Positions 1-58,783 of a stretch of 58,783 nucleotides of DNA are shown here, piece after piece. The position numbers and the translations under genes were made by a program. Under the pieces are notes generated by a model, which was not told where the DNA came from, did no database searches, and saw nothing but the letters and a program-made list of their open reading frames with translations. How positions within the stretch are numbered: position 1 is the stretch's first letter; each line of letters starts with the position of its first letter. The DNA lies in assembly GCF_030157465.1 (NCBI RefSeq), contig NZ_JAOAUU010000059.1, positions 1-58,783 on the forward strand. Reading direction: 5' to 3'. Origin of the DNA: Zoogloea sp. Lineage in GTDB: Bacteria; Pseudomonadota; Gammaproteobacteria; Burkholderiales; Rhodocyclaceae.

Positions 1-1
1 G

Positions 2-3000
2 AGCTCAGCACATGAACTCGACCTGGGTCCGCTGACCTGGGTCAAAGGCGAGATCAACCTGGCCCTTGAACGGGCGCTGGAGGCACTCGCCGAAGCCGGA
101 ACCGCCCCGGATCGCCCCGGCAGGATCAAGTTCGCCCAGACCCATCTGCACCAGGCCCACGGCGCCCTTTCCATTGTCGGCCTGGATGGCCTGACCCAGT
201 TCTCCGAGCAGCTCGACCGCATGCTTGGCGAGATGGCCAGCCAGCAGGTAGCGGGCACACCGGACACCCTCCGCCTCGCGAGCCGCTGCATCGCAGCCAT
301 CGGCAACTACCTGGACGAACTCGTCCGCGGCCAGCCCGACCAGGCCCTGCGACTGTTTGACCTCTACTCCGAGCTCGCCCGGGCCCGTGGCCAGGAAATC
401 CCTACGCCCGGCGAACTGTTCTTCCCCAACCTCGGCCTGCGCCCGGCCTTCCCTGCCCCGCTCCGGATAAACGACGACCCGAAGCACCTGCGCGCACTGC
501 GCGGCCGCTTCGAACGGGGCCTGCTCAAGTGGTTCCGCAACGGCGAAGACCCGACCGGCCCCCTGGAAATGCGTGACGCAGTGGCCGGCATCGAAAGCCA
601 GCAGGGCGTTCCGGCCTCGCGGGCCTTCTGGTTTGCAACCACAGCCTTCTTCGACGCGCTCGGACAGCAGGCCATCCCGGCCGACGCGGCCACCAAGCGC
701 CTGTGCGGGCGCATCGACGCCCAGATGCGCCGCTTCATGGAAGGCTCGGCCATCGTCGCCGAGCGCCTGATGCGCGACGTGCTTTACCACGTCGCCACTG
801 CCGACGCCCACAGCCCGGTCATCGACGCCATCCGCGACGCCTACGCGCTTCAGGAACTCATCCCTGCCGCCAACCACGGCATCAGCGACACGCCCCTTGC
901 ACCGATCCTGCGCAAGCTGCGCGAAGAGCTTTCCGACGCCCGCGAAGCCTGGGCACAGTTCTCGAAAGGCGGCGCAATCGGCCTGCCGCGCTTCCAGGAC
1001 ACCATCGCACCCGTCATCGAACAGGCCCTCACCCTGGGCCAGCCCGAAGTCGCCCAACTGGCCGGCGCCCTTGGCGAAACGGCTCGCTGGCTGCGTCAGG
1101 ATCCGCTGCGCCTTACCGACGCACTGTCGATGGACGTTGCCACCACGATGCTGGTGCTGGACACCCGCCTCGACGCCCATGCCCGCGCCGACAACCGCGA
1201 AGACGCCCAGATCGACCTGCTGCTCCAGCGCCTCAAAGCCCACCAGCGCGGCGAACAGCTGGCACCGCTCACGCTCACCGAGCCTGATGCTCAGGCCCGA
1301 CAGGTCAGTCGCCAGCTCGCCCACGAAATACTCAACAGCCTCGCCGAAGTCGAACAAAGCCTCGACGGTTTCTTCCGCGCGCCAAGCCGTACCGACATCC
1401 TCGCCGCCGTTCGCACGCCACTCAAGCAGGTAGAAGGCGCCCTGTCGGTCATGAACGAGGACGCCGCCGTGCGCCTCGTCCAGGACGCCGCCGCCCGCAT
1501 CGCAACCCTGTCGGCGCCTGACGCCGACACCAGTGGTCGCGCCTTCGAGGAAATCGCCCACCGGCTGTCCGCCCTCGGTGTCTACATAGAAGCCCTGCAG
1601 CACGGCCCCGCCGATCTCGAACGCATCCTGCGGCCGGAAGCCAGCCAGGAAGCCGCCGAAGAAAGCGTCGAAGCCGAGCTGGTCCAGCAAAAGCGCGAAA
1701 CCGCGGCCCTCACCGCAGCCTTCAAGGACAATCCGGACGACTTCGGCCTGCGCACCGAGCTTCAGCTGAACCTCGAAAGCCTGCGCCAGGACGCGTCGCT
1801 TACCGCCGATCTCGAACTCGAAAAGCAGGCCCGCCAGGCGCTCACGATGCTCGACGCCGGCGAGCTGTTCAACGCGCCGACCCCCATCCCCGCAGCCCCC
1901 GAAGCCCCTGCCCTTTCGGCCGAGGCGAGTCGTCTGCTTGAGGCCAGCGAAGAAGAGATCGACGCCGAACTGCTGGCCATCTTCATCGAAGAAGCCATCG
2001 AAGTCCGCGCCACCGTGGCCGACGCCCTCGAACAACTCGAGCGGAATCCCCACGACGCCGAAGTGCTCACCACCATCCGGCGCAGCTTCCACACCCTCAA
2101 GGGCAGCGGCCGCATGGTCGGCCTCAAGGATCTGGGCGAAGCCGCCTGGAGCATCGAACAAACCCTGAACCACTGGCTGCGCCTTGAATTGCCGGTCGGT
2201 AACGAGCTGCTGGCGCTCATCGCTGACGCCCACGCAGCGTTCTCCGCCTGGATCGACCAGATCAAGGCTGGCGACGGCATCCACAAAAACGTCGCCCCCC
2301 TGCTGGCAGAGTCCGAACGCCTGCGCAGCGAGGGCGAAGCGCCCCTCGTGGCGGCACCGGCGCCTGCTGCGCCTGCTCAGAAGGTCACCGCAAGCCTCCC
2401 GTCGAGCGACGAGAACGTTCAGGTTTTCGATCTCGAAGCCACGATCACGGTGCCCGACGACCACGACTTCACCGAAACGGACCTGGCCAGCCCGCTGTCC
2501 TTCGCTCTGGAGCCGGAAGAAGCCGCCCAGCCCATCGAGCTCAACTTCCCCGAAATCAGCTTCGGCGAAGCCCTGCCCGCGGAACCCGCCCCGGTTGTGT
2601 CACCCCAGCCGGCCCCCCTGGAAGACGCCGAGCCTGCGGCAGAAGAGTCCATCGAAGCCGCGCCCCTCGATTTCGACTTCGACCTGCCTTTCGAAGACCT
2701 CGGCCTTGAAGAAGCCCTGAACGAGGAGCCCACGTCCGAGCTCCCCTTCGTCGAGCTCCCCTTCGCCGAGCCCGTCGCCGAAGCACCCGAAACCGAGCCG
2801 CTGCCCGAACTCCCCGAGGACATCCTCACCGTCGAGGAAGCCCTGGCAGAACTCGACGAAACCATCGAGCTTCCCGCCCCCTCCAGCGACGAGCCCCTGG
2901 AGTTGCCTTCCGAGGCGTTTGCCGAACCGGACATCGAAGAATCCTTCGAACTCGGCGACATGGAAGAAATCGCCGTCGAAGAGATCCCGCCGCCTGTCGA

Positions 3001-5764
3001 AGAGATCGCACAGCCCGCCGAAGAGCTCGACAAGGACGAAGTACGCCTCGGTGACGTCATCCTTTCGCGGCCGCTGTTCGATCTCTATCTCGTCGAGGCC
3101 CGCCAGCACATCGCCACCCTGCGGCATGAACTGGCCCGTCTGTCGGTCAACCCGAGCCTGATTCCGCCCCTTGTGGCGATTCGCGCGGCACATACCCTGT
3201 CCGGAATCTCCGGAACGGCCCGCTTTGCTGCGCCCCACCACCTTGCCAAGGCCCTGGAACTCGCCCAGCAACGCCTTGCCGACCACGACCGCGCACCGGC
3301 GGCCGAACAGGCAACGGTACTCAACGACGCCGCAACCGCGCTCGAAAGCATGCTCGTCCAGCTCAACGCCCGCGAGCTGCCCGAAGAGACGCCCGAACTC
3401 GTCGCCCAACTGAACGACATCCTCGCCTCCCACCTGGCAGAAGTCATCAGCCTGCGTCCCGAAGCCACGCCCCCCGTTCTCGCCACGGCCCCCATCGCCA
3501 CCCGGCCCGCCGAGCCGGCCGCGCCGGCGCCACAGCTGCGCGACGAACTCGATACCGACCTGCTGCCCATCTTCCTCGACGAAGGCAGCGAACTGCTCGA
3601 CCAGCTCGACACGACCCTGCGCAACTGGCGTGAGACCCCTGCCGATCCGGCCCACGCCGCCAGCGTCGCCCGACTGCTCCACACCCTGAAGGGCAGCGCC
3701 CGGATGGTCGGCGCAATGACCCTCGGCCAAAGCCTGCACGACCTGGAATCACGGCTCGAACGCGCCCGCAGCCAGAGCCCGTCCGGCACCGAGATCATCG
3801 ACGAGCTCGAAACCGCGCTCGACCAGACACGCCAGACGCTCGACACCCTTGAGCACCCGCAACCTGCGGCAGCACCGGCAGCGGCAGGCGTCGTCGAAAC
3901 GGCGATCCCCCTGGACGAAGTCGCAGCCCCCCTACCCGGCGAAATCGCCGCCCAGGCCTCGCGCACGCAGCTGCGCGTCGAAGCCGGCCGCATCGACCAG
4001 TTTGTGAACGAAGCGGGCGAAATCAGCATCGCGCGCACCCGCATCGAAGGCGAACTGCGCACCCTGCGCCGCTCGCTGCTCGACCTCACTGAGAACGTCA
4101 TCCGCCTGCGCAACCAGCTGCGTGAAGTCGAAATCCAGGCCGACACCCAGATGCAGTCCCGCCTGTCCCAGGTCGAGACCCATCACACCGAGTTCGACCC
4201 GCTGGAGATGGACCGCTACACCCGCCTCCAGGAACTCACGCGGATGATGGCGGAGAGCGTCGGCGACGTGACCACCGTCCAGCAAAACCTGCTGAAGAAC
4301 CTGGACGGCGCCGAAGTCGCCCTCCACGCCCAGTCACGCATGGCCCGCGAGCTCCAGCAATCGCTGATGCACGTGCGCATGGTGCCCTTCGACAGCCTTG
4401 CCGAGCGGCTTTACCGCCTGGTCCGCCAGACCGCCAAGGAACTCGGCCGCCGCGCCAACCTCGACATCATCGGCGGGCAGATCGAAATCGACCGCACCGT
4501 CCTCGAAGTGATGACCGGCCCGCTCGGCCACCTGGTCCGCAACGCGGTCGCCCACGGCATCGAGCCGCCGGAAGTCCGCCGCGCAGCCGGCAAGCCCGAA
4601 CTCGGCCAGATCACCCTCAAAGTAACCCACGAAGGCAACGACGTGGTGATCGAGTTCCGCGATGACGGCGCCGGCCTCGACTTCGCACGCATCCGCGCCC
4701 ACGCCGTCGAAACCGGCCTGATCGACCCGGACGAGGAAGCCGACGACAAGCGCCTCACCAACCTGATCTTCGTTCCCGGTTTCACCACCGCAAGCCTGTC
4801 CAGCCTGGCCGGTCGCGGTGTCGGCATGGACGTGGTCAAGAGCGAAACCGCCGCCGTCGGCGGACGTATCAGCGTCACCACCGAGGCGGGCCAGGGCACC
4901 ACTTTCCGCATCCACCTGCCGCTCACCCTCGCCGTTACCCAGGCCCTGCTCGTGCGGGCCGGCGGACGCACCTTTGCGATCCCCTCCTCGATGGTCGCCC
5001 AGGTGCTCGAACTCAAGCCCCAGCCCCTCGAGGAAGTCCGCCGCAACAAGGGCACCGACTGGCTCGGCGAGCGATTCAACTACCGCTACCTGCCCCGCCT
5101 GCTCGGCGACCACCAGTCGCAGGCGCAGGTCGAGCGCTTCAACTGGGTTCTGCTGCTGCGTGCCGGCAGCGAAACCCTGGCGCTCCATGTGGATGCGCTG
5201 CGTGGCAACCAGGAAATCGTCGTCAAGAACGCCGGCCCGCAATACGCCCGGATGGTCGGCTACTCGGGCGCCACGGTGCTTGGTGACGGCGAGATCGTGC
5301 TGATTCTCAACCCGGTCGCGCTGGCTGGCCGCAGCCCCGCTGGCAACGACGACCTGCCGGTAACGCCTCAGGCCCCCGCTGCCCCCGCCATACCGACGGT
5401 CATGGTGGTCGATGACTCCCTCACCGTGCGCAAGATCACCGGCCGCCTGCTCGAACGGGAAGGCTACCGGGTCATCACGGCCAAGGATGGCGTCGACGCG
5501 CTGGAGCAGCTTCTCACCGCCACGCCGGACGTCATCATCGCCGACATCGAAATGCCGCGCATGGACGGCTTCGACCTGACCCGCAACATCCGCGCCGACA
5601 AGCGCCTCAAGGCTGTGCCGATCATCATGATCACCTCCCGCACCGCCGAGAAGCACAAGCGCTACGCCGAAGAAATCGGCGTCAACCACTACCTCGGCAA
5701 GCCCTACGACGAAGACATCCTGCTCGGCCTGATCCGGGATTTCGTCACCCAAACCACGCACTGA
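2..5764 (+). CDS. chpA/pilL: Type IV pilus chemosensory hybrid histidine kinase ChpA/PilL (5' end outside window)
   Basis: CheA-like hybrid kinase of the Pil-Chp system that controls type IV pilus output. The reading frame is open from base 2 with no start codon before base 221. The family's N-terminal segment (DLGPLTWVKGEI) is readable from about base 20, so only a few residues are missing. Three clear Hpt histidines are visible at codons 2090 (FHTLKG), 3191 (AHTLSG) and 3680 (HTLKG). More degenerate Hpt-like helices lie N-terminal, and a long Pro/Glu-rich acidic linker covers about 2400-3050. The dimerisation helices follow, then an HATPase domain with its N box near 4528-4560 (HLVRNAVAHG) and glycine boxes DDGAGL and GRGVGMDVV. 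A CheW domain and a C-terminal receiver complete it. The receiver has acidic VVDD and phospho-acceptor Asp codon 5543 (ADIEMPRMDG). The pilGHIJ partners would lie upstream. Identity is firm; the count of functional phosphotransfer sites is not. Confidence 0.95.
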   Translation, partial: SSAHELDLGPLTWVKGEINLALERALEALAEAGTAPDRPGRIKFAQTHLHQAHGALSIVGLDGLTQFSEQLDRMLGEMASQQVAGTPDTLRLASRCIAAIGNYLDELVRGQPDQALRLFDLYSELARARGQEIPTPGELFFPNLGLRPAFPAPLRINDDPKHLRALRGRFERGLLKWFRNGEDPTGPLEMRDAVAGIESQQGVPASRAFWFATTAFFDALGQQAIPADAATKRLCGRIDAQMRRFMEGSAIVAERLMRDVLYHVATADAHSPVIDAIRDAYALQELIPAANHGISDTPLAPILRKLREELSDAREAWAQFSKGGAIGLPRFQDTIAPVIEQALTLGQPEVAQLAGALGETARWLRQDPLRLTDALSMDVATTMLVLDTRLDAHARADNREDAQIDLLLQRLKAHQRGEQLAPLTLTEPDAQARQVSRQLAHEILNSLAEVEQSLDGFFRAPSRTDILAAVRTPLKQVEGALSVMNEDAAVRLVQDAAARIATLSAPDADTSGRAFEEIAHRLSALGVYIEALQHGPADLERILRPEASQEAAEESVEAELVQQKRETAALTAAFKDNPDDFGLRTELQLNLESLRQDASLTADLELEKQARQALTMLDAGELFNAPTPIPAAPEAPALSAEASRLLEASEEEIDAELLAIFIEEAIEVRATVADALEQLERNPHDAEVLTTIRRSFHTLKGSGRMVGLKDLGEAAWSIEQTLNHWLRLELPVGNELLALIADAHAAFSAWIDQIKAGDGIHKNVAPLLAESERLRSEGEAPLVAAPAPAAPAQKVTASLPSSDENVQVFDLEATITVPDDHDFTETDLASPLSFALEPEEAAQPIELNFPEISFGEALPAEPAPVVSPQPAPLEDAEPAAEESIEAAPLDFDFDLPFEDLGLEEALNEEPTSELPFVELPFAEPVAEAPETEPLPELPEDILTVEEALAELDETIELPAPSSDEPLELPSEAFAEPDIEESFELGDMEEIAVEEIPPPVEEIAQPAEELDKDEVRLGDVILSRPLFDLYLVEARQHIATLRHELARLSVNPSLIPPLVAIRAAHTLSGISGTARFAAPHHLAKALELAQQRLADHDRAPAAEQATVLNDAATALESMLVQLNARELPEETPELVAQLNDILASHLAEVISLRPEATPPVLATAPIATRPAEPAAPAPQLRDELDTDLLPIFLDEGSELLDQLDTTLRNWRETPADPAHAASVARLLHTLKGSARMVGAMTLGQSLHDLESRLERARSQSPSGTEIIDELETALDQTRQTLDTLEHPQPAAAPAAAGVVETAIPLDEVAAPLPGEIAAQASRTQLRVEAGRIDQFVNEAGEISIARTRIEGELRTLRRSLLDLTENVIRLRNQLREVEIQADTQMQSRLSQVETHHTEFDPLEMDRYTRLQELTRMMAESVGDVTTVQQNLLKNLDGAEVALHAQSRMARELQQSLMHVRMVPFDSLAERLYRLVRQTAKELGRRANLDIIGGQIEIDRTVLEVMTGPLGHLVRNAVAHGIEPPEVRRAAGKPELGQITLKVTHEGNDVVIEFRDDGAGLDFARIRAHAVETGLIDPDEEADDKRLTNLIFVPGFTTASLSSLAGRGVGMDVVKSETAAVGGRISVTTEAGQGTTFRIHLPLTLAVTQALLVRAGGRTFAIPSSMVAQVLELKPQPLEEVRRNKGTDWLGERFNYRYLPRLLGDHQSQAQVERFNWVLLLRAGSETLALHVDALRGNQEIVVKNAGPQYARMVGYSGATVLGDGEIVLILNPVALAGRSPAGNDDLPVTPQAPAAPAIPTVMVVDDSLTVRKITGRLLEREGYRVITAKDGVDALEQLLTATPDVIIADIEMPRMDGFDLTRNIRADKRLKAVPIIMITSRTAEKHKRYAEEIGVNHYLGKPYDEDILLGLIRDFVTQTTH

Positions 5765-5793
5765 CCCGGCCGAAAGCACCGCTTTCGACCGGG
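5765..5793 (+). terminator. Stem-loop after chpA (terminator-like, no T-run)
   Basis: A 13-bp stem with one mismatch (5765-5777 with 5781-5793) and a 3-nt loop begins one base after the chpA stop. No T-run follows, so it may be a 3' end protector rather than a strong intrinsic terminator. Confidence 0.45.
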
Positions 5794-5810
5794 CTTGCCC
5801 GCGGCTTGGC

Positions 5811-5816
5811 TATAAT
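5811..5816 (+). promoter_or_regulatory. Candidate -10 box for the rnb-tonB-mtgA transcript
   Basis: A perfect TATAAT lies 18 bp upstream of the large inverted repeat. No convincing -35 box sits at 16-18 bp. If used, transcription would start near 5823 and the mRNA leader would carry the whole 5834-5888 hairpin. Confidence 0.45.
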
Positions 5817-5833
5817 CGGCTGTTTTCCAGCCC

Positions 5834-5888
5834 AGGGTCTGTTGACAGTCATTTCACGGGGCATCCGAAATGACTGTCAACAGACCCT
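5834..5888. repeat. Perfect 22-bp inverted repeat in the rnb leader
   Basis: Arms 5834-5855 and 5867-5888 are exact reverse complements (arm begins AGGGTCTGTTGACAG). They are separated by the 11-nt loop ACGGGGCATCC. The second arm ends 9 nt before the rnb start codon, and no Shine-Dalgarno sequence is visible between them. In RNA this would be a very stable hairpin. I saw no second copy of the arm elsewhere in the window by eye. Confidence 0.9.
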
Positions 5889-5897
5889 CGCCAATCC

Positions 5898-7868
5898 ATG
5901 AATTTGCTCTTCGAAGAGGACGGTGCCTTCAAGACCGGCACCATCCTGACCGACAACGACGCCTCCCTGCAGGTCGAAACGCCCCACGGCAAGCGCCTCA
6001 AGCTGAAGAGCAACCACGTTCTGATGCGTTTCACCCAGCCTTCGGCCGGTGATTTGCTCGACCGCGCCGAAACCGAAGCCGAAGGCCTCGACACCGAATT
6101 TCTGTGGGAAGTCTGTGGCGAAGACGAATTCGGTTTTGTCGACTTCGCGAAGGAATACTACGGTCACGTACCGAGCCCGGTCGAATCCACCGCCGTGCTG
6201 CTGCGCCTGCACGCCTCGCCGATCTACTTCCACCGCAAGGGCCGCGGCCGCTTCCGCAAGGCGCCGGCCGAAATCCTCCAGGCCGCCCTCATCGGACTCG
6301 AGAAAAAGCGCCAGCAAGCCGCAGCCATCGAGCGCATGCGCGACGAACTGCTCGCCGGCCAGTTGCCCGAAGAGTTCAAGCCGCTTGTCCGCCAGCTGCT
6401 TTACAAGCCCGACCGCAACCGTCTCGAAACCAAGGCACTAGAAGCCGCCAGCGCCGACTCCGGCAAATCGCAAGCCCGCCTGATGCTGGCCTGTGGCGCC
6501 CTGCCCTCGTCCCACGAGCTGCACTTCGACCGCTTCCTGTTCGAATACTTCCCGGACGGCACCGGCTTCCCGACCGTCGACGATCCCGTCGAGCCCGTCG
6601 ACCTGCCGCTCGCCGAGGTGCGCGCCTTCTCCATCGACGACGCGGCCACCACCGAGATCGACGACGCCTTCTCGGTCACGCCCACCGCCGCAGGCTGGCG
6701 CATCGGCATCCACATCGCCGCCCCCGGTCTTGGCTTCGGTCGCGAGTCCGGCCTCGACGGCATCGCCCGCAACCGCCTGTCCACGGTGTACATGCCGGGC
6801 AACAAGATCACCATGCTGCCCGACCACATGGTCGAGCGCTTCACCCTCGGCGAAGGGCGCGACTGCCCGGCCCTGTCGCTTTACCTCGACGTGAGCCGCG
6901 ACTTCATCGTCACCGGCAACGAATCGCGCATCGAGCGCGTGCCGGTGGTCGCCAACCTGCGCCACCACGACATCGAGCCGGTTTTCAACGAAACCACCCT
7001 CGTCGAAGGCGGCCCCGACTTTCCGTGGAAAGCAGAGCTGACCCTGCTGTGGGAGCTCGCCACCGTTCTCGAGGCCGGCCGTGGCAAGCCCGCGGCCAAC
7101 CAGAACATGGTGGATTTCAACTTCAGCGTCGACTGGAACGAAATCACCCCCGACGGCCCCGGCAAAATCGAAATCGGCCGCCGCTCCCGTGGCTCCCCGC
7201 TGGACAAGCTGGTCGCCGAACTGATGATTGCGGCCAACAGCACCTGGGGCAAGGCACTCTCCAATGCCGGCATCCCGGCGCTGTACCGTGCCCAGACCGG
7301 CGGCAAGGTGCGCATGACCACCGCGAGCGCCCCCCACGAAGGCCTTGGCGTCGATTGCTACGCGTGGTCCAGCTCGCCGCTGCGCCGCTATGTAGACCTC
7401 GTCAACCAGTGGCAACTGATCGGCTGGATCAAGGGCACCGCCCCGGCCTTCCCGCCCAAGTCGCCCGACCTCCTCGCCGCAATGCGCGACTTTGAACTCA
7501 CCTATGCCGCCTACGCCGAATTCCAGCGCGGCATGGAACGCTACTGGTGTCTGCGCTGGCTGCGCCAGGCCGGCCATCCGCGGATGAGCGCCCGCGTACT
7601 GCGTGAAAGCCTGGTCCGCCTCGAAGAGATTCCATTGGTCTTCAAGGTGCCCTCGATGCCGACCCTGCCGCCGGGAACCCGCGTGCAGCTGGCCATCGAC
7701 AGCACCGACCTGATCGACGTGGACCTGCGCGCCACCTACCTGGAAACACTCGCGGGCACCAGCAGCGAACCCATCGAGATCGAGGACGAAGCCCAGGACG
7801 AGACCGAAGAGGCGGCACCGGAAGCCCCGGCAACAGACGTCGAGGCCCCGCCCGCCGCCGCAGCCTGA
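5898..7868 (+). CDS. rnb: RNB-domain exoribonuclease (RNase II/R family)
   Basis: Processive 3'-5' exoribonuclease of the RNB family, 656 aa, acting on mRNA in the cytoplasm. The catalytic acidic cluster is visible at about residues 247-262 (SIDDAATTEIDDAF). The downstream RNB region contains YMPGNKITMLP and a conserved SSPLRRYVDLVNQ near residue 490. The N-terminal ~200 residues are the divergent OB/winged region typical of the betaproteobacterial subgroup. The last ~40 residues are acidic and Ala/Pro-rich. The ATG at 5898 is chosen because the conserved N-terminus begins there and because the leader upstream is the large hairpin. It has no evident ribosome binding site, which is odd. It is followed 7 nt later by tonB. 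It could be called RNase II or an RNase R-like protein; the exact subfamily is uncertain. Confidence 0.88.
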   Translation: MNLLFEEDGAFKTGTILTDNDASLQVETPHGKRLKLKSNHVLMRFTQPSAGDLLDRAETEAEGLDTEFLWEVCGEDEFGFVDFAKEYYGHVPSPVESTAVLLRLHASPIYFHRKGRGRFRKAPAEILQAALIGLEKKRQQAAAIERMRDELLAGQLPEEFKPLVRQLLYKPDRNRLETKALEAASADSGKSQARLMLACGALPSSHELHFDRFLFEYFPDGTGFPTVDDPVEPVDLPLAEVRAFSIDDAATTEIDDAFSVTPTAAGWRIGIHIAAPGLGFGRESGLDGIARNRLSTVYMPGNKITMLPDHMVERFTLGEGRDCPALSLYLDVSRDFIVTGNESRIERVPVVANLRHHDIEPVFNETTLVEGGPDFPWKAELTLLWELATVLEAGRGKPAANQNMVDFNFSVDWNEITPDGPGKIEIGRRSRGSPLDKLVAELMIAANSTWGKALSNAGIPALYRAQTGGKVRMTTASAPHEGLGVDCYAWSSSPLRRYVDLVNQWQLIGWIKGTAPAFPPKSPDLLAAMRDFELTYAAYAEFQRGMERYWCLRWLRQAGHPRMSARVLRESLVRLEEIPLVFKVPSMPTLPPGTRVQLAIDSTDLIDVDLRATYLETLAGTSSEPIEIEDEAQDETEEAAPEAPATDVEAPPAAAA

Positions 7869-7875
7869 GTCCGCC

Positions 7876-8823
7876 ATGCAGCAGTTACTCCGTCAGCCCA
7901 CTCCGCCCGCCCCCACCCCGCCCTCCGCGGGGCCGGCGCACGCCTGGCCGGCCTTCACCGGTCGCACGGCGCGCTACGCGCTCGAATGGGGCGTCGGCGT
8001 GTCACTGGCGCTGCACGCACTGCTGCTGTCCATCCACTTCGGGATGCCCGACTTCAGCAAGATGAAGCACAGCGACAAGGGCCTGGAAGTGGTGCTGGTC
8101 AACGCCCGCCACGCCCAGCGGCCCGACACCGCCGACATCCTCGCCCAGACCAATCTGGACGCCGGCGGCAACACCGACAAAAAATCCCGCCCGGCCACCC
8201 CGCTGCCCCCCCAGGAGCAAACCCGCGTTGGCGACAGCCTCGTCGAAGCCCAGCGGCGTAGCGAGGATGCACGCACGCAGCAGGTTCAGGCCATGACGGC
8301 AGCGCGCAGCAAGGCCGCCCTCGCCGTCGACACCCAGCAGGTCAACCCGACAGAAGCCCCGCGCACGCCCTCTGGCTACGATCTCCTCGACAGCTCGGCG
8401 GCGGTGGCCCGCATCGAAGCCCAGATCGACAAGGATCTGCTCGAATACGCGTCCCGGCCGCGCAAGAAATTCATCGGCGCCCGCGCCCACGAATACCGCT
8501 TCGCCCAATACGCCGAAGACTGGCGCCAGAAGATCGAGCGGGTCGGCACCCTCAACTACCCCGACGCGGCCCGGGGCAAGCTGTACGGCAGCCTGCTGCT
8601 GTCGGTCACGATCCGCGCCGACGGAACGGTCGATAAAATCGAAGTCCTGCGCTCGTCCGGCCACAAGGTGCTGGACGACGCAGCCCGCCGCATCGTCCAG
8701 CTCGCCGCGCCCTACGCCAACTTTCCGCCGGACATCCGCAAGGACACCGACGTGATCGAGATCACCCGCACCTGGACTTTCACCAACTCCGACATGCTGC
8801 AGACCTCGGCCAGGAAAGAGTGA
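7876..8823 (+). CDS. TonB-family energy transducer
   Basis: Inner-membrane protein that passes proton-motive force to outer-membrane transporters or a related envelope function; 315 aa. A single N-terminal signal anchor lies at about residues 38-55 (SLALHALLLSIHFGM). A charged and Gln-rich periplasmic linker follows, then a C-terminal TonB domain at about residues 225-305. That domain contains YPDAARGKLYGSLLLSV, DGTVDKIEVLRSSGH and DDAARRIV. The gene starts 7 nt after the exoribonuclease stop, so the two are probably cotranscribed. No exbB/exbD or receptor gene is near, so its client is unknown. Confidence 0.88.
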   Translation: MQQLLRQPTPPAPTPPSAGPAHAWPAFTGRTARYALEWGVGVSLALHALLLSIHFGMPDFSKMKHSDKGLEVVLVNARHAQRPDTADILAQTNLDAGGNTDKKSRPATPLPPQEQTRVGDSLVEAQRRSEDARTQQVQAMTAARSKAALAVDTQQVNPTEAPRTPSGYDLLDSSAAVARIEAQIDKDLLEYASRPRKKFIGARAHEYRFAQYAEDWRQKIERVGTLNYPDAARGKLYGSLLLSVTIRADGTVDKIEVLRSSGHKVLDDAARRIVQLAAPYANFPPDIRKDTDVIEITRTWTFTNSDMLQTSARKE

Positions 8824-8857
8824 GCCCGATGCCATCCCGCGCCCGAACCACCCCGCG

Positions 8858-9550
8858 ATGACGACACTCTGGCGCTGGACCCGACGTGCCCTCCTCGCCC
8901 TGGTGCTGGCCGTCGTGGCCTACCAGCTGTGGCTGCTTGGCCACGTGGTGTGGTGGAAGTGGATGCCCCCCTCCGGCACCAGCTTCATGAGCCTGCGGCT
9001 GGACGAACTCAACGCCAAGGCCCCCGACGCCGAGCTGCACTACCGCTGGGTGCCCTACGACAAGATCTCGGTGCATCTCAAGCGGGCCGTGGTTGCCGCC
9101 GAGGACGACAAGTTCGTCGACCACGAAGGCTTCGACTGGGAAGGCATCCAGAAAGCCATCGAAAAAAACCAGAAGAAGGGCAAGACCGTTGCCGGCGGCT
9201 CGACGATCAGCCAGCAACTCGCCAAGAACCTCTTCCTGTCTCCGACCAAGAGCTATTTCCGCAAGGCCGAGGAAGCCGTCATCACGGTGATGATCGAAGC
9301 CCTGTGGGACAAGCGGCGCATCCTCGAGGTCTATCTCAACGTCGTCGAATGGGGCAACGGCGTCTTCGGCTGCGAAGCCGCAGCCCAGCGCTACTACCGC
9401 GTTTCCGCCGCTCAGCTGACCCCGCCCCAGGCCGCCCGGCTGGCCGTCATGCTGCCCAACCCGCGCAAGTACGAGAAGAGTTTCGGCCCCCGCCTGGCGG
9501 CCCATGCGGCACGCATCCAGGGCCGCATGCAAAACGCCGAGCTGCCCTGA
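8858..9550 (+). CDS. mtgA: Monofunctional peptidoglycan glycosyltransferase MtgA
   Basis: Polymerises lipid II into glycan strands at the outer face of the inner membrane; 230 aa, normal length. An N-terminal membrane anchor covers residues ~8-28. The GT51 motifs follow: VVAAEDDKFVDHEGFD (catalytic Glu, EDxxF box), GGSTISQQLAKNLFL, and ILEVYLNVVEWGNG with the second Glu. The gene begins 34 nt after the tonB stop. In many related genomes I would expect aroE between tonB/rnb and mtgA; there is no room for it here, which is inference from general synteny. Confidence 0.95.
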   Translation: MTTLWRWTRRALLALVLAVVAYQLWLLGHVVWWKWMPPSGTSFMSLRLDELNAKAPDAELHYRWVPYDKISVHLKRAVVAAEDDKFVDHEGFDWEGIQKAIEKNQKKGKTVAGGSTISQQLAKNLFLSPTKSYFRKAEEAVITVMIEALWDKRRILEVYLNVVEWGNGVFGCEAAAQRYYRVSAAQLTPPQAARLAVMLPNPRKYEKSFGPRLAAHAARIQGRMQNAELP

Positions 9551-9658
9551 AAAGCGTTAGCTATCAGGCACTCGTACCTTCATTGCGGGGAGTCAGCCCC
9601 TGCCCGACGGCAGCCCCTTCGGGTAGAATGCGCTGCTTTTCCCAAACGCGCCTCCCCG

Positions 9659-10687
9659 ATGCAATTCGCCGGATTCACCTTGCGAAACAACCTGTTCGTC
9701 GCGCCCATGGCCGGCGTCACAGACCGTCCTTTCCGCCAGCTCTGCAAGAAGATGGGCGCGGGGCTCGCCGTGTCCGAAATGGTCACCTCCAATTCCCTGC
9801 TCTACGGCAGCGCCAAAACACAGCGGCGCGCCAACCACGACGGGGAAGCCGACCCGATTTCCGTGCAGATCGCCGGCGCCGATCCGGCCATGATGGCCGA
9901 GGCGGCCCGCCACAACATCGATCGCGGCGCCCAGATCATCGACATCAACATGGGCTGCCCGGCCAAGAAGGTCTGCAACGTGATGGCCGGCTCTGCGCTG
10001 ATGCAGGACGAACTCCTGGTTGCCCGCATCCTCGAAGCCGTCGTCGGCGCTGCCGGCAACATTCCGGTCACGCTCAAGTTCCGCACCGGCTGGAACACCG
10101 CCAACAAGAATGCCCCGATGATTGCGCACATTGCCGAAGAATCCGGCATCCAGCTCATCGCCATTCACGGCCGCACCCGCGCCTGCCAGTACACCGGCCA
10201 CGCCGAGTACGACACCATCGCCGACGTCAAGACCCGCGTGCGCATCCCGCTGATTGCCAACGGCGACATCACCACGCCGCAAAAGGCGAAGTTCGTGCTC
10301 GATTACACCGGCGCCGACGGCGTGATGATCGGCCGTGCCGCGCAGGGCCGCCCGTGGATCTTCCGCGAGATCGAACATTTCCTGAAAACCGGTGAAGAGC
10401 TCCCGCCCCCGCTGGTCTCGGAAATCCTTCAGGTGTGCAGGGATCACCTCACCGACCTCTACGGTTTCTACGGCGAGGAAACCGGCGTCAAGATCGCCCG
10501 CAAGCACATCAGCTGGTACACCCGGGGGCTGGTCGGATCGGCGCAGTTCCGCCGCGTCATGAACACCCTGCCCACCGTACAAGAACAGACTGCCGCCATT
10601 GACGAGTTCTTCGGCCGGCTCGCCGACAGAGACAGCCGACTGGTCTATACCGACCCCGAAGAATTGCCCCAGGAGCTTGCAGCATGA
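9659..10687 (+). CDS. dusB: tRNA-dihydrouridine synthase B
   Basis: FMN-dependent, NADPH-using enzyme that reduces uridine to dihydrouridine in the tRNA D-loop; 342 aa. The TIM-barrel start VAPMAGVTDRPFR and the catalytic-cysteine motif NMGCPAKKVCN (~residues 98-108) are visible. So are the FMN-site segments IAIHGRTRACQYTG, IPLIANGDI and GVMIGRAAQGRPWIF. A possible -10 box TAGAAT lies at 9624-9629 without a clear -35. The stop overlaps the start of fis by 4 nt (ATGA), the conserved dusB-fis operon of proteobacteria. Confidence 0.96.
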   Translation: MQFAGFTLRNNLFVAPMAGVTDRPFRQLCKKMGAGLAVSEMVTSNSLLYGSAKTQRRANHDGEADPISVQIAGADPAMMAEAARHNIDRGAQIIDINMGCPAKKVCNVMAGSALMQDELLVARILEAVVGAAGNIPVTLKFRTGWNTANKNAPMIAHIAEESGIQLIAIHGRTRACQYTGHAEYDTIADVKTRVRIPLIANGDITTPQKAKFVLDYTGADGVMIGRAAQGRPWIFREIEHFLKTGEELPPPLVSEILQVCRDHLTDLYGFYGEETGVKIARKHISWYTRGLVGSAQFRRVMNTLPTVQEQTAAIDEFFGRLADRDSRLVYTDPEELPQELAA

Positions 10688-10923
10688 GCAGTACCAGCAA
10701 TGACATCGCCGATTCCGTCTGTCGCGCGCTGGACACCTATTTCCGCGATCTCGACGGTGAAAAGCCCAACGCGCTCTACGCGATGGTGATCAAGAACGTC
10801 GAACGTCCGATGCTCGAGTTCGTCCTCAAGCAAGCCGGCGGCAACCAGACCCTGTGCGCGGAGATGCTCGGCATCAACCGCAACACCCTGCGCCGCAAGC
10901 TGTCCGAACACGAACTCCTGTAA
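10684..10923 (+). CDS. fis: Fis-family nucleoid-associated DNA-binding protein
   Basis: Small DNA-bending regulator, 79 aa, a length usual in Betaproteobacteria (shorter than the 98 aa enterobacterial Fis). The C-terminal helix-turn-helix is [21 protein letters not shown]. The start ATG overlaps the dusB stop in ATGA, so translation is probably coupled. Fis commonly sets growth-phase dependent transcription; targets cannot be read from here. Confidence 0.95.
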
Positions 10924-10926
10924 GCC

Positions 10927-10952
10927 CGAACTGCCACCGCGAACTGCCACCG
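10927..10952 (+). repeat. Tandem 13-bp direct repeat after fis
   Basis: The 13-mer CGAACTGCCACCG occurs twice head to tail at 10927-10939 and 10940-10952. It lies in the 79-nt gap between fis and purH. It could be a recent slip duplication or a regulator site in the purH leader. Confidence 0.85.
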
Positions 10953-11002
10953 TTTTCCGTCATTCCAGCGCCGCGCAGCTCGCGGCCTACCAGAGAAACC
11001 CC

Positions 11003-12571
11003 ATGAAAGTCACCCAAGCCCTGCTCAGCGTTTCCGACAAAACCGGCGTCATCGAATTCGCCCGTGAACTGTCCGCCCTCGGCATCAAGCTGCTGTCCAC
11101 CGGCGGCACCGCCAAGTCCCTGCGCGAAGCCGGCCTGCCGGTTACCGACGTCTCCGACTACACCGGCTTCCCGGAAATGCTCGACGGCCGCGTCAAGACC
11201 CTGCACCCCAAGGTGCACGGCGGCATCCTCGCCCGTCGCGACCTGCCCGAGCACCTGGCCAAGCTCGAAGAGCACGCCATTCCGCGCATCGACCTCGTGG
11301 TGGTGAACCTCTACCCCTTCCAGGCCACCGTCGCCAAGCCCGACTGCACCCTTGAAGACGCCATCGAGAACATCGACATCGGCGGCCCGACCATGGTCCG
11401 CGCAGCCGCCAAGAACCACGGCAACGAAGCCGGCGGCGTCGGCATCGTGACCGAACCTTCCGACTACGCGGCCATCGTCGCCGAACTGCAGGCCAACGGC
11501 GGCGCGCTGAGCTACAAAACCCGCTTCGACCTGGCCCGCAAGGCTTTCACCCACACCGCCCGCTACGACTCGGCCATCTCCAACCATCTCACCGCCCTCG
11601 CCGAAGACGGCAGCAAGATGGCCTACCCGGAGCGCTTCCAGCTGGCCTTCGACAAGGTGCAGGATCTCCGCTACGGCGAGAACCCCCACCAGTCCGCCGC
11701 CTTCTACCGCGAATCCAGCGCCCCGGCCGGCGCCATCGCCGCCTACACCCAGGTGCAAGGCAAGGAGCTGTCGTACAACAACATCGCCGACTCCGATGCT
11801 GCGTGGGAATGCGTCAAGGCCTTCGACGGCGTCGCCTGCGTCATCGTCAAGCACGCCAACCCGTGTGGCGTGGCCGTTGCTGCCAGCCCGCTGGAAGCCT
11901 ACAAGCGGGCCTTCTCGACCGACCCGACCTCGGCCTTCGGCGGCATCATCGCCTTCAACACCACCGTTGATCGTGCCGCGGCCGAAGCCGTCAGCGCCCA
12001 GTTCCTGGAAGTGCTGATCGCCCCCGCCTACACCGACGAAGCCCTCGAACTCCTCAAGGCCAAGCAGAACGTCCGCGTGCTGATCGTGCCGCTGGGCGTG
12101 GTCAAGCAAGCCGACTACAAGCGCGTTGGCGGCGGCCTGCTGGTGCAGAGCGCCGACTTTGCGCCGATCACCGAAGCCGACCTGAAGCTGGTCACCAAGC
12201 GTGCTCCGACCGCCCAGGAAATGTCCGACCTGCTGTTCGCCTGGCGCGTCGCCAAGTACGTCAAGTCGAACGCCATCGTTTACTGCAAGGACGGCCAGAC
12301 CATCGGTGTCGGTGCCGGCCAGATGAGCCGTGTCGACTCAGCCCGCATCGCCAAGATCAAGGCCGAAAACGCCGGCCTGGTGATCCCCGGCTGCGTGGTC
12401 GCCTCCGATGCCTTCTTCCCGTTCCGTGATGGCCTTGACGTGCTGGCCCAGGCCGGCGCCACCGCCGTCATCCAGCCGGGCGGCTCGATGCGCGACGCCG
12501 AAGTGATCGCCGCTGCCGACGAGCAGGGCATCGCCATGGTCCTCACCGGCTTCCGCCATTTCCGTCACTGA
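11003..12571 (+). CDS. purH: Bifunctional AICAR formyltransferase / IMP cyclohydrolase
   Basis: Catalyses the last two steps of de novo IMP synthesis; 522 aa, full length. The N-terminal IMP cyclohydrolase (MGS-like) domain covers about residues 1-150 ([37 protein letters not shown]). The AICAR transformylase domain follows with [23 protein letters not shown] and [12 protein letters not shown]. Purine genes purH and purD lie 13 nt apart and are surely one transcript, with fis-dusB just upstream on the same strand. Confidence 0.97.
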
Positions 12572-12584
12572 TCCGGACACGTTC

Positions 12585-13874
12585 ATGAAGATCCTCGTCA
12601 TCGGCTCCGGCGGGCGCGAACACGCGCTGGCCTGGAAGCTCGTCCGCTCGCCGCGCATCCAGAAAGTCTTCGTCGCCCCGGGCAACCCGGGCACAGCCCG
12701 CGAACCCGGCATCGAGAATGTGGCCATCACGGCCATTCCCGATCTCATCGAGTTCGTCCGCAAGGAGCAGATCGGTCTCACCGTGGTCGGCCCCGAAGCC
12801 CCGCTGGCCGCCGGCGTCGTCGATGCCTTCCGTGCCGCCGGGCTGCCGATCTTCGGACCGACGAAACTCGCCGCCCAGCTGGAAAGCTCCAAGGACTTCG
12901 CCAAGCAGTTCCTCGAGCGCCACAAGATCCCCACCGCCAGGTACCAGACCTTCTCCGACTCTGCCGCGGCCCATGCCTACGTAGATGCGGAAGGCGCCCC
13001 GATCGTCATCAAGGCCGATGGTCTGGCGGCCGGCAAGGGCGTGGTCGTGGCCATGACGCTGGCCGAGGCCCACGAGGCCATCGACGCCATGCTCACCCAC
13101 AATACGCTGGGCGTGCAGTACGACGAGCGCGGCCCGCGGGTGGTGATCGAGGAGTTCATGGATGGCGAGGAAGCCAGCTTCATCGTGATGGCCGACGGCC
13201 GCCATGCCCTGCCGCTGGCCACCTCCCAGGATCACAAGCGCCTCAAGGACGCCGACCAGGGCCCCAACACCGGCGGCATGGGGGCGTACTCACCCGCTCC
13301 GGTGGTCACCCCTGAAGTGCACGCCCGCGCCATGCGCGAGATCATCATGCCGACCCTTGTCGGCATGGCTGCCGAAGGCCTGCCCTACACCGGCTTCCTT
13401 TACGCCGGCCTGATGATCGACGCCAAGGGCGCGCCCCGCGTCGTCGAGTTCAACTGCCGCATGGGCGACCCGGAAACCCAGCCGATCATGATGCGGCTCA
13501 AGTCCGACCTCGTCGACCTGGTCGAAGCCGCCGTCAACGGCAAGCTCGACAAGATCGAAGCCGAGTGGGACCGCCGCTTCTCCCTCGGCGTGGTGATGGC
13601 CGCCGCCGGCTACCCGGACAGCCCCCGCAAGGGCGATGCCATCCACGGCCTGCCCTCCGCCTCCACCGAAGACAGCCACGTCTTCCATGCCGGCACCACC
13701 GAAGCCGACGGCGAAATCCGCACCAGCGGCGGCCGCGTGCTGTGCGTCACGGCCCTTGGCGACAATGTCCGCAGCGCCCAAAAACGCGCTTACGAACTGG
13801 TCGACCAGATCCACTTCGACGGCATGCAGTGCCGCCGCGACATCGGCTATCGCGCCGTCGCCCGCAAGGGCTGA
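12585..13874 (+). CDS. purD: Phosphoribosylamine-glycine ligase (GAR synthetase)
   Basis: ATP-grasp enzyme joining phosphoribosylamine and glycine in purine synthesis; 429 aa. The N-domain starts MKILVIGSGGREHALAWKL. The ATP-grasp core includes IVIKADGLAAGKGVVVA, SQDHKRLKDADQGPNTGGMG and VVEFNCRMGDPETQ. Thirteen nt separate it from purH, and the next gene starts 8 nt after its stop. Confidence 0.97.
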   Translation: MKILVIGSGGREHALAWKLVRSPRIQKVFVAPGNPGTAREPGIENVAITAIPDLIEFVRKEQIGLTVVGPEAPLAAGVVDAFRAAGLPIFGPTKLAAQLESSKDFAKQFLERHKIPTARYQTFSDSAAAHAYVDAEGAPIVIKADGLAAGKGVVVAMTLAEAHEAIDAMLTHNTLGVQYDERGPRVVIEEFMDGEEASFIVMADGRHALPLATSQDHKRLKDADQGPNTGGMGAYSPAPVVTPEVHARAMREIIMPTLVGMAAEGLPYTGFLYAGLMIDAKGAPRVVEFNCRMGDPETQPIMMRLKSDLVDLVEAAVNGKLDKIEAEWDRRFSLGVVMAAAGYPDSPRKGDAIHGLPSASTEDSHVFHAGTTEADGEIRTSGGRVLCVTALGDNVRSAQKRAYELVDQIHFDGMQCRRDIGYRAVARKG

Positions 13875-13882
13875 ACGTCACC

Positions 13883-14248
13883 ATGCCCCACCTGCGCATC
13901 GAGTACAGCGCCAGCGTGGCCGGGCGCTTCGAGCCGGCCACGCTGGTCGAAGCCGCGTGCAAGACGCTGCTCTCCAGCGGTGTCTTCAGCCCGGCCGACT
14001 CGATCAAGGTGCGCCTGATTCCGGTCGAGCATTTCCGGGTCGGAGACGGCAGCGACCAGGGCTTCATCCACGCCGGCCTGGCCCTGCATTCGGGCCGCGA
14101 TGAAGCCACCCGCAAACGCCTCACCGGCGCGCTCGTCGATTGCATCGCAGCCCTCGTTGCGCCGGGGCCGCAGCCCGTGCAGATCACCTCGGAAGCCCGC
14201 GAGATGCACCGGGACACGTATTCGAAGCGCCTCATCGCCGGCGCCTGA
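13883..14248 (+). CDS. 5-carboxymethyl-2-hydroxymuconate isomerase (HpaF/CHMI) family, tautomerase superfamily
   Basis: 121-aa protein of the CHMI family. The mature N-terminal proline (MPHLRIEYSASV) would be the catalytic base after Met removal, as in the tautomerase superfamily. The central VEHFRVGDG and C-terminal ITSEAREMHRDTYSKR fit the family. ATG 13883 is chosen because it places Pro2 correctly. The biochemical name comes from homoprotocatechuate degradation, but no other hpa gene is present, and it sits 8 nt after purD and before hemF. The physiological substrate is therefore unknown. Confidence 0.82.
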   Translation: MPHLRIEYSASVAGRFEPATLVEAACKTLLSSGVFSPADSIKVRLIPVEHFRVGDGSDQGFIHAGLALHSGRDEATRKRLTGALVDCIAALVAPGPQPVQITSEAREMHRDTYSKRLIAGA

Positions 14249-14255
14249 CCCAGAC

Positions 14256-14280
14256 CGCCGGCCACGAGCCGGCGTTTTTA
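14256..14280 (+). terminator. Rho-independent terminator after the pur-isomerase operon
   Basis: A perfect 7-bp GC stem (14256-14262 with 14268-14274), a 5-nt loop and TTTTTA follow the isomerase stop by 7 nt. It separates the operon from hemF. Confidence 0.8.
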
Positions 14281-14299
14281 TATCCCCGAGAGAACACCC

Positions 14300-15208
14300 A
14301 TGCCTGACCGCAACGCCGTCAAAGCCTACCTCCTCGATCTCCAGGCGCGCATCGTCGCAAGCCTCGAAGCCTTCGACGGCACGCCCTTCGTTACCGACAG
14401 CTGGACCCGTCCGGCCGGTGGCGGCGGCCTCACGCGCCTCGTCGAGGAGGGCAATTTCTTCGAACGCGGCGGCTGCAATTTCTCCCACGTGATGGGCCAG
14501 GGCCTGCCCCCCTCCGCAACGGCCGCGCGCCCCGAACTGGCCGGCCGCAGCTACGAGGCGATGGGCGTCTCGCTGGTGCTGCACCCGCGCAATCCCTACT
14601 GCCCCACCGTGCACATGAACGTGCGCTTCTTCATCGCCAGCAGCGAAGGCAAGGATGATGTGTGGTGGTTTGGCGGCGGCATGGATCTCACGCCCTACTA
14701 CCCGTTCGAGGACGACGTCCGTCACTTCCACGCCACCTGCAAGGCCGCTGTGCTGCCCTGGGGCGAGGCCGAATACCGCCGCCTGAAGGACTGGTGCGAC
14801 CGCTACTTCTTTCTCAAGCACCGCAACGAACCCCGCGGCGTCGGCGGTCTGTTCTTCGACGACCACGGCGCCGACGGCACGCTCGATTTCGACGACGCCT
14901 TCGCCATGACACGCAGCGTCGGCGACGCCTTCCTGCCCGCCTACATGCCCATCGTCGAACGCCGTCGCGACACGCCTTACTCTGATCGCGAACGCGACTT
15001 CCAGGCCTACCGCCGGGGCCGTTACGTCGAATTCAACCTGGTTTTCGACCGCGGCACGCTCTTCGGCCTGCAGTCCGGCGGGCGCACGGAATCGATCCTG
15101 ATGTCGATGCCGCCCATCGTGAAATGGCGCTACGACTGGCAGCCCGAAGCCGGCAGCCCGGAAGAGCGCCTATACACCGAATTCCTCGTCCATCGCGAGT
15201 GGGCCTGA
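14300..15208 (+). CDS. hemF: Oxygen-dependent coproporphyrinogen-III oxidase
   Basis: Aerobic oxidative decarboxylation of coproporphyrinogen III in heme synthesis; 302 aa. Family signatures are abundant: [22 protein letters not shown] in pieces, [36 protein letters not shown] and [23 protein letters not shown] ribosome binding site precedes the ATG. It converges with the lprI-like gene (12 nt between stops). The host therefore has the oxygen-dependent route; hemN is not in the window. Confidence 0.97.
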
Positions 15209-15220
15209 CGGCGCCTGGCT

Positions 15221-15694
15221 CTAGCCGCCCGGCGGGTAGCTGCGCAGGTAGTTGAGAAGGGCCGTCACCCGCTCCTTGAGCAGCGCGGCACGGTAACCTG
15301 CCCGCGCAGTCGCCGACGACGAGCCGAAATCCTGCCGCGTCCAGTTGTTGGCGATAAAGCGCATTTCTGCGTCGCGGAACACCAGCCAGCTTTTCTGGGA
15401 TCGCACCAGATCCTGCTTGCGGGTTTCCCGCGTTTGCCGGATCAGCGCGGTGTAGGCCTGATTGAGTTCCCGGTCGAGGAACAACTCGTACTGCGCATAG
15501 ACAGCCAACGCGTCCTTGTCGGTGGGCGCGTCGGCAAGCTGCTTCTCATAGACCTCGGCCCTGCCGGAAAACTCCGCCACCGGATCGGGCCGGTCAGGGT
15601 TGTCGATCGCAAAGACCGGCGCCGACTGCAAGCCCCAGCACACCAGCAGCAGCCGCAGCGCCGGCACGATGTTCTTCTGAAAATGAATGCTCAC
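15221..15694 (-). CDS. Exported LprI-like lysozyme-inhibitor family protein (DUF1311); candidate immunity protein
   Basis: 157 aa from a GTG start at 15694 (GTG at 15697 is also possible). A hydrophobic N-terminal signal peptide (ALRLLLVCWGLQSAPVFA) suggests periplasmic location. The DUF1311/LprI-like part has the typical pattern of Leu/Tyr-rich helices ending in KQDLVRSQKSWLVFRDAEM. The chosen GTG overlaps the TGA stop of the upstream lysozyme gene in GTGA, so translation is coupled. Longer starts inside the lysozyme gene would destroy the signal peptide. Members of this family can inhibit lysozyme. Here the coupling suggests it neutralises the neighbouring muramidase. It has a single Cys, inside the signal peptide. 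Confidence 0.75.
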   Translation of the reverse strand: MSIHFQKNIVPALRLLLVCWGLQSAPVFAIDNPDRPDPVAEFSGRAEVYEKQLADAPTDKDALAVYAQYELFLDRELNQAYTALIRQTRETRKQDLVRSQKSWLVFRDAEMRFIANNWTRQDFGSSSATARAGYRAALLKERVTALLNYLRSYPPGG

Positions 15695-16482
15695 CACCTG
15701 TTGTACACCCCTCTGGAATAAACATCCCATTCGCACTGACGTCGGTTATCGAGCCCTTTCATGACCTTGCCCTGGGATTTGTTCCAGGATTTCCAGGCCG
15801 CCTCGAGGCTCTTGTAGGTGGAATTGGCCGTCGGATCATTGACCAGCTTCACGACCGATGAGCGGGCAAAACTGCCCGCGCCGATGTTGAAGGCCAGCAT
15901 GGTAAGCGCATCGAACTGGTTTGCGGAAAGCGCCACCTTGATGCTGTCCCGCACCACGGCTTCGAAAGGCGCCAGATCCCGGTCAAAAAGTGCGTTGGCC
16001 CCCGCTTCGCTGATCCCGTTCCGGTAGGTGTCCCATTCGGCCCGGGAGATCAGGTGACCATAGCCAATGGTCGCCCCCTTCACCCAGGCGGTAATGTGCG
16101 CCTTGCTCCTGGACTGGTCATCGTAGGGGGTCAGCGACAGGGCCTCGACCCCCCGCAGCAATTTACGCCCTGCATCGCTGAGTCTCATTCCGCCGGCTGC
16201 CGGCCCTGCCACCGGCGGCGGTGTTAGCCCTGCAGGCGGCTGACACAGGGCCTTGAAGGTTTTTCCACCCGGATCGACGCGGCCGTCCGGCTTTGCCAGT
16301 TTCATGATGCGACGCTGGAATTCCTCGATCGCCTTGCAGGTTTCATCACCCTGCTGACCATCCTCACCGATGGGTTTGAGGCTTGGAGGGCGATGCCGGT
16401 TGAGCAGCTGCTGGACGAGCAGAACCTCGCTCTTGATCGGGTTTTCTGCACCACGTCCGACGGCACGGGTAAGGCTGGCCAT
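15691..16482 (-). CDS. Two-domain GH24 lysozyme (peptidoglycan-binding-like N-domain); candidate antibacterial effector
   Basis: 263 aa with no signal peptide or membrane segment. Residues ~1-80 resemble a peptidoglycan-binding or effector N-domain: LVQQLLNRH, a DG..GDETCKAIEEFQ segment, and PDGRVDPGGKTFKAL. A Pro/Gly linker covers ~81-98. The GH24 phage-type lysozyme domain begins near residue 100, with catalytic candidates Glu113 (RGVEALSLTPYDD), Asp121/122 and Thr138 (ATIGYGHL). Muramidase activity on glycan strands is expected. No holin, spanin or phage structural gene is nearby, so a prophage lysis cassette is unlikely. A C-terminal neighbour encoding an exported inhibitor argues for an effector-immunity pair, perhaps type VI secreted (inference). 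Confidence 0.8.
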   Translation of the reverse strand: MASLTRAVGRGAENPIKSEVLLVQQLLNRHRPPSLKPIGEDGQQGDETCKAIEEFQRRIMKLAKPDGRVDPGGKTFKALCQPPAGLTPPPVAGPAAGGMRLSDAGRKLLRGVEALSLTPYDDQSRSKAHITAWVKGATIGYGHLISRAEWDTYRNGISEAGANALFDRDLAPFEAVVRDSIKVALSANQFDALTMLAFNIGAGSFARSSVVKLVNDPTANSTYKSLEAAWKSWNKSQGKVMKGLDNRRQCEWDVYSRGVYNRW

Positions 16483-16661
16483 GATCGCTCTCCCGGAAAC
16501 AGCGGTGAATACGTCATTGGACTATAGGTGACGCGCCGCGCCTCTGCCAGTTTCCTCGGCGGCACGTCGCCTTCACGCAGTTGCGCTTCACTTCGTTCGC
16601 TCTGAGCAACCTACGGTGGAACTTGCACACCAAGGCGTGCATCCAGGCGGATGCGCACATG

Positions 16662-16697
16662 AAAAAACGCCCGGGCGTCAAAGACGCCCGGGCGTTT
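16662..16697 (-). terminator. Rho-independent terminator of ahpC
   Basis: A 15-bp perfect stem (16665-16679 with 16683-16697) and 3-nt loop, followed on the minus strand by a run of six T. It begins about 28 nt after the ahpC stop. Confidence 0.88.
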
Positions 16698-16725
16698 CAG
16701 ACCAGCAGTAATGCTGTCTTGATGC

Positions 16726-17289
16726 TTAGATCTTGCCGACCAGATCCAGCGACGGGGACAGGGTGGCGTCGCCCGGGGTCCACTTGGCGGGGCAGACTTC
16801 GCCCGGGTGGGAGGCCACGTACTGGGCAGCCTGCACCTTGCGCAGCAGTTCCTTGGCGTCACGGCCGATGCCCAGGTCGTGGATTTCGGCGACCTTGATC
16901 ACGCCTTCCGGGTTGATCACGAAGGTACCGCGCAGGGCCAGGCCCTCTTCTTCGATCATCACGTCGAAGCCGCGGGTGATGGCGCCGGTCGGGTCGCCGA
17001 TCATCGGGTACTGGATCTTCTTGATGGTGTCGGAGGCGTCGTGCCAGGCCTTGTGGGTGAAGTGGGTGTCGGTGGAAACAGAGTAGATTTCCACGCCCAG
17101 CTTCTTGAATTCGGGGTAGACATCAGCCAGATCGCCCAGCTCGGTCGGGCAGACGAAGGTGAAGTCGGCCGGGTAGAAGAAAACCACGGACCACTTGCCC
17201 TTCAGGTCGGCGTCGGAAACCGGAACGAACTTGCCATTGCTGTAAGCGGTGGACTTGAACGGCTTGATTTCGGTGTTGATCAGGGACAT
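16726..17289 (-). CDS. ahpC: Alkyl hydroperoxide reductase, peroxiredoxin subunit AhpC
   Basis: Typical 2-Cys peroxiredoxin, 187 aa, the same length as the enterobacterial enzyme. Peroxidatic Cys lies in [10 protein letters not shown] and resolving Cys in [10 protein letters not shown]. The ATG at 17289 gives the canonical [11 protein letters not shown] start; an in-frame codon upstream at 17349 would add residues not found in the family. No ahpF flavoprotein gene is adjacent, so the reductant must come from elsewhere. A strong promoter and an OxyR-like site lie upstream. Confidence 0.97.
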
Positions 17290-17327
17290 AGCGTTTCCTT
17301 CACGGGTTGAGAAGACTTGGAGATCAC

Positions 17328-17356
17328 ATGATAGGCCGGACCACACCATCGTTCAA
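17328..17356 (-). promoter_or_regulatory. Sigma-70 promoter of ahpC
   Basis: On the minus strand TTGAAC (17351-17356) and TATCAT (17328-17333) are exactly 17 bp apart. The expected start is about 30 nt upstream of the ahpC ATG. Confidence 0.75.
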
Positions 17357-17393
17357 ATTGATTGATGAAATGATCTGTATTGTCTAAAACTAT
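17357..17393 (-). promoter_or_regulatory. Candidate OxyR operator at ahpC
   Basis: Four tetranucleotides at exact 7-nt spacing match the OxyR pattern ATAG-N7-CTAT-N7-ATAG-N7-CTAT at 12 of 16 core positions. On the minus strand they read ATAG, CAAT, ATTT, CAAT. The site abuts the -35 box, the usual place for OxyR activation. Confidence 0.6.
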
Positions 17394-17465
17394 CGGACAA
17401 CCTGGCCCTTCGAGAGCCGGGTACAGCCCGGTTATCTTATTCCGCTATCTTGAAAGAGCAAAGAC

Positions 17466-17488
17466 GGGGCGGAACAGACGTCCGCCCC
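17466..17488 (-). terminator. Stem-loop after hemY
   Basis: A perfect 8-bp GC-rich stem (17466-17473 with 17481-17488) and 7-nt loop, 8 nt beyond the hemY stop. Only a broken T-run (GTCTTTGCTCTTTC) follows. Confidence 0.55.
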
Positions 17489-17496
17489 AATGTGCA

Positions 17497-18672
17497 TCAA
17501 CGGCGCGAAAGCTCGGCAGCAGCCCGGTAATGCCGGTTGGCGTCGTCGGTTCGGCTGATGCGCTCGGCCAGGTGTGCGAGCTCGACGTGGGCTTCCCAGC
17601 CCGGCGCAATGGCGAGGGATGCGTCGAGATAGCTCTCCGCCTTGCCCCACAGCTGCGACTGCACGCACAGCCGGCCAAGAGTCAGGAGCAGCAGCGGATC
17701 GCGGGGCTCGCGCTTGAGCCATTCCTCGGCCTTGATCAGGCGAGCCCGAATATCGCCGCCTTCGCAGCGCCCGTAAATGTCGGCCAGCGTGGAATCCCAG
17801 CCGAGGGCCAGCTGGCTTTCGATGGCCTTCTGGGCACCGGCACTGTCGCCGGAAGCAATCAGGGCGCGGGCCAGCTCGCCCACCAGACGGGGGTCGCGCT
17901 GCTCGTCGCGGGGCATGTCCTGCCAGTAGGCATTGAGCGCCAGGGCGTCGCCGGCACGTTGGCGCAGCCCTTCCTGGTGGGCGCGGCGCTTGACCGGATC
18001 GGCCTGCTCGGCGGTAAGGGCCTTGACCTTGACCAGCTGGCGCACGACGCGCACGGCCTCGGACCAGTTGCCCTTGGCCTGGGCGGTGCGCAGGGCGAGG
18101 CGTAGCGCTGCGATGTGGCGCTGGCCACCGGCCTGCAGGTCGGCGATGCGTTCGGCGGCTTCGTCAAAGCGGCGCTCCTCAACGGCCAGCTTGGCTTCGG
18201 TCATGACACGGGCGAGGCGCACTTCGTTGTCGTGGGCGGCAGCCTTGCCGAGCCAGAAACGATAGCGGTCCTGATCACGCAGCGAATGGGCGGCGCGGGC
18301 GGCAAGAAGCGCCGCAAGACCGGGCGCCTCACCGGCTTCATAGGCCGCGGTGGCCTGCTTGAGAGCCTGGCCGAAACGCCCCTCGATGCGCAGGCGGACG
18401 GCGTCGTAGATGGCTTGCGAGGCCCGTTCGCGACTCTTGCGCGCACGGAACTGCTGCACGGCACGGGGCAGCGCCATGGTGCGGGCAACCAGCCGCGACA
18501 GGGAATAGATCGCCACGAAACCGCCAAGCAGCAACAGGATCAGCAGGTTGAGGGAAATCTGGACACGATAGGGCGGCCACACCAGCAAGGCGTAGCCTTC
18601 GTTGTAACGCCCGGCCACCGCGAGGGCGGCAGCCAGGGCAAAGAGGCCGAGCAACCACAGCAATCCACGCAT
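17497..18672 (-). CDS. hemY: HemY, TPR-containing inner-membrane protein of the heme cluster
   Basis: 391 aa. Two N-terminal membrane segments are visible (LLWLLGLFALAAALAVAG and ISLNLLILLLLGGFVAIY), followed by a TPR-like alpha-helical repeat domain. HemY_N features such as LLVWPPYRVQISLNL are present. This is the proteobacterial HemY (HemX/HemY pair), not the Gram-positive protoporphyrinogen oxidase of the same name. It is last in hemC-hemD-hemX-hemY, 8 nt after hemX. Its molecular role in tetrapyrrole flux is not settled. Confidence 0.93.
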   Translation of the reverse strand: MRGLLWLLGLFALAAALAVAGRYNEGYALLVWPPYRVQISLNLLILLLLGGFVAIYSLSRLVARTMALPRAVQQFRARKSRERASQAIYDAVRLRIEGRFGQALKQATAAYEAGEAPGLAALLAARAAHSLRDQDRYRFWLGKAAAHDNEVRLARVMTEAKLAVEERRFDEAAERIADLQAGGQRHIAALRLALRTAQAKGNWSEAVRVVRQLVKVKALTAEQADPVKRRAHQEGLRQRAGDALALNAYWQDMPRDEQRDPRLVGELARALIASGDSAGAQKAIESQLALGWDSTLADIYGRCEGGDIRARLIKAEEWLKREPRDPLLLLTLGRLCVQSQLWGKAESYLDASLAIAPGWEAHVELAHLAERISRTDDANRHYRAAAELSRR

Positions 18673-18680
18673 GCCGGGCC

Positions 18681-19784
18681 TCAGTTCTTCTTCGCCGGGG
18701 CGGCAGCGGGCTTGTCGGCCCTGGGCGCCGGAGCAGCAAGATCGGCGCGCCGTTCGGGCACGGCCTGCAGGCTGCGCAGGGCGTTCTGGGTGGCCTGCAG
18801 GCTGGGCAGATCCACACCCACCGGGGTCTTCTGGATCTCGGCGAGATCATCCTTCGCAGCGGCGACCGCGGCGTTTTTCAGATCGAAATAGCGCTCGAGC
18901 CAGTCGGCACAGATGCGCACGTCTTCGCGGAAGGTGTTGCCGTCCCGCGAGAGCAGTGCCAGGCGGGCGTTCATCAGCCGCAGCTTGAGATTTTCACGCA
19001 GGAACACGGCATTGCTCGGCGCCAGCAGCGCCGGATCGGGACGATCCATGCGCTCGACACGGACCAGCTGGCTGAACTCGGCCCAGAAATCCAGCCACAG
19101 CCGCTTGGCCCACGTGGGCTCGGCCGCGCCGACCGGCGGCGCACTGGCGCGGGGCTTGGCTTCGAAGGCCAACGGCAGGCTGTCGAGTCGGCCGATGAGG
19201 GTTTCGAGCCGGAGGGAGATGCCGGCCGCGTCCACCTGCGGCAGCGCCTTGAGGGCGTCGAGATCACTGGCGATGGCCTTGCGCAGAGGCAGCCACAGCG
19301 GGCGATCGATGCTGCCCAGGCGGGCGTCGGCGGTTTGCAGCGCAAAGAGCGCGGCCTGCACGTTGCCGGCAAGCTGGAGCTGCTGGGCGGCGATCACCAC
19401 CGCCTGCTCGACTTCGGCCAGCACCCGGTCGTCGCGCGTGCGCGAAAACTCCTGGTACATCGCTTCGAGAGCCACCTGGTGGCCCTGGGATTCAGCGAGG
19501 CGGGATTCGAGCGCGCCAAACTTGGTTTGCAGGTCCTGGAGGTTTTCCTGGGCCTGCCTGGCGAGGGCGCGGCCCTCCTTGGCGACCGAATCACCGTCGG
19601 ACAGGCGCCGCGCCAGTTCATCCTGCAGATCGCCCAGGCGACTGCGCGTTTCAAGCCACTGCCAGCCGAGCAGGGCCAGCGCGATGGCGGCAATAAGGGC
19701 GGACGGGCGGCGCCAGGACGACGGTGGCTGGGACACCGGTCGCGCTGCGTCGATAGGCGGAAGGCTGGGGATTTCGCTGCTCAT
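18681..19784 (-). CDS. hemX: HemX-like membrane-anchored protein
   Basis: 367 aa. A single transmembrane helix lies near residues 28-45 (ALIAAIALALLGWQWLE). A long coiled coil follows (QDELARRLSDGDSVAKEGR onward), then the HemX domain with LWLPLRKAIASDLDALKALP. The C-terminus is Ala/Pro/Lys-rich. ATG 19784 lies 10 nt after the hemD stop and is preferred over an in-frame upstream codon at 19847 that would overlap hemD. In some bacteria hemX is fused to hemD; here they are separate. Function in uroporphyrinogen metabolism is inferred from linkage only. Confidence 0.92.
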   Translation of the reverse strand: MSSEIPSLPPIDAARPVSQPPSSWRRPSALIAAIALALLGWQWLETRSRLGDLQDELARRLSDGDSVAKEGRALARQAQENLQDLQTKFGALESRLAESQGHQVALEAMYQEFSRTRDDRVLAEVEQAVVIAAQQLQLAGNVQAALFALQTADARLGSIDRPLWLPLRKAIASDLDALKALPQVDAAGISLRLETLIGRLDSLPLAFEAKPRASAPPVGAAEPTWAKRLWLDFWAEFSQLVRVERMDRPDPALLAPSNAVFLRENLKLRLMNARLALLSRDGNTFREDVRICADWLERYFDLKNAAVAAAKDDLAEIQKTPVGVDLPSLQATQNALRSLQAVPERRADLAAPAPRADKPAAAPAKKN

Positions 19785-19794
19785 GGGTACGAGT

Positions 19795-20586
19795 TTAACC
19801 CGGATAAGTGGAGTGGTTGCGGGCGGAAAAGTGGGCGACGAGGCCATCGAGAAGGCCCTGGTCGCCGGGCCCGGTGGCGATCACGCGGGTAAATCCGCCC
19901 TCCGTGGCGGCGGCGGCGATGCGCGGGTGCGGCACGAAGACCGGCACCCCGCTCAGCGTCGTCGCCCCCGGCAGGGCCCGCAGATGGGCGACGCCTTCGC
20001 TGCTGGTGAGGGTCAGGGCGTCGAGACGGCCGGCAGAGGCTCGTTCGATGAGCGGAGCCGGGTCGTCGGCCGGGCCGCCGCGGTGGTAGCAGGTGATGTA
20101 TTCGACGATTGCGCCGCGAGCTGAAAGCGTGTCGCCCAGCAGATCACGTCCGCCGTCGCCGCGCAGGATCAGCACCCGCCGGCCCGCCAGCGCCGGGGCC
20201 TGAAAGGCGGGCAGCGCGAGCACCGATTCGCTGTCGAAACCACTTTGCGGGGCGATCACGCGCGTGAAGCCGCGCGCGGCGAGTGCGGCCTCGCTGCCCT
20301 TGCCAACCGTGGCCACCCGCAGCTCAGCCGGCCACGGGGCCACCGGCAGCATCACGTCGAGTGCGAAATTGACAGCATTGGGGCTGACAAAGAACGCCAG
20401 CTCAAACTCGGCAAGACGCCGGGCGACCGCCTCGAGCGGGGCCGGATCGGCCACCGGCGAGATGGTGAGCAGGGGAAACCGCAGGGGCTCGGCGCCAAGG
20501 GCTGCGAGCGCCGCGCACAGGCTGTCTGCCTGCCCGGCCGGGCGGGTCACGACGATGGAGCGCCCGTGGAGAGGCTGGCCACCCAT
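19795..20586 (-). CDS. hemD: Uroporphyrinogen-III synthase
   Basis: 263 aa; closes and inverts ring D of hydroxymethylbilane. Sequence is divergent as usual for HemD but the family landmarks are there: IVVTRPAGQADSLCAAL at the N-terminus, FVSPNAVNFAL, VATVGKGSEAALAARGF, and DALTLTSSEGVAHL with VIATGPGDQGLLDGLV near the end. It starts 9 nt after hemC and precedes hemX by 10 nt. Confidence 0.94.
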   Translation of the reverse strand: MGGQPLHGRSIVVTRPAGQADSLCAALAALGAEPLRFPLLTISPVADPAPLEAVARRLAEFELAFFVSPNAVNFALDVMLPVAPWPAELRVATVGKGSEAALAARGFTRVIAPQSGFDSESVLALPAFQAPALAGRRVLILRGDGGRDLLGDTLSARGAIVEYITCYHRGGPADDPAPLIERASAGRLDALTLTSSEGVAHLRALPGATTLSGVPVFVPHPRIAAAATEGGFTRVIATGPGDQGLLDGLVAHFSARNHSTYPG

Positions 20587-20595
20587 GGCTGAAAA

Positions 20596-21564
20596 CTACA
20601 GGCTGGCGAGGATGTCGTCGGCACCGTCGGCGCGCAGGTCGTCGGCCAGCGCAAGGCCGAGCGCTTCCGGCGCGTCGAGGGGGCCGCGCCGTTCGGCACG
20701 GGCAATCCGCGAGCCATCGGGCAGCGCCACGAAGCCGCGCAGCCACAATTCGCCATCCTTCACTTCGGCGTAGGCGCCCAGCGGCACTTCGCAGCTGCCG
20801 GCCAGCGCACGGGAGGTGGCACGCTCGGCCCGCACGCAAGCGGCGGAGCGGGCATCGGCCAGCGGGGCGATCCAGGCGGCCACTTCGGGACGGTCGGACA
20901 GCGCTTCGATGCCCAGCGCGCCCTGGCCGGCGGCCGGCAGGGAGACCTCCGCCGGCAGTGTGGCGCGGATGCGGCTGGCGAGACCGAGACGGGTGAGGCC
21001 GGCTGCCGCGAGGATGATCGCGTCGTACTGGCCTTCGTCGAGCTTGCGCAGGCGGGTGTCGAGATTGCCGCGCAGGCTGGTGACGGCCAGCATCGGGTAC
21101 TGGGCGTGGATCTGGGATTCGCGGCGCAGGCTGGAGGTGCCGACCACGGCACCCGGCGGCATGTCGTCGAGGCTTTCGTACTTGTTGGAAATGAAGGCGT
21201 CGAGAGGCACTTCGCGCTCGGCGATCGCGACCAGCGCGAATTCGGGCGGCAGGGTCATCGGCACGTCCTTCATCGAATGCACGGCGATGTCGGCACTGCG
21301 GTCGAAGAGCGCGTTTTCGAGCTCCTTGACGAACAGGCCCTTGCCGCCGATCTTGGCCAGCGGACGGTCGAGGATCTGGTCGCCCCGGGTGGTCATGCCC
21401 AGCAACTCGACGCGGCAGGACGGGTACAGGGCTTCGAGGCGGGCCTTGACGTGTTCGGCCTGCCACAGAGCGAGGCGGCTTTCACGGGTGGCAATGACGA
21501 TGCGTTCAGGCGTAGGGGCGCTCACGGTATTCGGGCTCGGCTGGCGTAAAGGGTGATCGGACAT
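20596..21564 (-). CDS. hemC: Porphobilinogen deaminase (hydroxymethylbilane synthase)
   Basis: Polymerises four porphobilinogen units; 322 aa from ATG 21564. Landmarks are [37 protein letters not shown], the substrate/cofactor loop [14 protein letters not shown], and the dipyrromethane-attachment Cys in [14 protein letters not shown]. An upstream in-frame ATG at 21648 is rejected because the family start is near [17 protein letters not shown] on the minus strand at 21661-21666 could be a -10 box. Divergent from ppc across 160 nt. Confidence 0.96.
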
Positions 21565-21724
21565 GTGGCGATGGACAAGCAGGGTGCAACCGGGGCAATC
21601 TGCACGCTCTCGCAGTGCAGCATCAGGGTAGGCACCAATGGCAAGCATTCGGGTCGGGATTCTAGCATGGGGGCCTGATGCGCTTCCCCCGCGCCGACCC
21701 TAACCGACAGGACAGGATTTTCCG

Positions 21725-24487
21725 ATGAGCGAACAGACGACGAGCGACGACAAAGACCTTCCCCTCCGCGACGACATCCGCCTGCTCGGCCGCGTGCTGG
21801 GCGACACCGTGCGCGCCCAGGAAGGCGAGGCGGTGTTCGACCTCGTCGAGACCATCCGCCAGAGCTCGATCCGCTTCCGTCGCCACGAAGACCGCGCCGC
21901 CCGCCGCGAGCTGGAGGCCACGCTGGACTCCCTCTCCCGCGACCAGACCATCGACGTGGTACGCGCCTTCAGCTATTTCTCGCACCTCTCGAACATCGCC
22001 GAGGACCAGCACCACATCCGCCGCTCCCGCGCCCACCAGATCGCCGGCTCGGCGCCAAAGGAAGGCAGCCTCGCCCACGCCATCGAGCGCGCCTTCGACG
22101 CCGGCATGGGCAGCGCCGAACTGGCGGCCTTCTTCGATACCGCACATGTGATCCCGGTTCTCACCGCCCACCCGACCGAGGTTCAGCGCAAGAGCATCCT
22201 CAATTGCCAGATGGCCATCGCCCGCCTGCTCGACGAGCGGGACCGCATGCAGCTCACCCCGGACGAGCAGGAAGCCAACTTCGACGGCCTGCGCCGCGCC
22301 GTGCTCACGCTGTGGCAGACGCGCATGCTGCGCACCGAAAAGCTGTCGGTGATGGACGAGGTCAGCAACGGCCTGTCGTACTTCGATTACACCTTCCTGC
22401 GCGAACTGCCGCGCCTCTACGCCGGCGTCGAAGACCGCCTGGCCAGCCGCGACCGCAGCTGGAACGCGCTGGAGCTGCCCAACTTCATGCAGGTGGGCAG
22501 CTGGATCGGCGGCGACCGGGACGGCAACCCCTTCGTCACCGCCGAGGTCCTCGAAAAGGCCCTCGCCGTGCAGGCCGAAAAGGTGCTCACCTACTACATG
22601 GACGAAGTGCACACGCTCGGCTCGCAGCTCTCGGTTGCCCAAGGCCTGGTCAGCGCCTCCGATGCGCTGCTGCGCCTCGCCGACGCCTCGCCGGACGGCT
22701 CGCCCCACCGCAGCGACGAGCCCTACCGGCGCGCCCTCACCGGCGTCTATGCCCGCCTCGCCGCCACCTACGCCCAGCTCCTCGGCCATCAGCCGCCGCG
22801 CCACGCCGTGGCCCCTGCCGTCCCCTACGCCGGGCCGGAAGCCCTCGCCGACGAACTCGAAACCATCCACCGCTCGCTCACCGCCAACGGGCTCGGCGCC
22901 CTCGCCCGCGGCCGCCTGCGCCACCTGCGCCGCGCCGTCGCGGTGTTCGGCTTCCACCTGGCCCCCATCGATCTGCGCCAGAACTCCGATGTGCACGAGC
23001 GCGTCGTCGCCGAGCTGATCAAGGCCATCGACCCGAACCGCGACTACCTCGCCGCCGACGAGGCCGGGCGCACCGCCATGCTGCTCGAAGAGCTGGCCAC
23101 CCCGCGTCTGCTGGCCTCGCCGTGGCTGGAATACTCGGACGAAACCCGTGGTGAGCTGGCGATCCTCCATGCGGCCCGCGCCGCCCATCTGCGCTACGGC
23201 AAGGCCGCCGTGCCCAACTGCATCATCTCCAAGACCGACGACGTCTCCGACATGCTCGAAGTGGCCGTGCTCGCCAAGGAAGCCGGCCTGCTGCGTCCGG
23301 CCGAAGGCGTGCTGGATGTGAACATCATTCCGCTCTTCGAAACCATCGGCGATCTGCAGAACGCCGCCGGCGTGATGGACCGCCTGTTCAGCCTGCCCAC
23401 CTACATGGCGCTGCTCGAATCACGCCACAAGGAGCAGGAAGTGATGCTCGGCTACTCGGACAGCAACAAGGACGGCGGCTTCCTCACCTCCGGCTGGGAG
23501 CTCTACAAGGCCGAGATCGGCCTGGTCGACACCTTCGCCCGCCACGCTGTGCGCCTGCGCCTCTTCCACGGCCGCGGCGGTTCGGTCGGCCGTGGTGGCG
23601 GCCCCAGCTACCAGGCCATCCTGGCCCAGCCGGGCGGCGCCGTGCAGGGGCAGATCCGCCTGACCGAGCAGGGCGAGGTGATCGCCTCCAAGTACGCAAA
23701 CCCGGAAGTCGGCCGCCGCAACCTCGAAGTGCTGGCCGCCGCGACGATGGAAGCCACCCTCTTCGCCCCGCGCGATCCCGCGCCACGGCCGGAATACCTT
23801 GAGGCGATGGACGAACTCTCGGACGCCGCCTTCCAGGCCTACCGCAAGCTGGTCTACGAAACCGACGGTTTCGAGCGCTATTTCTGGGAATCCACGGTGA
23901 TCTCGGAAATCGCCGCGCTGAACATCGGCAGCCGCCCCGCCTCGCGCAAGAAGTCGACGGCCATCGAAGACCTGCGCGCCATTCCGTGGGTGTTCAGCTG
24001 GGCCCAGTGCCGACTGATGCTGCCGGGCTGGTACGGCTTCGGCTCGGCCGTCAAGGCCTACGTGGCCAAGCACGGCGAGGCCGGCCTCGAGCGCCTCAAG
24101 GCCATGCACAAAGAATGGTCGTTCTTTGCAACGCTGCTTTCAAACATGGACATGGTGCTGGCCAAGAGCGACATTGCCATCGCCAGCCGCTACGCCGACC
24201 TGGTGAAGGACGCCGACCTGCGCGAAGCGATTTTTCCGCGCATCGAAGCCGAGCATGCCGACACCCAGGGCATGCTGCTCACCATCACCGGCCAGGCCGC
24301 GCTACTCGACGCCAACCCGCTTCTCAAGCGTTCGATGCGCAACCGCTTCCCTTACCTCGACCCGCTCAACCACGTGCAGGTCGAACTCCTCCACCGCTAC
24401 CGCGAAGGCCATCAGGACGAACGCGTGCGGCGCGGCATCCTGCTGTCGATCAACGGCATCGCCGCGGGCCTTCGCAACAGCGGCTGA
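21725..24487 (+). CDS. ppc: Phosphoenolpyruvate carboxylase
   Basis: Anaplerotic fixation of bicarbonate onto PEP to make oxaloacetate; 920 aa, full length. Catalytic His149 is in [13 protein letters not shown]. The glycine-rich loop [14 protein letters not shown] lies near residue 620, [10 protein letters not shown] just before it, and the family's conserved C-terminal NSG ending is present as LRNSG. Its 3' neighbour on the opposite strand is a carbonic-anhydrase-like gene, and the stops are 30 nt apart. PEP carboxylase uses bicarbonate, so the pairing may be functional. Confidence 0.98.
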
Positions 24488-24497
24488 GCGTGCGCGC

Positions 24498-24526
24498 ACC
24501 GGGTGCGGCGCGGCGCCTCACCCGGT
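24498..24526. terminator. Convergent stem-loop between ppc and the carbonic-anhydrase-like gene
   Basis: A perfect 8-bp inverted repeat (ACCGGGTG at 24498-24505, CACCCGGT at 24519-24526) with a 13-nt GC-rich loop. It overlaps the stop codon of the leftward gene and could serve both strands. No T-run. Confidence 0.4.
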
Positions 24527-25579
24527 AATCGTCTCCAGCCCCCGCGTGGCCCAGTTGAGCACCGCGGTGTGCACCGTCATTTTTGGGGCCAGCTCCGGCA
24601 GGTCACGACGAATCACGTCGGCCGCAAAGCGGGCCATGAAGCGCACTTTCAGTTCGGCCCGGGCACGATCGGAACCGATTTCCTGATAGGGCGCCGAGGC
24701 CAGCAGCAGAAAACCGTCGTCGGGAATCCGCCCGCTCTTCATGTTGCCGGCAATGATTCCGCCCGCCTTGCGTATCGGGTCGGCCAGATCCGGGCTGTAG
24801 GGGCCGATGATCAGGGCCAGGTTGGGCGCGTGCAGGAAATCGAAACCGCGACCGACGCAGATCATCCATTCGCGGTGCTCGATGTCGAGCTGCCGGTCGG
24901 TCTGGCGCACCGCCGCCACGTGGGCGATGTTGCCGGCCACCAGGCGCGCCAGGTCGGCCAGCATCTGCTGCGGCATGTCGGGAAAAAGCGTTTGCAGGCG
25001 CGAGCGCAGGCCGGCTTCGTCTTCGGTGGCCGGCAACGTGGACACATCGAGCGTCGCGCCGCCCGCGCCGTGCAGGATCAGCGCATCCTCGTCCGTCTCG
25101 AAGCCGCACACCAGCGGATACACCGTGCCATGTCCGCGTCCGAAAACGTGCTCGACCTGCGCCTTGACGCCGAAGACGTGGGCCACCGCGTCCTTCGTGT
25201 GGTAGTCGAACCCGGCACAACTGCGGTGTTCGGCGCCGCGGGAGAAGTGATAGGTGATGATCATCAACACCCGCTGGCCACCACGCACGCGGTCATGCAC
25301 GTAGTGCTCCAGCACCTCGCCCAGATGGGGCCAGCCCAGGTCGAAGAAGCCGCCCAGATTGCGGAAGGGCTGGATGATGCCCGGCGGCGTGTTGGTGGCG
25401 ATCGGAATGTTGATCCGCCCGTCCATGCACTTGAGCACCGCGATCGCTGTCGGGTGCCGGGCCCGGTGGCGCTCCCGCGCCATGCAGGCCTCCGGGTCGC
25501 AGTAGGCCGCCGAATACCTGCGCGCCACGTCATGGAGCCAGTCGATGCGCTCGAGGATGGATTTGCGGTGAATGCTCAT
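24518..25579 (-). CDS. Divergent beta-carbonic-anhydrase-like protein
   Basis: 353 aa from ATG 25579, with a GGGGG-rich ribosome binding site just upstream. Two motifs match the zinc site of beta-carbonic anhydrases. LKCMDGRINIP gives Cys51, Asp53 and Arg55 (CxDxR), and EHRSCAGFDY gives His118 and Cys121 (HxxC-[AG]-G). RNLGGFF at ~73-79 parallels the RNAGG of the family. The protein is longer than the usual ~200-220 aa because of a C-terminal half (~190-353) that I do not recognise. It ends the leftward glycan cluster and converges with ppc. A role in bicarbonate supply is inferred; a non-catalytic or other zinc hydrolase role is possible. Confidence 0.6.
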   Translation of the reverse strand: MSIHRKSILERIDWLHDVARRYSAAYCDPEACMARERHRARHPTAIAVLKCMDGRINIPIATNTPPGIIQPFRNLGGFFDLGWPHLGEVLEHYVHDRVRGGQRVLMIITYHFSRGAEHRSCAGFDYHTKDAVAHVFGVKAQVEHVFGRGHGTVYPLVCGFETDEDALILHGAGGATLDVSTLPATEDEAGLRSRLQTLFPDMPQQMLADLARLVAGNIAHVAAVRQTDRQLDIEHREWMICVGRGFDFLHAPNLALIIGPYSPDLADPIRKAGGIIAGNMKSGRIPDDGFLLLASAPYQEIGSDRARAELKVRFMARFAADVIRRDLPELAPKMTVHTAVLNWATRGLETITG

Positions 25580-25602
25580 GGCGCCCCCCTGCTTTAAAAG
25601 CC

Positions 25603-26814
25603 CTACATGCCGAGCGCGTTCCTCACATCGCGGATGAAGGGCTTGATGTCCTTCAGGCTCCAAACGTAGTAACGCACCGACGGACGAAGGAAATCCACCA
25701 GAAAGCGCACGGTTTCGCGCACCGGGCGAACCTGGAAGGTCCGGTCACGAATCTTGCCGGGCTCGAGGAGGATGCGCCTGAGGCGCTTCAGCTCGGTGGC
25801 CACCATGCGGCAGCGCAGGTTTTCGCGCACGGGCGGCAGCGCCGGCATGCGCCCCTCGCCCTGCAGACCATAGGCCAGCACACCAAAGCCCGCGCCGCAG
25901 TACATCGCCAGCGGAAAACTGCCCCAGAAACGGCCGTTCACTTCCATCAGCACGGCCCGCCCGCTTGCCGGATCGTAACGATATTCGACCATCGCCACAC
26001 CGTCCCAGCCAATGTGCTGGAGCAGGCGGATGGATTGCTCCTGCAGATCGCGGAACTGGTCCAGCGGCACCGCATCGCACACGCTCGAAAAACCGCCTTC
26101 CGGCGGCCATTCGGCGATCCGCAGGTGCTGAAAGCGCCGCACCGCCTGACCGCGGTGCATGAAGAAAAACTGCCCGAGCCCGACACCGGCGCAGTATTCC
26201 TGGACCAGCGGCCATGCGCCCACCGGCCGATAGCGTTCGGCCGCACGCAGAAACTCCTCGGCCGAGTAAACGTATTCGGCCTTGATCAACTCGATCCCCG
26301 CGGCATGCAGCGCACCGGCCACCGCATTGGGGTCGGCCCATTTCAGCACGGCCGGAAAACGGAAACCCCTTGCCAGCTGCTCCACCTCGTTCCAGTCGTT
26401 GGGGCACGCACTTTGCGGCACATCCAGCCCGAGGGCGGCCGCCGCCTCGAGCGTGCGCGTCTTGTCGAGGACGATTGCGAATGCCTCCTTCGACGGAAGC
26501 AGCGGCGTGATCTTGCCGAGGCGCGCGTGGTTGTCGATCAGCCAGGCGGTGTTGGCCTCCGAAACGGTCAGCAGATAGCCGGCGCCGTAACGTTCGCCCA
26601 AGGCCCGCAATTCCGCCAGGCCCTCGTCGGTACGCGGCTTGTCCAGGATTTCTCCGTGGGTGAGATAACGGGACTTCAGGCCGATGGCATTGGGATCGAC
26701 CGCGATACCGACGACCGGAATGCCGGCTTCGCCCAACTCGCGCACCAGGCTCAGGCCAATCTGCGTCTCGATGCCCAGCACATAGCAGGGCGGGCGGGTT
26801 TGCGTCTCATTCAT
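25603..26814 (-). CDS. ATP-grasp carboxylate-amine ligase-like protein
   Basis: 403 aa from ATG 26814, which lies 10 nt after the upstream stop. The N-terminal Rossmann-like pre-ATP-grasp domain reads YVLGIETQIGLSLVRELG. The ATP-grasp core has FPAVLKWADPNAVAG, PLVQEYCAGVGLGQFFF and the metal-binding VLMEVNGRFWGSFPLA. This resembles enzymes that add an amine or amino acid to a carboxylate, often seen in surface-polysaccharide loci. C-terminal ~60 residues are basic. Substrate unknown; glycan or cell-surface decoration is inferred from neighbours. Confidence 0.75.
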   Translation of the reverse strand: MNETQTRPPCYVLGIETQIGLSLVRELGEAGIPVVGIAVDPNAIGLKSRYLTHGEILDKPRTDEGLAELRALGERYGAGYLLTVSEANTAWLIDNHARLGKITPLLPSKEAFAIVLDKTRTLEAAAALGLDVPQSACPNDWNEVEQLARGFRFPAVLKWADPNAVAGALHAAGIELIKAEYVYSAEEFLRAAERYRPVGAWPLVQEYCAGVGLGQFFFMHRGQAVRRFQHLRIAEWPPEGGFSSVCDAVPLDQFRDLQEQSIRLLQHIGWDGVAMVEYRYDPASGRAVLMEVNGRFWGSFPLAMYCGAGFGVLAYGLQGEGRMPALPPVRENLRCRMVATELKRLRRILLEPGKIRDRTFQVRPVRETVRFLVDFLRPSVRYYVWSLKDIKPFIRDVRNALGM

Positions 26815-26824
26815 CGGCAGACAC

Positions 26825-28645
26825 TCAGCGAAACGCCGGCCCGGCCGCAGCACGGGTGCGCAGCCGGCCAAAAACGGCAAGCAGGATCAGCACGACCAGC
26901 GACGCGATCGAAATCCAGCGGGCGGTGGCGAACAGCGAGGTCTCGGTCCACACCAGCTCGACCTCGTGGGCCCCGGGCGCCAGCGACACCTCGATCAAGC
27001 CGCTATTCACGTCATGGACAGCCGGCACGGATTTACCGTCGATCATCACCTTCCACATGGGCAGCAAAAACACCGGCAACCTCAGGCGGGTGTCGGCAAG
27101 CGCCTCGATGCGCCAGGCCACGGTATTGGCCACGAACCTGGCCGGCCCGCAGTGCGCCTGGCGGCTGCTGCATTCCTGCTCGAAGCCGCCCACCGCGTAG
27201 TCGAGATAACCCGGCGCGGACAGCTTCGTCACGTATTCCGGCGTGCCGCGAAAAGCGCCGGCGCTGAGCGGCAGGCGCTCGCAGGCGCTCTTGTCGGCCG
27301 AGCACTTGAAGCCCCCGTTTGGCGTGCGCGACCACTGGGGCAGCAGCTCGAAGAGATATTGATTGCTGGCAAGCGCCGGCACCAGTTTGACCCCGTCGAG
27401 GTATGTCGCCTTGCCGGCCATCACCACGCCGAGCACCCCGATGGCCGCCACCGAGAACACAAACACCTTTTTCCAGATGCGCCGGCCGGAAAGCTGCGCC
27501 GAGGGAATCAACAGCGCGCAGATAACGATCACCATCACGTAGGCGATGGAAAGAAAACGATACGGCAGCTGGATCTTGAGCAGCGGCGAGGACTTCATCG
27601 TCCAGAGCGGATACGACAGCTCGGACCCGAAGAACACCGCCACCGCCAGCACCAGAAACAGCCGCAGCACAACCGGGCGCGCGGGCGACCCCGCAGCCCC
27701 CTTCAGCCGGAAGACGTACCAGCCCGAGGCCAGCACCAGCAGCAGCACCGGAACGGCAATCGGCCACTGGAACGAAAACCACTGAACCCCGTGCCAGACC
27801 GCCGAGAAGGTGGGCCACGCAAAGGCCTGCAGGATGTGCGAGCCCGTCCAGGCATCGGTATTGATCAGCGACGTGGAGCCGAGGGCCGGCACCAGGTAGA
27901 TACTGCCCAGGCCCAGGCCCAGCGCCACCGTTCCCCCCCAGGCCAGCATACGGCGCACGATGCCGCGCAGCGACACCCCGCCGTCTGCCGTCGGCGCCAC
28001 GCAGGCCACTGCCGAATAGCACATCAGCAGCACCAGGGCGCTCATGGTGTGGCCGATGACGGCGATTCCGATTGCCGCGGCGGCCGGAAGATTCACCCGG
28101 TCGAACGAAGCCTTCGGCCGGAACAGCGACCACAGCAGCAAGCCGTGGGCCGCATAGCCGACCGAGGCCCAGGCAAAGCCCTGAAACTTGTAATGCAGCA
28201 TCACCAGAAATGGATTTGCAGCAGCGGCAAAACCCGCCAGCAGCGCCACCCGGAACGAGACGTAATACCGGCAGGTGAGATAAACGCAAAAGCCGAATAA
28301 TGCGTTGGTCAGCACTTCCACGACATGCATGGACGCCCAGGTTGTGACCCCCGCCAACGAGACGAGCGCCGCAAGAAAATAATAGAGCGGCGAATAGAAG
28401 ACGAATACCGGCTCGCCAAGCCCGAAGCGGTCGAAGAAAGTCCAGCGGGGGTAAAGCCAGCCGTGGCTGACGCCATCCGCGAATTCCCTGGCCCAGTGGT
28501 AGTGCAGGTAAAAATCGAAATTGGGATCGCCGTAATGGGAGCCGTAATGCGGAAAATGCAGCATGAGCGCCAGCGCGAGAAATACGCCGAATGCGGCGAG
28601 CGACTCCCGCAAGCTCAGCCGGGAATTGACAGCCGTCCCCATCAT
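26825..28645 (-). CDS. Large polytopic membrane protein, YfhO/GT-C-like
   Basis: 606 aa with about a dozen hydrophobic helices and a soluble C-terminal region (~residues 420-575) before a last helix. The first loop after TM1 carries the acidic/aromatic cluster HYGDPNFDFYLHYHWA, a place where GT-C enzymes hold their catalytic acid. It is typical of integral membrane glycosyltransferases or of membrane proteins annotated as 6-pyruvoyl-tetrahydropterin synthase-related. Its start overlaps the stop of the preceding glycosyltransferase in ATGA, so it belongs to the same operon. Probably moves or transfers a lipid-linked sugar; not proven. Confidence 0.65.
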   Translation of the reverse strand: MMGTAVNSRLSLRESLAAFGVFLALALMLHFPHYGSHYGDPNFDFYLHYHWAREFADGVSHGWLYPRWTFFDRFGLGEPVFVFYSPLYYFLAALVSLAGVTTWASMHVVEVLTNALFGFCVYLTCRYYVSFRVALLAGFAAAANPFLVMLHYKFQGFAWASVGYAAHGLLLWSLFRPKASFDRVNLPAAAAIGIAVIGHTMSALVLLMCYSAVACVAPTADGGVSLRGIVRRMLAWGGTVALGLGLGSIYLVPALGSTSLINTDAWTGSHILQAFAWPTFSAVWHGVQWFSFQWPIAVPVLLLVLASGWYVFRLKGAAGSPARPVVLRLFLVLAVAVFFGSELSYPLWTMKSSPLLKIQLPYRFLSIAYVMVIVICALLIPSAQLSGRRIWKKVFVFSVAAIGVLGVVMAGKATYLDGVKLVPALASNQYLFELLPQWSRTPNGGFKCSADKSACERLPLSAGAFRGTPEYVTKLSAPGYLDYAVGGFEQECSSRQAHCGPARFVANTVAWRIEALADTRLRLPVFLLPMWKVMIDGKSVPAVHDVNSGLIEVSLAPGAHEVELVWTETSLFATARWISIASLVVLILLAVFGRLRTRAAAGPAFR

Positions 28646-29661
28646 GATGCCTCTCCGGAATGCTGACCGGCCATCACCGGCCGGGCACCTGCACTACGCT
28701 CCGCCGCCGCATCCACACGTGCAGTCAGCGGGCGGGGGCGCCGGATGATGAACATCGGCCGCCTTTTCTGCTCGTCATACATTCTGGCGAGATACACCGC
28801 AATGACGCCGAGGGCCGTCAGGATCATGCCGCCCAGCATCACCTGAACAGCGATCACGGTGGTGAAACCCATGGCGGCCGTGCCGGTGAAATACCGGTAG
28901 AAGGTTTGAAACAGCAACAAGGCGCCCAGCCCGGCCGTGGCGAAACCCACGTAGCCGACGGCGACGAAGGGCAGGGACGAAAACGCCAGCAGGTTGTTGA
29001 TCGAATAGCGCAGCAGCGAACCGAGCGACCATTTGGTGCTGCCGATCTCCCGCTCCTGCACATCGAACTCCACATCCGCGACGCGAAAACCAACCCAGGT
29101 GACCATCCCGCGGAAAAAGCGGTTGCGCTCGGGAAACTGCAGCAGGGTATCCACGACCTGGCGGTCCAGCAGCTTGAAATCACTGGCGCCGGCCATGTTG
29201 CCGCCCACCGCGTGGCTCATCAGGCCGTTGAACAGGTTGGCAAATGCCCGGTAGGCGGCCGGCTCTTCGCCGCGCTGGCGCTTGCGGCCATTCACGACGT
29301 CATAGCCCTCACGCCACTTGGCCAGCAGATCGCCCAGCACCTCGGGCGGATGCTGGAGATCGGCATCCATGAAAATGACGCAGTCGCCCATGGCCACCGC
29401 GAGGCCGGCGGCCATCGCAGCTTCCTTGCCGAAATTACGGGAGAAATTGACCGGCACCACGTCCGGACGCCCCCGGGCGATTTCCTCGAGAACCTTCTCC
29501 GTCGCATCGCGCGAACCGTCGTTCACAAAGATCAGCTCGGCGCGCACGTTCAGGGGCTCGAGCACCCGGTCGACCACTTCGAGGAAACGGGGAAGCCCTT
29601 CTGCCTCGTTGAATGCCGGCACTACGATCGATATTTCTGCCTTGTCTGTATGCAGCTTCAT
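28642..29661 (-). CDS. GtrB-like polyprenyl-phosphate glycosyltransferase (GT2)
   Basis: 339 aa. GT2 catalytic domain: ISIVVPAFNEAEGLPRF, FVNDGSRDAT, FSRNFGKEAAMAAGL, and the metal-binding FMDADLQHPPE. Two C-terminal transmembrane helices (~235-300) with the typical STKWSLGSLLRYSINNL before them make it a dolichol-phosphate-mannose-synthase/GtrB-type enzyme loading a sugar on undecaprenyl phosphate. It overlaps GtrA by 4 nt upstream and the membrane protein by 4 nt downstream. Confidence 0.88.
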   Translation of the reverse strand: MKLHTDKAEISIVVPAFNEAEGLPRFLEVVDRVLEPLNVRAELIFVNDGSRDATEKVLEEIARGRPDVVPVNFSRNFGKEAAMAAGLAVAMGDCVIFMDADLQHPPEVLGDLLAKWREGYDVVNGRKRQRGEEPAAYRAFANLFNGLMSHAVGGNMAGASDFKLLDRQVVDTLLQFPERNRFFRGMVTWVGFRVADVEFDVQEREIGSTKWSLGSLLRYSINNLLAFSSLPFVAVGYVGFATAGLGALLLFQTFYRYFTGTAAMGFTTVIAVQVMLGGMILTALGVIAVYLARMYDEQKRRPMFIIRRPRPLTARVDAAAERSAGARPVMAGQHSGEAS

Positions 29662-30092
29662 CGAAACACCCTTCGCAAGCAGAAGTAATTTAAGGCGACC
29701 ATGACGACCTCTGTTCCAAGTTTCGCCGCCACCAGGTTGTCCAGCAGCGCAAGCAGCCCGATCAGGACCACCGGCGACACGCCGATGGTGGTCAACGTCA
29801 GCAGCAGGTAGGGGACGACCTGGCGCAGCGGAGCACCCGGCGTGTCACCCGATTTTTTGAATGAAAAATTCTTGTGCCCGAAAAACCCCGCCGCCGCGCC
29901 AACGCTACGCGCCACCAGTTGCGCCGCCGCCGGCGGAACCATGAAGAGCCGCGCCAGCACAAAGAAAACGCAGATATCGAGCACCAGCAGCGCAACGCCG
30001 GTGATGGCATAGCGCGCCGCCGATGCCCGGCGCACGGCCCGCAACAAGGGCGTCAGACGAGCGCCAACGCCCTCGCTCACGAACGGCTCCAT
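29658..30092 (-). CDS. GtrA-family membrane protein (putative lipid-linked sugar flippase)
   Basis: 144 aa from ATG 30092, a normal size for the family. A TTG at 30170 in frame would add 26 polar residues without a ribosome binding site. Four hydrophobic helices are visible (AITGVALLVLDICVFFVLA, then two central, then NLVAAKLGTEVVMVALNYF). The GtrA hallmark FGHKNFSFK lies after helix 2 and the protein ends NYFCLRRVFR. It is coupled by ATGA to the GtrB-like enzyme, the usual GtrA-GtrB partnership for moving Und-P-sugar across the inner membrane. Confidence 0.82.
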   Translation of the reverse strand: MEPFVSEGVGARLTPLLRAVRRASAARYAITGVALLVLDICVFFVLARLFMVPPAAAQLVARSVGAAAGFFGHKNFSFKKSGDTPGAPLRQVVPYLLLTLTTIGVSPVVLIGLLALLDNLVAAKLGTEVVMVALNYFCLRRVFR

Positions 30093-30266
30093 GCTGCGGG
30101 AGCGGGGCTCTGCCCGGTCACCGGGCGGTGGAAAGTGGACGTCATCGGGGGGGCTGGAATGTCTATTCAACAGAGGAGTTAGGCCGCTGGGCCGCCGGAT
30201 CGCCGCTCACGGCAGGAGCAGCCTCAACGAGACCGCCCATGGAGACATCAGCGAATGGCCGGGCGA

Positions 30267-31241
30267 CTAGCCCAAAAAGCGGCGCGCCAGCTGCTCTCCA
30301 TGACGCCACAGGGTTGCCGGCAAGCCCGCAGAAGGCAGCGAAGCAGCCCGTTGAGCCGGGGCCGATGTTGGCAGCATAGCCATGGTGGAGACAGTAAATC
30401 TATCACGCTGACTTGCCAAATAGCGGCACAGCGCCTCGAAACGCCGCACGACGATTGCGTCAGGCTCGCTGCGGCCCTGCTTGAGCATTTCAAAGTTGTG
30501 TGACAGCAGTACGAAATGCTCGACCCCCAGCTTTTCGGCCGATTCGAGCGCCCCGCGCAGTTCGGCAAAACTGCAGGCGCCCAGCTGCGCCGGACGCTGG
30601 CGCCCGGTTCCATCCTGGAAAACCGTCATCGGCAGGATGCGCACGCCTTCGAAATCCTGCGGGGAGGTGAAATCCAGTTGCCCGCGCAGGTCGGGGCCGC
30701 TGTCGGCACACACCGCGTTGAGGCTGCTGTCCACATCGATGCCGCAGACATGCAGCGCTCGGTAGGTGTCGGCATTGCTGGCAAAGCTGCCGGCACGAAA
30801 GGCGCGGATGCCCTCGACGCCCACCTGCGCCATCAGGTCGAGGCCCAGGCGGATCAGCTCGATCTGCTCGTCGAGGGTGTAGAAGGAAAGGTGCTGGCGC
30901 TTTTTTACGGCGCCCGGAAACGGAATGGGCCGCAGCTCGTCCGACCATTCGGGGTGCAGGTGAAGCTGAATGTCATGCCCGCCGGCGCGGATCAGGTCGA
31001 CGATGACGGCCAGTTTGTCGATCCCGAAGCGCGCGGCAAACAGCGGCTCGACAAAAAAAACGCCCTTGAGCCCGTTGCGCTCGAGGATTTCGAGCGTCTT
31101 GGGCAGCGCGTAGTCGCCCTTTTGCGAGCGGCCATAAACGTAACGCTCGAAACTCGCCGGAAACTGCCCGTCGAGATCCTTCCAGCCGTTGCACCAGACC
31201 TCGATGTCGAAGCTCAGATAGACGTTCATCGCTTGAGACAT
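30267..31241 (-). CDS. Polysaccharide-deacetylase-family protein (WalW-like)
   Basis: 324 aa from ATG 31241 (AGG ribosome binding site in CAGGCAGCCC); a second ATG at 31229 overlaps the upstream stop in ATGA and is also plausible. NodB-type features are the metal Asp in YLSFDIEVWCNGW, GLKGVFFVEPLFAARFG, the metal-binding HDIQLHLHPEW (HxxxH type) and GIRAFRAGSFASN. C-terminal SHNFEM is a further conserved His. Catalyses removal of N-acetyl groups from a glycan, if active. It follows a phosphatase with overlap; a 174-nt gap separates it from gtrA. Confidence 0.75.
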   Translation of the reverse strand: MSQAMNVYLSFDIEVWCNGWKDLDGQFPASFERYVYGRSQKGDYALPKTLEILERNGLKGVFFVEPLFAARFGIDKLAVIVDLIRAGGHDIQLHLHPEWSDELRPIPFPGAVKKRQHLSFYTLDEQIELIRLGLDLMAQVGVEGIRAFRAGSFASNADTYRALHVCGIDVDSSLNAVCADSGPDLRGQLDFTSPQDFEGVRILPMTVFQDGTGRQRPAQLGACSFAELRGALESAEKLGVEHFVLLSHNFEMLKQGRSEPDAIVVRRFEALCRYLASQRDRFTVSTMAMLPTSAPAQRAASLPSAGLPATLWRHGEQLARRFLG

Positions 31242-31837
31242 GGGCTGCCTGCCTGGCGCAGTTCTTCGACGAGGTTGGCCACACCCGAATGAATGATCGC
31301 GAAACAGGTGCGGAAATACGCATCCGTATGACGATGCGGGTCGTGGATGTGAATGCGGTGGGGGCGCGCCCAGTGCCCCAGCAGCGCGATCGAATCCTCC
31401 GGAATGCCGCGCCGGATGAGTTCGCGAACATGCCGCACCTCCATCGCCAGCAGCAGGTCGCCGGGCTGGAAAGTGTAATCGGGGAAGTTTGTCGCACGGT
31501 GGGCGGCCAGATCGTAGCCGTAGACCGGGGCAGTGCTGATGGCCTTTTCGAAGGCCGGCTCGCCGGTGTTCGTGGACAGGCCGAACGACGCGGTGTGCGC
31601 GCCCAGCCCGGTGGCCACGACATCCGCAAAGGCGCTGCGGTTGATGTTGCCGAGGCACACAAAAACCAGCCGCCTGACCTCCTTCGGCCGGATCTGGACG
31701 AAAGGCTGCAGACGGCCGCTGACGAACTCCAGCTCGCCCAGCACCAGTCGCACAAAACCCCGAAAGGTAGCGAAGCCGACGTCGATCAGCGAATCGAGCC
31801 GTCCGGCCAGGGTCTTTCGGTATTCAAACTTATCCAC
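31226..31837 (-). CDS. Low-molecular-weight protein tyrosine phosphatase-like
   Basis: 203 aa from a GTG start, with a ~55-aa N-terminal extension before the phosphatase fold. P-loop VFVCLGNINRSAF supplies Cys61 and Arg67 (C-x5-R-S). The usual second Cys (CxGNICRS) is Asn here. General acid Asp166 is in HIHDPHRHTDAYF. Such phosphatases often sit in exopolysaccharide loci and counter a tyrosine kinase; no BY-kinase is in the window. First gene of the leftward cluster. Confidence 0.8.
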   Translation of the reverse strand: MDKFEYRKTLAGRLDSLIDVGFATFRGFVRLVLGELEFVSGRLQPFVQIRPKEVRRLVFVCLGNINRSAFADVVATGLGAHTASFGLSTNTGEPAFEKAISTAPVYGYDLAAHRATNFPDYTFQPGDLLLAMEVRHVRELIRRGIPEDSIALLGHWARPHRIHIHDPHRHTDAYFRTCFAIIHSGVANLVEELRQAGSPCLKR

Positions 31838-32092
31838 GCGGCCACCAGAATCGTCACAGGGCAGACGGAAGCCGCCCTGACTTTAGCGCAACAGTATTGC
31901 AGTTTACGGAAGCCGGCCTGGTTGCAAAAAGTGTCTTGAATCAAGGACGCAGATCGACCACCCGCCCGGCTTGGGAGGCCGAATCATACCCGGAATCGTT
32001 TACCGCATTTGTGCACCACTTCCGTATCGCACGCAGACGAAGCCGGCATTCCCGGGGCATGACACACGCAGCGGCGTGGAACCGGACGTGAT

Positions 32093-34291
32093 TCAGGAGC
32101 GCCCGCGCGGACGCCCCGCTCCACCGCCACCACGCTGCAGCGGCGGCGCGCGGCGGGCGCCTGTCGGGCTGGCCGCCTTGCCGGTTTTTTGTTCACCGCT
32201 GCCCTGGCCCCGGTCGAGGACCACCGGCTGATCCCGCGGCACGAGGTGCCGGGGGGCGCTGCCGATCAGCTCGGCACGCCCCATGGCCCGCAGCGCCTCG
32301 CGGATCAGCGGCCAGCCTTCGGGGTCGTGGTAGCGCAGCAGGGCCTTGTGGAGGCGACGCTGACGACCGGACTTCGGCGTATCGACGGCCTCCGATGATT
32401 CCGACACCTTGCGCAAGGGGTTTTTGCCCGAGTGATACATGGTGGTCGCCATGGCCATCGGGGTCGGCATGAAGGTCTGCACCTGGTCGAGCTTGAAGTT
32501 GCTGGACTTCAACCACAGGGCGAGATTGACCATGTCCTCGTCGGTGGTGCCGGGGTGGGCGGCGATGAAGTAGGGAATCAGGTGCTGCTTCTTGCCGGCC
32601 TCTTTCGAGTACTGCTCGAACATCTCCTTGAAACGGTCGTAGGTGGCGATGCCCGGCTTCATCATCTTGCCGAGTGGGCCTTCCTCGGTGTGCTCGGGGG
32701 CGATCTTGAGCAGGCCGCCCACGTGGTGGGTCACCAGCTCCTTGACGTATTCGGGCGAACGCACGGCCAGGTCGTAGCGCAGGCCGGAGCCGATCAGCAC
32801 TTTTTTGACACCGGGAATCGCCCGCGCCTTGCGGTACAGGCTGATCAGCGGGCCGTGGTCAGTGCCGAGGTTTTCGCAGATGCCGGGAAACACGCAGGAC
32901 AGGCGCCGACACGAGGCCTCGATCTGCGGATCCTTGCAGGCCATGCGATACATGTTGGCGGTGGGGCCGCCCAGATCCGAGATGGTTCCGGTAAAGCCCG
33001 GCGTCTTGTCGCGGATTTCCTCGATCTCGCGCAGGATCGAGCCTTCCGAGCGGCTCTGGATGATGCGGCCCTCGTGCTCGGTGATCGAGCAGAAGGTACA
33101 TCCACCAAAACAGCCACGCATGATGTTGATCGAGAAACGGATCATGTCCCAGGCCGGAATGCGCGCCTCGCCGTAAGCCGGATGCGGACGACGGGCATAG
33201 GGCTGGCCGAAGACCCAGTCCATTTCCTCGGTGGTGAGCGGAATCGGCGGCGGATTGAGCCACACGTCGCGGCAACCGGGGCCGACGCCGTGGGCCTGGA
33301 CCATCGCCCGGGCGTTGCCGGGGTTGGATTCGAGGTGGAAGGTGCGCGACGCATGGGCGTACATCACCTTGTCGTCCTTCACCACTTCGTAAGCCGGCAG
33401 GCGGATGACCTGACGGGCCCGGTCGGCCTTGCGGCTGGCCACCCGCTCGGCGGCGGGCACGATGCGGATCGGCTGGGCCGCGGGCTGGGCGACTGAAGTC
33501 GCCCCTGCAGTCGCCCCTTCAGGCTCCATCTCGTAGGGGTCGCGGTGGGGTTCGACCGGGCCCGGGCGGTCGATGGCGATCGAGTCGACTTCGACAAAGC
33601 CTTCAGGATGCCAGCCGGGCTTGACCATGAAGGCCGTGCCACGCAGATCGCGGATGGCCTCGATGGGCTCGCCGGCGGCAAGGCGATGCGCGAGGGCGAT
33701 GGTCGCGCGCTCGCCGGAACCGAAGATCAGCAGATCGGCCTTGGAATCGGGCAGCACCGAACGCTTCACCTTCTCGGACCAGTGATCGTAATGAGCGATG
33801 CGGCGCAGGCTGGCCTCGATGCTGCCGATGACGATGTTGGCGTCCGGGTAGGCCTCGCGGGCACGCTGGGCATAGACCACCACGGCCCGGTCGGGACGCT
33901 TGTCGGGCAGCGCGTCGGCCGTGTAGGCGTCGTCGGAGCGCGGTTTGCGATCGGCGGTGTAGCGGTTGATCATCGAGTCCATGTTGCCGGCGGTCAGGCC
34001 GAAGAACAGCCGCGGCTTGCCGAGGGCGCGAAAGGCATCGGCGGAATGCCAGTCGGGCTGGCTGATGATGCCGACGCGGAAACCCTGGGCTTCGAGGGTG
34101 CGGCCGATCAGGGCCATGCCGAAGCTGGGATGGTCGATGTAGGCATCGCCGGTGACGACGATGATGTCGCACGCGTCCCAGCCGAGGGCGTCCATCTCGG
34201 CCCGCGACATGGGCAGGAAGGGCGCCGGAGCAAGCCCGGGCCGGTAGCGGGGGTAGGACAGCAGGGAGGGTGCGAGGGCTGGGTTTTCCAT
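32093..34291 (-). CDS. ygiQ: YgiQ-family radical SAM protein
   Basis: 732 aa, function unknown (UPF0313). N-terminal domain with [19 protein letters not shown] and [14 protein letters not shown]. The radical-SAM iron-sulfur motif CxxxCxxC is in [19 protein letters not shown], in the C-terminal half. A low-complexity Ala/Gly/Gln insert lies near residues 250-270 and the last ~40 residues are Gly/Arg-rich. ATG 34291 is used because the conserved N-terminus begins there; an upstream in-frame codon at 34447 adds non-conserved sequence. Confidence 0.93.
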
Positions 34292-34755
34292 GGGGCTCGA
34301 TTGCAATGCACACGCATCCGGAGATGCAAGCGGGCATTTATGTATTTTTAACGACTTGGCCGGCGCGATTCTATCCTTACTCGGCGCACGCCGCCCACGC
34401 GTATTGCGCGCCGGCACAGGAGACAGCCCAGACCGGTTTTCGGGCAATGTAACTTTGATTTACAAGTCGCCAATCGGTTCAGCAAAACACCGGATATTCA
34501 AACTGCAAACCCGCCAGCCCAAAAAACCTTATTCATGATCACTTGCCGAAAAGCCGGAAATCCGTGGCGGCAGTCGGCAATTCATCTGCCCTCAATATTC
34601 ACCAGGACTCGACAAAGCAGGCAATTCGTATTTCCCCTTTCCAGCGGAAACCCCCTTTGATTGCGGCTTTGGCATTACAATCGAATTGTCGAAAGACTCA
34701 AGCCGCAACACATCAGGCAAGCACACCCGAATCAAACCCACAAAGGATCAATTCA
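34292..34755. other. 464-nt intergenic region between ygiQ and hns
   Basis: Noticeably more AT-rich than the surroundings, including AAAAAACCTTATTCATGATCA near 34520-34540 and a TACAAT at 34676-34681 that could be a -10 box for hns without a good -35. It must hold the divergent promoters of ygiQ and hns. I see no gene in it. The AT content suits H-NS autoregulation (inference). Confidence 0.5.
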
Positions 34756-35088
34756 ATGGCAACTCTCAAGGAACTTCTCGCCCAACAGGCCGAACTGGCA
34801 AAACAGATTGAAGAAGTCCGTCGCAACGAAGTCAGCCAGGCAATTCAGCAGGTTCAGGAAATCGTCCAGGAATACGGGCTGAGCCTTGAAGAAGTATTTC
34901 CTGGCTTCAAGTCTTCCAAGCCGGCACGCGCCACGTCCGGCGCCCGCACGACCAAGAGCGAAATCCGCTTCCGCAATCCGCAAAACCCGAGCATTGGCTG
35001 GTCGGGCAAGGGCCGCAAGCCGCTGTGGATCGTCGAAGGCCTGGCCGCCGGCAAGTCGCTGCAGGATTTCGCCGTCAGCGGCAACTGA
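34756..35088 (+). CDS. hns: H-NS-family nucleoid protein
   Basis: 110 aa from ATG 34756, preceded by AAAGGA. The N-terminal ~50 residues form the oligomerisation coiled coil (LLAQQAELAKQIEEVRRNE). The C-terminal DNA-binding domain has RNPQNPSIGWSGKGRKPLW, the betaproteobacterial H-NS version of the AT-hook-like loop. Silences AT-rich, often acquired, DNA. It lies just beside a block of accessory glycan genes. Confidence 0.93.
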   Translation: MATLKELLAQQAELAKQIEEVRRNEVSQAIQQVQEIVQEYGLSLEEVFPGFKSSKPARATSGARTTKSEIRFRNPQNPSIGWSGKGRKPLWIVEGLAAGKSLQDFAVSGN

Positions 35089-35124
35089 TTTTCGCTGTAT
35101 TGCTGTTTGCGTCCGAAGCCTGCT

Positions 35125-35910
35125 TCAGACGCCCAGCGCTTCTTTTACCGCCGGCCACTGGCGGCGGCTTACCGGCAACTGTTCGGCCAGTCCGTCCAGA
35201 ATAATGACCCAATGGGCTTCGCCGTCCAGGCCGGTGGTGGCACGGGCCACGCCTTTCACGGCATCCCGTGCAATCAGGCAATTGCGGTGAATGCGCAAGA
35301 ACAGGTCGGGAAACTCTTCCTCGAGTTGCACCAGCGATTCATCCAGCAGGTATTCCCGCTCCCGGCTGCGGGCCACCACGTATTTCTGCTCGGCCTTCAG
35401 ATAAAGCACATCCGCCACCGGCACCAGCAAAATGCGACCGCGCTCGTTGATGCTGAAGTGACTGCGATTGGCAGGCGCCATCTGACGCAGGATTTCGTCT
35501 GCAGGCGGACGCATGCGGCGGGCCTTTGCAATGGCTTCGGCAAGGCGTATTGCGCGCACCGGTTTGAGGAGGTAATCCACCGCGGCCAGTTCAAAGGCGC
35601 GCACGGCGTATTCGTCATAGGCGGTGGTAAAGATCACCGCCGGAACCCGCGGCAGGCGGCCCACATGACGCGCCAGTTCGATACCGTCCATCACCGGCAT
35701 GCGGATGTCGGTCAGGATCAGATCCACAGTTTCGCGCTCGAGCAGCGCCAGGGCTTCGACGCCATTGGCGGCCATGCCGACGATTCGCGTCGGCTGGCTT
35801 TCGGCGATATCGCCAAGCAGGTCGCGCAGGCGTTCGCGGGCCGGCGCCTCGTCGTCCACGACCAGCACGGCCAGCGGCTCGAAATCAGCAGCAGAAAATG
35901 TGTCGCTCAT
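35125..35910 (-). CDS. algR: LytTR-type response regulator (AlgR-like)
   Basis: 261 aa. Receiver domain (~14-130) with VLVVDDEAPARERL, phospho-acceptor Asp in LILTDIRMPVMDG and the conserved Lys in DYLLKPV. LytTR DNA-binding domain (~150-255) with VLYLKAEQKYV and FLRIHRNCLI. Coupled by ATGA to the histidine kinase upstream, the AlgZ/AlgR (FimS/AlgR) arrangement next to argH known from Pseudomonas and betaproteobacteria, where it controls pili and surface behaviour. Confidence 0.9.
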   Translation of the reverse strand: MSDTFSAADFEPLAVLVVDDEAPARERLRDLLGDIAESQPTRIVGMAANGVEALALLERETVDLILTDIRMPVMDGIELARHVGRLPRVPAVIFTTAYDEYAVRAFELAAVDYLLKPVRAIRLAEAIAKARRMRPPADEILRQMAPANRSHFSINERGRILLVPVADVLYLKAEQKYVVARSREREYLLDESLVQLEEEFPDLFLRIHRNCLIARDAVKGVARATTGLDGEAHWVIILDGLAEQLPVSRRQWPAVKEALGV

Positions 35911-36926
35911 CGTTCATTCCGGAATGGCAGGCGGATGCGCACGCAATAGGCGTCGGCGCTTTGCTCGATATCAAGGGCGGCTTCGAGGTCGTAGAACAGC
36001 ATCAGTCGTTCACGGATGTTGTCGAGAGCCATGCGGTTGCCCACATGATGGCGAACCGCGTCGAGAAGCGGGTTGGCGATCCCGATGATCACCGCCGGCC
36101 CGCGGCGCTCGATGGTAATCGAAACCGTGCCCGGCCCGGCGCCCGGCTCGATGCCGTGACAGACGGCGTTTTCGATCAGCGGCTGGAGCAGCAGCGGCGG
36201 CACGAGGGCCGCATCGGCCTGCGGATCACGGCGCCAATCCACCTGCAGGCGATCGCCGAGACGCAGGCGCTCAAGGTTGAGGTAGCGCTCGCACAGGGTG
36301 ATTTCGTCGGCCAGCGGCACCAGTTCACGGCTGTCCTGCATCAGCGCCCGAAACAAATCGGACAGCTCCTCCAGCGCTTCTTCGGCCCGCCGCGGATTGC
36401 TGCGCAGCACGCCGAGCACCCCGTTGAGACTGTTGAACAGGAAATGCGGCCGGATCCGCGCCGTCAGCGCCAGGAGCCGCGCCTCGGCCAGCGCCGGCGC
36501 CTGCGCGGCGCCGCGCTGGTAAAAATACGCCAGCACTGCCGCGGCGGTTACCAGGGACCAGACCAGCGGACGCACCTGCCCGCCCGTGCCGATGGGCGCC
36601 AGCAGGCTGCGACTGGCCAGGGCCACCACAAGCACCGTGCCCAGCACCGCCACCACCCCGGGCCGATAGGGCAGGCGACGCAGCACCGGCTGCAGCAGGA
36701 ACAACGCGGCCACGCCGAGAATCAGCGGAAACTCGACGTCCACGGCCATCTCCAGCGCCTCGATGACAACCAGATCAAGCTGCGCGTTGCGAACCAGCAC
36801 GGCCGCCATGGCAAGTGCATTTACCAGGAGCAGGATGCGCAGCACCACACCGAGATTGCGGAAGTCCGGCAATTGCGCAGGACGCCCGCCCCACCCGGCG
36901 CGGCGCAGGTTTTGCTTTATACTCAT
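35907..36926 (-). CDS. algZ: LytS-type sensor histidine kinase (AlgZ/FimS-like)
   Basis: 339 aa. Four hydrophobic helices in the first ~140 residues with little periplasmic sequence. His_kinase domain with phospho-acceptor His in RIRPHFLFNSLNGVLG, then SDLFRALMQDSRELVPLADE and an HATPase with PLLLQPLIENAVCHGIEPG. It senses an unknown membrane signal and phosphorylates the AlgR-like regulator it overlaps by 4 nt. Divergent from argH across 84 nt. Confidence 0.9.
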   Translation of the reverse strand: MSIKQNLRRAGWGGRPAQLPDFRNLGVVLRILLLVNALAMAAVLVRNAQLDLVVIEALEMAVDVEFPLILGVAALFLLQPVLRRLPYRPGVVAVLGTVLVVALASRSLLAPIGTGGQVRPLVWSLVTAAAVLAYFYQRGAAQAPALAEARLLALTARIRPHFLFNSLNGVLGVLRSNPRRAEEALEELSDLFRALMQDSRELVPLADEITLCERYLNLERLRLGDRLQVDWRRDPQADAALVPPLLLQPLIENAVCHGIEPGAGPGTVSITIERRGPAVIIGIANPLLDAVRHHVGNRMALDNIRERLMLFYDLEAALDIEQSADAYCVRIRLPFRNER

Positions 36927-36951
36927 GTATCAAAAACCGGGCCAAAACCTT

Positions 36952-36966
36952 GAATCCACGGGATTC
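36952..36966. promoter_or_regulatory. 15-bp palindrome in the algZ-argH divergent region
   Basis: GAATCC-ACG-GGATTC is a perfect 6-bp dyad centred at 36959, between the two divergent starts. It could be an operator for either gene; no regulator can be assigned. Confidence 0.4.
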
Positions 36967-37010
36967 TCTCCGGGCATAGGCCGCTTTTATCGCAGAGAGC
37001 ATTAATTATT

Positions 37011-38468
<1,458 letters not shown>

Positions 38469-38474
38469 GGAAAG

Positions 38475-39761
38475 ATGAAAATGGAAAGGATCGGCAAATA
38501 CGAGGTCAGGCGAAAGCTGGGTGAAGGCGCGACCAGTACCGTCTATCTCGGCTTCGATCCTTTCGCCCAGCGGGAGGTGGCCATCAAGCGTCTTCACCCG
38601 GAGATGCTGCGGGTCACCGACCACACCACCCTGTACCACCACATGCTGCTCAACGAGGCCTCCCTCGCCGGCAAGCTGCAGCACCCGCACATCGTCCAGA
38701 TCCACGACGCGGTCATCGACGAGCGCGACGCCTACGTGGTCATGGAATACGTGCCCGGTGGCACCCTGGATGCCTTCACGAGCCCCGACACGCTGCTGCC
38801 TTTCGAGCGGCTGATCGAGATCATCTTCAAGTGCACCCGGGCCCTCGACTACGCCCACCTGCAGGGTGTCACGCACCGGGACATCAAGCCGGCCAACATC
38901 CTGCTCACGGCCCCCGACGGGCAGGACATCAAGATTTCCGACTTCGGCGCGGCAATCTTCACCGCCAGCGAAACCACCCAGCTGTCAGGCCTCGGCTCGC
39001 CCGCCTACATGTCGCCCGAGCAGGTCCGCGAACAGCCCCTCGACCACCGCACCGACATCTACTCCCTCGGCGTGGTGATGTATCAGCTGCTCACCGGCCG
39101 GCTGCCCTTCGAAGGCAGCAGCAAGGCCACGCTGATGTACAAGATCGCCCACGAAACGCCGCCGCCGCCGTCGAGCATCCGCCCGGAGATCCCGCCGGAA
39201 CTGGACGCCATCGTCTGCAAGGCCATGCGCTGCAACATCTCCGGGCGCTATGCGGCGTGGAGGGAGTTCTCCCACGATCTGGCCGAGGTCTATCGCAACC
39301 GCCGCACGGTGGCCGACAGCACCGAGCCGCCCGACAGCGAAAAATTCGAGCGCCTGCGCGCCTTCCGTTTCTTCCGTGAATTCAGCGACATCGAAATCTG
39401 GGAGATCGTCCGCTTTGCCGAATGGCGCCTGATCCCACCCGGCACCGTGGTCATGAAGGAAGGCGAACCGGGTAATTACTTCTGCTTCGTCGTCCAGGGC
39501 GAGCTGCGCATTGCCAAGAAAAGCCACCTGCTCAACGTGCTCAGCGCCGGAGACTGTTTTGGCGAGATGGCCCTTTTCTCCCCCGGCCGCGGCGCCCGCA
39601 CGGCCTCGGTTGAAACCACCACCGAAACGCGCATCCTGACCATCCGCGCCCCCGCCCTGCTGCGCGCATCCAGCCTGTGCCAAATGCATTTTTACAAAGG
39701 CTTCCTCGAAGTTCTGGCCAGCCGCCTGTCGCTCGCCAACAGCCGCATCGCCAGCATCTAG
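38475..39761 (+). CDS. Ser/Thr protein kinase fused to a cyclic-nucleotide-binding domain
   Basis: 428 aa. Kinase domain at ~1-275: GEGATSTVYLGF (Gly-rich loop), VAIKRLH (ATP Lys), VTHRDIKPANILL (catalytic Asp), ISDFGAA (Mg Asp) and YMSPEQV. A cNMP-binding domain follows at ~295-420: FREFSDIEIWEIV, PPGTVVMKEGEPGNYFCFVVQGEL and the phosphate-binding-cassette-like GDCFGEMALFSPGRGARTASV. No transmembrane helix, so cytoplasmic. Order is kinase then sensor, the reverse of eukaryotic PKG. Ligand (cAMP, cGMP or none) and substrates unknown. It follows argH by 6 nt. Confidence 0.9.
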   Translation: MKMERIGKYEVRRKLGEGATSTVYLGFDPFAQREVAIKRLHPEMLRVTDHTTLYHHMLLNEASLAGKLQHPHIVQIHDAVIDERDAYVVMEYVPGGTLDAFTSPDTLLPFERLIEIIFKCTRALDYAHLQGVTHRDIKPANILLTAPDGQDIKISDFGAAIFTASETTQLSGLGSPAYMSPEQVREQPLDHRTDIYSLGVVMYQLLTGRLPFEGSSKATLMYKIAHETPPPPSSIRPEIPPELDAIVCKAMRCNISGRYAAWREFSHDLAEVYRNRRTVADSTEPPDSEKFERLRAFRFFREFSDIEIWEIVRFAEWRLIPPGTVVMKEGEPGNYFCFVVQGELRIAKKSHLLNVLSAGDCFGEMALFSPGRGARTASVETTTETRILTIRAPALLRASSLCQMHFYKGFLEVLASRLSLANSRIASI

Positions 39762-39795
39762 GCGCGACGGCCTCCGCCGCCCGAAGAAACGCCAT

Positions 39796-39834
39796 CCGAA
39801 TCTGTCGGCTTTTTTGACACACGCCGGCAGATTC
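39796..39834 (+). terminator. Stem-loop with T-run after the kinase gene
   Basis: A short CCGA/TCGG hairpin (39796-39808) is followed by six to seven T. Alternatively 39798-39809 pairs with 39823-39834 (12 bp, one mismatch), placing the T-run in the loop. A weak terminator candidate 35 nt after the kinase stop. Confidence 0.35.
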
Positions 39835-40024
39835 GCGCGCCGATCTTTCCCATGCGGTTTTAATTCCTTTAAAATCATCGAGCTAAAATCGTTGAGAAAT
39901 CCGGAACGAAATTTGCTTGGCCTATATTGACCAAATGCGGACCCACGTCACGTCAACGTAAGCCTGGGCTGCCTATACTGCACATGAGAACGCCGGTCTT
40001 GGCGTCAGCAAAACGAGGTTTAGG

Positions 40025-40561
40025 ATGAATCTGGAAAAAACTGAAAAATCTGCCGCGCCGCAAGTCGCCAAGTCCGACAGCGCCGCATCGCAGAAGGGCC
40101 GTCGCCGACTCGTCCAGGCCGGTCTCGCCGGTGCCCCTTTGCTGATGGCCTTGAAAAGCACGCCGGTGCTGGCCTCGAACTGCAAGTTGCCGTCCGGCTT
40201 CTCTGTTTCCGGAAACCTGAGCCGTCCGCGCGACTATGTCTGCACGGAATTCATCAACCAGGGCGTGTCGTTCTGGAAAAGCAAACTCACCAACGACAGC
40301 ACCCTGGACATCAACTACGCTACCGCCTTTGGCAGCGACCCGAAGGGCTTCGGCACTCTGCTCGGTGCGCTCAACGGTTCTGATGTTGTCTACGCCAAAG
40401 CGGCCGCCGTCTACCTCAACGCCAACGCCACCGAGCGGGCCGCCCTCAAGGCCGTTGTTTACGATGGCCTTGAAGGGGCGGGCTATGTGCCCAGCGTCGG
40501 CGCCAAGCCCTGGCATGCACTTGAGGTCGAAGCTTATTTCAACTATTTCCTGGGCATATAA
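40025..40561 (+). CDS. Exported protein of unknown function at the head of the HPr-rel-A operon
   Basis: 178 aa. I do not recognise the family. The N-terminus is polar, then KGRRRLVQAGLAGAPLLMALK and an A-x-A-like end (TPVLA). This is a Tat-like signal with consecutive Arg before the hydrophobic stretch; Sec export is also possible. The mature part (~residues 51-178) has only two Cys (SNCKLPS, DYVCTEF) and no membrane helix. The next gene, a PqqD-like protein, is in the same frame 21 nt after this stop. Position and strand suggest it is the substrate or client of the downstream PqqD/HprK/nucleotidyltransferase enzymes; this is inference. Confidence 0.7.
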   Translation: MNLEKTEKSAAPQVAKSDSAASQKGRRRLVQAGLAGAPLLMALKSTPVLASNCKLPSGFSVSGNLSRPRDYVCTEFINQGVSFWKSKLTNDSTLDINYATAFGSDPKGFGTLLGALNGSDVVYAKAAAVYLNANATERAALKAVVYDGLEGAGYVPSVGAKPWHALEVEAYFNYFLGI

Positions 40562-40582
40562 GCAGCCCACCCCTGCCCGTTT

Positions 40583-40906
40583 TTGCCTCTCCTTTTGCCT
40601 GTACAAGGTTACGTCGCCACTGCAGCCCTTCTCGAAGGGCTGCAGTTCGTTCTCTGGAAGGAAGTCGACGAAGGCTGGGTCCGCTTCGACCCGACCGCCG
40701 GCCAGACGCTGCTGCTGGCACCGATCAGCCGCTTCGTGCTCGGTCAGCTGTCGCTCCCCGGCCGCGTCCTTTCGGTCGATGATCTCGCTTACGCCGTCCT
40801 GCACGAAGAGCCCGATGCGCCGCCCGACGACTGCCGCCTCGCGGTCAGCGCAGCCGTTGACGCCCTCGCCGCGGCCCGCCTGATCGAGCAGCACCGTCCC
40901 TCTTGA
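40583..40906 (+). CDS. PqqD-like peptide-binding protein (HPr-rel-A type)
   Basis: About 107 aa; the start is uncertain. No ATG exists in frame. TTG at 40583 or 40595 are the available starts and neither has a ribosome binding site. The recognisable core is FVLWKEVDEGWVRFDP, then GQTLLLAPISRFVLGQL, then VSAAVDALAAARLI, the wing and helices of the PqqD/RiPP-recognition fold. PqqD-family proteins hold a precursor peptide for a modifying enzyme. A 12-bp perfect hairpin (40619-40646) lies inside the first third of the coding region. The stop overlaps the TTG start of the kinase-like gene in TTGA. Confidence 0.6.
   Translation: MPLLLPVQGYVATAALLEGLQFVLWKEVDEGWVRFDPTAGQTLLLAPISRFVLGQLSLPGRVLSVDDLAYAVLHEEPDAPPDDCRLAVSAAVDALAAARLIEQHRPS
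40619..40646 (+). repeat. Perfect 12-bp hairpin with CTCG loop inside the pqqD-like 5' region
   Basis: ACTGCAGCCCTT (40619-40630) and AAGGGCTGCAGT (40635-40646) pair exactly around a 4-nt loop. It could limit read-through from the abundant upstream gene into the enzyme genes, or shield the start of the PqqD-like gene. Confidence 0.7.
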
Positions 40907-41829
40907 GAATCCGCGACCTGTCCCCGTCCGACTTCCGTGCCCGCCTCGGCGGAGACGGCATCCGCCTGGCGACGGGGCCGTTCAACTGCCGCCTGCAGAG
41001 CGGCATCGGCGAGATTGCCGATGAACTCGCCCGGCTCTACGCGCACCACACGCTGGTCGACAGCTCCGCCTTCACCGATTTCCACATCGCCGTCCAGCCC
41101 GGACACGGCCTGCGGCGCTGGCTGCGCCCGCAGGCGCTGTTCTCGGTGGATTCCGTCGAGCCCTTCACCCCGCTTCCCCGTGCCCAGGCCCTGCCCATGC
41201 TGGAATGGGGCCTCAACTGGTGCGTCACCGCCTACAGCCAGCACATCCTGGTGCTCCACGCGGCAGCCGTTGCCCGCGGCAACCGGGCGGCCATCCTGCC
41301 TGCCCCGCCGGGCTCCGGCAAAAGCACCCTGTGCGCCGCGCTGGTCAACCGCGGCTGGCGTCTGCTGTCGGACGAACTGACCCTGATCAGCGTCGAAACC
41401 GGCCAGGTCATGGGCCTCGCCCGGCCGGTCAACCTCAAGAACGCCTCGATCGACATCATCCGCGCCTACGCGCCCGACGCCTTCCTGACCCAGCCCGTGC
41501 ATGACACCACCAAGGGCACGGTGGCCCTGATGGCCCCGACCGCAGCCAGCGTCGAAGCCGTCGACACACCGGCCGCGCCCACCTGGATGATCCTGCCCCG
41601 CTACCGCGCCGGCGCTGACGCCACCCTCACCCCGATGGGCAGCGGCACCGCCTTCCTGCAGATCGCCGACAACGCCATGAACTACCACATCCTCGGCGCG
41701 CAGGGCTTCGAAGCGGTGGGCCGCATGGTGGACAGCTGCCAGAGCTACGGCTTCGAATACAGCCGGCTCGACGACGCCATTGCAGTGTTCGATCGCCTGG
41801 CCGCAGAAGCGGAAAGCGAAGCCCGATGA
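40903..41829 (+). CDS. HprK-related kinase A
   Basis: 308 aa from a TTG start that overlaps the previous stop by 4 nt. P-loop PAPPGSGKSTLCAALVNRG at ~133-151, followed by a WRLLSDELTLI segment like the HPr kinase/phosphorylase core. It lacks the HprK N-terminal domain of Firmicutes, and no PTS HPr gene is in the window. Relatives of HprK phosphorylate peptide substrates in some RiPP pathways (lasso peptides). Here the fixed trio with PqqD-like and nucleotidyltransferase proteins matches the HPr-rel-A system named in protein family databases. The substrate is unknown. Confidence 0.8.
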   Translation: MRIRDLSPSDFRARLGGDGIRLATGPFNCRLQSGIGEIADELARLYAHHTLVDSSAFTDFHIAVQPGHGLRRWLRPQALFSVDSVEPFTPLPRAQALPMLEWGLNWCVTAYSQHILVLHAAAVARGNRAAILPAPPGSGKSTLCAALVNRGWRLLSDELTLISVETGQVMGLARPVNLKNASIDIIRAYAPDAFLTQPVHDTTKGTVALMAPTAASVEAVDTPAAPTWMILPRYRAGADATLTPMGSGTAFLQIADNAMNYHILGAQGFEAVGRMVDSCQSYGFEYSRLDDAIAVFDRLAAEAESEAR

Positions 41830-42938
41830 GCCTGCTGGTCCAGGTGTTCCGCCAGCCGGACCAAATCCGGCGCCTCCAGGCACACGAGTGGGATCTACTG
41901 GTTCGCCAGGCGCGTCACGCCAACCTGCTCGGCCGGCTCCACCACCGCCTGCTGGCAGCCGGACTGGCCGCCGAGATACCCCGCCGCCCCGCCAATCATC
42001 TCCTGTCCGGCGCCGTCATGGCCGGGCAGCAGCATCACTCGATCCGCCGCGAAGTCCGTTTTCTGCGCGAAGCCCTGGCGCCGGCCGGCATTCCGCTGAT
42101 CCTGCTCAAGGGCGCGGCCTACGTCGCCGCCGGGCTGCCCGCCGCCGAAGGGCGCCTGTTTGCCGACGTGGACATCCTGGTGCCCCGCGAACAGCTTGGC
42201 GAAGCCGAATCAGCACTGATGATGACCGGCTGGCAAAGCACCGCCCTCGACGCCTACGACCAGCGCTACTACCGCCGCTGGATGCACGAACTGCCGGCCA
42301 TGCAGCACATCTTCCGCGGCACGGCCCTCGATGTGCACCACACGATCCTGCCGCCGACCGCGCGCCTCAAACCCGACCCGCGCCTCCTTGTCGAAGCCAG
42401 CGTCGAAATTCCCGGCCTGCCCGGCGTGCGCACCCTCGCCCTGCCCGACCTGATCCTGCACAGCGCCACCCACCTGTTCCACGAAGGCGAACCCGACAAC
42501 CTGCTGCGCGACCTCACCGACCTGGACGCACTGCTGCGCCACCTCGGCACCACCCCCGGCAACTGGGACGCACTCGTAGCACGGGCTCAGCAACTCGGGC
42601 TGGAAGGCCCGCTGCGCCTCGCCCTGCGCTACACCTGCCGCGTGCTCGGCACCCCGGTGCCGGCTGCCCTGGACTGCCTTGGCGCAGGCGGGCCAGGCCA
42701 GCGCATGCTCGACGCGATCTATTCCCGCGTGCTGCGCCCGCAACACCCGAGCACCGCCGACGTCCTCTCCCCCCTCGCCCGCAAAAGCCTCTACATCCGC
42801 GCCCACTGGCTGCGCATGCCGCCTCACCTGCTGGCCTATCACCTGGCCCACAAGGCGCTTTTTCCGCCGGAAGCCCTCACCAAACCGCTGTCAGACGACA
42901 AGTCCCACGAAAAACCGGACGCAAAAAAAGCGGCCTGA
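41826..42938 (+). CDS. Nucleotidyltransferase-family protein (NTP_transf_5-like)
   Basis: 370 aa. The start overlaps the kinase-like gene stop in ATGA. Nucleotidyltransferase core at ~85-150: LILLKGAAYVAAGL, the metal-binding GRLFADVDILVPRE (DxD), and further GTALDVHHTILPP. The C-terminal ~120 residues are helical and basic. In lasso-peptide clusters a similar enzyme acts after an HprK-like kinase, adding groups to the phosphate. Function here is inferred only from that parallel. Last gene of the operon; a strong terminator includes its stop codon. Confidence 0.8.
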   Translation: MSLLVQVFRQPDQIRRLQAHEWDLLVRQARHANLLGRLHHRLLAAGLAAEIPRRPANHLLSGAVMAGQQHHSIRREVRFLREALAPAGIPLILLKGAAYVAAGLPAAEGRLFADVDILVPREQLGEAESALMMTGWQSTALDAYDQRYYRRWMHELPAMQHIFRGTALDVHHTILPPTARLKPDPRLLVEASVEIPGLPGVRTLALPDLILHSATHLFHEGEPDNLLRDLTDLDALLRHLGTTPGNWDALVARAQQLGLEGPLRLALRYTCRVLGTPVPAALDCLGAGGPGQRMLDAIYSRVLRPQHPSTADVLSPLARKSLYIRAHWLRMPPHLLAYHLAHKALFPPEALTKPLSDDKSHEKPDAKKAA

Positions 42939-42950
42939 GCCGCTTTTTTT
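42923..42950. terminator. Bidirectional terminator between the nucleotidyltransferase and grxD
   Basis: AAAAAAAGCGGC (42923-42934) pairs with GCCGCTTTTTTT (42939-42950) around a CTGA loop. T-runs on both strands serve the convergent genes on each side. Confidence 0.9.
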
Positions 42951-42967
42951 ACCGGAACCGCACCGCT

Positions 42968-43282
42968 TTAGGCCAGATCGGCAATCAGCTGCTTCAGTTC
43001 GCCGGACTGGTACATCTCGCGCATGATGTCGGACCCGCCGACAAACTCGCCCTTGATGTAGAGCTGCGGAATGGTCGGCCAGTTGGCGTATTCCTTGATG
43101 CCCTGGCGGATACCCTCGTCGGCCAGCACATCCACCGCAAAGACTTCACCAGCGCCGCAAGCCTGCAGAATCTGGACCGCAGTAGCGGAAAAACCGCAAC
43201 GCGGCATGGCCGGGCTGCCCTTCATGTACAGCACGACCGGGTGGGTGGTGACTTGTTCGTGAATGATTTTTTGAACGTCCAT
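42968..43282 (-). CDS. grxD: Monothiol glutaredoxin Grx4
   Basis: 104 aa from ATG 43282. The CGFS active site (MPRCGFSATAVQIL) binds a [2Fe-2S] cluster with glutathione. WPTIPQLYIKGEFVGGSDI is the glutathione-binding cis-Pro region. Role in iron-sulfur trafficking. Last gene of the leftward hemA-prfA-prmC-grxD set, 62 nt after prmC. Confidence 0.96.
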   Translation of the reverse strand: MDVQKIIHEQVTTHPVVLYMKGSPAMPRCGFSATAVQILQACGAGEVFAVDVLADEGIRQGIKEYANWPTIPQLYIKGEFVGGSDIMREMYQSGELKQLIADLA

Positions 43283-43344
43283 CGTGATCTCGCAAATAGT
43301 TGAGCAATTCAGTCGGGAAAGTCTAGGCTTGCCAGCCACCGCCG

Positions 43345-44178
43345 TCAAGGGCGACGGCCAAAGCTGATCCGTTCGATACCGGCCAGATCCTGCGCCGACG
43401 CCACCTCGACAAAGCCTGCGGCAACGAGCAGAGCCCGCACCGCCGCAGCCTGATCGTAGCCGTGCTCCATCATCAGCCAGCCGCCGGCCGCAAGAAAACC
43501 CGGCGCAGCGGCGGTGATGCGGCGCAGGTCATCGAGGCCCGCCGGGCCCGAAGCCAGCGCCGTTGCCGGCTCGAAGCGCACGTCCCCCTGGGCCAGGTGC
43601 GGATCGTTCTCGGCGATGTAGGGCGGGTTGCTGACGATGAAATCGAAACCTGCCGCCGCATCCAGCGCCGCAAACCAGTCACTCTCGACAAAGCGCACCG
43701 ACGCAGCGAGCGCAGCGGCGTTGGCGCGGGCAACGATGAGCGCGGCGGGCGAAAAATCCACCGCCGTCACCTGCGCGGCCGGAATCTCGAGGGCCAGCGT
43801 GACCGCCAGTGCGCCGCTGCCGGTGCCCAGATCAAGGATGGCCGGCGCGCTGCCGGGCGCAACGCGCGCCAGCACAAGATCGACGACCAGTTCGGTTTCC
43901 GGACGCGGAATCAGCACCGCGGGCGACACGCCGAAGCGGCGCCCGTAGAACTCGCGCTCGCCGAGCAGGTAAGCCACCGGCTCGCCGGCGACGCGGCGCG
44001 TCAGCAGCTCGACGAAACGCCCGGCCTGCCCGGCAGCCAGCGCGCGCTCGGGATAGGCCGCAATCTGGGCCGCCGTGCAGCCGAGGATTTCACGCAGCAA
44101 GAGCCGCGCCTCGCTGGCCGGCAGGCGTCCGCGCGCCAGCGCGAGGGCGGCGCCGACGCTCGTCGGCAGATCAGCCAT
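43345..44178 (-). CDS. prmC: Release factor glutamine methyltransferase PrmC
   Basis: 277 aa. N-terminal helical release-factor-binding domain, then a Rossmann methyltransferase with [18 protein letters not shown] (SAM) and [16 protein letters not shown] (NPPY catalytic motif). N5-methylates the GGQ glutamine of RF1/RF2. ATG 44178 overlaps the prfA stop by 8 nt, so it is coupled to its substrate's gene; the in-frame codon at 44244 would lie deep inside prfA. Confidence 0.96.
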
Positions 44179-45256
44179 TCTCGTCGGCCAGCGCAGCCAG
44201 CAATTCGGCCTGGTGTTCGGCGGTAAGCGCGGCCACCACTTCATCCAGCTCGCCCTGCATCACCGCATCGAGCTTGTAGAGCGTGAGGTTGATACGGTGA
44301 TCGGTGAGGCGCCCCTGCGGATAGTTGTAGGTGCGGATGCGCTCGGAGCGATCACCGCTGCCCACCAGGCTCTTGCGGGTGGCGGCTTCCCTGGCCTGCT
44401 GCTCGCGCACCTGGATGTCCTTGATGCGCGCGGCCAGCACGCGCATGGCGGAGGCCTTGTTCTGGTGCTGGGAGCGGCCGTCCTGACATTCGGCCACGAT
44501 GCCGGTGGGCAGGTGGGTAATGCGCACCGCCGAGTCGGTCTTGTTGATGTGCTGACCGCCGGCACCCGAGGCGCGGAAGGTGTCGATGCGCAGATCGGCG
44601 GGATTGAGCTCGACTTCACCCACTTCGTCGGCCTCGGGCATGACCGCCACGGTGCAGGCCGAGGTGTGGATGCGGCCCTGGGTTTCGGTGGCCGGCACGC
44701 GCTGCACGCGGTGGCCGCCGGATTCGAACTTGAGCCGCGAATAGGCACCGGCGCCCGCCACGCGCACGATCACCTCCTTGAAGCCCCCCAGCTCGGAATC
44801 GCTGGCCGAGATGACCTCGACGCGCCAGCCCTGGCGTTCGGCATAGCGGGTGTACATGCGCAGCAGGTCACCGGCGAACAGCGCGGCCTCGTCGCCACCG
44901 GTTCCGGCGCGGATTTCGAGAAAAAGGTTGCGCTCGTCGTTGGGGTCGCGGGGAAGCAGCGCGGTCTGCAGATCCGTTTCGATGCGCAGCTGGGCGGCCT
45001 GGGCCGATTCGATCTCGGCGACGGCGAGCTCCTTCATCTCCGGATCGGCGAGGAGCTCCTTCGCCGACGTCTCGTCGTCGAGGGCCTGGCAGTAGGCGCG
45101 ATACAGCTCGACCACCGGCGTGATCTCGGCGTGCTCGCGGGTCAGCTTGCGGTAGTTGTCCATGTCGCTGGCCGCCTCGCTGGTGGCGAGCAGGCGGTCG
45201 AGCTCCTGCAGACGGTCGGCAAGGTTGTCCAGCTTGTCGCGGATGCGCTGTTTCAT
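44171..45256 (-). CDS. prfA: Peptide chain release factor 1
   Basis: Recognises UAG and UAA; 361 aa, standard length from ATG 45256. The PxT-type recognition loop ([17 protein letters not shown]) identifies RF1. The GGQ loop is [16 protein letters not shown]. It follows hemA by 51 nt and overlaps prmC, which modifies its GGQ glutamine. Confidence 0.97.
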
Positions 45257-45307
45257 GGGTGGAGGGCCCGCGGACGCAGGCGTGAAAAACACCGCGCCCG
45301 GCGTGGG

Positions 45308-46549
45308 CTAGTGATCTTTGTGGAGGTTGAAGAGGCGCCGCACCAGCTCGGCGCAGTCGCCATCGGCGTCGTTGAGAAAGCGGGTCGGCCCGTGGATGAG
45401 CTTGTTGGTCAGGCCGTGGCTGAGGGCCTCGATGACCTTGTGGGGATCTTCGCCCTTGGCCAGCAGGCGCACCGCGCGCTCCACTTCAGCCTGGCGCAGG
45501 TGGTCGGCATGTTCGCGCAGGGCGCGAATGGTCGGCACCGTGCCGCGGCTGTCGAGCCAGTGAAGAAAGCCGTCGACCCGCTCGTCGATGATGCCTTCGG
45601 CCTCGATCACTGCCGCGTGGCGGGATTCGAGGCCGGAATCGACAACCTTGGCGAGATCATCGACGGTGTACAGGAAGACGTCGCCCAGCGCGGCAACCTC
45701 GGGTTCGATGTCCCGCGGCACCGCCAGGTCGACCATCACCATCGGGCGGTGGCGGCGCGCCTTGAGCGCACGCTCGACCATACCGAGCCCGATGATGGGC
45801 AGCGGGCTGCCGGTGCAGGAAACCACGATGTCGTAGGCCGCGAGCGACTCGGCCACCTGGTCGAGACGCAGCACATCGGCGCTGAAGCGCTCGGCCAGGG
45901 CCTTGGCGCGGGCTGGCGTGCGGTTGGCGATGGTCATTTTCTTCGGCTGCTCGCCACCGAAGTGGGCGGCGCACAGCTCGATCATTTCGCCGGCGCCCAC
46001 GAAGAGGACCCGCTGCTCACTCACCCGCTCGAAAATCCGCTCCGACAGATGTACCGCAGCCGCCGCCATCGACACCGTGTTGGCGCCGATGGCGGTGGTC
46101 GAGCGCACCTCCTTCGCTACCGAGAAGGTGCGCTGGAAGAGCTTGTGCAGGGTGGTGCCGAGCGTGCCGGCCTGCTCGGCCTGGCGCACTGCATCCTTGA
46201 CCTGGCCAAGGATCTGCGGCTCGCCGATGACCATCGAGTCCAGCCCGCTGGCCACGCGAAAGACGTGGCGCACGGCGTCACGCTGGGGAAAGGTGTAGAG
46301 GTAGGGCGCCAGATCGTGCAGCGCCATACGGTGGTACTCGGCAAACCAGTCGGCCGCGTACTGGGGCTCTTCGGTCGCGAAGTACAGCTCGGTGCGGTTG
46401 CAGGTGGAGATGATCGCAGCTTCCTTCACCGGCTTGGCACGCACGAGATCACCCAGGGCCTGAACGAGGCGTTCAGGCTGGAAAGCCACCTGTTCCCGAA
46501 TCGAGACAGGCGCAGTGTGATGGTTGAGACCAAGGGCGAAGAGTTGCAT
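45308..46549 (-). CDS. hemA: Glutamyl-tRNA reductase
   Basis: First committed step of C5-pathway tetrapyrrole synthesis; 413 aa from ATG 46549. Landmarks are [14 protein letters not shown], the catalytic Cys in [24 protein letters not shown] and the NADPH-binding [18 protein letters not shown]-terminal dimerisation helices follow. It leads hemA-prfA-prmC-grxD and has its own -10 box upstream. Confidence 0.97.
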
Positions 46550-46587
46550 GCGCGGCACCGGGTGAGGGCGCAATTTTTCAGCCGGCG

Positions 46588-46593
46588 ATTATA
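46588..46593 (-). promoter_or_regulatory. -10 box upstream of hemA
   Basis: Perfect TATAAT on the minus strand 39 nt before the hemA ATG. The hexamer 16 bp further upstream (TTTCCG) is a poor -35. It lies just past the stem-loop at 46613-46649. Confidence 0.5.
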
Positions 46594-46612
46594 TCACCCG
46601 CTGTTTTAACGG

Positions 46613-46649
46613 AAACAGGGACGACAGCGCAGGCCTGTCGCCCCTGTTT
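46613..46649 (-). terminator. 15-bp stem-loop between scpB and hemA
   Basis: Arms 46613-46627 and 46635-46649 pair with one mismatch around a 7-nt loop. It may end the scpB transcript or be an operator-like structure next to the hemA promoter. No T-run. Confidence 0.45.
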
Positions 46650-46731
46650 GGCGCCGCGGGTACGGGACGGCGACGGATTATCTGCCGGACATCCGCCGGC
46701 AACGCATCCTTGTGGCGCGCGGATGCGGGCC

Positions 46732-47505
46732 CTACTCGCCCTTGAACACGGGCGGGCGCTTCTCCCGGAAGGCCTGCACGCCTTCGGCGTAGTCACGGCT
46801 GTTGTACACCACCCGGCGCAGGCCCTGGATACGCTCGAAGTCTTCGGGCGACATGGTGTGGGCACCGGCCAGGATCCGCAGCTGCTCCTTCATCACCGAG
46901 ATGGAAAGCGGCGCGTTGGCAACAATGCGACGCGCCATGGCGTAGGTGACTTCCTCCAGCTCGGCCTTATCGACCACCCTGTTGATGACGCCGAGGCTGC
47001 ACAGGCGCTGGGCAGAAATCGGGTCGGCGGTAAACAGCATCTCCTTGGCGAGATTAAGCGAGGCCGCGTTGAGAAAAGTGAGCAGGCCGCCCACGTTGTA
47101 GGGCACGTTAAGCCGGGCCGGCGTTGCCGCAAAGGTGGCGTCGTCGGCAGCCAGGATGAGGTCGCAGGCAAACACCGTTTCGCAGGCGCCGCCCCATACG
47201 CTGCCCTCGATCATCGCAATCACCGGCGCCGGAAAGGCTTCGATATCGCGAATCAGCTTGCGCAGGGGGTCGCGCCAGGCCAGCGGATCAAGGCCGGCGG
47301 CGGGCAGCTCGTCAATGTCGTGGCCAGCCGACCAGACCTTGCTGCCGGCCCTTGCGCGCAGGACCAGACAGCGCACGCCCGCCGAACGGAAGGATTCCAG
47401 GGCCGCCGCAAAGGCGAGGACCATTTCCTCGCACAGCGCGTTGCGCCGGTGGTCGCGGTCGAAGGTGACGGTGCCGATGTTGTCGGCGATGTCGATCAAC
47501 AGCAT
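46732..47505 (-). CDS. scpB: Methylmalonyl-CoA decarboxylase (crotonase family)
   Basis: 257 aa crotonase-fold protein. The segment AGSKVWSAGHDIDELP, followed by DPLAWRDPLRKLIRDI and MIEGSVWGGACETV, matches the ScpB/YgfG pattern much better than a general enoyl-CoA hydratase. LNVPYNVGGLLTF and MSPEDFERIQGLRRVVY support it. Converts methylmalonyl-CoA to propionyl-CoA. No sbm or propionyl-CoA transferase gene is present here, so the pathway partners are elsewhere. Confidence 0.82.
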   Translation of the reverse strand: MLLIDIADNIGTVTFDRDHRRNALCEEMVLAFAAALESFRSAGVRCLVLRARAGSKVWSAGHDIDELPAAGLDPLAWRDPLRKLIRDIEAFPAPVIAMIEGSVWGGACETVFACDLILAADDATFAATPARLNVPYNVGGLLTFLNAASLNLAKEMLFTADPISAQRLCSLGVINRVVDKAELEEVTYAMARRIVANAPLSISVMKEQLRILAGAHTMSPEDFERIQGLRRVVYNSRDYAEGVQAFREKRPPVFKGE

Positions 47506-47575
47506 GAAGGCGTTCTCGTGAAAATGTGGATGGCCGCCGGCGTTCCGGCATTGCTCCCGCCGGCACCGGCAACTG

Positions 47576-50500
47576 TCACAAGGCGCAGCCTGCAGCGGCC
47601 TTCGGTTCGAGATAGGGCAACAGCACCGGCCCCATCGCCTTCAATATCTGCACCGGAACCGCCGACGTAAAGTGGTAGTTGGCGGCCTCGGGGCCGATGA
47701 CGTAGGCGGTGAGCGTGCCGAAATGGCGCGGGCCGATGTAGAACACGAAGGTGGCCGTCCGGTTAAGCGCCACGCCACGGGCGCCGCCCCGACCGATGAC
47801 GATGCGGTTGTCACCGGTGCCGGTCTTGCCGCCCAGCGCCAGTGGCGCGCCATCGGCCAGCTTGAATGCACCGGAGAGACGGCGGGCCGTGCCGCCCTCC
47901 ACCACCTCCGACAGGGCATTGCGCAAGGCCGCCGCAACTTCGGGCGCCATCACCCGCTCACCTTCGGTGGATTGATGGGCAAAGCGCGTCTCGTAAGGCG
48001 TATCGACGGCAAAGTTCAGGTGATCGATGCGCAGCGTGGGCAGGCGCATGCCGTCATTGGAGATGATGCCCATCAGCTCGGCCAGCGCGGCCGGCCGGTC
48101 GCCGGAGCTGCCCAGCGCAGTGGCAAACGACGGCACGAGGTGTCCGAAGGGGTAACCCACCCGCGCCCAGCGACGATGAATGTCGAGAAAGGCCTCGATC
48201 TCGAGCATCGTGTAGATGCGCGAATCCTTGGCCCCCTTGAAGCGGGTGCGGAACAGCCAACGGTAGACCGCCTGGCGCTCGTCAACGCTGGCCTGCACCA
48301 CGTCGGTCCAGGCGGCGTCGGGCTTTTGCTGAAGGTAACCCACCAGCCACAATTCCAGCGGATGCACGCGGGCGACGTAGCCACGATCCGGCAGGTCGTA
48401 GGCCTCGGGCGCGTTGCGGGCATGGAGTTTTTCGAGGCTCTCGGCGGACAGCTCCTTGCCACCCAGCCGCTCGCGCAGGAAGGCACCCAGCTCGGCCGGC
48501 GTGGCCTTGGGCGACAAATAGAGGAACACGGCAGCCACGCGGTCCATGCCCGGACGCAGGTCGTCAAGAAGCTCCTCACGCATCTCGTCGGGCGTCTTGC
48601 CGTGGTACTTGTGCCAGAAGCGGCGCAGAAAGGCCTGCCCCTCGCGATCGGCAAAGCGGGCGAGATAATCCTGGCGCCGGGGATCGTCCTCGTTTTCGAG
48701 CACCTGCGAGATCTTTTCCGGCCCGTGGTACATGGTGTAGCGCACCACGTCGCGCATCAGGCGCACGAAGGGCAGGTTGATCGAGCCCTGCAGCGCCTCC
48801 CGCACCGTGGGCACGCGGCCGTTGTCTTCGCTGCGGAAATTGCTGAAGGTGTGCACGCCGCCGCCGGTAAAGAAACTTTCGCCGGGGCTGGCGGAATATT
48901 TGCGTTCAAGGGCCGCCTGCAGCATGGCCGGCAGGCTGCGATCCGACGCCGTCGCGAGGTGTTGCACGGCCCACAGGGTCAGGCGATCGCGCGAATCAAG
49001 CTGCATGCGGCGCAACTCGGCCGGGGGTGTTTCGGCAAGGCGCTGGTGCAGCTCGGCAACGATCTCCAGGTAAGTCGTGAGCACACGCAGCTTGGCGGTG
49101 GAACCGAGTTCAAGCTTGCTGCCTTCGTTGATGTCGAGGGGCTGGTCGGTGGTGTCGGTCTGGACGCGTACACGGTTGCCGCTGGACGTGCTTTCGACCA
49201 GATTGAAGCTATAGCGCACAGCACCGAGCTTTGCCGGAACCAGCATGCGATCGCCGAGCAAACCCTGCTTGCGCGCGAATTCGGGGTCGGAAAGACGCCC
49301 CAGAAACTCGCTGACATCCTTCTGCAGCGCTCCGTTGAGCGTGGTGGCAACGTCGACGTCGAAGCGGTCGAGTTCATACAGCGACGCATCGAACATGCCC
49401 GCCAGCCGGTTGCGGATGGCGGTTGCGCCTTTGCCCACGTCGGCCGGCAACAAGGCGGGGTTTGCCGTCATGTCGCGAAACTTCAGGGGCTCGGAAAGTG
49501 CCGCGTCGCGCAGCAGAGGGCTGATCACGCCGTTTTCGGCCAGCAGGCGCAGATAGCTTTCGGACAATTGCGCGAGCCTTTGGCGGCCTCCGCCCGACAG
49601 ATAGAAAGACGGGCGGCGGTGCGCAATCATCAGCGCCACGACCTGATGCAGTGCCCGGCCCTGCGCCGCCAGTTTCGGGCCGCTTGCGTCGGCCGACGCG
49701 AGCAGCGCATTCGCCTCGCTGAAATCGGTGGCAAACCAAACCCACAACCCGTCGCCAAGGCCATTGACCTCGCCATGACCCGGCGCCGCCGACAGGGGCA
49801 CGGTATTCAGGTAATCCAGCAACAGCCGGCGCCGCGCCGGCAGGGTCTGCTCGCCATCCTGGTAGGCCCGCACGCTGGCGGACATCATCTGGCGCAGTTT
49901 CTCCCGCGCGTTATGGGTTACGCCGTCGGGCGAATGACGGAATTTTTCGATCTGGGTGGCCAGGGTGCTTCCGCCCGGCGCGTCGAAATCGTCGCTGACC
50001 ATGTGCCCGATCCGGCCCAGCACCGCACGCGTGAAACGCACCCAATCCACCGCCGGATTCATCATCGGCCGTGACTCGTCCAGCAGGTCGCGGTTTTCGA
50101 TGAACATCAGCGCCTGCGCCACCCGCGGTGGCACGGCGGCAAAGTCGTCATAGCCGCGGTAGGGGTAGCGGAAGCGGTACAGCGTCTGGCCGCGACAATC
50201 GTCCACGTCCAGCCCTGCGCGCGTTTTCTCGTGATAGGGGGCGGACAAGCCGCGCCCGGTGTAATCCATCAGCGCATCGGAAAAGCGCGCCTGCTGCGCC
50301 AGCGTGTAACCCCGCGTACCAAGGCGCTCGATGATCCGCGGCAGCTCGGCGTAACCCATGCGCTGATCGAAGGGGCCGTGTGCCGGAAAGCGCACGGCGT
50401 CGCTCGCGCCATTCACCACGTGGTAGTCGAGCCCCGCGGCGTAGCTTGCAAGATGGCGGGCCTGGAACTGCGAAGTCTGCACCTCTTCGGCGACCTGATA

Positions 50501-50617
50501 TCCGGCCCCCAGAAGCAGCAACAACAGCAGGCCGCCCAGAGGCCAGCCCTGACGGCGAAGGAAACCGGCGGCCGGCGGAAGGGGCGGAGGCGAATCAGTG
50601 TTTTGGTCTTGGGTCAC
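47576..50617 (-). CDS. Large bifunctional penicillin-binding protein with an atypical GT51 domain
   Basis: 1013 aa from a GTG at 50617; earlier in-frame codons add unlikely sequence. One N-terminal membrane anchor (GLLLLLLLGAGYQV, ~residues 28-42). GT51 region ~130-320: LMFIENRDLLDES in place of the EDxxF box, GGSTLATQIEKFRHS, and RLLLDYLNTVPL where the second catalytic Glu of ILExYLN is Asp. Transpeptidase region: GSTAKLR (SxxK), REALQGSINLPFVR (SxN), GGKTGTGDNR (KTG). A ~280-residue stretch rich in charged residues lies between SxN and KTG. Probably a class A-like PBP; whether the glycosyltransferase is active is doubtful. Confidence 0.78.
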   Translation of the reverse strand: MTQDQNTDSPPPLPPAAGFLRRQGWPLGGLLLLLLLGAGYQVAEEVQTSQFQARHLASYAAGLDYHVVNGASDAVRFPAHGPFDQRMGYAELPRIIERLGTRGYTLAQQARFSDALMDYTGRGLSAPYHEKTRAGLDVDDCRGQTLYRFRYPYRGYDDFAAVPPRVAQALMFIENRDLLDESRPMMNPAVDWVRFTRAVLGRIGHMVSDDFDAPGGSTLATQIEKFRHSPDGVTHNAREKLRQMMSASVRAYQDGEQTLPARRRLLLDYLNTVPLSAAPGHGEVNGLGDGLWVWFATDFSEANALLASADASGPKLAAQGRALHQVVALMIAHRRPSFYLSGGGRQRLAQLSESYLRLLAENGVISPLLRDAALSEPLKFRDMTANPALLPADVGKGATAIRNRLAGMFDASLYELDRFDVDVATTLNGALQKDVSEFLGRLSDPEFARKQGLLGDRMLVPAKLGAVRYSFNLVESTSSGNRVRVQTDTTDQPLDINEGSKLELGSTAKLRVLTTYLEIVAELHQRLAETPPAELRRMQLDSRDRLTLWAVQHLATASDRSLPAMLQAALERKYSASPGESFFTGGGVHTFSNFRSEDNGRVPTVREALQGSINLPFVRLMRDVVRYTMYHGPEKISQVLENEDDPRRQDYLARFADREGQAFLRRFWHKYHGKTPDEMREELLDDLRPGMDRVAAVFLYLSPKATPAELGAFLRERLGGKELSAESLEKLHARNAPEAYDLPDRGYVARVHPLELWLVGYLQQKPDAAWTDVVQASVDERQAVYRWLFRTRFKGAKDSRIYTMLEIEAFLDIHRRWARVGYPFGHLVPSFATALGSSGDRPAALAELMGIISNDGMRLPTLRIDHLNFAVDTPYETRFAHQSTEGERVMAPEVAAALRNALSEVVEGGTARRLSGAFKLADGAPLALGGKTGTGDNRIVIGRGGARGVALNRTATFVFYIGPRHFGTLTAYVIGPEAANYHFTSAVPVQILKAMGPVLLPYLEPKAAAGCAL

Positions 50618-50867
50618 GGCAAGGTTTTCGATGGTGCGTCGCGGCAAGTATCCCGCATTCGGCGTAAAAGCGTGGCTACAAAAGCCTGCATTTTGTCCGC
50701 CCACCAAAACTTTGCCAATCCTGGCAAACAGCACCCCCGCCTCGCCCGCGCCAGCCTGCCGGCAGGTTCTGGCCAAGGGCTGTGGCCAGTTGCCGGGCAA
50801 TCCTCTTCAGTGCCGCGTCGATGCGCGCAGCGCAGAAAGATCCCGGTCTTGCGGAAACAGAAACGTC

Positions 50868-51341
50868 TTAAACAGGCTTCTTGAACAAGGCCGTCGTTTC
50901 AAGCGTTTCGATGGGTTTGTAGAACAGCTCGCCGAAAATGCGATCGACCATCGTATATTTTCCGTCACTCATCTGAATGGCGTGGCAGACGTTGTCGGCC
51001 GGATCGGCGAAATGGCTTATTCCGTATTCGGCGATATCCATATCCAGAACATATTCCCAGTCGCGCCCCAGCTGCGGCGAAACATCGAAATAAGTTTTGG
51101 CGCTGGCGTCGACATTCCACCAGTGCTGCAGGATCTCGGTTCGCTTCAGCACCTTGTCGTAGGGCTTGACCAGCCATCCGCTGACGATCTTGATGTTCCT
51201 CTCGCGGTCTATGCAGCGATGGGCGTTCATATAGCGGCTACCCTCTTCTCCGCCTCCGAGCTGCCTGACCTCCACCGGCTTGACCGCGAATTTGGCAAAT
51301 GGCTGCCGATCCCTGATGAAATCCCGCGTGGCTTTGTACAT
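50868..51341 (-). CDS. Hypothetical protein with a GW...HWWNVD...FDVSP pattern
   Basis: 157 aa, not recognised with confidence. No signal peptide or membrane helix. The central part reads YMNAHRCIDRERN, IVSGWLVKPYD, LQHWWNVDASAKTYFDVSP. A Cys, then Trp, then His-Trp-Trp-Asn-Val-Asp followed by Asp-Val-Ser-Pro resembles small uncharacterised proteins with a Cys-His-Asp order. A papain-like or transglutaminase-like triad is one possibility, unproven. ATG 51341 has a weak ribosome binding site. It sits alone between the phasin gene and the PBP gene. Confidence 0.6.
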   Translation of the reverse strand: MYKATRDFIRDRQPFAKFAVKPVEVRQLGGGEEGSRYMNAHRCIDRERNIKIVSGWLVKPYDKVLKRTEILQHWWNVDASAKTYFDVSPQLGRDWEYVLDMDIAEYGISHFADPADNVCHAIQMSDGKYTMVDRIFGELFYKPIETLETTALFKKPV

Positions 51342-51487
51342 TGATTGAAATCCGGAAATTAAGCTCAGGCGCCCGGCGCCTTCACGAGCGCTGTAATTGT
51401 TGGATTATTGCCTGTCGGCCTCAACCCTGACGCGAAATGCCGCTTTGGATCGGCAGCCCCCGCCATCCGGCACATCAGGACGCCAGC

Positions 51488-52018
51488 TCAGCGTCGCTTG
51501 GCGGGCGCTCTGGGAGTCTTTTTGGGCGGAGCCTCCGCCACCGGAGTCACGTTTCGGCTGCCATCGACCAGCCGGGCCATGTCCAACATGGAATTGCGGG
51601 ATTTGAGCGCAGCGTCGAGCATGGATTTGACGACATCGATCATCACCGCAGGCCCCGCATGCAGTGATGACTCGGAGCCCCCCTCCACCAGCCCGAGGTT
51701 ATCGGTCTGGGCCTTGATCAGACGGGTCAATTCCTGCTGGTTTTCGGCAACGACCTCGTTGAAATCACCCGCATAGCTGACGATCTGATCCACGAGCCGC
51801 TGCATCATCACCGTTTGCGTCGCGTACCACGCCCCGGCGTCCCTGGCCTTCGTCAGCGCATCGATCGCAGACATGTTGCCATCCATGATCGACTGGGTCG
51901 CCTTGATGTTGAGGTGAATCAGCCGTTGCGCACAGAAAAATGCGCTTCGATAAATCGACGACACGGCATCGAGCTTGTCCTTGCCGGGCGTTGCGAGCAG
52001 TTGCTGGAGCGTGAACAT
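51488..52018 (-). CDS. Phasin-family protein
   Basis: 176 aa, mostly alpha-helical with no signal. N-terminal MFTLQQLLATPGKDKLDAV and the central amphipathic helices (ATQSIMDGNMSAIDALTKARD) match phasins that coat polyhydroxyalkanoate granules. The C-terminus is basic and Ala/Pro/Lys-rich (PPKKTPRAPAKRR), as in phasins that also touch DNA. A GGAGAG ribosome binding site precedes ATG 52018. No pha genes nearby. Confidence 0.78.
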   Translation of the reverse strand: MFTLQQLLATPGKDKLDAVSSIYRSAFFCAQRLIHLNIKATQSIMDGNMSAIDALTKARDAGAWYATQTVMMQRLVDQIVSYAGDFNEVVAENQQELTRLIKAQTDNLGLVEGGSESSLHAGPAVMIDVVKSMLDAALKSRNSMLDMARLVDGSRNVTPVAEAPPKKTPRAPAKRR

Positions 52019-52261
52019 TGCCGTCTCTCCTGGTTGTCCATCGGGGGGAAACTAAACCTTAATCGCAGCCAGCGCCCCGAATCTTGCGCAGCATCAAGTG
52101 CGCGCAGTGCACGCCGCCTCGCCCTGACCTCGGCCACGTTCAGGCAGCCCTCGGAGTGGGGCCGTGTGGATCGCAACCCGGCCGCGGCAGCGAACCTGCG
52201 AGAGCGCCGCCATCCCTACGACCCGGTGGGCGCTGGCGCCTTCCCAGGCCGATCCCGACCA

Positions 52262-52651
52262 TCAGGCGGAAATTGGCGCCCTGTTGAACTTCACCGCCAT
52301 GTCGTTCGCAAGCGCCCAACCCGCCGCCTCGATCATGCCGACACTGATTGCAGGGCCAACAACTTGCCCCAAGAATGGGATCAGCTTTGACAACTCTTTT
52401 GTCAAGACTTTGATCGGCTGCTTCAGCATGGTCTGCTTGAGTGCGGCAACTGCCATACCTTTGGCAACCTCTTCAGTGAGGTTGCCACCAAACACGGAAG
52501 CCAAACTCATGGCCATCATCGACATCGCAACAATGTCAGCGGCCACGCCCGTGCCTGGAACAGGTATCAGATTCCCCGCACCAGCACCGGCTGCTGCAGT
52601 ATGAATGATCTTATGGCACTTGCTTTCTTGCTCTGGAGTCATCCTGGACAC
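52262..52651 (-). CDS. Small DUF697-like membrane-associated protein under a GEMM riboswitch
   Basis: 129 aa from GTG 52651, which has AAAGGA 8 nt upstream; ATG at 52642 is less well placed. Two hydrophobic Gly/Ala-rich stretches, ~18-55 (GNLIPVPGTGVAADIVAMSM) and ~88-120 (IPFLGQVVGPAISVGMIEAA), flank a basic amphipathic middle. The N-P-x-P-like turn followed by MAMSLASVFG recalls the DUF697/YcjF C-terminal domain. Function unknown. Its leader contains the c-di-GMP-I aptamer candidate, so expression may follow c-di-GMP. A 243-nt gap with no gene separates it from the phasin gene. Confidence 0.7.
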   Translation of the reverse strand: MSRMTPEQESKCHKIIHTAAAGAGAGNLIPVPGTGVAADIVAMSMMAMSLASVFGGNLTEEVAKGMAVAALKQTMLKQPIKVLTKELSKLIPFLGQVVGPAISVGMIEAAGWALANDMAVKFNRAPISA

Positions 52652-52734
52652 GGCTGTTCCTTTCTATTGAAATCGGAAATGGCTAAAAGTCCGAGCGCGA
52701 AGCGCAGAAAGGAAAATCCAGGCGGGTGAAGAAA

Positions 52735-52755
52735 CTGCAGGTGGGAACCCTGCAG
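52735..52755 (-). terminator. Hairpin downstream of the GEMM aptamer (expression platform candidate)
   Basis: Minus-strand CTGCAGG-GTTCCCA-CCTGCAG, a perfect 7-bp stem, followed by TTTCTTC. It begins one nt after the aptamer's 3' strand and could be the switching terminator. The GTG start of the small gene is 84 nt further on. Confidence 0.5.
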
Positions 52756-52756
52756 T

Positions 52757-52836
52757 GCAACCCGGCTATCCTTCCGTTGAATCTGGTTTAGGACCCGTAG
52801 CTTTGCGTCCGAAGCTCTCGCTTCGTTTGCCAGCTC
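52757..52836 (-). ncRNA. c-di-GMP-I (GEMM) riboswitch aptamer candidate
   Basis: Minus strand, 5' to 3'. GGCAAAC is followed by a GAAGC-GAGA-GCTTC hairpin with a GNRA tetraloop, then GGACGCAAAGCTACGGGTCC, a TAAACC joint, and finally GGATAGCCGGGTTGC. These are the conserved core, the tetraloop and the 3' receptor segment of the GEMM-I consensus in the right order and spacing. The outer part of P1a is weak: GCAA pairs with TTGC and little beyond. It lies 106 nt upstream of the small DUF697-like gene on the same strand. Confidence 0.8.
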
Positions 52837-53135
52837 AAATCATAGGCCAACCCAAAAATGGCATACGATTTAATTTCGACGTAATCCACACTTCATCACA
52901 TCGAAGCGACCAACAGGACGCCCCGCCCTCCGGGGATGGCGACCTGTTCGCGCATGCTCTCAGGCAAAATGGCTTTGCCGCGGGCGGGGACTCTGCCAAT
53001 CCGTACGCCAGCCCCTTGGCCTCTTCGGCCCCGCAGGCGCTCCAAACCCGGAGACCAATCTGCATGGGCGCGATAACACCGCGCCGGAAGCAGACCGGGA
53101 CATCCCCCGACCCACGGACTTTTACCCGCGTGAAC
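52837..53135. other. Gene-free stretch between the riboswitch and tRNA-Phe
   Basis: About 300 nt with no credible coding sequence. It should hold the promoter for the riboswitch transcript (minus strand). It contains several small hairpins such as GGCAAA/TTTGCC (52963-52979) and GGCC/GGCC. A 13-mer at 52957-52969 resembles the glycine aptamer core but lacks the rest of that aptamer. Confidence 0.5.
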
Positions 53136-53166
53136 GCAAAAACGCCGACCACATGGATCGGCGTTT
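53136..53166 (-). terminator. Terminator of tRNA-Phe
   Basis: Perfect 9-bp stem (53140-53148 with 53158-53166) and 9-nt loop, followed on the minus strand by TTTTTGCG; 12 nt after the tRNA. Confidence 0.8.
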
Positions 53167-53178
53167 CTTGCTTGAATC

Positions 53179-53254
53179 TGGTGGCCAGTCGCGGAATCGA
53201 ACCACGGACACGCGGATTTTCAATCCGCTGCTCTACCAACTGAGCTAACTGGCC
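53179..53254 (-). tRNA. tRNA-Phe (GAA)
   Basis: 76 nt including an encoded CCA. Acceptor stem GGCCAGT/ACTGGCC, D-loop AGCTCAGTTGGTAGAGC, anticodon stem GCGGATT-GAA-AATCCGC with anticodon at 53219-53221, and T-arm GTGGTTCGATTCCGC. All four arms pair well. Confidence 0.98.
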
Positions 53255-53330
53255 TGAGAGAGACCGCATAATAGACTTCGATCGAAGGCTTGTCAAATAA
53301 TTTCGAGCATTTATTTCATCCCCTGATGAT

Positions 53331-54833
53331 TCAGGCGGGCGGGAAAGTGATTGGGCGAGGAGCGTCCAGGCCAGGCAGGGGGGCGCTGTCGGGGGTGCGG
53401 CTGCGCGGGAAGACGACTTGGGCGATGGTGCCCTTGCCGCTGGGGTTGGGGATGAGGCTGACCTGGGCACGGTGAAGGTCCGCGATCTCGCGGACGATGG
53501 GCAGGCCGAGGCCGGAGCCGCTTTCGGAGCTGCCGAGCACACGGTAGAAGCGTTCAAACACCCGCTCCCGGTCGGCTTCCGGCACGCCGATTCCGGTGTC
53601 TTCAACTTCGACAATGGCCCGCTCGGTGGCAATGGTTCGAACCGTCACGCAGCCCCCTTCGGGGGTGTATTTGATGGCGTTGTCGATGAGATTCTTGATG
53701 AGTTCGCCGAGAAGCACCGGGTTGCCGTCGATGACCAGGGGCTGCCCGGTGGTTTCGAGGCCGAAATCGATGTTCTTCTGGCGGGCCCGGGGCACGAAAT
53801 CGCTGAGCATGGCGCGCAGCAGCACTTCCAGGTCGACCCGTTCGACGGCGTAGATCTTCTCGTAGCTGGCCTCTGCGCGGGCCAGCGACAAGAGCTGGTT
53901 GATCAGGTGGCTGGCGCGCTCGGCGCTCTGGGAAATGTGGATCAGGGAGCGATGCACCTGCGCCGGATCGGTTTCCATCAGGGCGAGATCGGTTTGCATG
54001 CGCAGACCGGTCAGCGGGGTGCGCATCTGGTGCGCGGCGTCGGCAATGAAGCGCTGCTGGGCCTGAAGGTTTTCTTCGAGACGCGCCATCATGTCATTGA
54101 AAGCAATGATCAGCGGCCGGACCTCCTCCGGGACGCCACCCACCGAAATCGGCGACAGGTCGGACGGGCGGCGGCGACGGATCAGGCTCTGGAGCTGATT
54201 GAGGGGCGCAATGCCGCGGGAGAGGCCCAGCCAGACGAGGATGACAGCGATCGGGATGATCGCGAACTGGGGCAGCAACACGCCGGTAACAACCCGTGAC
54301 GCCAGGGTGCTGCGCTTGTTGCGGGTTTCAGCCACCTGCAGCACGACCAGCCGCTTCGGCGACGCGCCCTCGGCGGGCTGCAGGAACTGGTAGGCGACGC
54401 GGACGTCCTCGCCGGCAATCTGCTCGTCGCGGAACATCACCAGATCGGGCTCGACGCTGTCGGGCACGCTGACGGGCGGGATGTCCTTGTCCCCGGCGAG
54501 CAGTTCGCCCTTGAAACCGAGCACCTGGTAATACACGGTGTCGTCTTCGTCGGCCCGCAGGATGAGGCGGGCCGGCGCCGGAAAATTGACCCGCGCCTGG
54601 TTGTTTTCAAGCTTCACGAGACGGGCGATGGCCCGCACATTGACCGCCAGCGCCTGGTCGTAGGGCTGGTTGGCGATGCTGTTGGCGACATTGTGGGTAA
54701 CGATGATGGAGATCGGCCACAGGAACAGCAGAGGCGCGAGCATCCAGTCGAGAATCTCGCCGAACAGCGAGTTGAAGGCCTTGCCGTCTGCGGAGGAATC
54801 ATCCTCCGCCTTGCGCCTCCTAGGCGACCACAT
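53331..54833 (-). CDS. Sensor histidine kinase of the TctE/QseC type
   Basis: 500 aa. TM1 at ~30-47 (LAPLLFLWPISIIV), a periplasmic 2CSK-like sensor region to ~185, and TM2 at ~190-210 (LPQFAIIPIAVILVWLGL). HAMP-like linker, HisKA with the phospho-acceptor in DAAHQMRTPLTGLR, and an HATPase with LIKNLIDNAIKYTPEGG, VEDTGIGVP and GSGLGLPIVREI. The start overlaps the response regulator gene by 14 nt. The signal is unknown; linkage to actP suggests a carboxylate or carbon-source cue (inference). Confidence 0.9.
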   Translation of the reverse strand: MWSPRRRKAEDDSSADGKAFNSLFGEILDWMLAPLLFLWPISIIVTHNVANSIANQPYDQALAVNVRAIARLVKLENNQARVNFPAPARLILRADEDDTVYYQVLGFKGELLAGDKDIPPVSVPDSVEPDLVMFRDEQIAGEDVRVAYQFLQPAEGASPKRLVVLQVAETRNKRSTLASRVVTGVLLPQFAIIPIAVILVWLGLSRGIAPLNQLQSLIRRRRPSDLSPISVGGVPEEVRPLIIAFNDMMARLEENLQAQQRFIADAAHQMRTPLTGLRMQTDLALMETDPAQVHRSLIHISQSAERASHLINQLLSLARAEASYEKIYAVERVDLEVLLRAMLSDFVPRARQKNIDFGLETTGQPLVIDGNPVLLGELIKNLIDNAIKYTPEGGCVTVRTIATERAIVEVEDTGIGVPEADRERVFERFYRVLGSSESGSGLGLPIVREIADLHRAQVSLIPNPSGKGTIAQVVFPRSRTPDSAPLPGLDAPRPITFPPA

Positions 54834-55494
54834 CCGGTTTTTCCAGGCAATACCCGAGGCCGCGCACGGTGACGATCTGCACGCCGCTGCGTTCCAGCTT
54901 CTTGCGCAGGCGATGTACGTACACTTCGATGGCGTTATTGGAGACTTCCTCCCCCCAGCCGCACAGGTGATCGACGAGCTGCTCCTTGCTCACCAGCCGG
55001 CCGGCGCGCAGCAGCAGCACTTCCAGCAGGCCGATTTCCCGCGCCGAAAGATCCACCACCTGCCCGTCGATCTTGACCACCCGGTCGGCCTGGTCGTAGA
55101 TCAGGCGGGCGTACTCGATGCAGCGGGCCTGGCCGGTGCCGCGACGCGTAAGGGCGCGCACGCGGGCTTCCAGTTCGGGGAGCGCGAAGGGCTTGGTGAG
55201 GTAATCGTCGGCGCCGGCATCGAGCCCCCGGACACGATCCTCGACACCGTCCTGGGCGGTGAGGATCAGCACCGGCAGCGCGCCCTTGCGGGCCCGCAGG
55301 CGGCGCAGCACCTCGATTCCGGAAAGCTTGGGCAGGCCGAGATCGAGAATGAGGAGATCGAAACTCTGGCCCAGCAGGGCGGCATCTGCATCGGCGCCGT
55401 TGGGCACATGATCAACGGCATAACCCGCCTTTTTCAGGGCCCGGCCAAGGCCGTCGGCAATGATCGGATCGTCTTCGGCCAACAGGATGCGCAT
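54820..55494 (-). CDS. OmpR-family response regulator (TctD/QseB-like)
   Basis: 224 aa. Receiver with MRILLAEDDPIIADGLG, phospho-acceptor Asp51 in LLILDLGLPKLSG and Lys in DYLTKPF. C-terminal winged helix with VDLSAREIGLLEVLLLRAGR and SNNAIEVYVHRLRKKL. Coupled to the downstream kinase. The 447-nt space to actP holds a terminator and a possible small RNA. Confidence 0.93.
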   Translation of the reverse strand: MRILLAEDDPIIADGLGRALKKAGYAVDHVPNGADADAALLGQSFDLLILDLGLPKLSGIEVLRRLRARKGALPVLILTAQDGVEDRVRGLDAGADDYLTKPFALPELEARVRALTRRGTGQARCIEYARLIYDQADRVVKIDGQVVDLSAREIGLLEVLLLRAGRLVSKEQLVDHLCGWGEEVSNNAIEVYVHRLRKKLERSGVQIVTVRGLGYCLEKPDVVA

Positions 55495-55558
55495 GGCGTT
55501 TTCAGTCGGTGCAGAAGTGTAAGTTTGAAGTAAGCGGCGCCCGGCATATTGAAACCGC

Positions 55559-55661
55559 TGTTCTCCTTTTACTCGGTCTTGGGGGCGATGCTGCTGCGTT
55601 TGCGGCGACGTGGCCTCGGGGGATTGGACCGCCCGACGGCCCAGTCCCCCGCCGTTTTTTT
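55559..55661 (+). ncRNA. Candidate small RNA between the response regulator and actP
   Basis: On the plus strand TTGAAG (55525-55530) and TATTGA (55547-55552), 16 bp apart, could start a transcript near 55559. It would end at a stem (55618-55627 with 55641-55650, one G-U pair) followed by GCCG and seven T (55655-55661). No plus-strand coding gene uses this terminator. Speculative. Confidence 0.3.
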
Positions 55662-55853
55662 AGGTTTTCCTGCATCCGGCTGCCTGGCTGGATGCCTGCC
55701 GCCCGCGTTCAGCGGATGCGCACAAACCCACACAGTTCTTCTGCCGCCGCGCGCCCCAAGACGATTGCGCCCGAGTCTAGCACAGGGCTGCTGGACACGC
55801 CCTTCGCCCGCCTCGTCGACGCACTGCACCATCAGCAAGCGTTCTCGCAGAAC

Positions 55854-55898
55854 AAACAAAAACCCCGGCAGCCTTTCGGCATGCCGGGGTTTTTGTTT
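55854..55898. terminator. Strong terminator after actP
   Basis: 17-bp perfect stem (55854-55870 with 55882-55898) including A/T-rich ends, with an 11-nt loop. Lies 43 nt past the actP stop; T-rich on both strands. A second small dyad CCGGATC-ATA-GATCCGG (55909-55925) sits between it and actP. Confidence 0.88.
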
Positions 55899-55941
55899 GC
55901 AACGCCCACCGGATCATAGATCCGGCGGGTTGGTCTTGCGC

Positions 55942-57711
55942 TTAGTGACCCGAAGCGCCAGATGCACCGATACCGGTTTCGGAACGGATCAGCTGGGCAG
56001 CGAAGTCGGCACGTTCCTGCTGGGCATTGGCGCTGCGATCAAGGATCGAGAACAGCCAGATACCCACGAAGCCGATGGTCATCGAGAACAGGCAAGGCGA
56101 GGTGTAGGGGAACCAGGCCGAACCCTTCGGGTTGCCGAGGGTGACTTCCCAGACGGACGGGGAAACCACGGTCAGAACCACGGAGGAGATCAGGCCGAGG
56201 AAACCACCGATAACTGCACCCTTGGTGGTGCAATCCTTCCACAGCACACTCATGAAGAGCACCGGGAAGTTGGCGGACGCGGCGATTGCGAAAGCCAGGG
56301 ACACCATGAAGGCGATGTTCTGCTTCTCGAAGGCGATACCCAGGACGACCGCGATGATACCGAGGACGATGGTGGTGATGCGGGACACACGCAGCTCAGC
56401 GGCGGAATCCGCATTGCCCTTCTTGAACACGGTGGCGTACAAGTCATGGGACACGGCGGAAGCACCCGACAGCGTCAGGCCGGCAACCACAGCCAGAATG
56501 GTGGCAAAGGCAACCGCGGAGATGAAGCCGAGGAAGATGTTGCCGCCGACAGCATTGGCCAGGTGGATCGCCGCCATGTTGCCGCCGCCCTTCAGGACGC
56601 CCTTGGCATCAAGGAAGGTCGGATCGGTCAGCACGAAGGTGATGGCGCCGAAGCCGATGATGAAGGTCAGGATGTAGAAGTAGCCGATCCAGACAGTTGC
56701 CCAACCCACGGACTTGCGGGCTTCCTTGGCATCCGGCACGGTGAAGAAGCGCATCAGGATGTGGGGCAGGCCGGCGGTACCGAACATCAGCGCCATACCG
56801 AAGGAGATGGCGGTGATCGGATCCTTGACGAAGTTGCCCGGAGCCATGATGGAGTCGCCCTTGGCGGCGGCCATCGCGGCGGTCACTTCAGCCACGTCCT
56901 TGCCCTGTGCTGCAGCAGCAACCGCAGCGTCGGCGATCAGCTTGGCATCCTTGGCGGCCAGTGCAGTCTTGATTTCAACAGCCTTGGCAAACATCGCTTC
57001 CGGGCTGAAACCAAACTTGATCAGCACCATGAAGGCCATGAAGGAGGCACCGCACAGCAGCAGCACAGCCTTGATGATCTGCACCCAGGTGGTGGCGGTC
57101 ATGCCACCGAAGAGCACATAAACCATCATCAGCGCGCCGACGATCACCACAGCCATCCAGTACTCGAGGCCGAAGAGCAGCTTGATCAGCTGACCGGCAC
57201 CGACCATCTGGGCGATGAGGTAGAAGGCGACCACGACCAGCGTGCCGGAAGCGGCGAAGGCGCGGATCGGGGTTTGCTGGAAGCGGTAACCGGCCACGTC
57301 GGCAAAGGTGAATTTGCCGAGGTTGCGCAGGCGCTCTGCCATCAGGAAGGTGATGATCGGCCAGCCGACGAGGAAGCCGATCGCATAGATCAGGCCGTCG
57401 TAGCCGTTGGCCATCACCGCGGCGGAAATACCCAGGAAGGACGCGGCGGACATGTAGTCACCGGCGATCGCCAGGCCGTTCTGGAAGCCGGTGATGCCAC
57501 CGCCGGCGGTGTAGAAGTCAGCAGCCGACTTGGTCTTGGAGGCGGCCCACTTGGTGATGTACATCGTGCCGGCAACGAAGATGCCGAACATGGCGATGGC
57601 GGTCCAGTTGGTCGCCTGCTTTTCGACCTGGCCCATGTCGGCGCCCGCTGCGAGAGCGACACCGGAAGCCAGCACGGCCAGGAGGCCGAAGATCAGTTTG
57701 GAAGTGCGCAT
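55942..57711 (-). CDS. actP: Cation/acetate symporter ActP
   Basis: Sodium:solute symporter family, about 13 transmembrane helices, 589 aa from ATG 57711. A GTG at 57714 is equally reachable: GGAGG is 7 nt upstream of GTG and 10 nt upstream of ATG. N-terminal hydrophobic leader ([16 protein letters not shown]), then [29 protein letters not shown] and GPxxx-like core motifs of SSS transporters. An extra-membrane Ala/Lys-rich loop lies at ~240-280. Takes up acetate and related short carboxylates. The start overlaps the DUF485 stop in TGATG, the conserved yjcH-actP pair. Confidence 0.95.
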
Positions 57712-58019
57712 CACTTGGTGGCCTCCTTGATGACCTGAGCCTTCAGATCGTCAAATTCAGTATTGGCACGGCGAATGTAGATGCCGGTAATAATGATGGT
57801 GAACAAGATCACGCCCACGCCGATGGGAATCCCGATCGAGGTCACGCCTGCGCCGGTCTTCTGGGCCAGGAACTCCTTGTTGAACGCCACCAGCAGGATG
57901 TAGCCGTAGTAAACGACCAGCATCGAGATCGTCATGATCCAGCCGTAGCTATTGCGTTTTGAGACCAGCTCCTGGTACTTAGGGTTTGCCCGGATGCGGT
58001 CGCCGAGGTCGTCTTTCAT
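57711..58019 (-). CDS. yjcH: DUF485 membrane protein (YjcH), ActP partner
   Basis: 102 aa from ATG 58019, preceded by GGAGGAG. An earlier in-frame codon at 58085 lacks a ribosome binding site. N-terminal [20 protein letters not shown] is the DUF485 signature, followed by two transmembrane helices ([16 protein letters not shown] and [17 protein letters not shown]) and [10 protein letters not shown]. Always found with ActP-type symporters; probably an accessory subunit. Leader 58020-58170 should hold the operon promoter, but I see no clear boxes. Confidence 0.93.
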
Positions 58020-58173
58020 TTTTCTCCTCCTCTTCGAATAAACCTTGGAAGAAACCGAAACGGCTCCTTTAAGGGTGTTAGGCAAGGTACCGGCGGAGCC
58101 TTACTGTGAACTTACGTGCGCGTCAGCGTCAGAAAGCACCTTAACGAAAGACAAGAAACCCGGCCTGCAAAAC

Positions 58174-58199
58174 AAAAAACCCCGCCGAAGCGAGGTTTT
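58174..58199 (-). terminator. Terminator of groEL
   Basis: Minus strand CCTCGC-TTCG-GCGGGG with a stable UUCG loop and a run of six T; 32 nt after the groEL stop. Confidence 0.85.
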
Positions 58200-58231
58200 C
58201 TGTGGAACCGGCTGGTTCGGGAAAGCGGGGA

Positions 58232-58783
58232 TTACATCCCCATGCCGCCCATTCCACCCATGCCGCCCATGCCGCCCATGTCGCCCATGCCGCCGGCCGG
58301 CTTGTCTTCAGCCAGTTCGGCAACCATGCAGTCGGTGGTGAGCATCAGGCTGGCCACGGAAGCAGCGTTCTGCAGTGCGGTGCGGGTCACCTTGGTCGGA
58401 TCGAGCACGCCCATTTCAACCATGTCGCCATACACGCCGGTAGCAGCGTTGTAACCAAAGTTGCCCGTACCTTCGGCAACCTTGTTTACCACCACGGAGG
58501 GTTCGTCGCCAGCGTTGGCAACGATCTCGCGCATCGGCTGTTCCATCGCACGCAGGACGATCTTGATGCCGGCGTCCTGGTCGTGGTTGTCGCCCTTGAG
58601 GCTGCCGAGGTTGGCACGGGCACGCAGCAGGGCCACGCCGCCGCCGGGGACGATGCCTTCTTCAACGGCGGCACGGGTGGCGTGCAGCGCGTCTTCCACG
58701 CGAGCCTTCTTTTCCTTCATTTCGACTTCGGTGGCAGCGCCAACCTTGATCACGGCAACACCGCCGGCCAGCTTGGCCACGCG
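58232..58783 (-). CDS. groEL: Chaperonin GroEL, C-terminal part (5' end outside window)
   Basis: The last ~183 codons are present; the frame runs off the right edge. [54 protein letters not shown] and [12 protein letters not shown] are GroEL apical/equatorial landmarks. The Gly-Gly-Met repeat tail at the very C-terminus ([14 protein letters not shown]) is typical. groES would be expected upstream, to the right. Confidence 0.98.

Follow-up and report, generated by a model that had tools for sequence, protein, structure and literature searches.

A twin-arginine-type exported protein as the candidate substrate of an HPr-rel-A kinase locus in Zoogloea

In lasso tailoring, the residue modified is the serine at the C-terminus of a short lasso precursor, and the pathway includes a cyclase and a leader peptidase; we know of no Tat signal in precursors of the paeninodin/pseudomycoidin type. 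The tailoring enzymes of this type (PadeK, ThcoK, PsmK/PsmN) have been reviewed, and PsmN is described as putting hexoses on phosphoserine (PMC9266682). Linear polyphosphorylated peptides (LPP) were described in Bacillota (Nat Commun, May 2026) and are, according to their authors, restricted to Bacillota (PMC13381572). The residue that LppK phosphorylates in these peptides is Ser3, adjacent to the point where the leader is cut off, and neither "Tat" nor "signal peptide" occurs as a term in the main text of that paper (PMC13381572). The HPr-rel-A system of NCBIfam comprises a kinase (TIGR04352) and a PqqD-family chaperone (TIGR04353), and these family names name no substrate. A preliminary description of the DNA studied here considered the product of such a system not to be established; we likewise found no paper naming the substrate of the HPr-rel-A trio.

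We analyzed a 58,783-nucleotide stretch of the Zoogloea sp. genome (the window). Four genes lie together on its + strand. The first encodes an exported protein of 178 aa, the proposed substrate (40025..40561, from the sequence). It is followed by a PqqD-like discrete RRE of 107 aa, the proposed leader-binding protein (40583..40906, assigned by fold and family profile; the TTG start of this entry is the longest choice and putative), an HprK-related kinase A of 308 aa with a TTG start (40903..41829), and an NTP_transf_5 nucleotidyltransferase-fold enzyme of 370 aa (41826..42938). The exported-protein gene and the RRE gene are separated by 21 bases and the downstream genes overlap; the coordinates bear out the gene order and the TTGA and ATGA overlaps that had been described. 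A perfect 12-bp inverted repeat ending in a T run can be read from the + strand around the stop codon of the last gene (42923..42950) and is a possible transcription end. A rule-based scan for terminator-like sites found none in 39700-43100; its rule needs Ts after the stem, and here the Ts lie within it. The ten scanned neighbors of the quartet encode H-NS, a LytTR regulator, a histidine kinase, ArgH, glutaredoxin, PrmC, release factor 1, HemA, an enoyl-CoA hydratase and a transglycosylase. A 428-aa Ser/Thr kinase is also encoded upstream.

The trio had been described as a PqqD-like fold, an HprK-related kinase and an NTP_transf_5-like enzyme, and all three assignments held. The kinase scored 386 bits against TIGR04352 (HprK_rel_A; cut-off 200) and the nucleotidyltransferase 190 bits against PF14907 (NTP_transf_5; cut-off 31). 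By its kinase model, the trio is the HPr-rel-A system, and an adjacent NTP_transf_5 enzyme, which we take to be a defining part of that system, is present. The kinase aligns to HprK, and its residues H119, K140, D157 and E158 are intact, each of them in 99 of 99 sequences. The PqqD-like protein fell below the cut-off in both libraries (PF05402, 20.6 versus 23.4 bits; TIGR04353, 17.5 versus 35 bits). Two scanned relatives at the same position pass TIGR04353 with 37.2 and 54.7 bits (cut-off 35), and thus the window's gene is a divergent member at the expected position. The predicted fold and family profile of its product are of the RRE type, a term that stands for a leader-binding winged fold of three strands and three helices, and are closest to lasso-peptide B1 proteins. 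The protein is thus a putative leader binder.

The 178-aa protein was said to have no known family, and indeed it gave no Pfam match and no NCBIfam match above cut-off. Residues 25-50 form a twin-arginine-like signal (GRRRLVQAGLAGAPLLMALKSTPVLA), which is followed by C53, S57, S62 and S66 and then, from about residue 80, by a helical domain. The predicted structure is confident for residues 81-178 and of low confidence for the first 70 residues. We aligned 62 of 97 exported proteins (alignment A1; 71 passed the score limit, and 9 of these were removed manually because they were near-identical or had an unusual body). At a mean column identity of 14%, the only invariant positions were R27 of the twin-arginine signal and S57 and S62 just after it, invariance being counted within the 62 rows of A1 and one or both serines being missing in the most divergent proteins. 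Two invariant serines at the putative mature N-terminus are what a kinase target should show.

A cysteine and then two spaced serines come after the signal in 142 of the 170 distinct proteins; 200 shuffles of these stretches gave 33 on average, and random stretches further on gave 4 of 165. The mature part is highly variable: within 50 close pairs, identity was 65% over the 42 residues that start at the twin arginine versus 48% over the rest of the protein, in a comparison where pairs share members, the first mature residues are counted with the leader and ordinary exported proteins are absent as controls. We considered the conserved cysteine as the lipobox of a lipoprotein and rejected this idea, because this cysteine stands at varying distances from the AxA site and position -1 in the window is N. 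In most cases, another cysteine comes before an SPGYWK-like motif. This motif was found by pattern in 111 of the 170 proteins, of which 101 have both cysteines, 9 the first only and 1 neither; a disulfide between the two cysteines may be suggested from this distribution.

The preliminary description made its proposal depend on the exported protein accompanying the trio across genomes, and it does so almost without exception. In the same bacterial family, the exported protein adjoins 59 of 60 above-cut-off kinases, a count that is not independent because the iterated exported-protein model was trained on family loci. One above-cut-off family locus (G035) was checked in its short locus, and the protein is present. 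It was also found at 39 of 40 kinase loci of a class sample and at all 80 named loci (the best 80 of 268 relatives). The sole misses of the family and class sets (L083 and L172) lie at contig edges. A sample across the phylum gave 43 of 48 loci with weak thresholds: a match to either of two models was counted, the 48 loci were drawn from the 61 matching genomes (part of the remainder had been covered before), one genome occurs twice (L349 and L373) and the rows were not inspected individually. The class, named and phylum counts are independent of model training and admit E values up to 0.01, the weakest named locus being that of a Planctomycetaceae MAG (L305, E 0.01); several named loci share genomes with numbered loci. 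In a further association count, 17 of 17 matches adjoin the kinase. When 369 class genomes were searched with A1, scoring at most 8 candidates per genome, an HprK-like kinase lay no more than 4 kb away from 48 of 56 leader-type matches, and 2 matches came from genomes without a kinase match. The hosts of the quartet are Pseudomonadota plus a few others; Massilia and Rhodoferax are among the genera of the relatives scanned. The gene arrangement is not due to chance, as each of the samples (family, class, named, phylum) shows it again. Near-complete co-occurrence and the two invariant serines thus support, at the level of sequence, the proposal of a modification system with the 178-aa protein as its candidate substrate.

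The neighbors of the family loci split into different chromosomal places. The window's place is marked by argH in 31 of 61 family loci, with glutaredoxin, prmC, prfA and hemA in 23-25. A second place (13 of 61) is characterized by SLT/Sel1 and TPR proteins, joined in 12 of these loci by a trypsin-like peptidase; this peptidase is not SipW-like, and its 12 loci (of the 61) are disjoint from the argH loci. Other neighbor clusters, identified from one scanned representative each, are PEP carboxylase (19 loci), fructosamine kinase (14), sensor kinases (9 and 8), a chaperonin fragment (7), a UDP-sugar dehydrogenase (6) and an epimerase (6). No near-universal fifth gene was found among the family loci. 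Among viral contigs, seven stretches fit a pattern, and none encodes a relative.

We propose, with a probability of roughly 0.64, that the four genes form a system that modifies the exported protein. The N-terminus of this protein would be a twin-arginine export signal and a RiPP-like leader at once. The PqqD-like RRE would hold this leader in the cytoplasm and present C53-KLP-S57-GFSV-S62-GNL-S66 to the HprK-related kinase, which would phosphorylate one or more of S57, S62 and S66, most likely S57 and/or S62. The nucleotidyltransferase-fold enzyme would then attach a second group to the phosphoserine, either a nucleotide or else a sugar, the kind of group that PsmN is reported to add. Tat would carry the product out and signal peptidase would cut the signal, leaving the modified serines near the mature N-terminus, outside the cytoplasm. 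The data allow, without directly supporting, the idea that a Ser-linked nucleotide or sugar phosphate made by the two enzymes tethers the exported protein to the cell surface.

Is the export route Tat or Sec? We took as a Tat substrate a protein with a twin-arginine motif, a hydrophobic stretch and AxA, in a genome that encodes TatC, as this one does. The window's own motif, RRRLVQ, is an imperfect Tat consensus; this departure and the small mature domain would both suit export by Sec, with all else as proposed above. However, RR is present in 167 of 170 exported proteins, and at the positions expected for the Tat motif 86% of rows have L or F and 68% have K or R. Moreover, a sister set of precursor-like proteins of 56-149 aa, encoded beside related kinases, carries the canonical consensus: their SRRxFLK Tat motif runs directly into the lasso-type RRE motif YxxPx(I/V/L), which is canonical in the L218 cluster. 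Export would probably be by Tat, and we regard Sec as unlikely.

The kinase and the RRE may only control export or folding, with reversible phosphorylation serving as a quality check, the mature product being unmodified. HprK-family enzymes can be bifunctional kinase/phosphorylases, and Tat substrates are proofread in the cytoplasm. A phosphate on the conserved serines, beside the cleavage site, could gate processing, and an LPP precursor without phosphate is processed inefficiently (PMC13381572). Against this stands the nucleotidyltransferase. Its gene is found at 79 of the 80 named loci (again the best 80 among 268 relatives), and L94-K95-G96, R110, D114, D116, D169, H171 and H172 are intact, each in 98 of 98 sequences. 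A near-constant enzyme with intact catalytic residues implies a further stable step, and we hold mere control of export or folding to be improbable.

Still less probably, the product of the trio is a small RiPP derived from some unannotated peptide, with the exported protein as a mere neighbor, for example an immunity or carrier protein. Discrete RREs have been called hallmarks of RiPP clusters (PMC13381572), and the great variation of the mature part would fit this view. However, the 21-base gap and the overlaps leave no room for a further peptide gene between the window's genes. The exported protein also stays with the RRE and the kinase where the nucleotidyltransferase gene is elsewhere (on the other strand in 6 of 40 class loci), and its signal region is related to that of the 56-149-aa precursors.

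The reported lack of an HPr or PTS gene is correct for the window's locus and incorrect for the organism, which has HPr (contig C51) as well as a canonical HPr kinase (contig C55); the kinase of the quartet is thus a second, divergent one. That this kinase, by virtue of its HprK fold, phosphorylates a cytoplasmic regulator such as the HPr present in the genome, the exported protein being a regulated output encoded nearby, is the least probable explanation, since a canonical HPr kinase is already there for that task, the association with the exported protein is near-complete across distant clades and only serines and an arginine are invariant in that protein.

The HPr-rel-A system is found in many bacteria, and for the locus studied here we can name a candidate substrate, the serines probably concerned and the probable route of export. 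If modification of the exported protein is correct, RiPP logic (leader, RRE, tailoring enzymes) reaches whole exported proteins, with the export signal serving as leader. HprK-type serine phosphorylation would then be widespread outside Bacillota: among the genomes sampled, above-cut-off kinases occur in 59 of 150 from the same family, 41 of 369 from the class and 61 of 398 from the phylum. We give even odds to a broader proposal, that the twin-arginine signal itself is the RiPP leader of a broad unrecognized class of Tat-exported phosphoserine proteins and peptides outside Bacillota. This class would include large precursors as in the window and the 56-149-aa SRRxFLK-YxxPx(I/V/L) precursors; an RRE and an HprK-type kinase would modify one or more serines beside the signal-peptidase site, and a nucleotidyltransferase would cap the phosphate.

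How does the quartet compare with described systems? The SynChlorMet cassette (ScmC, ScmD; TIGR04249, TIGR04248) is only weakly similar in kinase and RRE (22 and 21 bits versus cut-offs of 125 and 100). Lasso tailoring shares a serine-phosphorylating HprK-like kinase followed by a nucleotidyltransferase-like enzyme (PMC9266682); neither the macrolactam synthase nor the B2 peptidase of a paeninodin-type lasso cluster is among the ten scanned neighbors. As described for LPP, the quartet has a discrete RRE by predicted fold and profile, an HprK-like kinase and an NTP transferase, and a putative precursor with a conserved N-terminus and a highly variable C-terminus (PMC13381572). The modified serine of LPP lies just after the leader cleavage site, where the quartet has conserved serines as candidate sites, and the LPP leader is cut by a signal-peptidase-type enzyme, as we propose for the quartet (PMC13381572). 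On the contrary, LPP clusters encode a dedicated SipW-like peptidase and an MsbA-like exporter, both absent among the ten scanned neighbors, and the LPP leader motif is YxxPxVLxHQxIxFETxxS whereas the leader of the quartet is a twin-arginine signal (PMC13381572). The window's leader, AGAPLLMALKSTPVLA, lacks the Y of the LPP motif, and this position is A or G in 58% of 170 relatives. By analogy, our best reading is that the quartet works like LPP, minus its peptidase, its transporter and its exact leader motif.

The four genes occupy 40025-42938 on the forward strand, and their order is the 178-aa protein with a twin-arginine-like signal, the 107-aa PqqD-like protein, the HprK-related kinase and the NTP_transf_5 enzyme. 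A gap of 21 bases separates the first two genes, and each junction among the last three (the trio) is a 4-base overlap; the gene set and overlaps of the preliminary description were thus borne out. As read from the sequence, the last stop codon is enclosed by a 12-bp inverted repeat that is perfect and includes a T run; a rule-based scan around the quartet listed no terminator. On one side the quartet is flanked by argH and a gene for a Ser/Thr kinase, on the other by glutaredoxin, prmC, prfA and hemA. The Ser/Thr protein kinase directly upstream (38475-39761) has a C-terminal cyclic-nucleotide-binding domain. Its cluster is present in 20 of 61 family (Rhodocyclaceae) loci, and it seems to be part of the chromosomal place, not of the quartet. 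Among the matches listed, the closest named relatives of the HprK-related kinase come from a Zoogloea MAG and a MAG labeled simply as Proteobacteria (81% identity each), which makes a Zoogloea-like betaproteobacterium the probable host.

We looked for a fifth gene. The ten genes neighboring the quartet in the window are housekeeping or regulatory, and no further gene cluster is near-universal in the 61 family loci. A second chromosomal place, occupied in 13 family loci (L054, L055, L059-L062, L065, L067, L095, L099, L100, L104 and L105), is marked by recurrent SLT/Sel1 and TPR genes. All of these but L055 also hold a trypsin-like peptidase gene, convergent with the quartet in 10 and upstream of it in 2. 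The peptidase could be a processing protease at these loci; we read the SLT/Sel1-TPR-peptidase setting as a chromosomal place common to one lineage.

Does the exported protein travel with the kinase? Among 150 family genomes, 59 have a kinase that scores above the model's cut-off (TIGR04352, 200 bits), for 60 matches in all. Searching with the 178-aa sequence by itself hit 17 same-family genomes, and all 17 matches adjoin the kinase. An iterated profile found the protein in 58 of the 61 family loci; of the three misses, one locus begins at the edge of its contig, and the other two have kinases below cut-off. With one locus added by a later check, 59 of 60 above-cut-off family loci carry the protein. 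The class sample (369 genomes, 41 with the kinase above cut-off) gave 40 new loci, 39 of them with the exported protein; the single miss has just 265 bases of contig upstream of its PqqD-like gene. The NTP_transf_5 gene is on the opposite strand in 6 of these 40 loci, the other three genes still being together. In the named genome collection, the protein was found in all of the best 80 of 268 relatives, whose carriers include a Rhodospirillales MAG, a Magnetospira MAG, Malonomonas rubra and a Planctomycetaceae MAG (the weakest match, E 0.01). Finally, 43 of 48 loci examined from the phylum sample (398 genomes, 61 with the kinase) matched either of two exported-protein models. The co-occurrence of the exported protein with the trio, raised from the window alone, is near complete in the family, class, named and phylum samples. 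We put the probability that this protein serves as the system's substrate at about 0.85. In a Thiobacillus MAG (L264, 4001-8883), two kinase and two nucleotidyltransferase genes follow one another, with an exported protein encoded in between; the system has apparently been duplicated in tandem.

The exported proteins are highly divergent: mean column identity is 14% in 62 aligned proteins. Only three of their residues stand out as invariant, namely R27 (one of the twin arginines), S57 and S62. In 170 distinct proteins, RR and a cysteine after the hydrophobic stretch each occur in 167. The cysteine is followed by two spaced serines in 142 (200 shuffles: mean 33, maximum 48), a pattern found in 4 of 165 random stretches further along. 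Three spaced serines occur in 111 (shuffle mean 20) and S-G/A-N-x-S in 68 (shuffle mean 1.3). The bare serine pair, in 153, is weak evidence by itself because shuffled stretches average 118; two of the 17 proteins lacking it are mis-anchored rows. In more distant clades the serine precedes the cysteine, still a few residues from the predicted cleavage site. One such clade outside the class (L361-L364, L366, L368, L369) has a short exported protein of 129-165 aa (longest frame) with the serine ahead of the cysteine and printed ends of SGFTCFASLQMPRG or near. The modified site is probably a serine next to the signal, and export quite likely proceeds by Tat rather than Sec.

Over 50 close pairs, identity is 65% in the 42-residue stretch that opens with the twin arginine and 48% in the rest; between the window and its family relative L069, the values are 74% and 28%, the kinases being 83% identical. 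Ordinary signal peptides evolve faster than their exported cargo. By this general benchmark, export is apparently not the only function of the signal region. A structure model has low confidence over the first 70 residues, which include the conserved serines, and a confident helical domain at residues 81-178. This fast-changing mature domain is found in other proteins too; one was read and is apparently exported. The C-terminal part of a 475-aa, apparently exported protein (L214, 484-1911; TPGYWRQPQHFWAW...) resembles it, with no kinase match inside 4 kb, and L214 makes the domain look like a module that can be reused. Its fast change and its occurrence in other, in one case apparently exported, proteins would fit a role at the surface or outside the cell.

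A model of the 62 exported proteins, run on the 369 class genomes with up to 8 candidates scored per genome, gave 64 matches: 56 cover the signal region and 8 the mature domain only. Among the 56, 39 have an HprK_rel_A kinase and 9 a weaker HprK-like kinase inside 4 kb; the remaining 8 have no HprK-like kinase that near. Six of these 8 are in genomes that carry such a kinase elsewhere; of the two in genomes without a kinase match, one (L224) looks like an ordinary Tat substrate and the other is in G205. One of the six, at L226 (6905-8101, genome G445), is a clear second copy with the same leader and a CTLSGMMSGNVS motif. No trio was found alongside, and that of G445 sits on another contig; we read this copy as a substrate encoded away from its enzymes.

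Further HprK-like kinases, which fall short of the TIGR04352 cut-off, have precursor-like neighbors of 56-149 aa. The consensus of these small proteins is SRRxFLKKTAYVAPAILTLxAxPAxAxxGS, and an alignment of 14 shows no variation at R, R, F, Y, A, P and a later A. Such a precursor is present in 14 of 23 loci searched, and 10 of these 14 loci have at least one of the kinase, PqqD-like and NTP_transf_5 genes within the fetched stretch. The L218 cluster has all three (PqqD 55 bits, NTP_transf_5 153 bits). In the 9 kinases of these loci the histidine and GKST are retained; 8 have SDE and one has TDE. Precursors of 56-90 aa are found at L215 (8653-9885, three in one locus), L216 (4576-6391), L217 (7346-7564), L218 (7976-8203), L220 (7446-7709), L225 (1964-2236) and L330 (5042-5212); their Tat motif runs into a lasso-type YxxP (FxxP in L330), followed by the conserved GS, with HprK-like kinases alongside. 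The small-precursor model has matches in 23 of 369 class genomes. It picks up leaders of the large family too (e.g., in G487, G335 and G271); the leaders of both sets are hence related. According to PMC13381572, discrete lasso RiPP recognition elements (RREs) bind the motif [Y/W]xxPx[L/V/I/F/A]; the YxxPx(I/V/L) within the small precursors' Tat signal fits it. In the large family the Y has gone, and the P remains in about half. The small precursors look like an undescribed group of Tat-exported RiPPs.

The linear polyphosphorylated peptide (LPP) pathway of Bacillota (PMC13381572) is the closest experimentally tested system. There, an RRE binds the leader, an HprK-like kinase places one to four phosphates on core Ser3 and a signal-peptidase-like protease cuts off the leader; its authors describe the pathway as restricted to Bacillota. 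For pseudomycoidin, the review PMC9266682 reports that PsmN, annotated as a nucleotidyltransferase, attaches one or two hexoses to phosphoserine. By this combined logic, the PqqD-like RRE would guide phosphorylation of S57 and/or S62, and the nucleotidyltransferase would then add a second group, for which a hexose and a nucleotide are both possible. Tat would export the product, and a housekeeping signal peptidase would remove the signal. HPr-rel-A, HprK-related kinase A, TIGR04352, TIGR04353 and PF14907 are not mentioned in the literature searched, which leaves aside most subscription papers and preprints, and among the matches listed, titles and opening lines of abstracts describe no such system beyond the LPP and lasso papers cited. 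Unlike LPP loci, the quartet's neighborhood has neither a SipW-like peptidase nor a transporter, and the leader motif differs. Thus, the quartet would work like the LPP pathway rather than be one.
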